Origin: an uncultured Pelagibacteraceae bacterium
GTDB lineage: Bacteria > Pseudomonadota > Alphaproteobacteria > Pelagibacterales > Pelagibacteraceae
Assembly (NCBI GenBank): GCA_902569105.1
Contig: CACFTE010000009.1
Location: 1-48,015, forward strand
Direction: 5' to 3'
DNA length: 48,015 bases
The stretch's first letter is position 1. Each line of letters opens with the position of its first letter. Under the pieces are notes generated by a model. The model did no database searches. It saw only the letters and a program-made list of their open reading frames with translations, and was not told the origin of the DNA. Shown here one piece after another: positions 1-48,015 of the stretch. The position numbers and the translations under genes were made by a program.

Positions 1-2013
1 AAATAGCTTCTGTATGAATTTGTATGAAGCTAACATACCTTGTTCTGACCATTGGACATCCTTTTCAGGAGGACTGTCTGATAATATAAATAATCTAACA
101 GCATCAGCACCAAAACGCTCAATCATTTTCTCTGGATCTATGGTATTTTTTTTTGATTTAGACATAGACTCTGAGGGTCCAACTTTTATTTTAAATTTTT
201 TATTTGATTTTAAATAAAAATCTCTACCGTTCTCACTCTCAACTTCGTCAGGGCTGTACCATTTATTATTTTCATCTTTAAAAGTTTCATGACATACCAT
301 TCCCTGAGTAAAAAGTCCCTCGAATGGTTCTTTTAAATTAAATTTTTTATTTTCATATCCTATAGCTCTCATAAAAAATCTTGAATAAAGAAGGTGAAGT
401 ATTGCGTGTTCAACGCCACCTATATATTGGTCTACTGGCATCCAATAGTCTATATCATTATAATTAAATCCATATTCACTATTATCAGGAGAACAAAATC
501 TTAAAAAATACCAAGAAGAGTCTACGAAAGTATCGAGTGTGTCTGTCTCCCTAGTATAATGTTTTCCGTCTATCTTTAAATTTAGCCAGTCTTCGGAATG
601 AGCTAAAGGGTTTCCTTTTACATTTAAATTTATTTTTTCAGGTAATTTAACTGGCAGTAAATCTTTAGGAATTGGCATGTGATTTCCTTTATCATTATAG
701 ATAATTGGTATTGGGCAACCCCAATATCTTTGACGTGAGATTCCCCAGTCCTTTAATCTAAAGTTAATTTGTTTTTTACCAATTTTTTTTGTCTCTAAAA
801 TATTTATTGTTTTTAAAATAGATTCATTTGGAACCTTAAGACCATTTAAAAAATCTGAATTAATTATTTCACCGGTACCGCTGTAAGCTTCATTTTCAAC
901 TTTAAAATTATCACTTTCATTCTCAGGTTTGACAACAGTTTTGATTTCTAGATTATATTTTTTTGCAAAATCAAAATCTCTTTGGTCATGTGCTGGGCAA
1001 CCAAAAACAGCACCAAATCCATATTCCATTAGAACAAAGTTTGCAAAATAAACAGGTACAGTTTTATTTTGATCTAATGGGTTAAAAGCTATTAAATCTG
1101 TTTTAAAACCCAATTTCTCAGCATTAGCAATGGATTCTTCGGTGGTTCCTGATTTAGAACATGCTTCTTTAAATTTTAGGAACTCTTTATTTTCTTCATA
1201 AAATTGTGATAAAGGATGATCAACAGAAAGAGCCAAAAAAGAAAAACCAAATAAAGTATCAGGACGTGTAGTAAAGCATTTTACAGACTTGATTTTTGAA
1301 TTACCTTTTATTTTAAAATCAATTTCACAACCAAAAGATTTCCCAATCCAATTTTTTTGCATAACTTTAACTTTATTTGGCCAATCAGGTAACTCTTCAA
1401 GTTCATCAAGTAGGTCCTCAGAAAATTTTGATATATTAAAAAACCATTGACTAAGTTTTTTTCTTTCAACTATAGCACCAGATCTCCATCCTTTTCCATC
1501 AATAACTTGTTCATTTGCTAAAACAGTTTCATCAACAGGATCCCAATTAACATAATTCTCTTTTTTATAAACCAATCCTTTTTCAAATAATTCTATGAAA
1601 AATGTTTGCTGATGTTTGTAATATTCTTCTGAGCAAGTAGATATCTCTCTGTCCCAGTCTATAGAAAGACCAAGTTGTTTCAGTTGTGATTTCATTGTTA
1701 ATATATTATTTTCCGTCCAAGTTTTTGGACTTTGATTATTTTGTCTCGCTGCATTCTCGGCTGGCATACCAAATGAATCCCAACCCATTGGGTGGAGAAC
1801 ATTAAAGCCTTTTAATATTTTATATCTTGAGAGAACATCGCCTATTGTATAGTTTCTTACATGTCCCATATGTATTTTGCCAGACGGGTAAGGAAACATT
1901 TCTAGGCAATAAAATTTTTTTTTGGATTTATCAATTTTGGATTTAAATGTTTTATCTTCGTCCCAAAACTTTTGCCACTTACTCTCTATTAACTTGAAAT
2001 TATATCTTTCCAC
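1..2013 (-). CDS. leuS: Leucyl-tRNA synthetase (N-terminal 671 residues; cut by window edge)
   Basis: Class I aminoacyl-tRNA synthetase that charges tRNA-Leu in the cytoplasm. Translating the minus strand from 2013 gives 671 open codons that run off the left edge, so the C-terminal anticodon-binding part is missing from the window, not from the gene. The HIGH signature reads HMGH at residues 48-51, within [15 protein letters not shown]. The KMSKS signature near residues 616-620 reads SMSKS, so its first lysine is replaced by serine while the later lysine is kept. The central part has the editing-domain motif TTRPDTLFG. The start is GTG, since no ATG lies nearby and the sequence begins MERYNF as in relatives. 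It lies 6 bases after the DUF3576 gene stop and is probably cotranscribed with it, an order common in alphaproteobacteria. Confidence 0.97.
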
Positions 2014-2019
2014 AAGAAA

Positions 2020-2622
2020 TTAGTCAGTTTTTTTCTCTGATCTTTCTCTATCAGCGCCTGCAATTGCTGAACCTTTATATTTTCTTTTCTTTTTATTTTT
2101 TTCAAAATCAGTTTTCTCATAAATAGCTGCTTTTCTTAAAATGTTTGTTTCTAGAGAAGCAATTAGATCTCCGTCATCATTTGTAACCACACAGTTTCCA
2201 TTCACATCACATTTTTTTAGAAAAATATTTATATCCAAAGCATCTGATCTAACTTCGTTTGATAAAAATCTTATTGATATTTTAATTGACTCTTTATCCG
2301 AACTATTTTCGCTATACCAATCAGAAACAATAATGCCCCCACTGTAGTTGGCAGTTGTCAATGGCATAAAATCTAATATATCTAAAGAAGCTCTCCACAA
2401 CGGATTTGAGCTTGCAAATTCATAAGTAGTAGCACCACTTCCTCCAAAATTTTCAAATTTAAAACCTCTTCCTTCTTCAATGTTTTTTTTTACTCTTTTA
2501 GAGGGTTCAGGTGGAAATTCTTTCGCGTCGACAGGTTTATACTTGAAAGGTCCACACGCCGTCAGGTAGAAAAAACTGAAAAATATTACTATTAAAATAT
2601 AAATTTTTTTAAATTTTATCAT
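2020..2622 (-). CDS. DUF3576-type outer-membrane lipoprotein
   Basis: A 200-residue protein with a lysine-containing N-terminus, a hydrophobic segment and a lipobox (LTAC, cysteine near residue 23), so it should be acylated and anchored in the outer or inner membrane. The body resembles the DUF3576 family, which in alphaproteobacteria commonly sits directly upstream of leuS, as here. Conserved-looking segments include the glycine/alanine-rich stretch near residues 60-75 and a C-terminal EKTDF region followed by a basic tail. The family's biochemical role is unknown to me. It is first in a minus-strand unit with leuS and diverges from the porin gene. Confidence 0.8.
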   Translation of the reverse strand: MIKFKKIYILIVIFFSFFYLTACGPFKYKPVDAKEFPPEPSKRVKKNIEEGRGFKFENFGGSGATTYEFASSNPLWRASLDILDFMPLTTANYSGGIIVSDWYSENSSDKESIKISIRFLSNEVRSDALDINIFLKKCDVNGNCVVTNDDGDLIASLETNILRKAAIYEKTDFEKNKKKRKYKGSAIAGADRERSEKKTD

Positions 2623-2725
2623 TATTTAAGACGTTTATATTAACTAGATTTAGGACTGAATATATAATTTAACGTCCTAGTTCTAGCAATTTTTCCCGAA
2701 AAATAAGGTCAAATAATGATGTATT

Positions 2726-2754
2726 TTTACAACATATTTAAGAAATAATACAAT
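2726..2754 (+). promoter_or_regulatory. Candidate sigma-70-type promoter of the porin gene
   Basis: A -35-like TTTACA (2726-2731) and a -10-like TACAAT (2749-2754) are separated by 17 bases. Transcription would start near 2761 and give a leader of about 80 bases before the porin start at 2840. Each hexamer differs from consensus at one position. In AT-rich DNA chance matches are common, so the exact 17-base spacing and the position upstream of a gene that looks highly expressed carry most of the weight. Confidence 0.5.
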
Positions 2755-2784
2755 TTGTATAGATTTTAAGTGTTATTTTTCATG

Positions 2785-2826
2785 AATAAACAATAAAAAT
2801 ACGGTGTTTATTATTAATATTAATAA
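2785..2826 (+). promoter_or_regulatory. Structured leader of the porin mRNA: hairpin plus perfect palindrome
   Basis: AATAAACA (2785-2792) is perfectly complementary to TGTTTATT (2805-2812), with a 12-base loop. A 16-base perfect palindrome, TTATTAATATTAATAA (2811-2826), follows and ends one base before the ribosome binding site AAAGGAG (2828-2834). Both elements lie in the predicted 5' untranslated region. They could stabilise the message, control translation or form a DNA operator; the sequence does not decide which. Confidence 0.45.
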
Positions 2827-2839
2827 CAAAGGAGAAAAC

Positions 2840-3745
2840 ATGAATAAATGGACAAAAGCTGGTTTGACAGCTCTATCTGCTTCTCTAGTTTCAGTATCTG
2901 CTAATGCAGGTTCTCTAGATGTAGCTGGTACAGCTTCGATCACGTTCCACTCTGATCAGGCAGCTGGTCATGGTAATCCATACTCTCACAACGAGTCAAT
3001 TACATTTACTGGTAGTGGTGATTTGGATAATGGAATGACAATAGACTACAGCCACACTTACATGAATGGTTCAGCTTCAACTGCTTCTAGCTTAAAGTTA
3101 GGAATGGGAGACGGTGGAACACTTTCATACGGAGTATCTCAAAGTGGTGGTGTTAGATCTTACGACTCAGTAATTCCAACAGCAAAAGAAGAAGCTTGGG
3201 ATGATTTAGCTGGAGAAGCTAACGTTGTTTCAGGTCAATCTGGAGATGACTCATTTGTATATTCTGGATCTTTCGGTGGTGTTGATTTTTCAGCACAATA
3301 CACTAAGAATGGTTCTGGTAACGCAAGTGACTCTTCTGTAGGAGCTAGCTACACTATTGGTGACACTGGTTTAACAATCGGTTACGCTACTGGTGAAGAT
3401 GGATCAAATACTGACGAAGATGTAACTTACGCTAAATTCGTACTTGGTGGAGCAACAATCGGTTATTCTAAAATGGATGTATCGGTTTCTTCATCAACAA
3501 ATGACAGAGAAGTAGTACAATATGGTGCTTCTTTTGCTGTTAACGAAAACTTATCAGTATCTTACGGTAAAGCAGTAGTTGACTTTGATAACAGTGCAAC
3601 TGACCAAGAATCATCAGGTGCATCTATCTCATACACTATGGGATCTATCACTGCAGCTGCAGCGAGCAACAAAGAAACTGGTACAGGTGGTACTTCTGGA
3701 TCTGAAGACAAAATGACAGAAGTTACTGTATCGTTTGCATTCTAA
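2840..3745 (+). CDS. Outer-membrane beta-barrel porin
   Basis: A 301-residue general porin-like protein. The ATG at 2840 is chosen because AAAGGAG lies just upstream and translation then begins with a standard signal peptide (MNKWTKAGLTALSASLVSVSANA), cleaved before GSLDV. An in-frame upstream GTG at 2804 would add 12 residues and spoil the signal peptide. The mature part alternates hydrophobic and polar residues, is rich in Gly, Ser and Thr, and ends in phenylalanine (VSFAF), as BAM-assembled barrels do. Its codons look less AT-rich than those of its neighbours, and it has its own promoter, strong Shine-Dalgarno site and terminator, all fitting high expression. It probably forms a diffusion channel; substrate preference cannot be read. 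Confidence 0.88.
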   Translation: MNKWTKAGLTALSASLVSVSANAGSLDVAGTASITFHSDQAAGHGNPYSHNESITFTGSGDLDNGMTIDYSHTYMNGSASTASSLKLGMGDGGTLSYGVSQSGGVRSYDSVIPTAKEEAWDDLAGEANVVSGQSGDDSFVYSGSFGGVDFSAQYTKNGSGNASDSSVGASYTIGDTGLTIGYATGEDGSNTDEDVTYAKFVLGGATIGYSKMDVSVSSSTNDREVVQYGASFAVNENLSVSYGKAVVDFDNSATDQESSGASISYTMGSITAAAASNKETGTGGTSGSEDKMTEVTVSFAF

Positions 3746-3773
3746 TTTAGTTAGTTTGTAATTTAAAAGATAT

Positions 3774-3809
3774 AAAACCCCCGCAATTTTATTGTGGGGG
3801 TTTTTTTTT
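3774..3809 (+). terminator. Rho-independent terminator after the porin gene
   Basis: CCCCCGCAA (3778-3786) pairs with TTGTGGGGG (3792-3800) through nine pairs, one of them G-U, around a TTTTA loop, followed by nine T residues (3801-3809). Four A residues precede the stem, so a shorter U-tract also follows it on the opposite strand and the element may act in both directions. The stop codon of the convergent ThiE-like gene lies in the loop (3789-3791), so its last codons form one arm of the hairpin. Confidence 0.9.
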
Positions 3810-4331
3810 GAAATAACTAATACCAGCAAAGTTTTCTAATCCTAAAATTTTTAAAAGTTTGACGTTTTTGTCACTTATACCACCCAAACCAACAATTTTG
3901 TTTCTTGTAAAATTTTTTAAGGTTTTAAATCTATATAAACCTAAATAGTTTTTATTTTTTTTAAAAATAGAAGAAATAAAAATTATTTTAACACCTTGTA
4001 ATTCCTTATGCCTTATCTCTTGTATATTGTGCGCCGATCCAAGAACATCAAATTTTCTTTTTAAAAAAATACCCCTAGTAAAAGTGAATTTATTAAATGC
4101 AGGTATATATACACCATCACAATTGAGTTTTATTGCTAATTTAAGATTATTTGATAAATAGAATTTAATTTTTTTTTTCTTGCATATTTCCCTAAACTTT
4201 AAAATGTCGCTAGTGTTTAGCTCTGACGTATAATTTCTATAAATTATCGAAGTTCTTTTATCTAAATTTTCTATATTTTTTATGTCAAATTTATCTATAA
4301 AATAGTATTTATTTAAAAAAATTTTATGCAT
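3789..4331 (-). CDS. ThiE/TenI-like thiamine phosphate synthase family protein
   Basis: A 180-residue protein with the TIM-barrel pattern of ThiE/TenI: a YRNY segment where ThiE has its QxRxK region, LKLAIKLNCDGVYIP matching the DGVHLG region, LGSAHNIQEI, and GLGGISDKN near the C-terminus. ThiE joins HMP-pyrophosphate to the thiazole phosphate in thiamine synthesis. Some usual metal- and phosphate-binding positions look altered: the family's ND before the LA segment is NN here, and GVHLGQxD is not intact. Activity as a synthase is therefore uncertain and a TenI-like role is possible. It ends inside the porin terminator. Its start codon lies in a palindrome that also gives the yggS start on the other strand. 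Confidence 0.65.
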   Translation of the reverse strand: MHKIFLNKYYFIDKFDIKNIENLDKRTSIIYRNYTSELNTSDILKFREICKKKKIKFYLSNNLKLAIKLNCDGVYIPAFNKFTFTRGIFLKRKFDVLGSAHNIQEIRHKELQGVKIIFISSIFKKNKNYLGLYRFKTLKNFTRNKIVGLGGISDKNVKLLKILGLENFAGISYFKKKPPQ

Positions 4332-4985
4332 GAATTACAATCTAAATTGACTGAAATTAATAAAGATATTGATCAAAGAATTAAAGAACTAAATTTTAAT
4401 AATTATAAACCAAGGGTTATTGCAGTTTCGAAAACCTTTCCATTAGACAAAATTAAACCTTTAATAGAAATTGGTCACAAAGATTTTGGAGAAAATAGAG
4501 TTCAGGAAGCAATTGAGAAATGGTCTTCAATAAAAAATGATAGTATTAAGTTACATCTTATTGGCAAACTTCAAACAAATAAGGTTAAATTCGCCGTAAA
4601 ATTATTCGATTTTATTCATTCTGTAGATAATGAAAAACTTGCAGCAAAAATATCTGAAGAGCAAAAGAAAGTTGATAGAAATATTAAAATTTTTATTCAA
4701 GTAAATCTTGGTGATGAAAATCAAAAGTCAGGTGTTAATCCTAAATTAATAGATAGCCTTTATAAATATTGTACACAAAATTTAGATTTAGATGTGATTG
4801 GAACAATGTGTCTGCCACCCTTTGGTGAAGATCCAGAGCCATATTTCAGAAAGCTATGCGAAATTAACAAAAATCTTAACCTTAATGAGTTAAGCATGGG
4901 AATGTCAAATGATTATCTTACTGCACTTAAGTATCGATCAACATATTTGAGAATAGGATCAAAAATATTTGGTCAAAGAGATTAG
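4326..4985 (+). CDS. yggS: YggS-type PLP homeostasis protein
   Basis: A 219-residue member of the YggS/PLPBP (COG0325) family, a cytosolic pyridoxal-phosphate carrier with a single alanine-racemase-like barrel. The PLP lysine lies in AVSKTFP near the N-terminus. Other family blocks are FGENRVQE, LHLIGKLQTNK, HSVDN, VNLGDENQKSGV, GTMCLPP and LSMGMSNDY, and the end RIGSKIFGQRD fits a complete protein. The start shares ATGCAT (4326-4331) with the divergent ThiE-like gene, so there is no intergenic promoter space. The stop overlaps the stop of the convergent L,D-transpeptidase gene by three bases. Confidence 0.93.
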   Translation: MHELQSKLTEINKDIDQRIKELNFNNYKPRVIAVSKTFPLDKIKPLIEIGHKDFGENRVQEAIEKWSSIKNDSIKLHLIGKLQTNKVKFAVKLFDFIHSVDNEKLAAKISEEQKKVDRNIKIFIQVNLGDENQKSGVNPKLIDSLYKYCTQNLDLDVIGTMCLPPFGEDPEPYFRKLCEINKNLNLNELSMGMSNDYLTALKYRSTYLRIGSKIFGQRD

Positions 4986-5476
4986 GTGATTAAAATTTTA
5001 CTTTCCCTATTAATAAATTTACAAAGAATAAAAAAATCTTTTTCTTTAAGTACCACACATCCTTTTGTTGGTTTATAATTTTTTGTTAAATGTATAAAAA
5101 TTGCGCTACCTTTATTCTTTTTTGGTTTCAAATAGTTGTATTCAATTAGAATAATGTAATTATATTTAGAATCAGATCTGTATAACTTTTCGAATTTAAA
5201 ATTATTATTCTTTTTAATTTTTATCCTTTTGTTATAAAATATACTATCAGGATCATCACACCAGCCTGAATCTTTTCTTATTATTATTTTATCTAAAGAA
5301 ACCATCGGTTTTGATACTCTATCTTTCCTGTAATATATTTTTCCGATTTGATATTTTCCCTTAGGTGTACAGCCATCTCCTTCAATTTTATTAGAAGTTA
5401 TTCCACCTTTACCAACTGCACATTTAAGCTTAAATTGATCTATATAAAGATAATTTTTTTTAACTATAATGTTCAT
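4982..5476 (-). CDS. L,D-transpeptidase (YkuD-type) family protein
   Basis: A 164-residue protein with a YkuD-like catalytic signature: a histidine in AIFIHL and, after a short spacer, TKGCVVL with the nucleophilic cysteine. YkuD enzymes make 3-3 peptidoglycan crosslinks or attach proteins to peptidoglycan using a cysteine thiolate. The N-terminal half has family features such as TPKGKYQIG and SGWCDDP. No signal peptide or membrane segment is visible, which is odd for an enzyme acting in the periplasm. The start at 5476 leaves only two bases before the divergent regulator gene. Confidence 0.8.
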   Translation of the reverse strand: MNIIVKKNYLYIDQFKLKCAVGKGGITSNKIEGDGCTPKGKYQIGKIYYRKDRVSKPMVSLDKIIIRKDSGWCDDPDSIFYNKRIKIKKNNNFKFEKLYRSDSKYNYIILIEYNYLKPKKNKGSAIFIHLTKNYKPTKGCVVLKEKDFFILCKFINRESKILIT

Positions 5477-5478
5477 AT

Positions 5479-6051
5479 ATGCCTAAATTATTTTTGATTA
5501 TTGATCAAAATCAACAATTATATCAGTTAATTAAAGAAATTAATCTTGATTTACAATACGAAATTCTAAATGGTAAGGATAAAATCCAAGAGATAATTGA
5601 TGAAATTATATCAAATAGTAATGATTATTTGGTTCTAACAAATAAAACAAAACATAATTTTGATAGCAAAAGGTGCATTACAATAAATAAACCTATCAAA
5701 GCTAGTAAGCTTTTTGAAATGATTAATTTAATATTTTTAAAAAATAAATATTTAGTGACATCAAATATTTCTGTAGGTGGCTACAATTTAGATTTAAATT
5801 CAAGAACAATATCATCAGGTGATAAAAATCTGAAACTTACGGAAAGAGAACTTGACTTGATAATGTATTTATCTGATAGCAAAACTGAAAGAAGTTCTTT
5901 TGATATTAGAAAAGACGTTTGGGGACATGCTGAAAATGTTGAAACACATACTGTTGAAACACATATTTATAGATTGAGAAAAAAAATAATCGATACATTT
6001 AATGATCAAAATTTCCTTATTTACAAAAAAAATGGATATAAAATTTTATGA
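5479..6051 (+). CDS. OmpR/PhoB-type winged-helix regulator with degenerate receiver
   Basis: A 190-residue protein. The C-terminal ~100 residues form a clear OmpR-type DNA-binding domain (LKLTERELDLIMYL, VETHIYRLRKKI, YKKNGYKI). The N-terminal ~85 residues follow receiver-domain topology (LFLIIDQN for strand 1, NKPIKASKL for strand 5 with its Lys-Pro), but strand 3 reads YLVLTNK, so the phospho-accepting aspartate is absent. It therefore probably does not receive phosphate from a histidine kinase in the usual way, and no kinase gene lies nearby. Its stop overlaps the ArfA-like start as ATGA (6048-6051), implying translational coupling. Confidence 0.82.
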   Translation: MPKLFLIIDQNQQLYQLIKEINLDLQYEILNGKDKIQEIIDEIISNSNDYLVLTNKTKHNFDSKRCITINKPIKASKLFEMINLIFLKNKYLVTSNISVGGYNLDLNSRTISSGDKNLKLTERELDLIMYLSDSKTERSSFDIRKDVWGHAENVETHTVETHIYRLRKKIIDTFNDQNFLIYKKNGYKIL

Positions 6052-6161
6052 AGAAGCGCAATCCTTTTGCAAAATCACTTTTTACGAAAAAATATAAACC
6101 TAGAAAAGTTAAACCAAAAAAAGGAAAAGGAAGTTTTAAAAGAAAACCAAAATTTAATTAA
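6048..6161 (+). CDS. arfA: ArfA-like alternative ribosome-rescue factor (37 residues)
   Basis: A short ORF beginning at ATG 6048, overlapping the regulator stop by four bases, and ending with TAA at 6159-6161. The protein starts MKKRNPFAKSLF and contains KKGKGSFKRKPK. E. coli ArfA has [24 protein letters not shown], so the asparagine/aspartate-proline start, the basic linker and the KGKGS(Y/F)-R-K block line up; the short length is what I recall of alphaproteobacterial versions. ArfA enters stalled nonstop ribosomes with its basic tail in the mRNA channel and recruits RF2. The E. coli C-terminal hydrophobic degron is absent, which fits a mature-length product. Its stop overlaps that of the convergent oxygenase in TTAA. 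Confidence 0.72.
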   Translation: MKKRNPFAKSLFTKKYKPRKVKPKKGKGSFKRKPKFN

Positions 6162-6757
6162 TCAATAATATTAACATTAAAACTTACTATTATTCTATCT
6201 TTTTCGGAAGTGTTTGGTTCTACAGAATGCCATAAGTAAGAAGGAAAAATCAACAGGGTTCCTTCTTTGGGTTCTATTTTTTGAATGTTTGCAGAAAATT
6301 CAGTTTTTTTAATATCTTTTGGAAACCTATTTCTAGATATTTGATTTGGATTATTAAAAATAATATTACCACAGTTTTTTGGAGCTCTCACGTAATAGGC
6401 AGAACTTAAAAAACTATTTGGATGAATATGTGACTCATTAAAGCTATTTTTTTTATTAATAATAGACCACATCTCTGTAATCTTGACTTTCTCACCTATA
6501 TATGGCCAGCCATATTGTTTAAAAACATCAAAAATACAGTTTTCAATTTTTAAAGCAAAATTGTGAGCAGCATTACCTTTTTCAAATTTAAACGGTTTTG
6601 AGTGCCAACCGTTAACGTTTGATCTTTTTAAACCTTCATTATCTTTTTTAAATTCTTCCAGTATAAATTTTTCAAGCTCTATGTTTAAAGTTTTATAATT
6701 ATCAATTTCAAAAGAAAATATTGGTTGAGGAAAAAACTTATATGTATGTACTTTCAT
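6158..6757 (-). CDS. Putative 2OG-Fe(II) oxygenase (TIGR02466-like)
   Basis: A 199-residue protein from ATG 6757, four bases after the kinase stop. A longer frame up to 6889 would overlap the kinase by over 120 bases and adds unrelated-looking sequence, so I reject it. Family features are NESHIHPNSFLSSAYYV, where the first iron-binding histidine region lies, GTLLIFPSYLWHSVEPN with the distal histidine, and DRIIVSFNV with the arginine expected to bind 2-oxoglutarate. Such enzymes couple 2-oxoglutarate decarboxylation to substrate hydroxylation. Homologues are frequent in marine bacteria and their phages; the substrate is unknown. Confidence 0.8.
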   Translation of the reverse strand: MKVHTYKFFPQPIFSFEIDNYKTLNIELEKFILEEFKKDNEGLKRSNVNGWHSKPFKFEKGNAAHNFALKIENCIFDVFKQYGWPYIGEKVKITEMWSIINKKNSFNESHIHPNSFLSSAYYVRAPKNCGNIIFNNPNQISRNRFPKDIKKTEFSANIQKIEPKEGTLLIFPSYLWHSVEPNTSEKDRIIVSFNVNIID

Positions 6758-6761
6758 ATCT

Positions 6762-7691
6762 TTACAATCTTGCACCGATTTGCTGAATAACTCTTGAAGA
6801 CATTTCAGTACCTTTTTCGAGGCTTTGCTTAATTGATAATTTATTAACATAACCATGAAGAAACCCTGCAGCGAAGAGATCCCCCGCACCTGTAAGATCT
6901 ACAATTTTAAGGTTTTTATGAACGCCGCATTCAACGACTTCTTCACCCTGAATTGCAATTGCACCTTTTTCACCTCTAGTAATAACCATTAATTTATTTA
7001 ATTTTTTTGCAAAATTTATAACTTCTTCAAAATTATTCGCTTCAATTAGCGATGTAATTTCTTGCTCATTAGCAAAAGTTACATCCAATTCATTTTTTAC
7101 TAGTTTTAAAAAATGTGGTTTATGTCTATCTACACAAAATTGATCGGAAAGTGACATCGCAACTTTATTTGCATTACTAATCGCTTTATCAAAAGCTTTT
7201 TTAGGATCACCTTCGTCCCAAAGGTAACCCTCTAAAAATATTAATTCACTATTTTTTATTGCATCAGAATTAACATCATTTTCATTTATTTTACCTGCGG
7301 TTCCTAAAAAAGTGCACATTGTTCTTTCAGAGTCTGGAGTAACTAATATTAAGCATGTTCCAGTTGGCAACTCCTCTTTTTTTTTGGTATAAAGGTATTC
7401 TACGTTCTCTCTTTTTAAACCTTCTTCATATTTACTTCCAAATTGATCGTCAGATATTTTACCAATAAAACCAACTTGGTTTCCTAGCTGAGATATACCA
7501 ACAATAGAATTTGCAACAGATCCCCCAGAAACAGTTTTTTCGATTTTTAAATTAGTTAATAGATTTTTAAATTCATTTTCATCAAAAATTAATTTCATTG
7601 TACTTTTTGTTAATCCATTTTGAGAGATGAAACTGTCATCTACTTTACAAATAACATCAACTATTGCATTACCTATTCCTAAAATTTTCAT
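6762..7691 (-). CDS. PfkB-family carbohydrate/nucleoside kinase (adenosine kinase-like)
   Basis: A 309-residue ribokinase-fold kinase. It begins MKILGIGNAIVDV, has the N-terminal signature SGGSVANSIVGISQLG and the C-terminal signature DLTGAGDLFAAGF, which contains the catalytic Asp in the GAGD motif that forms the anion hole for phosphoryl transfer. Overall likeness is to the adenosine kinase/sugar kinase proteins of alphaproteobacteria, but the exact substrate cannot be fixed from sequence alone. It starts one base after the nth stop and is followed closely by the oxygenase gene, so it belongs to a dapB-nth-kinase-oxygenase unit. Confidence 0.88.
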   Translation of the reverse strand: MKILGIGNAIVDVICKVDDSFISQNGLTKSTMKLIFDENEFKNLLTNLKIEKTVSGGSVANSIVGISQLGNQVGFIGKISDDQFGSKYEEGLKRENVEYLYTKKKEELPTGTCLILVTPDSERTMCTFLGTAGKINENDVNSDAIKNSELIFLEGYLWDEGDPKKAFDKAISNANKVAMSLSDQFCVDRHKPHFLKLVKNELDVTFANEQEITSLIEANNFEEVINFAKKLNKLMVITRGEKGAIAIQGEEVVECGVHKNLKIVDLTGAGDLFAAGFLHGYVNKLSIKQSLEKGTEMSSRVIQQIGARL

Positions 7692-7692
7692 A

Positions 7693-8346
7693 TTAAGCTT
7701 TCTTGGTTTTTATTGGTTTTTTCCTATTAGGATAACAACTAGTACAAATTTTACAAGTTATTCCATAACACTCTCTTGCTTTGCAGAATTCTCTCCCATA
7801 GTAAATTATTTGTAGGTGAAGCTTATTCCAATATTTTTTTGGAAATAATCGTTTTAGATCTTTTTCAGTTTGAACTACATCCTTTCCATTTGTAAGTCCC
7901 CATCTTTGTGCGAGTCTATGGATATGTGTATCTACTGGAAATGCTGGATAACCAAAACCTTGAGACATAACTACACTAGCAGTTTTATGTCCCACACCTG
8001 GTAATTGCTCTAATTCTTCAAAGGTTTTAGGTACTTTGCCTTTATATTTTTCCGTTAAAGTTTTTGATAGATTGTACACACTCTTGGCTTTAATTCTAAA
8101 GATACCTATGCTTCTAATCAACTTTTCAATCTTTTTTCTACCAAGCTTAACAAAATGTGCTGGTTTATAATATTTTGGATAAATATCTTTTGTTACATTG
8201 TTAACATTTATATCAGTACATTGAGCAGACAAAAGAACAGATATTAATAAAGTAAATATATTTTTATGTTTTAAAGGGATGGGTGTTTTAGGATACGTTT
8301 TATTTAAAATTTTAAGAACAACTTTTGCTCTTTGAATTTCATTCAT
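7693..8346 (-). CDS. nth: Endonuclease III (DNA glycosylase/AP lyase)
   Basis: A 217-residue base-excision repair enzyme that removes oxidised pyrimidines and cleaves the abasic site. The helix-hairpin-helix motif LPGVGHKTA contains the catalytic Lys121 and FPVDTHIHRL contains Asp139, matching K120 and D138 of E. coli. The C-terminal iron-sulfur region is unusual: cysteines lie at 188, 193, 198, 201 and 204 (C-X4-C-X4-C-X2-C-X2-C) instead of the classic C-X6-C-X2-C-X5-C. C188, C198 and C204 match three classical ligands, and C193 or C201 must supply the fourth if a cluster forms. Its start overlaps the dapB stop by one base (TAATG). Confidence 0.94.
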   Translation of the reverse strand: MNEIQRAKVVLKILNKTYPKTPIPLKHKNIFTLLISVLLSAQCTDINVNNVTKDIYPKYYKPAHFVKLGRKKIEKLIRSIGIFRIKAKSVYNLSKTLTEKYKGKVPKTFEELEQLPGVGHKTASVVMSQGFGYPAFPVDTHIHRLAQRWGLTNGKDVVQTEKDLKRLFPKKYWNKLHLQIIYYGREFCKARECYGITCKICTSCYPNRKKPIKTKKA

Positions 8347-9122
8347 TATTTAAAATTTAAAAGGTTTCGCATTGAGTAAAGTCCTGGTTTTTTTTTATTT
8401 AACCATTTCGCTGCCGTTAATGCTCCTTCTGAATAAAGCGCTCTATCGAACGCTTCGTGATTAAGTGTAATAATTTCTTTACCACTAGAAAATTTGACCT
8501 CGTGCTCTCCAATAATTTCTCCTTTTCTTATTGAGTTAAAATTAATTTTTTTTCCATATGGAAAAAACTTTTTATTTAAATATTTTTTTCCTATAAGCTT
8601 ATAAAAGTCTTTATTTTTTCCATCTGCAATACCTCTTCCTAACATCAAGGCAGTCCCCGATGGATGATCTTTTTTATGTCTATGATGTACCTCAAAAACT
8701 TTACTTAGGTAATTATTTCCAAGTGAAGCAGAAGCAATTTCTGTTAAATACATTAAGAGATTGATACCTAAGCTCATATTTCCTGCTTTTAAAATAGGTA
8801 TTTTTTTTGAGTATTTTTTAATTAAATTCTCCTCTTTTTTGGTGAAACCAGTTGTTCCTATAACAACTTTTTTTTTCAATTTTAATGCAATTTTTAAAAC
8901 TTCAAATGTGCATTTAGGAATTGTAAAATCAATTATAACATCAACTTTTTTAAGGACTTTCTCATCATTTAAGCTAATATTTATTCCATTAATTTTTTTA
9001 TTAATTAATTTATTTTCAGTGAGAACAGTAAGTGCAAAATTCTTATTGGATTTAGCAGATTTAATTATTTGCTGACCCATCCTTCCCATACATCCAGTGA
9101 TTGCTAATTTAATTTTTTTCAT
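8346..9122 (-). CDS. dapB: 4-hydroxy-tetrahydrodipicolinate reductase
   Basis: A 258-residue enzyme of the diaminopimelate/lysine pathway that reduces the DapA product with NAD(P)H. The Rossmann motif GCMGRMG lies at residues 10-16, VIGTTGF and GNMSLGINLL follow, and the catalytic/substrate block EVHHRHKKDHPSGTA contains the proton-donor histidine and lysine. The length is close to the usual ~270. It is first in the minus-strand dapB-nth-kinase-oxygenase unit, with a 37-base gap from dnaJ, so dapB may also be read from the chaperone operon. Confidence 0.96.
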   Translation of the reverse strand: MKKIKLAITGCMGRMGQQIIKSAKSNKNFALTVLTENKLINKKINGINISLNDEKVLKKVDVIIDFTIPKCTFEVLKIALKLKKKVVIGTTGFTKKEENLIKKYSKKIPILKAGNMSLGINLLMYLTEIASASLGNNYLSKVFEVHHRHKKDHPSGTALMLGRGIADGKNKDFYKLIGKKYLNKKFFPYGKKINFNSIRKGEIIGEHEVKFSSGKEIITLNHEAFDRALYSEGALTAAKWLNKKKPGLYSMRNLLNFK

Positions 9123-9159
9123 GTGATAGAACTAATACGAATAGACTATATAAATTAGT

Positions 9160-10287
9160 CTAGTTTTTCCAGAAACTTTTGGCTTTTTGAAAGAATTTTT
9201 TAATACTTGGATTAGATTTATCATTTTCAATATCTCTGAATTTTTCAAGCAATTCTTTTTGCTCACTATTTAAATTAACTGGAACTTCTGTATTTACCTG
9301 TACATAGAGATCTCCATATCCACCACCTCTCATATGGGGCATTCCTTTTTCTCTCAATCTAAATTGTTTACCTGATTGTGTACCTGCTGGTATTTTAATT
9401 TTTGCTTTACTTCCATCAATTGTTGGAATTTCAATTGAAGTTCCAAGAGCCGCATCAGCGATTGATATTGGAAATTCAAAAAATAAGTTTTCGTCCGATC
9501 TTTTAAATAATTCATGTGAATGAACATTTATAAATAAATACAAATCTCCATTACCAGCACCTCTTGAACCGGCTTCGCCTTTTCCAGAAAGTCTAATTCG
9601 CGTACCATCGTCAACACCTTTTGGTATTGTCACAGATAATCTTTTAGTTGCCTGCTTTTTTCCTTGTCCCCCACAACCTGTACATGGATGAGTTATTTCC
9701 TCACCTGCTCCTCCACATTGAGGACAGGTTTGTTGAACTGTAAAGAAACCTTGGCTAGATCTTACTTGCCCTCGTCCTCCACACATTGAGCATGATCCTA
9801 CGTCATGGCCTGGTTTGGATCCACTTCCACTACAAGTATTACATTTTTCAGATGTAGAAAATTTGATATCTTGCTTTTTACCTTTATAGGCTTCTTCCAA
9901 GGTAATTGATAAATCATATCTTAAGTCTGAGCCTCTGTAATTAGCTCTTCTGCCTCTTCTTCTACCTCCACCAAAACCTTCTCCAAAAAAATCCTCAAAA
10001 ATATCTGAAAAATGTTCAGAAAAATCAAAATTAGAAAAGCCGCCTTGTCCTCTACCTCCATTTTCAAATGCAGCATGGCCAAAATTATCGTAACTTTGTT
10101 TTCTTTCTGAATTCGATAGAACGTGATAGGCTTCAGAAGCTTCTTTAAATTTTTCCTCTGCAGCTTTGTCATCTGGATTTTTATCTGGATGATACTTTAC
10201 TGCCAGTTTTCTATAGGCTGATTTAATTTGATCTGATGTAGCTGATTTATTAATGCCTAAAACTTCGTAGTAATCTCTTTTTGCCAT
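9160..10287 (-). CDS. dnaJ: Chaperone DnaJ (Hsp40)
   Basis: A 375-residue complete type I J-protein. The J domain (1-70) has HPD at 33-35, which triggers DnaK ATP hydrolysis. A Gly/Phe-rich linker follows, then four CxxCxGxG zinc-binding repeats (CNTCSGSG, CSMCGGRG, CPQCGGAG, CTGCGGQG), and the C-terminal substrate-binding barrels. It delivers unfolded polypeptides to DnaK. It lies 26 bases downstream of dnaK in the grpE-dnaK-dnaJ order, consistent with one transcription unit. Confidence 0.98.
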   Translation of the reverse strand: MAKRDYYEVLGINKSATSDQIKSAYRKLAVKYHPDKNPDDKAAEEKFKEASEAYHVLSNSERKQSYDNFGHAAFENGGRGQGGFSNFDFSEHFSDIFEDFFGEGFGGGRRRGRRANYRGSDLRYDLSITLEEAYKGKKQDIKFSTSEKCNTCSGSGSKPGHDVGSCSMCGGRGQVRSSQGFFTVQQTCPQCGGAGEEITHPCTGCGGQGKKQATKRLSVTIPKGVDDGTRIRLSGKGEAGSRGAGNGDLYLFINVHSHELFKRSDENLFFEFPISIADAALGTSIEIPTIDGSKAKIKIPAGTQSGKQFRLREKGMPHMRGGGYGDLYVQVNTEVPVNLNSEQKELLEKFRDIENDKSNPSIKKFFQKAKSFWKN

Positions 10288-10313
10288 AAATTAATTATAG
10301 ACAAATAGTTGTT

Positions 10314-12233
10314 TTAGGCGCTTTTCTCTTTATTCTCGTCTTTTACTTCCTCAAAATCGGCATCAACAACATTGTCGTCTTTTTTATCCTCTTTTTTTGT
10401 ATTGTCTTTATCTTCAGGTTTAGCACCTTGCTGTGATTTATATATTGCTTCACCTAGTTTCATTGATGCTTGAACGAGGTCTTGGGTTTTCTTTTTAATT
10501 TCTTCTACGTCTGTTCCTTTTAAAGCATTTCTTAAGTTAGCAGATGCATCTTCAATTGCTTTTTTATCAGCATCAGAAACTTTAGATCCATGATCTTTAA
10601 GATTCTTTTCAGTAGAATGAATAAGTGTATCAGCCTGGTTTCTTGCATCAACTGCTTCTCTTTTCTTTTTATCTGCATCTTTATTAGCCTCAGCTTCTTT
10701 TACCATTTTGTTGATTTCATCTTCACTTAATCCTCCAGAAGCTTGAATTTGTATTTTTTGTTCTTTTCCTGTGCCTTTGTCTTTAGCAGATACGTTTACA
10801 ATTCCATTTGCATCAATATCAAATGTAACTTCAATCTGGGGTACACCTCTTGGGGCAGGAGCTATTCCAACAAGCTCGAATGTTCCTAATTGTTTATTAT
10901 CTGAGGCCATTTCTCTTTCACCCTGAAGAACTCTAATTGATACAGCTGGCTGATTATCCTCTGCGGTTGAAAAAACCTGACTTTTTTTAGTTGGTATTGT
11001 CGTATTTTTATCTATTAATTTTGTAGATACCCCTCCAAGTGTTTCAATACCAAGTGATAGAGGTGTGACGTCTAACAAAAGAACATCTTTTACATCGCCT
11101 TGTAAAACACCTGCTTGTATCGCTGCACCCATAGCAACAACTTCATCAGGGTTTACAGATTTATTTGGATCTTTACCAAAGAAACTTTTTACTTCTTCAA
11201 TAACTTTCGGCATTCTTGTCATACCACCAACTAACACAATTTCATCTATTTCACTTGCGGACAGTCCAGCATCTTTTAAAGCTGTTTTGCATGGAGGTAA
11301 AGTTCTTGTAATTAAGTCTTCTACTAAAGCTTCAAGCTTAGCTCTTGTCATTTTTAAATTTATGTGTTTTGGACCAGTTTTATCAGCTGTAATAAATGGA
11401 AGGTTTATTTCAGTTTGAGTTGCTGAAGAAAGTTCAATTTTAGCTTTTTCAGCTGCTTCTTTAAGCCTTTGTAACGCGAGCTTATCTGATTTTAAGTCAA
11501 TGCCGCTTTCTTTTTTAAATTCGCTGAGTAAATAATTAACAATGGCATTGTCAAAATCTTCACCACCTAAAAAAGTATCACCATTTGTAGATTTTACCTC
11601 GAAAACACCATCACCTAATTCAAGAATAGATACGTCAAACGTTCCACCACCTAAATCGTATACAGCAATTTTTTTATTGGTTTTTTTATCTAATCCATAT
11701 GCAAGTGAAGCTGCGGTAGGTTCATTTATAATTCTTAGAACCTCAAGGCCTGCGATTTTTCCAGCATCTTTAGTCGCTTGTCTTTGCGCATCATTAAAAT
11801 AAGCTGGTACTGTGATAACAGCTTTACTAACAGTTTGACCTAGATATTTTTCAGCCGTCTCTTTCATTTTTTGAAGAACGAAAGCAGAAATTTGAGAAGG
11901 TGAATACTTTTTACCTTTAGCTTCGATCCAAGCATCATTATTATCGGATTTTATAATTTTGTACGGCGCTGTCTCTATATCCTTTTTAACTGTAGGATCT
12001 TCGAAGTTTCGACCGATTAATCTTTTTACTGCAAAAATGGTATTTTCAGGATTTGTTACAGCTTGTCTTTTTGCCGGTTGACCTACCAACTTTTCGTCTT
12101 CGTCTGTAAAAGCAACAACAGAGGGAGTTGTTCTCGCGCCTTCTGCGTTTTCTAAAACTTTTGCTTGCGTGCCGTCCATAATAGCTACACAAGAGTTAGT
12201 TGTTCCAAGGTCTATTCCGATTACTTTACTCAT
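10314..12233 (-). CDS. dnaK: Chaperone DnaK (Hsp70)
   Basis: A 639-residue Hsp70. The ATPase domain has [11 protein letters not shown] at the start, YDLGGGTFD and LVGGMTRMP; the linker [15 protein letters not shown] leads to the substrate-binding domain, and the C-terminal tail ends in an acidic DADFEEV-type motif. The start at 12233 (MSKVIG) is preferred because GGAGA lies 7-8 bases upstream. A frame beginning at 12251 would add MNGEKN, which is simply the translated Shine-Dalgarno region. The 52-base gap after grpE has no clear terminator. Confidence 0.98.
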
Positions 12234-12285
12234 ATTTTTTTCTCCATTCATATATGTTCAATTTTGTCATCTACAAGGGATTTAC

Positions 12286-12909
12286 TTAATTTTTTTCCTC
12301 TTTATTTTCAGTATTTTCAGCTGAATTTTGCTCTTTTTTGCTTATTTTTTTTGCGACACCAACTAAAGATGGCCTTAAAAGTCGATCTTTCATTATAAAT
12401 CCTTTTTGAATTTCTTGTAGAATTGTTCCATTCTCTTTATTTTCATCTTCAATTTCAATCATTGCCTGATGAAAATTTGGATCAAGTTTCTTTCCAACTG
12501 CCTCAATTGCATAAATATTATTTTTTTTTAAAATAGATATCATATCGTTATAAATAATATCTAAGTGATCAATAATTTTTTTAAAGCCCTCTGAATTTTT
12601 TAAATTTTTATCATTTTGAATTGTTGTTTTCGATCTTTCTAGGTTATCAATCAGATTTAGAGTTTCTTTAGCAAACGCAAATCCACCATACTCAAATGCG
12701 TCTTCTTTTTCTTTTTCATACCTTCTTCTTTGATTCTCCATTTCTGCATATTGCCTAATAATCTTTTCTTCTAGTTCAACAATTTTTTCTTCTGGAGTTT
12801 TTTTTTCTTCTTTTTGTTTCAGCACAGAAGCGTCTATTGGATTCTCTTCATCTTCAGATATTTCATCCTTTAGGGAATTATTTTGATGTTCAGTCTTTTC
12901 TTTTTCCAT
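12286..12909 (-). CDS. grpE: Nucleotide exchange factor GrpE
   Basis: A 207-residue GrpE. The N-terminal ~50 residues are acidic and probably disordered. A long coiled coil follows (EEKIVELEEKIIRQYAEMENQRRRYEKE), then the four-helix region, and the C-terminal beta domain with the family signature (KLDPNFHQAMIEI, GTILQEIQKGFIMKDRLLRPSLVGVA). GrpE is a dimer that releases ADP from DnaK. Here it heads the minus-strand chaperone operon and diverges from rdgB across only 35 bases. Confidence 0.96.
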   Translation of the reverse strand: MEKEKTEHQNNSLKDEISEDEENPIDASVLKQKEEKKTPEEKIVELEEKIIRQYAEMENQRRRYEKEKEDAFEYGGFAFAKETLNLIDNLERSKTTIQNDKNLKNSEGFKKIIDHLDIIYNDMISILKKNNIYAIEAVGKKLDPNFHQAMIEIEDENKENGTILQEIQKGFIMKDRLLRPSLVGVAKKISKKEQNSAENTENKEEKN

Positions 12910-12916
12910 AATCTGT

Positions 12917-12944
12917 ATATGGTAAGAAAAATCTCTTTTTCCAG
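12917..12944 (-). promoter_or_regulatory. Candidate heat-shock (RpoH-type) promoter of grpE-dnaK-dnaJ
   Basis: On the minus strand CTGGAAA (12944-12938) is followed after 13 bases by TACCATAT (12924-12917). The sigma-32 consensus is CTTGAAA, 11-16 bases, CCCCATNT; here one mismatch lies in the first element and two in the second. Transcription would begin at or just before the grpE ATG at 12909, giving a leaderless or near-leaderless message. I see no CIRCE inverted repeat. The match is suggestive only. Confidence 0.35.
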
Positions 12945-13544
12945 ATGTATAAAAAAAAAATTAACAAAATAGTTTTAGGTACTAATAACGAGGGAAAAGT
13001 AAGAGAAATAAGGAAATTATTACCTAAAAGATTAAATATAGATACTCCAAAAAGGCGAAATATTAGCAGTCCGAAGGAAACTGGATCAACTTTTTTAGAA
13101 AATTCACTTATTAAAGCTAAATACTTTTCAAATAAAACTGGAGAAATTTCTTTAGCAGATGACTCTGGGCTAGAAATAAATGTTCTTAATAAAAAACCAG
13201 GAATATACTCAGCCAGGTGGGCAGGAAAAAATTCGAATTTTAATATAGCAATTAAAAAGGTTTACAGAGAATTAAAAAAAAAAAAAATTAATTTTAACAA
13301 ACAAATCAAATGTAGGTTTGTTTGTGCGTTGACTATTTATTGGCCAAACAAAAAATTTTATCAATCTCAGGGGAAAATAGAGGGAACAATCTCCAGTAAA
13401 CCTATGGGAAAAAAAGGTTTTGGTTATGACCCTATTTTTATCCCGAAAGGATATAAAGTCACTTTTGGTCAGATGTTGTTTTCAAAAAAATCAAAAATAG
13501 ATCATAGATTTAAAGCGTTTAAAAAAATCAAAAAATTTTTTTAA
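12945..13544 (+). CDS. rdgB: XTP/dITP pyrophosphatase (non-canonical purine NTPase)
   Basis: A 199-residue Ham1/RdgB protein that hydrolyses dITP, XTP and related nucleotides so that they are not built into DNA. Motifs are GTNNEGKVREIRKLL (phosphate-binding), ENSLIKAKYFS, LADDSGLEI with the metal-binding acids, PGIYSARWAG, GFGYDPIF and IDHRFKAF. The start at 12945 matches the family N-terminus after a short basic leader. It diverges from grpE and its last 17 bases overlap the convergent LpoA-like gene. Confidence 0.94.
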   Translation: MYKKKINKIVLGTNNEGKVREIRKLLPKRLNIDTPKRRNISSPKETGSTFLENSLIKAKYFSNKTGEISLADDSGLEINVLNKKPGIYSARWAGKNSNFNIAIKKVYRELKKKKINFNKQIKCRFVCALTIYWPNKKFYQSQGKIEGTISSKPMGKKGFGYDPIFIPKGYKVTFGQMLFSKKSKIDHRFKAFKKIKKFF

Positions 13545-14679
13545 TCTCTTTATCTTCTACAACATAAAAATTTAATTGATGCGTAATGGTATTTTTATTT
13601 ATTTCAAAAACTCCAATTTTACCTTTAAACGAATTTTTCTTATAAAAAATTTCGTTATCAACCACAAAATTATTCTTAAAAAGTAAATAATAAATTAAAC
13701 CAGTTAAATCATAGCTTAGAAATGCTATCTGATTAGAATTACTATCAAAACTATCACTGAAACGAGCTAAATAATTAATGTAATTATTGTAATTAACCGA
13801 AGGAAAATAAATTGGTTGAATCATATTTTCATTAAGTAAACTTTTATCAAACCATTGGTTCAATGTAATATAGGTCACTCTTGTCGGTGGTATGTCTGTA
13901 TAAATTAGTGATGTAGCAACACTTTTTAAATCCTCTTCAAAATCGGCTATAATAACTGAGTCAAAATTTATCCCTCCTATAGTATCAAGTTTTTCAAGTT
14001 GAGCTAATTTTTTTTCTTTATTAACCTCCTCAGAATTTTCAACTCTTTTAATTTCATCTAACAAATTTTGTTTTCTAATTCTATATCGTGTTACATCTTC
14101 AATTTGTTTTGTAATCAAGGTTGGATCAGGGTCGTAAAAAAATTTATCTTTCAATTTTATTTTAGATTTTTTAATACCAGTTTTTATTTCTTGAAGAATA
14201 TCTGTATTGGGTGCAAATAAATAACTTCTTTCGATGCCACTTAAAGTTTGAAATTTTTTTATAGCTTTAAATTGTGAGACGGAGTTTACTCCAGCATTTA
14301 TAATATTTTTATTTGTTTTATTAATTTTATTAGTAAAAGATAAAAAAATAAGATCATTATTTAATTGGTTTAATTTAATAGTATTTTTTTTAAAAATTGG
14401 TCCAATAATGATTTTTACACCTTCATTGTAAAGTTTATTAGAAACTTCTAAAGTTTTATTTGCATCATTTTCGTTATCTCTTGGAATTATAATTATTTTA
14501 TCATCATCAATGTCATTAATAGCCAATCTTACTGATTTTAAAACACTTTCGCCAAGCTCTTTCTTTTCTCCAGATAGAGGAATTACAAGACCAATTTTAA
14601 TTTTATCTAAAGCATGCGCACTTAAACCAAAACTTATTAAAAATATTAAAATTGTATAAAATTTTATTAGATATTTCAT
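13528..14679 (-). CDS. LpoA/YraM-like penicillin-binding protein activator (periplasmic-binding fold)
   Basis: A 383-residue protein with a signal peptide (hydrophobic residues 7-22, cleavage after AHA) and a type I periplasmic-binding fold: KIGLVIPLSGEKKELGESV, VKIIIGPIFKKN, FLSFTNKI. E. coli LpoA, encoded next to rsmI, activates PBP1A through such a C-terminal domain. The N-terminal TPR domain of E. coli LpoA is absent. No lipobox is seen, so it may be soluble in the periplasm. Divergence from rsmI by 27 bases keeps the arrangement known from E. coli and supports this call over an ABC-transporter binding protein; no permease genes lie nearby. Confidence 0.72.
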   Translation of the reverse strand: MKYLIKFYTILIFLISFGLSAHALDKIKIGLVIPLSGEKKELGESVLKSVRLAINDIDDDKIIIIPRDNENDANKTLEVSNKLYNEGVKIIIGPIFKKNTIKLNQLNNDLIFLSFTNKINKTNKNIINAGVNSVSQFKAIKKFQTLSGIERSYLFAPNTDILQEIKTGIKKSKIKLKDKFFYDPDPTLITKQIEDVTRYRIRKQNLLDEIKRVENSEEVNKEKKLAQLEKLDTIGGINFDSVIIADFEEDLKSVATSLIYTDIPPTRVTYITLNQWFDKSLLNENMIQPIYFPSVNYNNYINYLARFSDSFDSNSNQIAFLSYDLTGLIYYLLFKNNFVVDNEIFYKKNSFKGKIGVFEINKNTITHQLNFYVVEDKEIKKIF

Positions 14680-14706
14680 TTTATTATAAATATTATAGCT
14701 TACGAT

Positions 14707-15558
14707 ATGGCACTTAAAGAAGACAAAAATAAGATTAACAGTGGCTTATATATTGTCTCAACACCAATTGGAAATCTTAAAGATATCACTTTTAGAGCTT
14801 TAGATGTACTTAACCATTCCAATTTTATACTTTGTGAAGATACAAGAATTTCTAAAAAACTATTAGTTCATTATAATATTAAAAAGAAAATCCTATCTTA
14901 TCATAAATTTAATGAAAAAAAAAATTTGGATAAAATAATTAAACTCTTAAAAGATGGAAATATAATTTCTTTAATTTCAGATGCTGGGACACCAACTATT
15001 TCTGATCCAGGAAGGATATTGGTAAAAAATTGTGTTCAGGAAAATATACCAATTATTCCAATACCAGGTGTCTCGGCAGTTACGACCGCAGTATCAATTT
15101 CAGGATTTTCAAGTCAGTTTTATTTTCATGGTTTTTTACCTGATACAGATAATTCAATTAAAAAAGAGTTTGAAAATTTTAAAAATCTTAAGAGTTCAAT
15201 AGTGTTTTTTATATCTGCTCAAAAATTAAATAAAATATTAAATTTATTTAAACAATATTTTTTAGATAGAGAGATTTTAATTTGTAGGGAATTAACTAAA
15301 TTTCATGAGAGTTTTTATAGAGGAAAAGTTTCTGAAATAAACAGTTTTAAATTTATTCCTAAAGGTGAGGTGACTGTAATTATCTCTGATTACAAAAATA
15401 AAAAAAAATATGATTTAGACGAATCAGATAAAAAAAAAATTAAAAAAATAATACATACTAAATCAGTAAAAGATATAGTTCGCATATATTCACAAGAAAA
15501 AAATATTTCAAAATCAAAGATTTATAACTATTGTCTCCAAATCAAAAATGAAAAATAA
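14707..15558 (+). CDS. rsmI: 16S rRNA 2'-O-ribose C1402 methyltransferase
   Basis: A 283-residue SAM-dependent methyltransferase of the tetrapyrrole-methylase fold. Signature blocks are LYIVSTPIGNLKDITFRAL, CEDTRISKKLL, LISDAGTPTISDPG, IPGVSAVTTAVSISGF and FHGFLP. It methylates the ribose of C1402 in the ribosomal P site. Its end overlaps the next gene's start by 11 bases, so the two are probably translationally coupled. Confidence 0.95.
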   Translation: MALKEDKNKINSGLYIVSTPIGNLKDITFRALDVLNHSNFILCEDTRISKKLLVHYNIKKKILSYHKFNEKKNLDKIIKLLKDGNIISLISDAGTPTISDPGRILVKNCVQENIPIIPIPGVSAVTTAVSISGFSSQFYFHGFLPDTDNSIKKEFENFKNLKSSIVFFISAQKLNKILNLFKQYFLDREILICRELTKFHESFYRGKVSEINSFKFIPKGEVTVIISDYKNKKKYDLDESDKKKIKKIIHTKSVKDIVRIYSQEKNISKSKIYNYCLQIKNEK

Positions 15559-16141
15559 AATATTAATTGGATTTACCATTCTAACTATTTTAACATCGTG
15601 TGTTGGAACATCCTCAACAGGAATATTTGGCACTGGTGTGACTATTGCAATGGACCCAAGAACCTTGGGAACTCAAATTGATGATTCTATAATGGATAAG
15701 AGTTTAGATGCAAAGTTACTTTCAACAAATAAAAGTTATATATTAAATGTAAAAACTAAAATAATAGATGGTAGAATATTTATTACAGGTAAGGTGGACA
15801 AAATAGAGGAAAAATTAAATATAACTAAAATGGCTTGGGAAATAAAAGGAGCTAGGTCTGTGAAGAATGATTTAAAAATAAAAGATGAGTTTAACTTTAA
15901 ACAATCCGCAAAAGATTTACTGATAACATCTCAACTAAAATCAGCTTTAATATTTAACAAAAATACAAAAGCAGTAAACTATAATATAGATACGTATAAA
16001 CAAAAGATTTACATTTATGGAATTGCTGAAACTGCAGACGAGAGAGATGAAGTTATTGACGAAGCAAAGCAAATCTTAGATGTAGAAGATGTAATAGCAA
16101 GTATTTTACTAGTAGAAGATTTAAGAGTTCAAAAAAATTAA
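15548..16141 (+). CDS. DolP-like dual BON-domain lipoprotein
   Basis: A 197-residue lipoprotein: short basic start, hydrophobic segment, lipobox LTSC (cysteine near residue 18). Two BON domains follow (about residues 45-110 and 118-190), with typical VKTKIIDGRIFITGKVD and IYIYGIAETADERDEVIDEAK patterns. E. coli DolP (YraP) is an outer-membrane BON lipoprotein encoded in the yraM-yraN-diaA-yraP cluster next to rsmI. Here it directly follows rsmI, with no yraN or diaA between. A role in outer-membrane integrity is inferred from that family. Confidence 0.82.
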   Translation: MKNKILIGFTILTILTSCVGTSSTGIFGTGVTIAMDPRTLGTQIDDSIMDKSLDAKLLSTNKSYILNVKTKIIDGRIFITGKVDKIEEKLNITKMAWEIKGARSVKNDLKIKDEFNFKQSAKDLLITSQLKSALIFNKNTKAVNYNIDTYKQKIYIYGIAETADERDEVIDEAKQILDVEDVIASILLVEDLRVQKN

Positions 16142-18426
16142 TTTTTTTTATTGTAATCAATAATTTCAGCAGAATAGGCTGCAACCGACGCAAGGTTTAA
16201 AATTTCAGAAGTAGATGTTCTTAGAGGTGCTATCTCTATTGGCTCTGCCAAACCTATAAGTAATGGTCCTATTATTTTAGCTCTACTCATTGATTTAATT
16301 AGCTTAAAGGAAATAGCTGAAGCATGTAATCCAGGCATAACTAAAATATTAGCATTACCAACAATTTCAGAAAATGGATATAATTCTTTAAACACTTCTT
16401 CGAGAGCTACATCTGGTTGCATTTCCCCGTCATATTTAAAATCTACTTTTTTTCTATCTAATATATCTACAGCTCCTCTCACCTTAGAAGTCCTTTCAGT
16501 GGTTGGTTGACCAAATGTAGAATGAGATAGAAAAGCAACTTTAGGATCCATACCAAATAACTTTGCAATTCTTGCTGAGGATATTGCGATTTCTGCCAAT
16601 TGTTCAGAATTAGGCCATTCGTTAACTGCAGTATCTGCAATTAGAACAGTTTTTCCTCTATTAACAACTAAATTAAGACCAAAAATTATTTCACCTGGTC
16701 TAGAATTTACTACAGTAGAGACTTTTTCTAATGATGAAGAATATCGTCTTGTATTTCCGGTTACCATTGCATCTGCATCACCACATGAAACCATACATGT
16801 AGACCAAATTACACGATCATTTCTAACTAATTTATCACAGTCTCTTTCTAATAAACCCTGTTCTCTTTGAAGTTTTTTGAATAAATATTTTGTATATTTT
16901 TTTCTTTTTTCACTATCTGTTGAGTTTACAATTTCTATGTCAAGATTTTCGTTGTAACCAATTTCTGATAATTTTTTTTTTACAAGTTCTTCTTTAGCAA
17001 CTAAGATCGGTATACCAAGTCCACCATTTTTAAATGCTATAGCAGCTTTTAAATTATTTTCATCTTCTCCATCAGCAAAAACAACTCTTTTTTGTTTTTT
17101 CTTTATCAGTGAATTTATACCTTGCATTACTGTAACTGAGGGATCTAATCTATTTTTTAATTGTTCTGTGTATAATTCAAAATCTTTAATTATCTTTCTA
17201 GCTACACCCGTTTTTATTGCTGCTTTTGCTACAGCAACTGGAATAACACTAATTAATCTTGGATCAAAAGTTGATGGTATAATATATTCCTTTCCATATA
17301 CAGGTCTTATACCACCCATAGCTGATGCCACTTCGTCTGGCACCCTTTCTCTAGCAAGATTTGCTATTGCATGAGCGGCTGCAACTTTCATCTCCTCATT
17401 TATAGTTTTAGCCCTTACATCTAGCGCTCCTCTAAAAATATATGGAAATCCTATAAGATTGTTTACTTGATTAGGATAGTCTGATCGGCCGGTTGCTATA
17501 ATTGAATCAGACCTTACTTCTTCTACCTTCTCAGGAGTAATTTCAGGATCAGGATTCGCACATGCAAAAATAATTGGATTTTTTGCCATCGATTTCACCA
17601 TATCTTTTGTTAAAGCATCCTTGGCTGATAAACCTAAAAATACATCAGCATCCTTAATTGCTTCTTTAAGGGTTCTAAACTTTGTATTTATTGCATGTTT
17701 AGATTTCCATTTATCTAAATTGTCTCTACCATGATAAATCACCCCTTTACGATCACACATAATTACGTTCTCATTTTTAACTCCAGATTTTTTAAATAAC
17801 TCAGTACATGCTATTGCTGAAGCTCCAGCGCCATTTACCACTACTTTTATGTCTTTTATTGATTTACCAGTAATATCAAGGGCATTTATTAATCCTGCTG
17901 TAGTTATGATAGCTGTTCCGTGTTGATCATCATGGAATACTGGTATATCCACAATTTTTTTTAATTCTTCCTCAATTATGAAACAATCAGGTGCAGCAAT
18001 ATCCTCAAGATTAATACCACCGAATGTACAAGAAATATTTTTTACTGTACTTATGATTTCCTTATTGTTTTTACTATCAACCTCAATATCAATCGAGTCA
18101 ATATCAGCAAACCTCTTAAAAAGAACTGCCTTACCTTCCATAACTGGTTTTGAAGCAGTAGCACCAAGATTTCCCAATCCTAAAATTGCAGACCCATTAC
18201 TTATAACTGCTACCAAGTTTCCTTTTGATGTGTAATCATAAGCTAAATTAACATCTTTACTTATTTCTAGAACTGGAGAAGCAACACCAGGTGAATATGC
18301 TAAAGCGAGGTCCCTTTTTGTGGTCATTGGTTTTGAAGGTGTGATTTCAATTTTTCCAGGTTTTCCTGAAGAATGGAAATTTAAGGCCTCTTTAGTTGTG
18401 TAATGTTCTATCTTATTTTTTTTCAT
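16138..18426 (-). CDS. maeB: NADP-dependent malic enzyme with C-terminal phosphotransacetylase-like domain
   Basis: A 762-residue two-domain protein. Residues ~1-425 are malic enzyme (LAYSPGVASPV, GLGNLGATASKPVMEGKAVLFK, VFHDDQHGTAI with metal-binding acids, VNGAGASAIA for the dinucleotide). Residues ~430-762 resemble phosphate acetyltransferase, as in the MaeB class, where this part is usually regulatory rather than catalytic. It decarboxylates malate to pyruvate and supplies NADPH. It diverges from murJ over 50 bases and converges with the DolP-like gene, sharing TTAA at the stops. Confidence 0.96.
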   Translation of the reverse strand: MKKNKIEHYTTKEALNFHSSGKPGKIEITPSKPMTTKRDLALAYSPGVASPVLEISKDVNLAYDYTSKGNLVAVISNGSAILGLGNLGATASKPVMEGKAVLFKRFADIDSIDIEVDSKNNKEIISTVKNISCTFGGINLEDIAAPDCFIIEEELKKIVDIPVFHDDQHGTAIITTAGLINALDITGKSIKDIKVVVNGAGASAIACTELFKKSGVKNENVIMCDRKGVIYHGRDNLDKWKSKHAINTKFRTLKEAIKDADVFLGLSAKDALTKDMVKSMAKNPIIFACANPDPEITPEKVEEVRSDSIIATGRSDYPNQVNNLIGFPYIFRGALDVRAKTINEEMKVAAAHAIANLARERVPDEVASAMGGIRPVYGKEYIIPSTFDPRLISVIPVAVAKAAIKTGVARKIIKDFELYTEQLKNRLDPSVTVMQGINSLIKKKQKRVVFADGEDENNLKAAIAFKNGGLGIPILVAKEELVKKKLSEIGYNENLDIEIVNSTDSEKRKKYTKYLFKKLQREQGLLERDCDKLVRNDRVIWSTCMVSCGDADAMVTGNTRRYSSSLEKVSTVVNSRPGEIIFGLNLVVNRGKTVLIADTAVNEWPNSEQLAEIAISSARIAKLFGMDPKVAFLSHSTFGQPTTERTSKVRGAVDILDRKKVDFKYDGEMQPDVALEEVFKELYPFSEIVGNANILVMPGLHASAISFKLIKSMSRAKIIGPLLIGLAEPIEIAPLRTSTSEILNLASVAAYSAEIIDYNKKN

Positions 18427-18476
18427 TTGGTTTAATTAGGTATACAAATAGAGCTAAATTAAGACTAATATGATTT

Positions 18477-20006
18477 ATGAACTTAATTAAGTCAACAGGT
18501 ACATTTAGTTTCTTTGTTATTATCAGTAGACTTTTGGGATATATTAGAGATGTTTTAATAGCAATTTACTTGGGGTCAGGACCTATTGCTGACGCTTTTT
18601 TTGTAGCTTTTAGAATACCTAATACTTTTCGTAGACTTTTTGCTGAAGGATCTTTTAATGCAGCGTTCATTCCCAGTTATTCTGCTGAATTAATCAAAGG
18701 AAAATTAAACGCAAAAAAATTTGCAAATGACGCTTTTAATTATTTAATGTTGGGACTTTTAATAATAGTCCTTATTGTTGAAATTTTTATGCCAGGTTTT
18801 GTTTATTTAATTGCTCCTGGTTTTTATGAAGACCAAAATAAATTAGAATTAACTATTCTATTAACTCGTATTACATTTCCATTTTTGCTATTTATTAGTT
18901 TAGCTTCTTTCTTTTCTGCAATACTTAATTCACATAATAAATTTGCAATAGCTGCAGCTGCCCCAATAATTTTAAACTTAATATTAATTTTTATTATTTA
19001 TTTAGAGCGGAACGCTAACGACAGTCTTGTAATATATTTGTCATATGGCGTTTCGTTGGCTGGATTAATTCAATTAGTTTTTGTCTTCTTTTTTGCCAAA
19101 AAATATTTTTATCCAAATTTTAATTTCAAAATAAAAGTAACAAATAAATTAAAAAAATTTTTTTATAAATTTTTACCTGGGATATTTTCATCTGGTGTTA
19201 CCCAAATAAATATTCTTGTTGGAACAATTATTGCATCATTTCAAGCCAGCGCTGTATCATATCTTTATTATGCAGATAGGATCTATCAAATTAATCTTGC
19301 TATTGCCGGTATTGCTATAGGAACAGTTATTTTGCCTAATTTAAGCAAACATATTAAAACCAGAAATATAAAAAAAATAATATTTATTCAAAATAAAGCA
19401 TTTGAATTATGTTTGTTTTTAAGTGTACCTGCTTCTTTTGCTTTAATAGTTGGCTCTAAAGAGATTACTTCTGCATTATTTGGTTACGGTGCTTTTGACG
19501 ATATAAGTGTAAATAATTCTGCCAAGGCTTTATTTTATTTTGCATTAGGATTGCCAGCGTTTGCTATTATAAAAGTTTTTTCAACTTTCTTATTTGCAAG
19601 AGATAATACTAAAACACCATTTTATTATTCTTTAGTCTCAGTTGTCATAAATATTTCAATAAGTATATTATTTTTTAATAAAGTTGGATTCATAATAATC
19701 CCAATAGCAACGAGCATTTCGTCTTGGGTTAATGCTTTGCTATTATTTTCGAAATTGTATTTAAATAATCATTTTAATTTTGAAAATATTTTCAATATAG
19801 CAAACCTCAAAATTATTTTAGTATCAACTTTATCTATATATATTTTTAAAATTCTCATTGATTTGTCCAAAGATTATTTATTTTATGAAAGTAATTTAAA
19901 ATTGTTTACTATAATTATAGTGGTTACTATCACTATTTTTATTTATATTTTAATGTCATTATTAACTAAAACTTTCAAATATTCAGATATTAAATTAAAG
20001 TACTAA
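18477..20006 (+). CDS. murJ: Lipid II flippase MurJ (MOP superfamily)
   Basis: A 509-residue polytopic inner-membrane protein with about 14 hydrophobic segments. The N-terminus has [13 protein letters not shown] and the family signature [17 protein letters not shown], with arginines required in E. coli MurJ. It flips lipid II to the periplasm for peptidoglycan synthesis. It is followed 4 bases later by trpS, suggesting cotranscription. Confidence 0.95.
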
Positions 20007-20010
20007 ATAT

Positions 20011-21012
20011 ATGAGTAAAAAAATATTTTCAGGTGTTCAACCAACTGGAAACCTACACCTAGGTAATTATTTAGGCGCTATAAAAAATTTTGTTAATTTG
20101 CAAAATAATCCTAAAAATTTTTGTATATATTGTGTTGTTGATCTTCATGCGATTACCGTTAAACAAGACCCTTTTGAATTAAAAAAAAATATAAGAGAGA
20201 CTGCTGCTGCATTTATAGCAAGTGGATTAGATTATAAAAAAAGTATAATTTTTAATCAATCTTTAGTGCCTGCACACACTGAAGTATCTTGGATACTTAG
20301 TTGTGTAGCAAGAATGGGCTGGTTAAATCGAATGACACAATTCAAAGAAAAAGCTGGCAAGGATAAAGAAAAAGCAAGCGTTGGACTTTATATTTATCCA
20401 ATACTTATGGCAGCAGATATACTGCTTTATGATGCAACGCATGTCCCCGTAGGTGAGGATCAAAAGCAGCATTTAGAGTTATCAAGAGATATTGCAAATA
20501 AATTTAATTTGGAATTTAATTCCACTAATTTTTTCATCGTACCAGAGCCTCTAATCCAAAAAAATTTTGCAAGAATAATGAGTTTAAAAGACGGAAGTAA
20601 AAAAATGAGTAAATCAGATCCTTCTGAATTAAGTAGAATTAATCTTAATGATAGTAGTGATGAAATTTTAAATAAAATAAAAAAGGCAAAAACAGACAAT
20701 GAACCTCTTCCAGACAATGAAAATGATTTGTCAAAAAGGCCAGAGGCAGAAAACCTATTAGGAATTTATTCAAGCTTAAGTGACCAGTCAATAAGCAAAA
20801 CGATAAATGAATTTTCAGGAAAAAATTTTTCTGAGTTTAAAGTAATGCTGGCAGATCTTGTTGTAAATAAAATTTTACCCATATCATCAGAAATAAATAA
20901 AATTCTTAAGGACGAAAAATTTATAGATAAAGTTTTAAGCGATGGAGCTGAAAAAGCTAATGAAATTGCATCTAAAAAAATTAGTAATATAAAAAAAATC
21001 ATTGGTTTTTAA
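20011..21012 (+). CDS. trpS: Tryptophanyl-tRNA synthetase
   Basis: A 333-residue class I synthetase of usual length. It opens with [16 protein letters not shown] (HIGH equivalent HLGN), contains [34 protein letters not shown] in the tryptophan-binding region, and has [10 protein letters not shown] near the middle. It charges tRNA-Trp in the cytoplasm. No attenuator or leader peptide is visible in the 4 bases between murJ and trpS. Confidence 0.97.
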
Positions 21013-21059
21013 TAATAATTTAATCTTTAAAAAGAAATTTTTTTATCTATATAGAGGTA

Positions 21060-21602
21060 ATGTTTGTACAAACTCTAAACACACCAAATCCGAATTCGCT
21101 TAAATTTTTACCTGGCGAAAATGTTTCTCTATCTGGTCCAGTAGAGTTCACTAATAAAACCCAAACTTCTAATGAATTGATTAGAAATATCTTATCTGTA
21201 AATGGGGTTGAGGGAATTTTCCTTTCAGACAATTTTTTATCTGTAAATAAAAATGCAGAGAAAGATTGGGAAGATATAAAGCATATTATAATATCATTCA
21301 TTAATGAGTATTATTCGAGTGGAAAGAAATTTGTTTATGAAAACTCTTCAGACAACAATAGAAGAGAGGATTTAGATGAAATTGAGATGAAAATAATTAA
21401 ACTGCTGGAAACAAAAATAAGGCCTGCAGTTGCTAGAGACGGTGGAGATATAAAATTTAGAGAGTTTAAAGATGGTAAGGTAATGGTTGAAATGCAAGGA
21501 AGTTGTTCTGGATGTCCAAGTTCAACTATGACGTTAAAACAAGGCGTTGAAAACCTTCTTAAGCATTACATCCCCGAGGTTACTGAAGTAATAACCGTTT
21601 AA
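21060..21602 (+). CDS. NfuA-type iron-sulfur scaffold/carrier
   Basis: A 180-residue Nfu protein. The N-terminal Nfu domain (1-~90; FVQTLNTPNPNSLKFLPG) is joined to a C-terminal NifU-like domain (about 105-180) with GSCSGCPSSTMTLKQGVE, whose CxxC binds a 4Fe-4S cluster in a dimer. It passes clusters to apoproteins; MiaB and Nth encoded in this window need such clusters. The 47-base gap after trpS holds AT-rich sequence and a GAGG just before the ATG. Confidence 0.9.
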   Translation: MFVQTLNTPNPNSLKFLPGENVSLSGPVEFTNKTQTSNELIRNILSVNGVEGIFLSDNFLSVNKNAEKDWEDIKHIIISFINEYYSSGKKFVYENSSDNNRREDLDEIEMKIIKLLETKIRPAVARDGGDIKFREFKDGKVMVEMQGSCSGCPSSTMTLKQGVENLLKHYIPEVTEVITV

Positions 21603-21614
21603 TAATTAATTTTT

Positions 21615-22766
21615 ATGATAAAAAATGCTAAAATGATAAGTATGGATATCAAATCTTTAAGAAAAATTCTTTTAAAAAAAGGTTTTTTGTTGTCAAAAAA
21701 ATCTGTAGTGAAAAAACAGTCAAGTCTTCAAAACTTATACAAAATTTCTTTCTCTTCCTTATTAATAATATCATTTTTTTATATTTTGCCTCCAACGTCT
21801 AAATATTTTAGTCAACTATTTAAATCAAATCCTGAAATACAGAATTCCTCAAACCAAACACTTACATTAGCTTTGGAGGGAAAATTATTAGAAAATGAAA
21901 TTATTGAAAATGATAATGGAACTAATCAAGATTTAGTATACCAAGAGCTTTATGGCGAAGTTACTGAAGAAGACTCTTTAGAAAGTGGTGTTAGACTAAA
22001 AGCTTCAGTATTATATCAGCTTTTTGAGGATACAAATTATAAATTAAGTGATGTAAGAGTAAGTAAAATCGCTAAACCAGTTGAAATAGGCAAACTTCCT
22101 TATGAATTAAAAGAAATACAAAGTGTTAAAAAAAGAAAAGAACTATTTATTCAAATTGTTTTGCCATTGATATTAGAGGAGAATAATAAAATACTTTTAG
22201 ATAGAAAAAAACTTTTTGCGATTCTTAACAAAAATAATAATACGTCTTCTGATAATGATTGGCTTAACAAAAAATTTAAACAGTATGGTGTTTCAAACAA
22301 GGATATACCAACATTAAAAAGGAGAATGGATATTATTCCTCCTTCAATGGCTATTGCACAAGCAGCAAAAGAAACTGGCTGGGGCACATCAAGATTTGCA
22401 CTTGAAGGAAATGCCTTATTCGGACAATGGACTTATACAGACAAAGGAATTAAACCCGCCGCCGCCGATGCTGGAACGACTCATAAGGTGATGATGTTCA
22501 ATGTTCTTAAATCTTCTGTAAGAGCTTATGCAAGAAATTTAAACACTCATAAATCTTATAGAAAAATGAGATATGTAAGAGCTATACAAAGGGATAATAG
22601 AAAAAAATTAAATAGCATCGAATTAGTTGAATACTTGGATAATTATGCTGAGACAGGTAAAGAATATACAATTACTCTTAAAAAAATTATTCAACAGAAT
22701 ATGTTAAGAGATTTTGATGATGTAAAAATTTTACCAAACAGCGAAGCTGTAAAAAATCTAATTTAA
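21615..22766 (+). CDS. Bax/FlgJ-like glucosaminidase domain protein, membrane anchored
   Basis: A 383-residue protein with a basic N-terminus, one membrane segment near residues 45-60, a charged linker, and a C-terminal glucosaminidase-family domain (about 230-360: PPSMAIAQAAKETGWGTSRFA, GNALFGQW, AYARNLNTHKSYRKMR). The glutamate in AAKETGWG is the expected catalytic acid. The family cleaves peptidoglycan glycan strands, so a role in wall remodelling or cell separation is inferred. Start choice is open: methionines at residues 1, 7 and 10 all precede the basic stretch. Its stop overlaps the convergent deacetylase stop (TTAA). Confidence 0.83.
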   Translation: MIKNAKMISMDIKSLRKILLKKGFLLSKKSVVKKQSSLQNLYKISFSSLLIISFFYILPPTSKYFSQLFKSNPEIQNSSNQTLTLALEGKLLENEIIENDNGTNQDLVYQELYGEVTEEDSLESGVRLKASVLYQLFEDTNYKLSDVRVSKIAKPVEIGKLPYELKEIQSVKKRKELFIQIVLPLILEENNKILLDRKKLFAILNKNNNTSSDNDWLNKKFKQYGVSNKDIPTLKRRMDIIPPSMAIAQAAKETGWGTSRFALEGNALFGQWTYTDKGIKPAAADAGTTHKVMMFNVLKSSVRAYARNLNTHKSYRKMRYVRAIQRDNRKKLNSIELVEYLDNYAETGKEYTITLKKIIQQNMLRDFDDVKILPNSEAVKNLI

Positions 22767-23827
22767 TTTTCTTTAATATTTTTAAGAACAAATTGTACAC
22801 CAAACCATCTCCATCCTTCTTTATCTTTAATTGAACAATTAATTCTTCCTCTTCTTGAATTAAATTTATCTCTAAAATCAATTTTTAAAATATTTTTATC
22901 TATTTGTAATTTTGAACTCTCCCAACCTTTACCTTCATTAGAAAAACAACTTATATTTTGAATTTTTTGTTCATTAAAAAACTCTACTATCATTTCAGGT
23001 GGGTTATTTTCTTCTACAATTTTTTCTTCAGGAATAACTTTTTTGTACTGAAAGGGCAGGAGATTTATTATAAATTTAAATCTTTCTAAATCACCATATT
23101 TCTCGTTAATTGGAAATCTTGGCAACTCATATTGATCTTTATTTAAATCAATTACACCAGAATGTTGACCAAAAGCAAAATCAAAATACTCACTTATAAA
23201 TTTCTTTTGAATTAAACTCCATTCTCCAAATGGATAAGAAAAAAAAATAGGATTATAACCCAAGTTAACCTTAAATATTTCAATAGATTTCTTAATATCG
23301 TTTTTAAATTGATCAAAGGTAAAATTTACTAAGTAATCATGCGAATGTGAGTGATTTCCAATTGATACAAATTCATATTTTTCTATTTCTTTTATCTGAT
23401 CCCAATTCATATATCCTGTTTTTCCCACTGCTTCAGTAGATATAAATATTAAAAAAGGTATTTGATTTTCTTTAAGATATGGCCAAGCATTTTCGTAGAA
23501 GGACTTATAACCATCATCAATTGTTAATAAGAATTTCTTTTCTTTTTTTTCTGTAAAAAATACTTTCTTTAATAAATTTGGGTTTAAAAATTTATATCCA
23601 GAGTCTTTTATATTGTTTATATGCTCTTTAAAAACATTCATTTGAATATTCGTTGATGGGTATTTTCCCTCATTAAATCTGTGATACATAATAGAAACAA
23701 TACCTTTCTCATTGGTAAAATATTTATTATAATTCTCCTGTGAATTTGCTATTTGAAATTGGAAAAATACAATTATGAATAATTTAATTATAGATACAGC
23801 TAGTGAAGAAATTTTATTAAAAATCAT
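22763..23827 (-). CDS. Secreted polysaccharide deacetylase (NodB-type)
   Basis: A 354-residue protein with an N-terminal hydrophobic signal (LFIIVFFQFQIANS). The NodB domain occupies about residues 40-250: MYHRF, the metal-binding aspartates in TIDDGY, the HxxxH-type NHSHSHDY, and SYPFGE. The remaining ~100 residues form an uncharacterised tail with two cysteines. Such enzymes remove acetyl groups from peptidoglycan or other polysaccharides. The only normal start codon (23827) makes its first 53 bases overlap the divergent tsaB start; without that start the signal peptide would be lost. Confidence 0.84.
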   Translation of the reverse strand: MIFNKISSLAVSIIKLFIIVFFQFQIANSQENYNKYFTNEKGIVSIMYHRFNEGKYPSTNIQMNVFKEHINNIKDSGYKFLNPNLLKKVFFTEKKEKKFLLTIDDGYKSFYENAWPYLKENQIPFLIFISTEAVGKTGYMNWDQIKEIEKYEFVSIGNHSHSHDYLVNFTFDQFKNDIKKSIEIFKVNLGYNPIFFSYPFGEWSLIQKKFISEYFDFAFGQHSGVIDLNKDQYELPRFPINEKYGDLERFKFIINLLPFQYKKVIPEEKIVEENNPPEMIVEFFNEQKIQNISCFSNEGKGWESSKLQIDKNILKIDFRDKFNSRRGRINCSIKDKEGWRWFGVQFVLKNIKEN

Positions 23828-24152
23828 AACTAAAGATGAAGAATATAATATTAAACATAATAACAGTAGAGAAAAGTTTGATAATCTTGTTAACTTAGTT
23901 TTTAATTTTCTTAAGAAAAATCACATCGATTTATCAAAAATTGATAATGTTTTTATAAATCAAGGACCAGGTAAATATACCAGTATTAGATCCGCAATAA
24001 GCATCGTTAAAGCGCTTAAGGTTGCCAAAAATATTAGTGTATATGGCTACTATACGTCCCAAATTCCCAATAATAAACACAATATTTTGTTAAAGCTTTT
24101 AAAAGAAGGAAGGTTGACAAAAAATTTTATTCAACCAAAATATTTAAATTAA
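23775..24152 (+). CDS. tsaB: TsaB-like tRNA t6A synthesis protein, shortened
   Basis: A 125-residue protein; TsaB is normally about 220-230. The N-terminal lobe is recognisable: NLIIDTASEEILL (ASKHA strand start), the NQGPGKYTSIRSAISIVKAL block matching GPGSFTGLR, and a short C-terminal end IQPKYLN resembling the last residues of TsaB. The C-terminal lobe is largely missing. TsaB pairs with TsaD and TsaE to make N6-threonylcarbamoyladenosine in tRNA, and its dimer contacts are in the N-terminal lobe, so the short form could still work. It sits before fur as in other alphaproteobacteria, but rimI is not between them. Confidence 0.75.
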   Translation: MNNLIIDTASEEILLKIITKDEEYNIKHNNSREKFDNLVNLVFNFLKKNHIDLSKIDNVFINQGPGKYTSIRSAISIVKALKVAKNISVYGYYTSQIPNNKHNILLKLLKEGRLTKNFIQPKYLN

Positions 24153-24161
24153 TTATTAAAT

Positions 24162-24575
24162 ATGAGTGAAACAATAGAACAAAAATGTATCTCTAAAGGA
24201 GTAAAACTTACCGAGCAAAGAAAAATAATTGCCAAAGTAATGTCAGAAGCAAATGATCACCCTGATGTAGATGAATTGTATACTCGTGTTTCAAAAATTG
24301 ATCCTAAAATAAGTATAGCAACAGTCTATAGAACTGTAAAATTGTTTGAAGAGTCAGGAATAGTAGCCAAGCATGATTTCAAAGGTGGAAAAGCAAGATA
24401 TGAAGAGTTGAGCGAGAGTCATCATGATCATCTAATCGATGTTAAAACTGGAGAAATAATTGAATTTGTTGATGAAGAAATTGAAAAACTTCAGAAAAAA
24501 GTTGCAGAAAAATATGGATACGAACTTGTTGATCATAAATTGGAACTTTATGGGGTAAAAAAAAAAAGTGAGTAA
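24162..24575 (+). CDS. fur: Fur-family metal regulator (Fur/Mur type)
   Basis: A 137-residue Fur-family repressor. The winged helix is KLTEQRKIIAKVM ... ISIATVYRTVKLFEESGIV; the metal-binding histidine cluster is ESHHDHLIDVKTGEIIEF. The CxxC pairs that bind structural zinc in E. coli Fur are absent. Alphaproteobacterial members of this branch often sense manganese (Mur), so iron versus manganese cannot be settled here. The gene precedes miaB and overlaps it by eight bases. A second member (Irr) lies at 39545. Confidence 0.9.
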   Translation: MSETIEQKCISKGVKLTEQRKIIAKVMSEANDHPDVDELYTRVSKIDPKISIATVYRTVKLFEESGIVAKHDFKGGKARYEELSESHHDHLIDVKTGEIIEFVDEEIEKLQKKVAEKYGYELVDHKLELYGVKKKSE

Positions 24576-25899
24576 AAAAATTTTTATTAAAACTTTTGGC
24601 TGTCAGATGAATGAATATGATAGTAATAGAATTTTCGATATTGTTAAACAAATAGGATACATCAAAACAGATAAGCAAGAAAATGCAGATTGCTACTTAG
24701 TAAACACTTGTCACATAAGAGATAAAGCCAAAGAAAAAGTTTTTCATGAAGTTGGAAGAATAAAAAAAATATATTCAAAAAAAAAAAAGCCTATTATGAT
24801 CGTCGCAGGCTGTGTTGCTCAAGCTGAAAATCAAGAAATGTTAAAAAGAGAACCTTTTATCGATGTAGTAATTGGTCCACAATCGTATCATAAAATAAAT
24901 AATATTCTTAAAAATTTTCAGGTAAACCAAAAAGAGGATGAAACAGAATTTGAAACTATCGAGAAGTTTGATCAATTAGAAAAAATTAAAAACACAAATA
25001 GTAAAGTTTCATCATTTTTAACAATCCAAGAGGGTTGTGATAAGTTCTGTCATTTTTGTGTTGTTCCATATACTAGAGGACCAGAGTGTTCAAGATCGTT
25101 TAAAACAATAATAAAAGAATCCGAGGAACTTATTAAAAATGGCGCTAGAGAAATTACTTTACTGGGTCAAAATGTAAATGCATACAAATACATAGAAAAT
25201 GGAAAAGAATTTAAAATTTCAGACATAATTAATGAATTAGAAAAATTTACAGAATTAAAAAGAATAAGATATACAACATCACATCCAATAGATATGACCG
25301 AAGATCTAATTGAATGTTATTCTTATAATAAAAAATTGATGCCGTTTATTCATTTGCCAATACAATCTGGTTCGAACAAAGTTCTCAAAATTATGAATAG
25401 AAAGCACAAAGTAGAAGATTATCTTGATACTTATAGAAAGATAATAAATATTAATCCTACAATTAAATTTTCCAGTGATTTTATAATAGGTTATCCAGGT
25501 GAAGAAAAAGAAGATTTTGAACAAACAAAAAATCTAATTAATGAAATAAATTTTATAAATTCTTTTTCATTTATTTATAGCCCTAGACCCGGGACAAAAG
25601 CTTCTAATTTAAAAGAAATAAATAATAACATTGCAAAGGAAAGACTAATAGAATTACAAGCAATGTTGTTTAAGAATCAAATAGAACATAATAAATCCTT
25701 AGAAAACAAAGATATTGATGTACTAGTAGAAAATAAAATTAAAGATCAAAATAAATATTTTGGGAGAAATGAGTATTTTAATCCAGTCATCTTTGATTGT
25801 GATAGAAATGATATTGGAAAAATCGTAAAAGTTAATATAGAAAATACTAATCAAAACACACTATATGGAAAAATTAAAAACAAAATGAAAGCTGCATAA
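24568..25899 (+). CDS. miaB: tRNA-2-methylthio-N6-dimethylallyladenosine synthase
   Basis: A 443-residue radical-SAM methylthiotransferase. It starts with FIKTFGCQMNEYDS, which holds the first auxiliary-cluster cysteine; VNTCHIRDKA and AGCVAQ supply the others. The radical-SAM triad is GCDKFCHFCVVPYTRG. A C-terminal TRAM domain follows. It methylthiolates i6A37 in tRNA. The start is a GTG inside the end of fur (8-base overlap); no ATG is available before the essential GCQMN motif. Confidence 0.96.
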   Translation: MSKKIFIKTFGCQMNEYDSNRIFDIVKQIGYIKTDKQENADCYLVNTCHIRDKAKEKVFHEVGRIKKIYSKKKKPIMIVAGCVAQAENQEMLKREPFIDVVIGPQSYHKINNILKNFQVNQKEDETEFETIEKFDQLEKIKNTNSKVSSFLTIQEGCDKFCHFCVVPYTRGPECSRSFKTIIKESEELIKNGAREITLLGQNVNAYKYIENGKEFKISDIINELEKFTELKRIRYTTSHPIDMTEDLIECYSYNKKLMPFIHLPIQSGSNKVLKIMNRKHKVEDYLDTYRKIININPTIKFSSDFIIGYPGEEKEDFEQTKNLINEINFINSFSFIYSPRPGTKASNLKEINNNIAKERLIELQAMLFKNQIEHNKSLENKDIDVLVENKIKDQNKYFGRNEYFNPVIFDCDRNDIGKIVKVNIENTNQNTLYGKIKNKMKAA

Positions 25900-25900
25900 T

Positions 25901-26905
25901 TTGAGTAATCCTGTTTCTAGAAAAATAAAATCAAATTTAAAATTTGTATACTCAGAAAATAGCACAATAAGTATAATTTTTTCAAAAAATGAAGATTTGT
26001 TAGGTGTTGTTGGAGAATTCAATAATAATATAAAAGAATTAGAAAAAATAACTAAAACTTCAATTTACTCGAGAGGCAATTCTATAATTTTAAAAAATGA
26101 TGATAAGAATAATGAAATTGTTAAAAACGCTATTAGTTTTTTGTATGATCAATATTTAATTAATGGATCTATTGAAAAAAAAGATATAATTTCATCAACT
26201 AGTAAGTTTATGATAGACCAAAAAAATAATTCACGGGACAATATAAATTATATAATTAAAACACCAAAAAAGTCAGTAATACCAAGGTCAGAAAAACAGA
26301 AAAATTATGTTCAAGCTCTCAGAGAAAACGATGTAGTAATTTCCTCTGGACCCGCTGGAACTGGTAAAACTTTTTTATCTGTAGCTGTCGCTTTAACAAT
26401 GCTACTAGATAAAAAAATCGAAAGAATTATATTATCTAGACCCGCAGTTGAGGCTGGAGAAAGATTAGGTTTTTTACCAGGTGATATGAGAGAAAAAGTC
26501 GATCCTTACCTAAGGCCTCTATATGACTCGCTATATGACTTACTAGATTTTGAAAAAATTCAAAAAAAAATTGAGGTTGGAGATATTGAAATAGCGCCCC
26601 TAGCATTTATGAGAGGAAGGACTTTAAAAAACTCATTTGCAATATTAGATGAAGCTCAAAATGCTACAGATACACAAATTAAAATGTTTCTAACTAGAAT
26701 TGGTGAAAATTCTAAGATAGTCATTAATGGCGATCCATCCCAAATAGACTTACCTAACAAAAAAATGTCAGGTCTTGAAAGATCGAAAACAATTCTTGGT
26801 CATTTAAGTGAAATATCAATAGTAGACTTCGATCATAATGATGTAGTGAGACATCCGTTAGTTTCAAAAATAGTTAAGGCTTATTCTTCAAAAAATAATG
26901 ATTAA
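25901..26905 (+). CDS. PhoH-like ATPase (YbeZ type)
   Basis: A 334-residue PhoH family NTPase. The Walker A motif is SGPAGTGKTFL and Walker B is FAILDEAQNAT, with RPAVEAGERLGFLPGD between them. A small N-terminal domain precedes it. YbeZ partners with YbeY, whose gene follows with an eight-base overlap, linking it to rRNA maturation and RNA quality control. The start is TTG one base after the miaB stop; the next ATG would remove the N-terminal domain. Confidence 0.93.
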   Translation: MSNPVSRKIKSNLKFVYSENSTISIIFSKNEDLLGVVGEFNNNIKELEKITKTSIYSRGNSIILKNDDKNNEIVKNAISFLYDQYLINGSIEKKDIISSTSKFMIDQKNNSRDNINYIIKTPKKSVIPRSEKQKNYVQALRENDVVISSGPAGTGKTFLSVAVALTMLLDKKIERIILSRPAVEAGERLGFLPGDMREKVDPYLRPLYDSLYDLLDFEKIQKKIEVGDIEIAPLAFMRGRTLKNSFAILDEAQNATDTQIKMFLTRIGENSKIVINGDPSQIDLPNKKMSGLERSKTILGHLSEISIVDFDHNDVVRHPLVSKIVKAYSSKNND

Positions 26906-27353
26906 AGCTGAAGTTCTTTTAGAGTCTAGGAACTGGAAAAAAATAATCAAAGATCCAAGAAAACTGATACTGGAAACAATAAAAAAATTTCCAGATGATT
27001 ATAAATTTTTACGAAAAAGAGCTCATATTTCTATATTATTAACAGATAATAACAAAATAAAGTTATTAAATAAAAAATTTAGAAAAAAAAATAAACCTAC
27101 AGATATTCTTTCTTTTCCATTTTTTGATAAAAAAAGTTTAAAAAAAAATAAAAATAAAAAACTTTATTTAGGAGATATTGCAATAAGTCATCAAGAGTTT
27201 TCAAAAAAAAATAAAAAAGATTTCAAAAATGGTTTTATAAAAATATTTATTCACGGCTTTTTACATTTGCTAAATTTTGAACATAAATCTAACAAAGACT
27301 TTAAAATTATGAATTCAATCGAAAATACAATTTTTCAAAAAATTAAAGGTTAG
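26898..27353 (+). CDS. ybeY: Endoribonuclease YbeY (rRNA maturation)
   Basis: A 151-residue zinc-dependent protein. The motif HGFLHLLNFEH corresponds to HGxLHLxGYDH, so the three zinc-binding histidines are present, and KPTDILSFPF and LGDIAIS are typical upstream blocks. It acts in 16S rRNA 3'-end processing and late ribosome quality control. The overlap with the PhoH-like gene and the two-gene pairing are conserved widely. The corC/hlyC gene commonly found next in alphaproteobacteria is missing here. Confidence 0.93.
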   Translation: MIKAEVLLESRNWKKIIKDPRKLILETIKKFPDDYKFLRKRAHISILLTDNNKIKLLNKKFRKKNKPTDILSFPFFDKKSLKKNKNKKLYLGDIAISHQEFSKKNKKDFKNGFIKIFIHGFLHLLNFEHKSNKDFKIMNSIENTIFQKIKG

Positions 27354-27354
27354 T

Positions 27355-28908
27355 TTGATAGTTAAAACAAATAAATTTTATTTAGATTATTGTTATATTC
27401 TTTTTTTGGGAGGATTAACCTCCTTTAGTTTGCCACCCTATAATTATTGGTTTATTAATTTTTTTACATTCAGTTTATTACTGGGAATTCTTTTTAAAAA
27501 CAAAGATAAATTAAATAAGGTATTTTTTTTTTACGGTTATGTATTTGGATTTGGTTATTTCGTGTCCAATTTGTATTGGATACCGCTATCCCTTTCGTAT
27601 GATGAAAACTTTAGCTATTTAATACCTTTAGCAATTATTTTAATCCCATCATTATTAAGCTTATTTTATGGAATTGGTTTTGTGGTCTTTAAATTTTATT
27701 TAAATTCAAAAAGTTTATTCATTAATATATTAGTTTTCTCAGTTGTCTTAGGATTTATTGAGTTTATAAGAGGTAATATTTTATCAGGATTTCCATGGAA
27801 TCTTTTTGCCTATTCTTACTCGGAAAATATAAAGTTTATTCAGATTACTTCATTAATTGGCATTTATGGATTTAATACAATTTTAATAACGATATTTTCT
27901 GCTTTTTCTATTTTATTATTTTATAAAAAAAAAAACGAACTAATTGGTTTTTTTCTCATTTTAATTATAACACTGTCTACTTATATATACGGCACTTATA
28001 AACTAAGTGTAATTAAGAACTTAAAAAAAGAAATTCTTCCAGTCAAAGTTAAAATTTTATCCACAAGAGTTCCCATCGAGAGATTTTATACAGATATAGA
28101 TGCTGAGGAAGTTTTATTAAGATTAATTAATCTAAGTGATGCCAAAGAGAATGAGGAAACTATATTTATATGGCCAGAAAGTATTATACCTAATAATAAC
28201 CTGAGATCATTGAGAGAAAATTTTAATTATTTATTTAAAAAATCATTTTCTGAAAAACATACAATTATTTTAGGTATTAACGATGAAGAAATTGAAAATG
28301 ATAAACTAAAATTTTTCAATACTTTATCAATATTAGATTATGAGGCTAATACTTTGTACAAATATAATAAAAATAAATTAGTTCCTTTTGGAGAGTTTCT
28401 CCCTTTAGAAAATATACTTTCTGCTATGGGGTTGAAATCTTTAACTAATAATTATCAGTCTTACTCTTCATCCAATATAAGAGATCCATTTAGTTTAAAT
28501 AAATATGAAAAATTTAAAATATTACCTTTAATTTGTTATGAAATAATATATTCAGGCGAATTATCAAAAAATAGTGATGAATATAATTTTATAGTTAATG
28601 TTTCCGAGGATGGATGGTTTGGAGACTCAATAGGACCTTATCAACATTTTGCCCATAGTGTTTTTAGATCTGTTGAATATGGAAAATACACTTTGAGATC
28701 CGCAAATAATGGAATTTCAGCAATTGTAGATCCTACCGGAACTGTCGTTGATAAAATAAATATTAATAAAGAGGGTGTTATATCACTAAATGAAATGGTA
28801 AAAGCTGATAAGACAATGTTTTCCACATATGGAAATAAATTATATTTTTTAACTATTTTATTATATATTTTTTTGATTTTTTCATTTAAAAAATTCAAAA
28901 ATGAATAA
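27355..28908 (+). CDS. lnt: Apolipoprotein N-acyltransferase
   Basis: A 517-residue inner-membrane enzyme that adds the third acyl chain to lipoproteins. About six membrane segments occupy the N-terminal ~215 residues, then a periplasmic nitrilase-like domain carries the catalytic triad: Glu in IWPESIIP, Lys in [11 protein letters not shown] and Cys in [10 protein letters not shown] last membrane segment closes the C-terminus. The start is a TTG one base after the ybeY stop. Predicted clients in this window include the DUF3576 and DolP-like lipoproteins. Confidence 0.94.
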
Positions 28909-30070
28909 CTTAAAAAATTATCTTTTTACAAGCGAGTCAGTGTCCGAGGGGCATCCTGATAAAGTCTGCGATAGAATATCAGATATGGTTGTAGACTCTT
29001 ATTTAAGTGCAGAGCCTCAATCGAGGGTTGCTTGTGAAACTTTAACAACCACAAACAAAGTCGTTCTTGCTGGAGAAGTTAGAGGACCAGAGATAAAAAA
29101 AAATGATTTAATTCAAAAGGTTCGAGAATGCATAAAAGATATTGGATATGATCAAGAAGGTTTTACCTGGAAAGAGGCTACAAAAATTGAAAGTCACCTT
29201 CATTCACAATCAGCAGATATTGCAATGGGAGTAGATGCATCTGGAAATAAAGATGAAGGCGCAGGAGACCAAGGAATTATGTTTGGTTATGCTTGTAGAG
29301 AAACAGAAGTTTTAATGCCTGCACCAATACATTATTCACATAAAATTTTAAGATTAATGGCAGAAGATAGAAAGTCTGGAAAATTAAAAAATATTGAACC
29401 AGACTCAAAGAGTCAGATCACAATCGAATATAAAGATGGAGTACCTGCAAATGTAAAATCTGTAGTGATTTCAACTCAGCACTCACCAGATGTAAACCAA
29501 ATGCAAGTAAGGGAATTAGTCAAACCTTATATAGAAAAGGCCATTCCTAAATCACTTTTAAATGGGTTACATGATAAAGAAATTTATGTTAATCCCACAG
29601 GGAATTTTGTTATTGGTGGACCAGATGGAGATAGTGGGCTAACAGGGAGAAAAATTATAGTAGATACTTATGGTGGTGCATCTCCTCATGGGGGAGGAGC
29701 TTTCTCAGGAAAAGATCCTACCAAAGTTGATAGATCAGCTGCATATGCATCTAGATATCTGGCAAAAAATATAGTTGCTTCAAAAATTTCTGATAAATGT
29801 TTGATACAACTAGCCTACGCTATTGGAGTTTCTAAACCTTTATCAATCTATGTTGATTTATTTGAGAATGACGAAGAAAAAAATAGACATGTAGAAAAAT
29901 TAATTAATGAAAATTTTGATTTAAGCCCCAGAGGAATTAGAGAAATGCTTAATTTGAATAAACCAATCTATGAGAAAACAGCTGCTTATGGACATTTCGG
30001 CAGAGAACCAGAACAAAATGGAGCATTTTCTTGGGAAAAGACAGATAAAGCTGATATTTTCAGCAAGTAA
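28901..30070 (+). CDS. metK: S-adenosylmethionine synthetase
   Basis: A 389-residue enzyme making SAM from methionine and ATP. Family blocks are [16 protein letters not shown] with the ATP-binding histidine, [12 protein letters not shown], the P-loop-like [14 protein letters not shown], and [19 protein letters not shown]. The start overlaps the lnt end by eight bases. No SAM riboswitch can sit upstream, because that region is lnt coding sequence. SAM feeds RsmI, MiaB and UbiE in this window. Confidence 0.97.
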
Positions 30071-30076
30071 ATAAAG

Positions 30077-30104
30077 TTGAAAATATAAAAAAAATATCTA
30101 TATT
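30077..30104 (+). promoter_or_regulatory. Candidate promoter of the nusA-infB operon
   Basis: TTGAAA (30077-30082) and TATATT (30099-30104) are separated by 16 bases, close to sigma-70 consensus. Transcription would start near 30111, giving a leader of about 55 bases that contains the hairpin at 30129-30153. It lies in the only sizeable gap (94 bases) between metK and nusA, which supports a new transcription unit here. Confidence 0.55.
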
Positions 30105-30128
30105 TGCAACACATTATTGAAATTTCAG

Positions 30129-30153
30129 AATGGGCCTCGGCCCATTTTTTTTT
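30129..30153 (+). terminator. Attenuator-like hairpin and U-tract directly before the nusA ribosome binding site
   Basis: AATGGGC (30129-30135) pairs with GCCCATT (30140-30146) around CTCG, followed by a run of T to 30153. The GGAG ribosome binding site of nusA begins at 30154. The hairpin has full intrinsic-terminator form, yet no room remains for another promoter before nusA. It must therefore end metK transcripts, attenuate nusA transcripts, or both. NusA affects pausing and termination and its operon is autoregulated in E. coli, so feedback through this hairpin is a reasonable inference. Confidence 0.8.
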
Positions 30154-30164
30154 GGAGAAAACAA

Positions 30165-31718
30165 ATGCTTAATAGAAGAGCAGATAAACTAGAATTATTA
30201 AGAATAGCTGAAGCTGTAGCTTTAGAAAAATCTATAGATAAAGAGTTAATTATAACATCAATGGAAACAGGTATAGCAAAGGCTGCTAGATCAAAATTTG
30301 GATCAGAAAATAATATTGCTGTAAATATCAACAGAGATAGTGGGGATATTGAAATCTATAGAAAGTTGATTGTTACTGAAAACCCGGAAAATCCAAACAC
30401 TGAAATTAGTTTGAAACAAGCAGTTTTAATTGATGAAAATAATAAAGAAAAAAAACTTGGGGATGAAGTTCTTCAAGTGTTGCCATCGTTTGATTTTGGT
30501 AGAATTGCTGCTCAAACAGCTAAACAAGTAATTAGTTTTAATGTTCGTGAAGCTGAGAGAGAAAGACAATACAACGATTTTATAGATAAAAAAGATACAA
30601 TATTAAGTGGAATAGTAAAAAGACTTGAATTTGGAAATGTAATTGTTGATCTAGGTAAAGCTGAAGGCATAATTCAAAAAAATGAAATGATCCCAAGAGA
30701 AAATATTAAAGCCGGAGATAGAGTAAAAGCTTATTGTTTAGATGTTAGAAGAGAACAAAGAGGACAGCAGATATTCTTATCAAGAGCTCATCCAAAATTT
30801 ATGGAAAAGTTATTTACTCTTGAAGTACCTGAAATATATGATGGTTTAATAGAAATAATTTCCTCTGCAAGAGACCCTGGAAGTAGAGCAAAAATTTGTG
30901 TTAAAGCAAAAGATAACTCTCTAGATCCAGTTGGAGCATGTGTTGGAATGAGAGGTAGTAGAGTCCAAGCTGTTGTAAATGAACTTCAAGGAGAAAAAAT
31001 TGATATAGTAAATTGGTCCGAAGATTTAGCAATAGTTACAGCAAGTGCTTTATCGCCCGCAGAAATACTTAGAGTAAATGTAGATAACAACTTAAAAAAA
31101 ATTGACGTAATCTTAACAGATGAAAATTTAAGTAAAGCAATTGGTAGAAGAGGTCAAAACGTAAGACTTGCAACCAAATTACTAAATCACGAAATTAATA
31201 TTCTTACTGATCAGGAAGACTCTGAAAGAAGACAACTTGAATTTAAAGAAAAAACAGACAATTTTGTAAAAAATTTAGAGTTAGACGAAACTTTAGGTCA
31301 ATTACTTGTTGCTGAAGGGTTTTCATCTATTGAGGATATAAAAGATAGTAAAACTGAAAATTTAACTAAAATCGAAGGTATAGAGGAAGAAACAGCTAAA
31401 GAATTAATTGACAGAGCAAACGAGTTCTATCAAAAAGAACAAGAAGAAATTTCAAATAGAGTAAAAGACTTAGGATTAGATAATAATTTAACTAATTTAC
31501 CAGGCTTAACTCCGGGGATGTTAATTACTCTTGGAGAACAAAAAATTTTAACCCTGAACGATTTTGCAGACTTAGCATCGGATGAACTTACCGGAACTTA
31601 CGATGTAGTAAATGGCGAAAAAGTTAAAATTAAAGGTTACCTTGAAGATTTTGCTTTAACTAGACAAGAAGCAGATAATTTAATTATGTCAGCAAGACAA
31701 ATAGTTTACAAAGATTAA
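30165..31718 (+). CDS. nusA: Transcription termination/antitermination factor NusA
   Basis: A 517-residue NusA. The N-terminal RNA-polymerase-binding domain (~1-125) is followed by an S1 domain (~130-200), two KH domains (CVGMRGSRVQAVVNELQGEKIDIV; KAIGRRGQNVRLA) and two C-terminal helical repeats. The start at 30165 has GGAG eight bases upstream; a TTG frame from 30117 would translate through the terminator hairpin. The gene follows metK directly: neither rimP, which usually precedes nusA, nor ylxR, which usually follows it, is present. Confidence 0.97.
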   Translation: MLNRRADKLELLRIAEAVALEKSIDKELIITSMETGIAKAARSKFGSENNIAVNINRDSGDIEIYRKLIVTENPENPNTEISLKQAVLIDENNKEKKLGDEVLQVLPSFDFGRIAAQTAKQVISFNVREAERERQYNDFIDKKDTILSGIVKRLEFGNVIVDLGKAEGIIQKNEMIPRENIKAGDRVKAYCLDVRREQRGQQIFLSRAHPKFMEKLFTLEVPEIYDGLIEIISSARDPGSRAKICVKAKDNSLDPVGACVGMRGSRVQAVVNELQGEKIDIVNWSEDLAIVTASALSPAEILRVNVDNNLKKIDVILTDENLSKAIGRRGQNVRLATKLLNHEINILTDQEDSERRQLEFKEKTDNFVKNLELDETLGQLLVAEGFSSIEDIKDSKTENLTKIEGIEEETAKELIDRANEFYQKEQEEISNRVKDLGLDNNLTNLPGLTPGMLITLGEQKILTLNDFADLASDELTGTYDVVNGEKVKIKGYLEDFALTRQEADNLIMSARQIVYKD

Positions 31719-31728
31719 GAGATGACTT

Positions 31729-33945
31729 ATGGACAAAAAAAAATTAAAACTTTCAATATCGGGAAATACAAAAAAAACTATAAATAATATTGAGCAAGCA
31801 AGAGCAAATCCTAAAAATTCTGTAATTATAAAAAATAATAAATCTTTCTCAAAGAAAAAGTTTTTCAAATCATCTACGACTGGGGAAAATTTTAATAAAT
31901 CAAAATCATTTGGAGGTTTTAAAAAACAACCTCAAAGTTTCTTTCCCAAAAAAGATGTTTCTGATTTCGAAAAAAGAAAACTTGCTGAGCAAAGGGCAAC
32001 AAAAAGGTTAAAAACAGACCAAAATAAGGAAACAAAAGATAAAAATATTAAAAAAAGAGAACTTAAATTAACTATATCAAGAGCTTTAAGTGATGAAGAT
32101 GGACAAGAAATTAGAGGCAGAAGTCTTGCATCTATTAGAAGAGCTAGACAGAAAGAAAACAGGGAAAATATAAAAGATGAAAAGCAAGAGTATAAACCAG
32201 TTAAGAGGGAAGTATCAATTCCTGAAGTAATTACTATTAGAGAGTTGGCTAATAGAATGAGTGAACAATCAAGTAATTTAATTAAACATCTTTTGACCAT
32301 GGGTGTTAAGGCAACAATAAATCATGCTATTGACTCAGATATAGCTGAGTATTTAGTTAAAGAATTTGGACACAACCCAATTAAAGAGGAAAAGGCTGCA
32401 GACATAATAAAAAAAATTACAGAAAATAAAAATGAAAATTTAAAATCTAGACCTGCTATAGTTACTGTAATGGGTCATGTGGATCATGGAAAAACTTCTT
32501 TGTTAGATGTTTTAAGAAAGGCAAATGTTGTCGAAGGAGAATATGGAGGCATCACTCAACATATTGGAGCTTATCAAATATCAAAGGATAAAAATAAAAT
32601 TACTTTCATTGATACTCCAGGTCATGCAGCTTTTACCGAGATGAGATCAAGAGGATCAAAGCTAACAGATATTGTGGTATTAGTAGTAGCCGCTGATGAT
32701 GGAGTTAAACCTCAAACTATAGAGTCAATAAATCACGCTAGAGCTGCAAAAGTTCCTATTGTAGTTGCAATTAACAAATGTGATTTGCCTGAAGCAGATC
32801 CAAAAAAAATCAAAAATCAACTCTTAGAACATGAATTAATTGCTGAGGATTTATCAGGTGATACTTTGATGATTGAAATTTCAACTAAAACAAAAAAGAA
32901 TCTAGATAAACTGATAGAAAGTATTATTTTACAAGCAGAACTTCTAGATCTTAAAACCGAATATGATTCTGAGGCAAAAGGAATAGTTTTGGAGTCAAAG
33001 ATAGATACTGGCAGAGGTCCAATAGTTAATATTGTGGTTACTTCTGGAAATTTAAATCGAGGAGATTATTTTGTAAGTGGCAAAAAGTGGGGCAAAGTTA
33101 GAGCAATTATAAATGATCAAGGTCAAAACTTAGACTTTGCAGGACCATCAACACCAGTTGAAGTTTTGGGTATTAATGGTGCTTCAAACGCTGGTGATGA
33201 TTTTTTAGTATTAAAAACAGAAAAGGAAGCTAAAAATTTATCAGAGGTAAGAGTAAATGAGGCAAAAGAAGGATTGAAAAATCTAAATCTTGCAACGACA
33301 GATGATGCATTCTCGAAAAAAACTTCTGAGGAATTAAATATTATAATAAAATCAGACGTTCATGGCTCTTCTGAAGCAATAAAATATGCGCTAACAAATA
33401 TAAAACATGAGGAAGTAAAATCAAAAATATTACTTTCAGATATTGGAATGGTTACGGAGACTGATATCACACTTGCAAAAGCCTCAAATGCAGTTGTAAT
33501 TGCTTTTAATGTTAAACCAAGTAAAGAAGCAAAAAAATTAGCAGAAAAAGAAAAAATCAAAATCGAAACATTTAATATAATTTATGAGCTAATTGATTAT
33601 ATTAAAAATAGAATGTCAGGTCTCCTAACGCCTGAAATTAACGAAGAAATAATAGGCACTGCAGAAGTTTTAGATATATTTAAGGTTTCTAAAGTTGGTA
33701 AAGTAGCTGGATCTAAGGTAATAAATGGTGAGATTAATCAAGATTCTCATGCAAGAATAATAAGAGATGGAACTATTATTTTTACTGGTAAAGTTGGATC
33801 AATTTTTAGAGAAAAAAATCAAGTTAAACAGGTAAATGCTGGTTTAGAATGTGGTATATCACTGAAGGACTTTAATGATTTTCAAATAAAGGATATTATT
33901 GAAGCATATAAGTCAAAAATTATAGAAAGACAAATATCATCATGA
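31729..33945 (+). CDS. infB: Translation initiation factor IF-2
   Basis: A 738-residue GTPase. The N-terminal ~160 residues are highly charged and lysine-rich, and the IF2 N domain follows (VITIRELANRMSEQ). The G domain has GHVDHGKTSLLD (G1), GGITQHIGAY, DTPGHAAF (G3) and NKCD (G4), then the beta barrel domains and the C-terminal initiator-tRNA-binding domain. It brings fMet-tRNA to the 30S subunit. The stop overlaps the rbfA start (ATGA). Confidence 0.97.
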   Translation: MDKKKLKLSISGNTKKTINNIEQARANPKNSVIIKNNKSFSKKKFFKSSTTGENFNKSKSFGGFKKQPQSFFPKKDVSDFEKRKLAEQRATKRLKTDQNKETKDKNIKKRELKLTISRALSDEDGQEIRGRSLASIRRARQKENRENIKDEKQEYKPVKREVSIPEVITIRELANRMSEQSSNLIKHLLTMGVKATINHAIDSDIAEYLVKEFGHNPIKEEKAADIIKKITENKNENLKSRPAIVTVMGHVDHGKTSLLDVLRKANVVEGEYGGITQHIGAYQISKDKNKITFIDTPGHAAFTEMRSRGSKLTDIVVLVVAADDGVKPQTIESINHARAAKVPIVVAINKCDLPEADPKKIKNQLLEHELIAEDLSGDTLMIEISTKTKKNLDKLIESIILQAELLDLKTEYDSEAKGIVLESKIDTGRGPIVNIVVTSGNLNRGDYFVSGKKWGKVRAIINDQGQNLDFAGPSTPVEVLGINGASNAGDDFLVLKTEKEAKNLSEVRVNEAKEGLKNLNLATTDDAFSKKTSEELNIIIKSDVHGSSEAIKYALTNIKHEEVKSKILLSDIGMVTETDITLAKASNAVVIAFNVKPSKEAKKLAEKEKIKIETFNIIYELIDYIKNRMSGLLTPEINEEIIGTAEVLDIFKVSKVGKVAGSKVINGEINQDSHARIIRDGTIIFTGKVGSIFREKNQVKQVNAGLECGISLKDFNDFQIKDIIEAYKSKIIERQISS

Positions 33946-34307
33946 GTAAATTAGGAAAAACAGTTTCACAAAGGCAATTAAGAGTTGGAGAAATGATAAA
34001 ACAAGCGTTAAGTATGATATTTTTAAGAGAGGAAACAAAGATCTCTGATTTAGATACAAAATCTATAACAGTAACTGAGGTAAGAATGAGCCCAGATTTG
34101 AAGACAGCAAAAATTTTCGTAATACCTCTTGGCGGTAAAGACGCTGAGAATGTTGTAGGTAAATTGAAAGAATTTTCATTTGTAATCAGAAAAGTTTTAT
34201 CAAAAAAAATAATGGTTAAATTTTTGCCAAAATTATTTTTTGTTAACGATGATTCTTTTGACTATGCTGAAAAAATAGAAAATTTAATTAGACAAACACA
34301 AAAATAA
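33942..34307 (+). CDS. rbfA: 30S ribosome-binding factor A
   Basis: A 121-residue cold-shock-associated assembly factor of the KH-like fold. Family features are RQLRVGEMIKQALSMIF at the N-terminus, ITVTEVRMSPDLKTAKIFV, and FLPKLFFVNDDSFDYAEKIENLI at the end. It binds the 30S subunit near 16S helix 1 during maturation. truB, normally next in bacterial operons, is absent; rpsO follows. Confidence 0.94.
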   Translation: MSKLGKTVSQRQLRVGEMIKQALSMIFLREETKISDLDTKSITVTEVRMSPDLKTAKIFVIPLGGKDAENVVGKLKEFSFVIRKVLSKKIMVKFLPKLFFVNDDSFDYAEKIENLIRQTQK

Positions 34308-34327
34308 AAGAAAATATGGAGAAAAAA

Positions 34328-34564
34328 ATGAAAGATATAGCAAGACATGATAAAGATACCGGATCATCAGAGGTACAAATATCACAGCTAACAGCTAAAA
34401 TAGAGAATTTATCAGAACATATTAAAAAGTTCAAAAAAGATAAACATTCATCTGTTGGTTTAATAAAAGCAGTAAATAAACGAAAGAAATTATTAGATTT
34501 TTTAAAAAAAAATAAGATGGAAACGTACAAAGAAGTAATTTCGAAATTAAATTTAAGGAAATAA
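34328..34564 (+). CDS. rpsO: 30S ribosomal protein S15
   Basis: A 78-residue S15 when read from ATG 34328, which has GGAG six bases upstream. An in-frame ATG at 34316 would add MEKK, but GGAG is itself part of that extension. Blocks are DTGSSEVQISQLTAKIENLSEHIK and KDKHSSVGLIKAVNKRKKLLDFLKK, matching the 16S rRNA-binding helices. S15 is usually 88-89 residues; the difference lies in the first helix, which is short here. It binds helices 20-22 early in 30S assembly. pnp starts immediately after its stop. Confidence 0.94.
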   Translation: MKDIARHDKDTGSSEVQISQLTAKIENLSEHIKKFKKDKHSSVGLIKAVNKRKKLLDFLKKNKMETYKEVISKLNLRK

Positions 34565-36637
34565 ATGTTTAAAGTAGTAAAAAAAGAAATTGAAGTAGCC
34601 GGAAAAAAAATAAGTTTAGAGACAGGTAAAATAGCAAGACAAGCTGATGGTGCTATTATTGCACAATGTGGTGAGACAGTTGTTTTAGCAACAGCAGTAG
34701 GTGCAAAAAAAGTAAATCCAGATATAGATTATTTCCCTTTGTCAGTAAATTATCAAGAGAAGTATTATGCTGCAGGCAAAATTCCTGGTGGATATTTTAA
34801 AAGAGAAGCAAGGCCAACTGAAAGTGAGACATTAATTTCAAGATTAATTGATAGACCTATTAGACCTTTGTTTCCAGATGAATTTAAAAATGAAGTACAA
34901 GTTCTTCCAACAGTAATTTCTTATGACAAAGAAAATGAAGCAGATATATTATCTATAATTGCCTCATCTGCAGCATTGGCAATTTCTGGTATGCCTTTTT
35001 TAGGACCCGTAGGTGCTTCTAGAGTTGGATTTATTAATGGAAAATATGTGTTAAATCCGTCAAAATCAGAAATTAAAAGTTCAAAACTGGATTTAGTTGT
35101 TGCAGGAACAAAAGATGCAGTTTTAATGGTAGAGTCAGAAGCTAGCGGTTTAACAGAGGAAGAAATGTTAAACGCGGTCAAGTTTGGTCACGAAGGTTTT
35201 GTTCCTGTAATTAAAATGATTGAGGACTTGGCTAAAGAATGTAAAAAATCTGATTGGGTTATTGAAAAAAAAGACCTTTCCGAAGTGAAGAAAAAGTTAG
35301 AATCTGAATTTACAAATGATCTTAAGAAAGCATTTTCTATTAGAGACAAACAGGAAAGATCAAATATGATCTCAGAAATTACAGATAAAGCTAAAAAATT
35401 ATATGAAGAGAACGAAGAAATTACAGATTTAGACGTAAACTCTGAACTTAAAAATTTAGAGAAAAAAATTGTAAGAACTGATATTTTAAAAAATAAAAAT
35501 CGTATTGATGGAAGAGGATTGTCAGATGTGAGACCAATAATGTGTGAAGTTGGAATTCTTCCGAGAGTTCATGGATCAGCATTATTTACAAGGGGAGAAA
35601 CACAGGCAATAGTAACAACTACTCTTGGCACATCAGATGATGAACAAAAAATTGAAACTTTAGATGGCCTACAAAAAGAAAGGTTTATGCTTCATTACAA
35701 CTTTCCACCTTTCTCTGTTGGGGAAACCGGCAGAATTGGAACTGGCAGGAGGGAAATAGGACATGGAAAACTAGCATGGAGAGCAATAAACTCTTCTTTG
35801 CCACCAAAGGAAACTTTTCCTTACACATTTAGAATAGTTTCTGAAATAACCGAGTCTAACGGCTCATCATCTATGGCGACTGTTTGTGGTACATCTCTAG
35901 CACTAATGGATGCTGGAGTACCAATAAAAGAACCAGTCGCAGGTATTGCAATGGGATTAATTAAAGAAGGTGATGACTTTAGTGTTTTGTCTGACATTCT
36001 AGGAGATGAAGATCATTTAGGTGATATGGACTTTAAAGTAGCAGGAACTAAGGATGGCATAACATCACTTCAAATGGATATAAAAATAACAGGTATTACA
36101 TTTGAAATTATGGAGCAGGCACTAAAACAAGCTAAAGATGGAAGAATCCATATTTTAGGTGAAATGAACAAATCTATTGCTAAATCAAGAGATAACGTTG
36201 GAAAACATACGCCAAAAATGGAAAAAATATCAGTGGATAAAAAAGATATTGCGACAGTGATTGGAAAGGGAGGAGCAACGATCAGAGAAATTGTTGAACT
36301 TTCTGGAGCTAAGGTTGATATCAATGACGAAGGTGTAGTTACAGTTGCTGCACCAGACGAAGAATCTAGAAACAAAGCAATGCAAATGATTAAAGATTTA
36401 ACTGCAAAACCAGAAATGAATAAAATTTATAACGGGAAAGTAATGAAAATCATGGAGTTTGGTGCTTTCGTCAACTTCTTAGGTAAACAAGATGGACTGG
36501 TTCATATTTCTGAGCTTGCTGATAAAAGAGTAGCAAAAGTAACAGATGTCGTTAAAGAAGGAGACGAAGTAAAAGTTAAAGTAATTGGATTTGACAGAGG
36601 TAAAGTTAAACTATCAATTAAACAAGCGGTGGTTTAG
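34565..36637 (+). CDS. pnp: Polynucleotide phosphorylase
   Basis: A 690-residue 3'-5' phosphorolytic exoribonuclease. Two RNase PH domains (1-~225 and ~300-545, with [18 protein letters not shown] and [16 protein letters not shown]) flank a helical domain; KH ([17 protein letters not shown]) and S1 ([28 protein letters not shown]) complete it. It degrades mRNA and polishes tRNA ends as a trimer. TAA of rpsO is followed directly by ATG of pnp, so the autoregulatory RNase III hairpin known from the E. coli leader has no space here. Confidence 0.98.
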
Positions 36638-36639
36638 TA

Positions 36640-36861
36640 ATGCAGGATCAACAAATAATTAATATTATTGCAAATCTTAAAGGTCGTAGAAATTATGAAG
36701 AAAAAAAAGCTGCAAAACTTGGATTTGCATCATTGTATGAATATTTTGAGTACAAAATTATAAAAGAAAAGGAAGCTGCAGAAGATAAGAAGCAAGAATT
36801 AGAAGAGTCAAAAACTAGTGAACAAATAAAAAAAACTAAGAAAAGTTGCAGTTGTTGTTAA
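36640..36861 (+). CDS. Small conserved-looking protein of unknown function, cysteine-rich end
   Basis: A 73-residue protein starting two bases after the pnp stop, so probably cotranslated. The N-terminal half (IINIIANLKGRRNYEEKKAAKLGFASLYEYFEYKI) looks like a compact helical unit. The middle is charged and probably helical or disordered, and the end is KSCSCC, a potential metal-binding or redox-active tail. I do not recognise a named family. Its last 26 bases overlap the tiny minus-strand ORF downstream of fabI. Confidence 0.7.
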   Translation: MQDQQIINIIANLKGRRNYEEKKAAKLGFASLYEYFEYKIIKEKEAAEDKKQELEESKTSEQIKKTKKSCSCC

Positions 36862-36973
36862 CTAAAATTTTTTTTCTATTTCTTTTGAGTTTCCTTTTTT
36901 CTTTGAAAGAAAGTTTTGCTTTTTTCATAACACTAGAATCTTTAAATGATTTACCACTGTAACGTTTAGACAT
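36836..36973 (-). CDS. Tiny basic protein downstream of fabI (45 residues, tentative)
   Basis: An ORF from ATG 36973 to TAG 36836-36838 encodes a very basic peptide beginning MSKRYSGKSFKDSS, followed by a lysine/arginine-rich stretch and ending in VNNNCNFS. It begins one base after the fabI stop (TAAAATG), spacing typical of translational coupling. It fills what would otherwise be a 113-base gap. I know no family for it, and lysine-rich ORFs arise easily in AT-rich DNA, so it is tentative. Confidence 0.42.
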   Translation of the reverse strand: MSKRYSGKSFKDSSVMKKAKLSFKEKRKLKRNRKKILVNNNCNFS

Positions 36974-36974
36974 T

Positions 36975-37760
36975 TTACGTTATGTTTTTTGGATCTGGCA
37001 TTCCTACTTTGTTATATCCAGCGTCTACATAATGTATTTCTCCAGTAACACCTCCAGCCAGATCACTTAATAAATATAAAGCAGAATTTCCAACATCATT
37101 AATATCTACATTCCTTTTTAAAAAGGAATGATCCTCATTCCATTTATATAAAAATTTTGCATCCCCTATTGCTGATGCTGCCAATGTTTTAATTGGTCCT
37201 GCACTTATTGCATTTACTCTAATTTTTTTCATACCTAAATCTCTTGCAAGATATTTTACACTTGCTTCTAATGCTGATTTACAAACCCCCATCACATTAT
37301 AGTTTGGTATAGCTTTGGTAGACTCATAAGTAAGTGTGATCATACTTCCATTTGGTCTCATTATCTTCGCTGCTTCTCTTGCAACTTCAGTAAATGAAAA
37401 GCAAGAAATAAGCATACTTCTTAAAAAGTTTTCTCTAGTTGTATTTAAATATTCTCCAGATAGTTCAGATTTGTCTGAGAAAGCAATAGCATGGACTATA
37501 AAATCAATTTCTCCTAAGTTAGATTTAATCTCCTCAAACAATTTGATCACATCCTCTTTTTTTTCTACATCGCAGCTAAATGTGGATTTTGAATTTAACT
37601 TTTCTGCCAATGGAATTACCCTTTTCTTTAAAGCATCTCCCAGATATGTGAATGAAAGTTCAGCCCCAGCTTCTGCAAGTTTTTGAGAAATACCCCAGGC
37701 AATGGATCTTTCATTTGCCACACCCATGATTAAACCTTTTTTACCTTTCATTAAGCTCAT
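36975..37760 (-). CDS. fabI: Enoyl-ACP reductase (NADH)
   Basis: A 261-residue short-chain dehydrogenase of the FabI class, catalysing the last reduction of fatty-acid elongation. The dinucleotide motif is GVANERSIAWGI, and the active-site Tyr-x6-Lys is YNVMGVCK. INAISAGPIKTLAA and HYVDAGYNKVG are family-typical. It lies three bases after fabB, in the order fabA-fabB-fabI common in alphaproteobacteria. Confidence 0.96.
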   Translation of the reverse strand: MSLMKGKKGLIMGVANERSIAWGISQKLAEAGAELSFTYLGDALKKRVIPLAEKLNSKSTFSCDVEKKEDVIKLFEEIKSNLGEIDFIVHAIAFSDKSELSGEYLNTTRENFLRSMLISCFSFTEVAREAAKIMRPNGSMITLTYESTKAIPNYNVMGVCKSALEASVKYLARDLGMKKIRVNAISAGPIKTLAASAIGDAKFLYKWNEDHSFLKRNVDINDVGNSALYLLSDLAGGVTGEIHYVDAGYNKVGMPDPKNIT

Positions 37761-37763
37761 AAT

Positions 37764-38975
37764 TTAAACCTTTTCAAAAATTAAAGTTGCGTTTGTTCCA
37801 CCAAAGCCAAAACTATTGGACATTACTGAATTTAATTCAACATTTTTTTCGGTTTGTGTAACTATAGGGAATTTTTTCGCATCTTCGTCCATTTCGTTTA
37901 TATTTACTGAAGCTGTTATAAAATTATTTTTCATCATAATAAGACTGTATATTGCTTCATGAACTGAAGCAGCTCCCAATGGATGTCCTGATAAAGACTT
38001 AGTTGAACTAATTTTCGGAATTTCAGCTCCAAAAGTTTCTCCAACAGCATTTAACTCTGTTATATCTCCAACCGGGGTTGAGGTTCCGTGGGTATTTAAA
38101 TAATCAATTTTATTTTTTGAGGTTGCAAGTGCCATTTTCATACATCTTATAGCTCCTTCACCAGATGGAGCTACCATATCATATCCATCTGAAGTTGCGC
38201 CATAGCCAGTTAACTCAGCATAAATTTTTGCACCTCTTGCTTTAGCTCTCTCATATTCTTCAAGCACCAATACACCAGCCCCACCAGCAATAACAAATCC
38301 ATCTCTAGTTTTATCATAAGCTCTCGATGCCTTTTCAGGTGTATCATTATATTTAGACGATAATGCTGTCATGGCATCGAACATAGCAGTCATCGCCCAA
38401 TGAATTTCCTCACTTCCTCCTGCGAAGACAATATCCTGTTTGCCCATTTGAATTAGTTCCATTGAATTCCCTATACAGTGACCACTAGTTGCACATGCTG
38501 AACTCATTGTATAATTGGTACCTTTAATTTTAAAAGGTACAGCAAGAGTTGCAGATGCCGTACTGGCCATAGTTCTTGGCACTATGAAAGGTCCCATTAA
38601 TTTAGGAGTTTTTGCTCGTGTTTTATCTGCTGCTAAAATCACGTTCTCTATTGAAGGACCACCTGAACCCATAACAATACCAGTTTTAAAGTTGCTCACG
38701 TCATTTTCCTCTAATCCAGAGTCTTCAATTGCCTCTTTCATGGCTATATAATTATAAGCAGAACCAGAACCCATAAATCTTATTGTTTTTCTATCAATAT
38801 GATCTTCAAGTTTAATATTCGGCTTCCCATGGACGTGACTTTTAAGATTATGTTCTTTATATTCCTCAGAAAATGAAATTCCTGATTTTGAATTAATTAA
38901 AGATTGTTTAACTTCTTCTTGATTATTTCCTAAGCAAGACACAATACCTAATCCTGTAATAACAACTCTTCTCAT
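37764..38975 (-). CDS. fabB: Beta-ketoacyl-ACP synthase I
   Basis: A 403-residue condensing enzyme. The nucleophile is the cysteine in [12 protein letters not shown]; the two catalytic histidines lie in [12 protein letters not shown] and [13 protein letters not shown]. It elongates unsaturated acyl-ACPs from the FabA branch. The start overlaps the fabA stop by one base, implying coupled translation of the unsaturated-fatty-acid pair. Confidence 0.95.
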
Positions 38976-39475
38976 TATTTAAACAATCCAACCTTTAAAT
39001 TTTCAGCAGAATAAATTTTTTTTCCATCAGCTGAAAGGATACCATTTGCAAGCCCAACTGTTGTTTCTCCTTTAATAAGTATTCTTTTCATTTCAATTTC
39101 ATACATTGCCATTTTAACATTTTTTAATACTTCACCAGTAAACTTTACTGCACTAACCCCCAAAGCCCTTCCTCTTCCAGGGTTTCCAAGCCAGCCAAGA
39201 TAAAAACCAACAAGTTGCCACATCGCATCTAGGCCCAAACATCCAGGCATAACCGGATCTTCTTTGAAGTGACAATTAAAAAACCACAAATCATCTTTAA
39301 TGTCTAATTCTGCTTTAATTAATCCTTTTTTATATGCTCCAGTATTTTCGCTAATTTCTGTAATTCTGTCAAACATCAGCATCGGAGGAAGAGGCAACCT
39401 GGCATTTCCTGGTCCAAATAAGCCGCCCTCTCCGCAGTTAATTAGTTCATCGTAACTATAGGAGTTTTTTTTCAT
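38975..39475 (-). CDS. fabA: 3-hydroxydecanoyl-ACP dehydratase/isomerase
   Basis: A 166-residue hot-dog-fold enzyme that makes the cis double bond in anaerobic-type unsaturated fatty acid synthesis. The active-site histidine is in [26 protein letters not shown], which also carries the catalytic aspartate. [10 protein letters not shown] is the usual N-terminal motif. It diverges from irr across 69 bases containing a palindrome that resembles an Irr box. Confidence 0.96.
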
Positions 39476-39525
39476 AAAAGTTTTACCTTAATACTTGATT
39501 TCAGATAAATATAATATTAATATAG

Positions 39526-39542
39526 TTTAGAATTATTATAAA
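39526..39542. promoter_or_regulatory. Irr-box-like palindrome before irr
   Basis: TTTAGAA-TTA-TTATAAA lies two bases before the irr ATG. The iron-control element bound by Irr in Rhizobiales is close to TTTAGAA-NNN-TTCTAAA; here one position differs. Its placement at the start codon suggests autorepression, and it may also affect divergent fabA. The consensus is recalled from published regulon work, not computed here. Confidence 0.5.
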
Positions 39543-39544
39543 GT

Positions 39545-39964
39545 ATGAATAAAATTAATATAAATTTTATTGCAAAATTAAGAACTTCTGGTCTTCGTCC
39601 AACGAAACAAAGATTAAAAATCTGTGATATATTATTCAATAGGGAAAAAACCTTCCACTTTTCAATTAATGACCTAACAAAAATTTTAGAAATTGAACAT
39701 AATGAAAAAATTTCATTAGCTACAGTTTATAACACAGTTCACGCTTTCAAAAAAAAAGGTTATTTAAAAGAGATACACATTGGAAATGAAATGTCATATT
39801 TTGATACAAATACATCGTCTCATCATCATTTTTACGATGAGCAGACAAAAGAGTTAACTGATATTAGTTCTAATGAAGTAGAAATAAAAAAAATCCCAAG
39901 TCCTCCTAGTGGAAAAAAAATTGATGGAGCAGAGGTTATCTTCAAAATTTCTAAGAAAATCTAG
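39545..39964 (+). CDS. irr: Irr-type iron/heme-responsive regulator (Fur family)
   Basis: A 139-residue Fur-family protein. LRTSGLRPTKQRLKICDILF and ISLATVYNTVHAFKKKGYLKE form the winged helix. The central SYFDTNTSSHHHFYDEQTKELTDI closely matches rhizobial Irr (YFDTNVTTHHHYY), including the HHH heme-binding motif; the N-terminal Cys-Pro heme motif of some Irr proteins is absent. Irr senses iron through heme status and controls iron uptake, heme and peroxide genes. Position beside fabA is also seen in Rhizobiales, and katG follows on the same strand. Confidence 0.87.
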   Translation: MNKININFIAKLRTSGLRPTKQRLKICDILFNREKTFHFSINDLTKILEIEHNEKISLATVYNTVHAFKKKGYLKEIHIGNEMSYFDTNTSSHHHFYDEQTKELTDISSNEVEIKKIPSPPSGKKIDGAEVIFKISKKI

Positions 39965-39981
39965 TTTATAATCATTCTAAA
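39965..39981. promoter_or_regulatory. Irr-box-like palindrome before katG
   Basis: TTTATAA-TCA-TTCTAAA, one mismatch from the Irr element TTTAGAA-NNN-TTCTAAA and with the mismatch in the opposite arm from the copy before irr. It ends five bases upstream of the predicted katG -35 hexamer, so a bound regulator could touch RNA polymerase from upstream (activation) or block it. Confidence 0.52.
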
Positions 39982-39985
39982 CTAC

Positions 39986-40014
39986 TTGACTTTATATAAC
40001 TAAGGTCCTATATT
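39986..40014 (+). promoter_or_regulatory. Candidate katG promoter
   Basis: TTGACT (39986-39991) and TATATT (40009-40014) lie 17 bases apart, one of the closest sigma-70 matches seen in the window. The start would fall near 40021. A strong ribosome binding site, GGAGG (40027-40031), lies six bases before the katG ATG. Together these suggest katG can be strongly expressed from its own promoter despite following irr. Confidence 0.65.
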
Positions 40015-40025
40015 TTACCTAATAG

Positions 40026-42248
<2,223 letters not shown>

Positions 42249-42262
42249 GAAGGAATAAACTT

Positions 42263-42856
42263 ATGGCGGAAATGAGTTTTGAAGATTTTTACAACGTACC
42301 AGATCTAAAGTTTGATATATCTAGGTTGAGAAAAGATCTAGATAAAGTTCTAGAGAGAAAAAAATTTAAATCTCCTGGAGTAACTCATTTTGGAGCTATT
42401 TCACTAAATAGAGTTCCAAATGATGAAAGTTCTGTTGAAGGTAATAATGTGCGAGGAAAATACTGGACTATTGCTGATGAAACAGGCAAAGAAGTTTCCA
42501 GAGACATTGATATAGATGAATCTAAATATACTGAACTTGTACCAGAGTTTGAGGATACTTATTTCAAGGAGGTTTACGAAACTCTAAAAAATAGATTTAA
42601 ACTTGGACGAGTAAGATTATTACTGAAGGAACCAAGATCCACATTAAGTTGGCATAAAGATCCCGAGCCAAGATTGCATATACCTATTGTTACAAATAAA
42701 GGGTGCATGATGGTAATAGAAAACGTTGCAAAACATATGCCAGCAGATGGAACTGCAACTATCACTAATAATAAAAAATTTCATAATTTTTTTAATGGGG
42801 GAGAGCAAGCAAGAGTACACCTTGTAGCCTGTGTTTTAGAAGATCCTTTCAATTAA
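42263..42856 (+). CDS. Aspartyl/asparaginyl beta-hydroxylase-like 2OG-Fe(II) oxygenase
   Basis: A 197-residue protein starting 14 bases after katG, with an AAGGA ribosome binding site in the gap. The oxygenase core has STLSWHKDPEPRLHIPIV, where His and Asp of WHKD are expected iron ligands, then VIENVAKHMPADGT and KFHNFFNGGEQARVHLVACVL with the distal histidine and a 2OG-binding arginine. Substrate is unknown. Probable cotranscription with katG suggests a link to oxidative or iron stress, but only by position. Its stop overlaps the convergent SH3-protein stop (TTAA). Confidence 0.78.
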   Translation: MAEMSFEDFYNVPDLKFDISRLRKDLDKVLERKKFKSPGVTHFGAISLNRVPNDESSVEGNNVRGKYWTIADETGKEVSRDIDIDESKYTELVPEFEDTYFKEVYETLKNRFKLGRVRLLLKEPRSTLSWHKDPEPRLHIPIVTNKGCMMVIENVAKHMPADGTATITNNKKFHNFFNGGEQARVHLVACVLEDPFN

Positions 42857-43308
42857 TTTGGTAGCTTACCCCAATAGTCATTAAAGATTAACCATCCAGA
42901 AATATTTTCGTTACTTGTCTTACACCAATTTTGTTTGCACTTCGAAATTAAGATAAGTTTTCCTTTTTGTGCAACAGCTAATGGCTCTGAAAATTTTGTA
43001 GGTTTTGAAAATATAAATTGATTTTTTGTTAATATTACCGAGGAAGACTTTCTCAACTGGGAAGTATGTATCCATCCACTGTTAAGTTTATGATCAATAA
43101 TTCTTCTAAAATTTTCTTTTTTATCAATTACTTTAATAGGTAAATTTTTTTTTAGATAAATATACTTAATCGGATATTCAAAACTTGGGCCATACCGAAC
43201 GTTTACTTTATTATTTTTAAGCATCACAAATTCCTCTGAAAAAGATGTTTGAATTGGAAAAAAAAATATAAGATAAAATATAGAGATAAATATTATCCGC
43301 ATATACAA
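42853..43308 (-). CDS. Secreted bacterial SH3-domain protein
   Basis: A 151-residue protein with an N-terminal signal peptide (IIFISIFYLIFFFPIQTSFS) and two SH3-like repeats: KNNKVNVRYGPSFEYPIKYIYLKKNLPIKVID...WIHTSQL and a second unit ending SGWLIFNDYWGKL. Such modules often bind peptidoglycan or partner proteins in the periplasm. Start choice is between ATG 43308 and ATG 43302; both overlap the end of the ThiF-like gene. Alphaproteobacteria often carry an SH3 gene in this dut/coaBC neighbourhood. Confidence 0.78.
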   Translation of the reverse strand: MYMRIIFISIFYLIFFFPIQTSFSEEFVMLKNNKVNVRYGPSFEYPIKYIYLKKNLPIKVIDKKENFRRIIDHKLNSGWIHTSQLRKSSSVILTKNQFIFSKPTKFSEPLAVAQKGKLILISKCKQNWCKTSNENISGWLIFNDYWGKLPN

Positions 43309-44042
43309 TTTTTTATTTTGTTAAATTTAATTATTCTCATTTTTAAATTTAATGTATTTAAAATCAATATTGAATTTTCTAAAGAATTTTTAGTTCCCAA
43401 TATTGATTTTAAAACTTCATTTGCCTGCAAAGATCCAATTATACTTGCGTTAGTTCCGAGTATTCCCTCTTGATCACAATTTAAAATTTCATCAGATGGT
43501 TTATTTTGATAAAAACATTCCAAGCACGATCTTTTATTATTTTTAAAATCAAACGAAAAAATATGTCCATCAAATTTGCTTATGGCACCAACAACTAATT
43601 TTTTTTTATATTTAATACAATTTTTATTAAGTAAAAACTTAGTGTTAAAATTATCAGAGGCATCAATTATAATGTGATACTTAGTGATTAAACTTTTTAT
43701 ATTATTTTGTTTAATTTTTTTTTTAAAAATTTTAATTTTTACAAAAGGATTTACTAACTTTAATTTTTGTTTAATCGCATCGACTTTAAATTTATTTAAA
43801 TCAGCAGTACTAAAGAGTGTTTGTCTATTTAGGTTAGATAAAGTGACTTTATCATGGTCAATTACTCCAATTTCACCAACACCAGCTCTACATAATAAAT
43901 CAGCAATTGGACAACCTAAACCTCCTGCACCAACAATAAACACTTTTGCTTCGCTAATTTTTTTCTGACCAGATAAACCAACATTTTTTAAAATTATTTG
44001 CCTAGAATATCTATCTAGATAATTTTTACTTACTAGTTTCAT
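43293..44042 (-). CDS. MoeB/ThiF/HesA-family E1-like adenylyltransferase
   Basis: A 249-residue protein. RYSRQIILKNVGLSGQKK opens the family; the nucleotide site is FIVGAGGLGCPIADLLCRAGVG, followed by DHDKVTLSNLNRQTLF. The first zinc pair is CLEC (173, 176); the second normally CxxC is CIC at 246-248, next to the end. It activates the C-terminal glycine of a ubiquitin-like sulfur carrier (MoaD, ThiS or similar); which one is unclear. It overlaps dut by four bases and the SH3 gene by 16. Confidence 0.87.
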   Translation of the reverse strand: MKLVSKNYLDRYSRQIILKNVGLSGQKKISEAKVFIVGAGGLGCPIADLLCRAGVGEIGVIDHDKVTLSNLNRQTLFSTADLNKFKVDAIKQKLKLVNPFVKIKIFKKKIKQNNIKSLITKYHIIIDASDNFNTKFLLNKNCIKYKKKLVVGAISKFDGHIFSFDFKNNKRSCLECFYQNKPSDEILNCDQEGILGTNASIIGSLQANEVLKSILGTKNSLENSILILNTLNLKMRIIKFNKIKNCICG

Positions 44043-44476
44043 TTACCTGTTGATCCGAAACCACCTTCTCCTCTGATAGTTGAAGGCAAACTTTCTACTT
44101 CTTCAAAAGTAGCTTTAATTATAGGAACCAAAACCATTTGAGCAATTCTATCTTCATTGTTAACTATAAAATCTTTAATTCCATGGTTATAAAGAATTAC
44201 TTTCAACTCTCCTCTATAGTCACTATCTATCGTGCCGGGGGTATTTAAAACAGAAATATTATTTTTTGCAGCAAGTCCTGACCTTGGTCTTATCTGTACT
44301 TCAGTATTGTCCGGTATCGCTATAGATAATCCCGTAGGTATCATACAAGATCTTTTCGGTATTATTACTATAGGTTTGTCTAAAAAAGCCATAAGGTCCA
44401 TCCCCGAAGATCCATCCGTTTTATATTTTGGTAATTTTACTTTAGAATTAAGTCTTTTAATAAGTATTTTAACCAT
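44039..44476 (-). CDS. dut: dUTP diphosphatase
   Basis: A 145-residue trimeric dUTPase that keeps uracil out of DNA and makes dUMP. The five motifs are visible: SSGMDLMA (I), RPRSGLA (II), GTIDSDYRGELKVIL (III), DRIAQMVLVP (IV) and the C-terminal P-loop-like RGEGGFGSTGK (V). Its start overlaps the coaBC end by eight bases; dut-coaBC is a widely conserved pair. Confidence 0.97.
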   Translation of the reverse strand: MVKILIKRLNSKVKLPKYKTDGSSGMDLMAFLDKPIVIIPKRSCMIPTGLSIAIPDNTEVQIRPRSGLAAKNNISVLNTPGTIDSDYRGELKVILYNHGIKDFIVNNEDRIAQMVLVPIIKATFEEVESLPSTIRGEGGFGSTGK

Positions 44477-45680
44477 TTGCTCTAAGTTCGTTAGATATTT
44501 TTTCTACTAACGTTTTAGCAATCATTTCTTTGGTATTAAACAAAATATCTTCAATGTTAGATTTATTTTTACGAAATATTTTCACTGCGTTAAATTCACT
44601 ATCGAAGCCAATTTTTTTATCAGATATATTATTTGCAACAATCCAATCACAATTTTTTTCATCTAGTTTATTTTTAGAGTTTTCCTCTAAGTTATTAGTT
44701 TCAGCCGCAAAACCTATAACTAATCTAGGTCTTAACTTGTTGTGTTTTGAAGTGATATCAAGAATATCTTTAGTTTTTTCTAATTCTAAATTTTTAAAAT
44801 CACTTTTTTTAATTTTATCTTTATTCACATGGCTTACTTTAAAATCTGCAACAGCAGCTGTAAAAATAGCAACATCAGTTGGTAGATTTTCTATAGTTCT
44901 TTCATACATTTCTTCTGCATTGTTAACATTTAAGACTTTTACCCCTTCAGGAAATTTTAGATTTGTTGGACCTGTTATAAGAGTTGTTTCAAAACCATTC
45001 TTTTGAAGTTGATCAGCAATCGCATATCCTTGTTTTCCGGAAGATCTATTCGTGATAAATCTAACTGGATCAATATACTCACGAGTAGGACCTGCAGTAA
45101 CTAATGCTTTAAACTTTTTATTTACATCAATATTTTTAAAATATTCATTTATTATCTTTGAAATGTCAACTGGCTCCATAAATTTCCCAACCCCAAATTC
45201 TCCACAAGCCATTTCACCAATCTCTGGACCAATGAGTTTAAATTGGGTATTAACCAGTTTTTTTAAATTAGATTTAGTTAAAGGGTTTTCCCACATCTTT
45301 ACATTCATTGATGGTGCAAGAAAAATGTCTTTATTTGAAGCTAATGCTACTGTTGTGGCTAAATCTATAGCTAAACCATTACTCAATTGAGCAATCTTAT
45401 TTGCTGTTATTGGTGCAAATAAAATTATATCTGCCCATCTTGATAAAGAAATATGATCCATTTCCGCCTCATTTTTATAGTCAAATAAATCTGTATAAAC
45501 TTTTTCATTTGAGAGAGAACTAACTGATAAAGGTGTAATAAATTCTAAAGCACCTTTGGTTAATATAGTTTTAATATGGCATTTATTTTTTTTTAAAATT
45601 CTAATCAATTCCAAACCTTTATAGGCTGCTATCCCACCACAGATAACAAGTAATATTTTTTTATTATTCAAATTTTTCAT
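44469..45680 (-). CDS. coaBC: Bifunctional phosphopantothenoylcysteine decarboxylase/synthetase
   Basis: A 403-residue fusion for two steps of coenzyme A synthesis. The CoaC flavoprotein part (1-~185) has ICGGIAAYKGLELIR, the active-site His in MDHISLSRWAD, and PSMNVKMWENP with the conserved Asn. The CoaB part (~190-403) has VTAGPTREYIDPVRFITNRSSGKQGYAIAD, AAVADFKV and GFAAET. It lies seven bases after ubiB. Confidence 0.96.
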   Translation of the reverse strand: MKNLNNKKILLVICGGIAAYKGLELIRILKKNKCHIKTILTKGALEFITPLSVSSLSNEKVYTDLFDYKNEAEMDHISLSRWADIILFAPITANKIAQLSNGLAIDLATTVALASNKDIFLAPSMNVKMWENPLTKSNLKKLVNTQFKLIGPEIGEMACGEFGVGKFMEPVDISKIINEYFKNIDVNKKFKALVTAGPTREYIDPVRFITNRSSGKQGYAIADQLQKNGFETTLITGPTNLKFPEGVKVLNVNNAEEMYERTIENLPTDVAIFTAAVADFKVSHVNKDKIKKSDFKNLELEKTKDILDITSKHNKLRPRLVIGFAAETNNLEENSKNKLDEKNCDWIVANNISDKKIGFDSEFNAVKIFRKNKSNIEDILFNTKEMIAKTLVEKISNELRANG

Positions 45681-45687
45681 TAAAAGA

Positions 45688-47250
45688 TTAAAATACTATG
45701 ATCGATAAAATTACAAGAAATAATAAACCAATAATACTTTGATTTTTAAATGATTTAAGTTCCATTTTTTTTTCATTTAATGAGGAGTAAGCATTTGAAT
45801 TTTGAGGTATTTGACCACTTGCCAAATACGTTAAAGCTTGATTTGCTTTTTCCATAACTTGAGGTAGTTCCGGTAATTTCCTTAAAACTTCAGATGTATC
45901 TTTAAGAATATTTCCTATTTCATTAATTGGATCTTTTGTTTCTCTCAACCATTTTTCTAAAACTGGTTTAGATATCTCCCAAATATTTGCATCTGGATCT
46001 AGTTTTCTTGCAACACCTTCAACAACAACCATAGTTTTTTGTAGTAAAAGAAGTTGGGGTTGTGTCTGCATGTTAAATTTTTCAGTAATATCAAATAGTT
46101 GTTTAAGTAATTTACCTCCCGATATATCTTTAACAGATTGACCAAATATTGGTTCACCAATAGACCTTAATGCTTGAGCAAGTTCTCCAATATTTACATT
46201 TTTTGGGACTAGGCCAGCTGCTATGTGCACTTCAGCTACTTTTTTATAATCTCTTTGAATAAACCCATATAATATTTCTGCTAGAAATCTTCTGTTTATC
46301 TTATCAATTCTTCCCATTATACCAAAATCTATGAATATTAATTGACCACTATTATCTACTAGTAAATTCCCTTGGTGCATATCTGCATGAAAGTATCCAT
46401 CTCTAACAGCATGTCTTAAAAAATGTTGAATTATGTCCCTAGCGAGTGTTTTAATATTAACATCAAGTAATTTAATTTTTTCTACTTCTCTAATAGATAT
46501 TGCCTCAACCCAATCTAAAGTTAAGACATTGTCACTAGTGTACTTCCAGAATATTTTAGGGATTTTAAAACCAATATCATTTCTTGTATTTTCATAAAAT
46601 TCATTTGCTGCAGCTGCTTCAAACCTTAAATCCATTTCATGGTTAGTTATTTCTTTTAATAAAAAGACTACTTCTACGAGCTTAAGTCTTTTAGTTTTTT
46701 TAATAAATGACTCAACAATATAAGCAAGCAGCATTAAAGCTTCTATTTCATCATTAAAAATTTTTTTTATGTTTGGTCTTAAAACTTTTATCGCAACATC
46801 TTTAACCATACCATCTTCTTTTATTTGTGCTTTATGAACCTGAGCAATTGATGCAGCTGCAATAGGTTCAGAAATACTAATAAAATCCTTAAAATTTTCG
46901 TGTCCGATACCTTCTCTGATTTCACTTAGAGCCAAATCTTTTGAAAATGCAGGCACTTTATCTTGTAATGTTTGCAACTGCTCAGATAGTTTATCTCCAA
47001 TTATATCAGGTCTCGTTGCAAGAAATTGTCCAAGCTTTATGAAAGTAATTCCCATTGACTCCATCGATTTACAAAGGCGTTCTTCTTCATTATATTCTCG
47101 AGTAATATTTTTCTTACCAAATAAACCAAGAAGGTTAAAAAATAATTTGATTAAAAAAGGAATTTGATAAACCTTAGATATTATTCCTAAGGCATCTGAT
47201 AAAGCTAGCTTTCTGCCAATCATAAATAAGGTTACAATTTTTTTAATCAT
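45688..47250 (-). CDS. ubiB: UbiB-family atypical kinase/ATPase for ubiquinone synthesis
   Basis: A 520-residue ADCK/ABC1-type protein. Motifs are FIKLGQFLATRPD (KxGQ), AAASIAQVHKAQ (alanine-rich loop), the ATP-binding lysine in VAIKVLRP, YFHADMHQGNLLVD and FIDFG. A C-terminal hydrophobic helix (IGLLFLVILSIIVF) anchors it in the inner membrane. The start at ATG 47250 shares one base with the ubiE stop (TAATG); a TTG frame from 47262 would only add four residues. It supports ubiquinone assembly. Confidence 0.95.
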   Translation of the reverse strand: MIKKIVTLFMIGRKLALSDALGIISKVYQIPFLIKLFFNLLGLFGKKNITREYNEEERLCKSMESMGITFIKLGQFLATRPDIIGDKLSEQLQTLQDKVPAFSKDLALSEIREGIGHENFKDFISISEPIAAASIAQVHKAQIKEDGMVKDVAIKVLRPNIKKIFNDEIEALMLLAYIVESFIKKTKRLKLVEVVFLLKEITNHEMDLRFEAAAANEFYENTRNDIGFKIPKIFWKYTSDNVLTLDWVEAISIREVEKIKLLDVNIKTLARDIIQHFLRHAVRDGYFHADMHQGNLLVDNSGQLIFIDFGIMGRIDKINRRFLAEILYGFIQRDYKKVAEVHIAAGLVPKNVNIGELAQALRSIGEPIFGQSVKDISGGKLLKQLFDITEKFNMQTQPQLLLLQKTMVVVEGVARKLDPDANIWEISKPVLEKWLRETKDPINEIGNILKDTSEVLRKLPELPQVMEKANQALTYLASGQIPQNSNAYSSLNEKKMELKSFKNQSIIGLLFLVILSIIVF

Positions 47251-47954
47251 TATAATTTCCAACCACTATGCAATGCTACTATTCCACCATTAAAATTTAA
47301 ATACTTACACTTTTCGAATTTATTTTTTTCCATTAATTCAAGAAGCTCATCTTGGTTAATAAATTCATTAATGCTTTTAATTAAGTATTCATAAGGTTTT
47401 TTGTCCCCTACTATAAACTCACCTACAATAGGAATTAACTTCGAATAATTTTGGTAGAAAAAATCCAAGTATTCATTGTTTATTTTAGAAAATTCTAAAC
47501 AAAAAAATCTACCACCTTTTTTTAAAACCCTAAATGCTTCTGATAAAGTTTTATTTAGATTCTTGGTATTTCTTAAACCAAAGCTTATTACATAATAGTC
47601 AAACTGATTTTCTCTAAATGGCAATTTTTCAGCAGTTGCAATTTTCCATGAAATATTCTTGTAATTTTTCAGCTTCTGCCTTCCAATTGAAATCATTTTT
47701 CTATTTGGATCAACGCATTGAATTTTACATTCTCCACTAGTTAAATCACTAAAAAGTTTAGCAATGTCACCAGTTCCACAAGCTACATCGATTAATTTTT
47801 TATTTGATTTTGGTTTCATAGAGTAGATTAATTGTTTTTTCCATGATTTATGTATTCCAAAAGACATCAGATTGTTCATTAAATCATATTTATCATAAAC
47901 TTGATTAAATACGTTTGAGACAAGATTTTTTGTATTTTGAAGTTTTTGTTGCAT
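47250..47954 (-). CDS. ubiE: Ubiquinone/menaquinone C-methyltransferase UbiE
   Basis: A 234-residue SAM-dependent methyltransferase. YDLMNNLMSFGIHKSWKK opens the family; the SAM site is DVACGTGDIAKLF, and YVISFGLRNTKNL and RVLKKGGRFFCLEFSK follow. It methylates the benzoquinol ring in ubiquinone synthesis. It heads the minus-strand ubiE-ubiB-coaBC-dut unit and diverges from mutM over 35 bases, the usual alphaproteobacterial arrangement. Confidence 0.96.
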   Translation of the reverse strand: MQQKLQNTKNLVSNVFNQVYDKYDLMNNLMSFGIHKSWKKQLIYSMKPKSNKKLIDVACGTGDIAKLFSDLTSGECKIQCVDPNRKMISIGRQKLKNYKNISWKIATAEKLPFRENQFDYYVISFGLRNTKNLNKTLSEAFRVLKKGGRFFCLEFSKINNEYLDFFYQNYSKLIPIVGEFIVGDKKPYEYLIKSINEFINQDELLELMEKNKFEKCKYLNFNGGIVALHSGWKL

Positions 47955-47989
47955 TTTTATTTTTTAAATTGGTATTAATATAGTCTCAT

Positions 47990-48015
47990 ATGCCAGAATT
48001 ACCAGAAGTAGAAGT
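47990..48015 (+). CDS. mutM: Formamidopyrimidine-DNA glycosylase (first codons only)
   Basis: Only 26 bases are present, encoding MPELPEVE and part of the next codon. After removal of the initiator methionine the terminal proline is the catalytic amine of Fpg/Nei glycosylases and the glutamate at position 3 is catalytic; PELPEVE is nearly invariant in MutM. Position divergent from ubiE matches other alphaproteobacteria. The rest lies outside the window. Confidence 0.9.

Follow-up and report, generated by a model that had tools for sequence, protein, structure and literature searches.

Described Irr and PerR systems

In actinobacteria, a Fur-family regulator lies directly before katG in the autoregulated furA-katG arrangement, and we take actinobacterial FurA to belong to another branch of the Fur family than the Irr of SAR11. 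The Irr box, or iron control element, is assumed here to be the palindrome TTTAGAANNNTTCTAAA. SAR11 bacteria live in sunlit water, where peroxide forms, and carry few regulators. They are among the most abundant marine cells, according to a P. ubique study (PMC2864753).

The Irr regulon of R. sphaeroides resembles the arrangement described here in that it is predicted to be very small (mbfA and ccpA), with both genes serving in oxidative defence; transcription of mbfA starts inside the Irr box, which is consistent with repression (PMC3413700). The same paper reports that katE is without an Irr box, is not bound by Irr and is under OxyR control, and that Irr influences catalase indirectly (PMC3413700). 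SAR11 differs on these points: katG itself bears the box, irr adjoins it, and no OxyR was found in the genomes searched. A second likeness is to PerR of B. subtilis and to the delta-proteobacterial perR-rbr and perR-katG pairs, where a Fur-family regulator likewise lies beside rubrerythrin or katG; in Geobacter a candidate box overlaps the -10 element, and the PerR consensus TTATAATNATTATAA is one mismatch from the SAR11 core TTAGAATNATTATAA (excerpts of PMC545781). B. subtilis PerR also has the same five iron ligands as SAR11 Irr. The SAR11 protein differs in lacking a CxxC motif and in giving its highest model score to Irr. B. japonicum Irr shares the H/D/H/H/D site, and its ligand histidine H63 is self-oxidised, as in PerR; it differs in having a Cys-Pro heme motif that generates H2O2 (excerpts of PMC4700492), a motif absent from SAR11 Irr.

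No description of boxes at irr-katG or irr-rubrerythrin loci of SAR11 was found in the literature searched, which excluded Rodionov 2006, the likeliest to list SAR11 Irr sites, and no text naming SAR11, katG and Irr together was found among those searched as whole words. Here we report on a palindrome between irr and katG in a SAR11 genome. From comparisons of sequence, we consider it probable that this palindrome is the operator of the adjacent irr and that Irr acts as a PerR-like repressor of katG and of itself, released by peroxide. Such a one-regulator, one-target peroxide switch would be a concrete model of H2O2 defence without OxyR, and would also address why lineages differ in carrying katG or rubrerythrin.

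The irr-katG locus of the window

The window is a 48,015-nt stretch from an uncultured Pelagibacteraceae bacterium, the genome of which spans 1.04 Mb and is 83.9% complete. Features of the locus are listed in Table 1.

Table 1. Features of the fabA-irr-katG locus (window coordinates)
Feature	Position	Strand	Remarks
fabA, divergent from irr	38975-39475	-	conserved synteny
Twin box TTTAGAATTATTATAAA, predicted autoregulatory operator	39526-39542	+	abuts irr start codon
irr, Fur-family regulator, 139 aa	39545-39964	+	PerR-type ligands H38, D87, H93, H95, D106
Box A TTTATAATCATTCTAAA, predicted Irr operator	39965-39981	+	upstream of katG -35; pattern scan and alignment
katG -35 TTGACT	39986-39991	+	TTGAC invariant across 6-genome alignment
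katG -10 TATATT	40009-40014	+	without the box B found over the -10 in most katG relatives
katG Shine-Dalgarno GGAGG	40027-40031	+	GCGGAGG in 5/6 window-clade genomes
katG, catalase-peroxidase, 736 aa	40038-42248	+	TIGR00198 1171.6 bits, above cut-off

The irr stop codon TAG occupies positions 39962-39964 and box A starts at the next base, followed by CTAC, TTGACT, a 17-bp spacer, TATATT, GGAGG and the katG ATG at 40038. A sequence-only reading of this DNA had described an Irr-box-like palindrome before katG, five bases ahead of TTGACT-N17-TATATT, with GGAGG and katG beyond. The palindrome was located at 39965-39981, one mismatch from TTTAGAANNNTTCTAAA, and the coordinates of promoter, ribosome site and gene agree with that description; the interval to TTGACT is 4 bp (CTAC), not five. 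The centre of box A falls near -48 relative to the predicted katG start, and the box adjoins the -35. Additional to the earlier reading are the boxes over the -10 in relatives and the twin box upstream of irr, which is also one mismatch from TTTAGAANNNTTCTAAA, matches box A on the opposite strand except at its centre, and ends 2 nt short of the irr start codon. The twin box may cover the irr transcription start, and irr mRNA may be leaderless, as no ribosome site is visible between the twin box and the irr start (39526-39545). Beyond katG, the next gene (42263-42856) has a weak match to an Asp/Asn beta-hydroxylase domain.

The irr product matched the IrrA model NF045678 best, with 134.7 bits against a cut-off of 150; the PerRA model gave 62.3 bits, and PerR and Fur models fell well below IrrA. 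Many IrrA loci above the cut-off share the rubrerythrin neighbour described below, and some share fabA. A structure model of the product (mean pLDDT 78.8) matched Fur and PerR equally and so favours neither. When aligned to 2fe3, H38, D87, H93, H95 and D106 line up with the five residues that bind iron in B. subtilis PerR, Asp104 among them, as named in PMC4700492. All five are invariant in 114/114 SAR11 Irr proteins, and an HHH cluster is present in 112/114. The CxxC motif of the PerR structural zinc site was found in 0/114, which is why the SAR11 protein was not filed as PerR, and the Cys-Pro heme motif likewise in 0/114. Among 50 other alphaproteobacterial Irr proteins, the D87 equivalent was found in 47 and the other four ligands in all, with Cys-Pro in 0/50. 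Since other alphaproteobacterial Irr have these ligands and lack Cys-Pro as well, neither trait by itself marks a peroxide sensor. Heme-binding Irr proteins without Cys-Pro are known, according to excerpts of PMC3413700.

Box conservation and genomes without irr

An irr of this type was found in 87/147 family genomes, of which 86 were examined and one with a truncated irr (G096) was excluded; together with 28 loci from a genus search, these made up 114 SAR11 irr loci. The gene after irr was katG, of two divergent types, in 76/114 and rubrerythrin in 38/114 (65 and 21 of the family loci, 11 and 17 of the genus-search loci). A divergent fabA lay beside irr in 86/86 family loci. A second set comprised the 80 named loci nearest by Irr, all of which carry the label Pelagibacteraceae, Pelagibacter or Pelagibacterales, in keeping with the placement of the window in this family, and may overlap the 114; fabA adjoined irr in all 80, and the next gene was rubrerythrin in 43, katG in 35 and peroxiredoxin-like in one (L233), the remaining locus meeting a contig end.

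A box within two mismatches was present in the gap behind irr in 112/114 loci and in 80/80 of the second set. The best box per gap among the 114 had one mismatch in 82, two in 30, three in one and seven in one, the last being a locus with trimmed region limits that showed one mismatch in a separate scan. Dinucleotide shuffles of the gaps reached one mismatch in 0.08% of regions and two in 0.94%; for the irr-katG gap of the window, 0/5000 shuffles reached one mismatch. In the window clade (6 genomes), a 30-nt stretch, CTAGTTTATAATCATTCTAAACTACTTGAC, comprising the box and the -35 was invariant while the spacer between -35 and -10 had drifted, and the twin box was kept in 6/6 apart from two central bases. 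Conservation upstream of katG in relatives, which the sequence-only reading had named as its test, is thus borne out. The box upstream of irr was absent (at least three mismatches) in 33/114 loci, 26 of them of the K55 lineage, so autoregulation is not universal.

Two further features of the gap were seen in individual loci. In L163 (near 3400) operator and reading frame overlap, as the box contains the stop codon of irr. Loci with the 55%-identity katG type (L039, L042, L043 and 12 more) have, ahead of the box, a near-constant TGACAGTTTGTCGCTTG located at the stop codon of irr; its arms GACA/TGTC are retained even where the loop differs (L063).

The bare motif is not rare in AT-rich DNA, and its frequency in the genome proves nothing alone. 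Within two mismatches, 80 places were found in the whole genome, and a reversed control pattern was commoner still, with 113; in the window there were 2 places against 3.8 expected by shuffling, both flanking irr. These counts are what a chance similarity in AT-rich DNA behind a gene with a promoter would lead one to expect, but we give that explanation practically no credence: the box is in place in nearly every irr locus and in every close genome, and on the strength of this conservation and of the shuffles we rejected a chance motif. Its significance comes from position and conservation, not from frequency.

We also looked for a wider regulon. Seven places within one mismatch were found in the genome, and only box A and the twin box lay outside predicted reading frames; the other five (in tyrA-like, smc-like, guaC-like and lptD-like genes and a 75-aa ORF) were rejected as regulon sites, falling as they do within frames. 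Across ten relatives, exact matches to TTTAGAAYNATTATAAA, the common SAR11 form, away from irr comprised four in genes, four at the end of one gene and two intergenic. In four genomes (L128, L129, L130, L131, near 2000-2060) an exact box ends an alanine-dehydrogenase-like gene and is perhaps mere coding sequence. In G004 (L132 1236-1252) an exact box of the SAR11 form lies between genes for a secreted binding-protein-like and a dehydrogenase-like product, and in G014 (L125 2007-2023) a box lies between 1-Cys peroxiredoxin-like and sulfide-quinone-reductase-like genes. The G014 box, which stands ahead of the peroxiredoxin gene, was rejected as a kept regulon site, being within one mismatch in 1/12 genomes and three mismatches off in one more; none of this type was found in the window's own genome. 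As far as boxes show, the Irr regulon appears to be reduced to irr and one exchangeable peroxidase.

Genomes without irr form a natural knock-out set. A katG match without the irr-katG pair occurred in 31 family genomes, of which 20 were examined (the locus of one, G128, being cut off by the contig); the remaining 11 were fragments or left out (G012, G023, G028, G032, G045, G053, G054, G071, G085, G090, G109). In the eight genomes with fabA-katG and no intact irr, the box had decayed in seven (3, 3, 4, 4, 5, 5 and 5 mismatches) and was intact in one, G006 (one mismatch). Where katG lay in other contexts (n=11), the best match had four to five mismatches and 0/11 were intact. The association between irr and box intactness gave Fisher values of 4e-9 and 4e-19, both uncorrected for kinship. 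A link between the box and the adjacent irr is well supported by these comparisons. One of the eight fabA-katG genomes, G130 (L109), shows between the two genes what seems to be a remnant of irr, interrupted by an in-frame stop.

Fur proteins generally bind AT-rich palindromes, and a second Fur-family gene is present in the window at 24162-24575, upstream of a miaB-like frame (NF006999, 107.5 bits, under the cut-off of 146). The box might on these grounds belong to another regulator such as this Fur-like paralogue; yet three genomes that have neither irr nor box (G001, G049 and G077) still carry such a second gene of the Fur family (E 1.7e-7 to 8.2e-10), and we regard such a reader as very improbable. 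LysR-type proteins gave no match in the window's genome at its 83.9% completeness, with a search that was positive in 13/14 controls. No protein of 20 relatives exceeded the cut-off of the OxyR model (best, 60.6 of 329 bits), a cut-off that only 1/14 controls pass; weak LysR-type matches to this model occurred in 18/20 relatives. The earlier proposal that the adjacent irr, and not OxyR, controls katG is therefore favoured in both halves, through the decay of seven of eight boxes in irr-less genomes and through the lack of a detected OxyR, with control itself staying a prediction.

Box position, peroxidase exchange and mode of control

Alignment on the -35 revealed two box sites. Site A lies 3-4 bp ahead of the -35; site B lies between the two promoter elements, and its end ATTATAAA doubles as the -10. 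One half of TTTAGAAYNATTATAAA is changed where it so doubles; the letters shared with the -10 would account for the single mismatch that separates box B from a perfect palindrome (TCTAAA to TATAAA). With thresholds of at most three mismatches for A and two for B, under which a weaker B can still be made out by eye in some 'A-only' loci (L032, L033), and with L068 and L080 trimmed in the count, the box lay over the -10 in 68/76 katG loci. The 80%-identity katG type (n=32) had A in 7, both in 11, B in 13 and neither in one (L069, trimmed). The 55%-identity type had B in 44/44, including 15 loci scored by script as 'B(far)' owing to anchoring on a TTGAC that overlaps the irr stop codon; by eye, these have a weaker -35 (TTGTTT or TTGGAC) at the usual distance. 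Rubrerythrin loci (n=38) had A in 29, B in 5 and both in 4. Where both are present, as in L137-L139 and L018, a by-eye reading places them about 31-32 bp, or three helical turns, apart. The window clade is A-only and has lost box B.

These positions bear on the mode of control. We infer that Irr binds the box, that it represses rather than activates, and that peroxide (or iron loss) is the signal. In the proposed mechanism, one Irr dimer would bind box A beside the katG -35 and another the twin box at the irr start, and bound Irr would hold katG and irr low; peroxide would inactivate Irr, probably through iron at the PerR-type H/D/H/H/D site, and katG would be released. The result would be a local two-site regulon in which an Irr-descended protein acts like PerR and katG is one of several interchangeable peroxidases. 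According to excerpts of PMC4700492, B. japonicum Irr is not oxidised by H2O2 without heme, which speaks against a simple PerR mechanism.

Repression is favoured over activation because most katG loci have a box over the -10, a position in which bound protein should get in the way of polymerase; in addition, the -35 and -10 of the window are already near consensus, so that an activator seems unneeded. On the other side, box B, the arrangement that speaks most plainly for repression, is gone from the window clade, and most katG lineages use a part of their box as the -10 hexamer, which selection would retain in any case. Activation of katG by Irr from the upstream box, with the loss of box B in the window clade marking a change from repressor to activator, would suit the position of box A abutting the -35, the window-clade katG without a box over its -10, and the 29 rubrerythrin loci that are A-only by the thresholds used; the title of Rudolph 2006 reportedly names positive and negative control via the iron control element. 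Given the -10 boxes of the relatives, we hold this alternative to be doubtful at best. The sequence-only reading had left both activation and repression compatible with a box upstream of the -35; repression now appears likelier, and the A-only loci leave room for activation.

The gene behind irr is exchanged within the family. Rubrerythrin occurred in 21/147 family genomes, always behind irr and never together with katG, and a katG match in 96/147, some of them fragments only. In a tree of Irr and FabA built by a quick method from 112/114 loci (two dropped for short FabA; 56/108 inner branches weak), rubrerythrin and katG alternate at least nine times, at least four of these forced by well-supported branches. 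Outside the family, 240 class genomes were searched for IrrA loci, and the best 30 together with 20 picked lower-scoring loci were taken. Of the best 30, 26 have rubrerythrin no more than about 330 nt downstream of irr; among the 20 lower-scoring loci it lay within about 450 nt in 5, katG followed irr in 2, and in L268 a peroxiredoxin lay 431 nt behind irr. In the 26 class irr-rubrerythrin loci, a box with at most two mismatches was found within 300 nt in 16, a count made without a shuffle control, and the other 10 had three to seven mismatches; in L257 and L259 the box had no mismatch. L275 likewise has a mismatch-free TTTAGAANNNTTCTAAA behind irr and ahead of rubrerythrin. These data suggest that the irr-peroxidase pairing is likely old and that katG is one occupant of an old slot.

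The occupant of the slot also weighs on whether Irr here works in its classical way, keeping katG repressed under iron or heme shortage, so that no heme enzyme is made without its heme, and releasing it when heme is plentiful. IrrA is the best family match, the HHH cluster found in nearly all SAR11 Irr is heme-binding in other Irr proteins, and KatG requires heme; but rubrerythrin, a non-heme iron enzyme, occupies the same slot with the same box, and the genome carries a separate Fur-like gene. According to PMC2864753, iron limitation raised the rubrerythrin mRNA of P. ubique HTCC1062 1.57-fold (P 0.025), the opposite of the classical model if the gene order in HTCC1062 is irr-rubrerythrin, as it is in P. 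ubique SCGC AAA795-D22 (L220). The same source gives no significant change in Irr abundance under iron limitation and an irr expression that followed stationary phase (PMC2864753). We judge classical control unlikely.

Release by peroxide being the preferred reading, a broader one can be put forward tentatively, with chances we set somewhat short of even: the slot behind irr would be a socket that takes either of two katG types, a rubrerythrin or a peroxiredoxin, swapped repeatedly under one retained operator, and Irr would in origin be a peroxide regulator devoted mainly to the neighbouring peroxidase, in SAR11 nearly all that is left of its role, where it would stand in for OxyR. The peroxide switch proposed here would also shift the picture of Irr from an iron/heme regulator with stress side effects to a regulator long associated with peroxidases, an association suggested by the rubrerythrin directly behind irr in 26/30 of the best class loci outside the family.

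In L233 (3466 onward), the gene behind irr, named by eye as peroxiredoxin-like, would be a third unrelated peroxidase type, and box-like sequences are present at both A and B. In L019 and other rubrerythrin loci, the next protein has two cysteine-rich, iron-sulfur-like stretches and is perhaps the electron donor of rubrerythrin.
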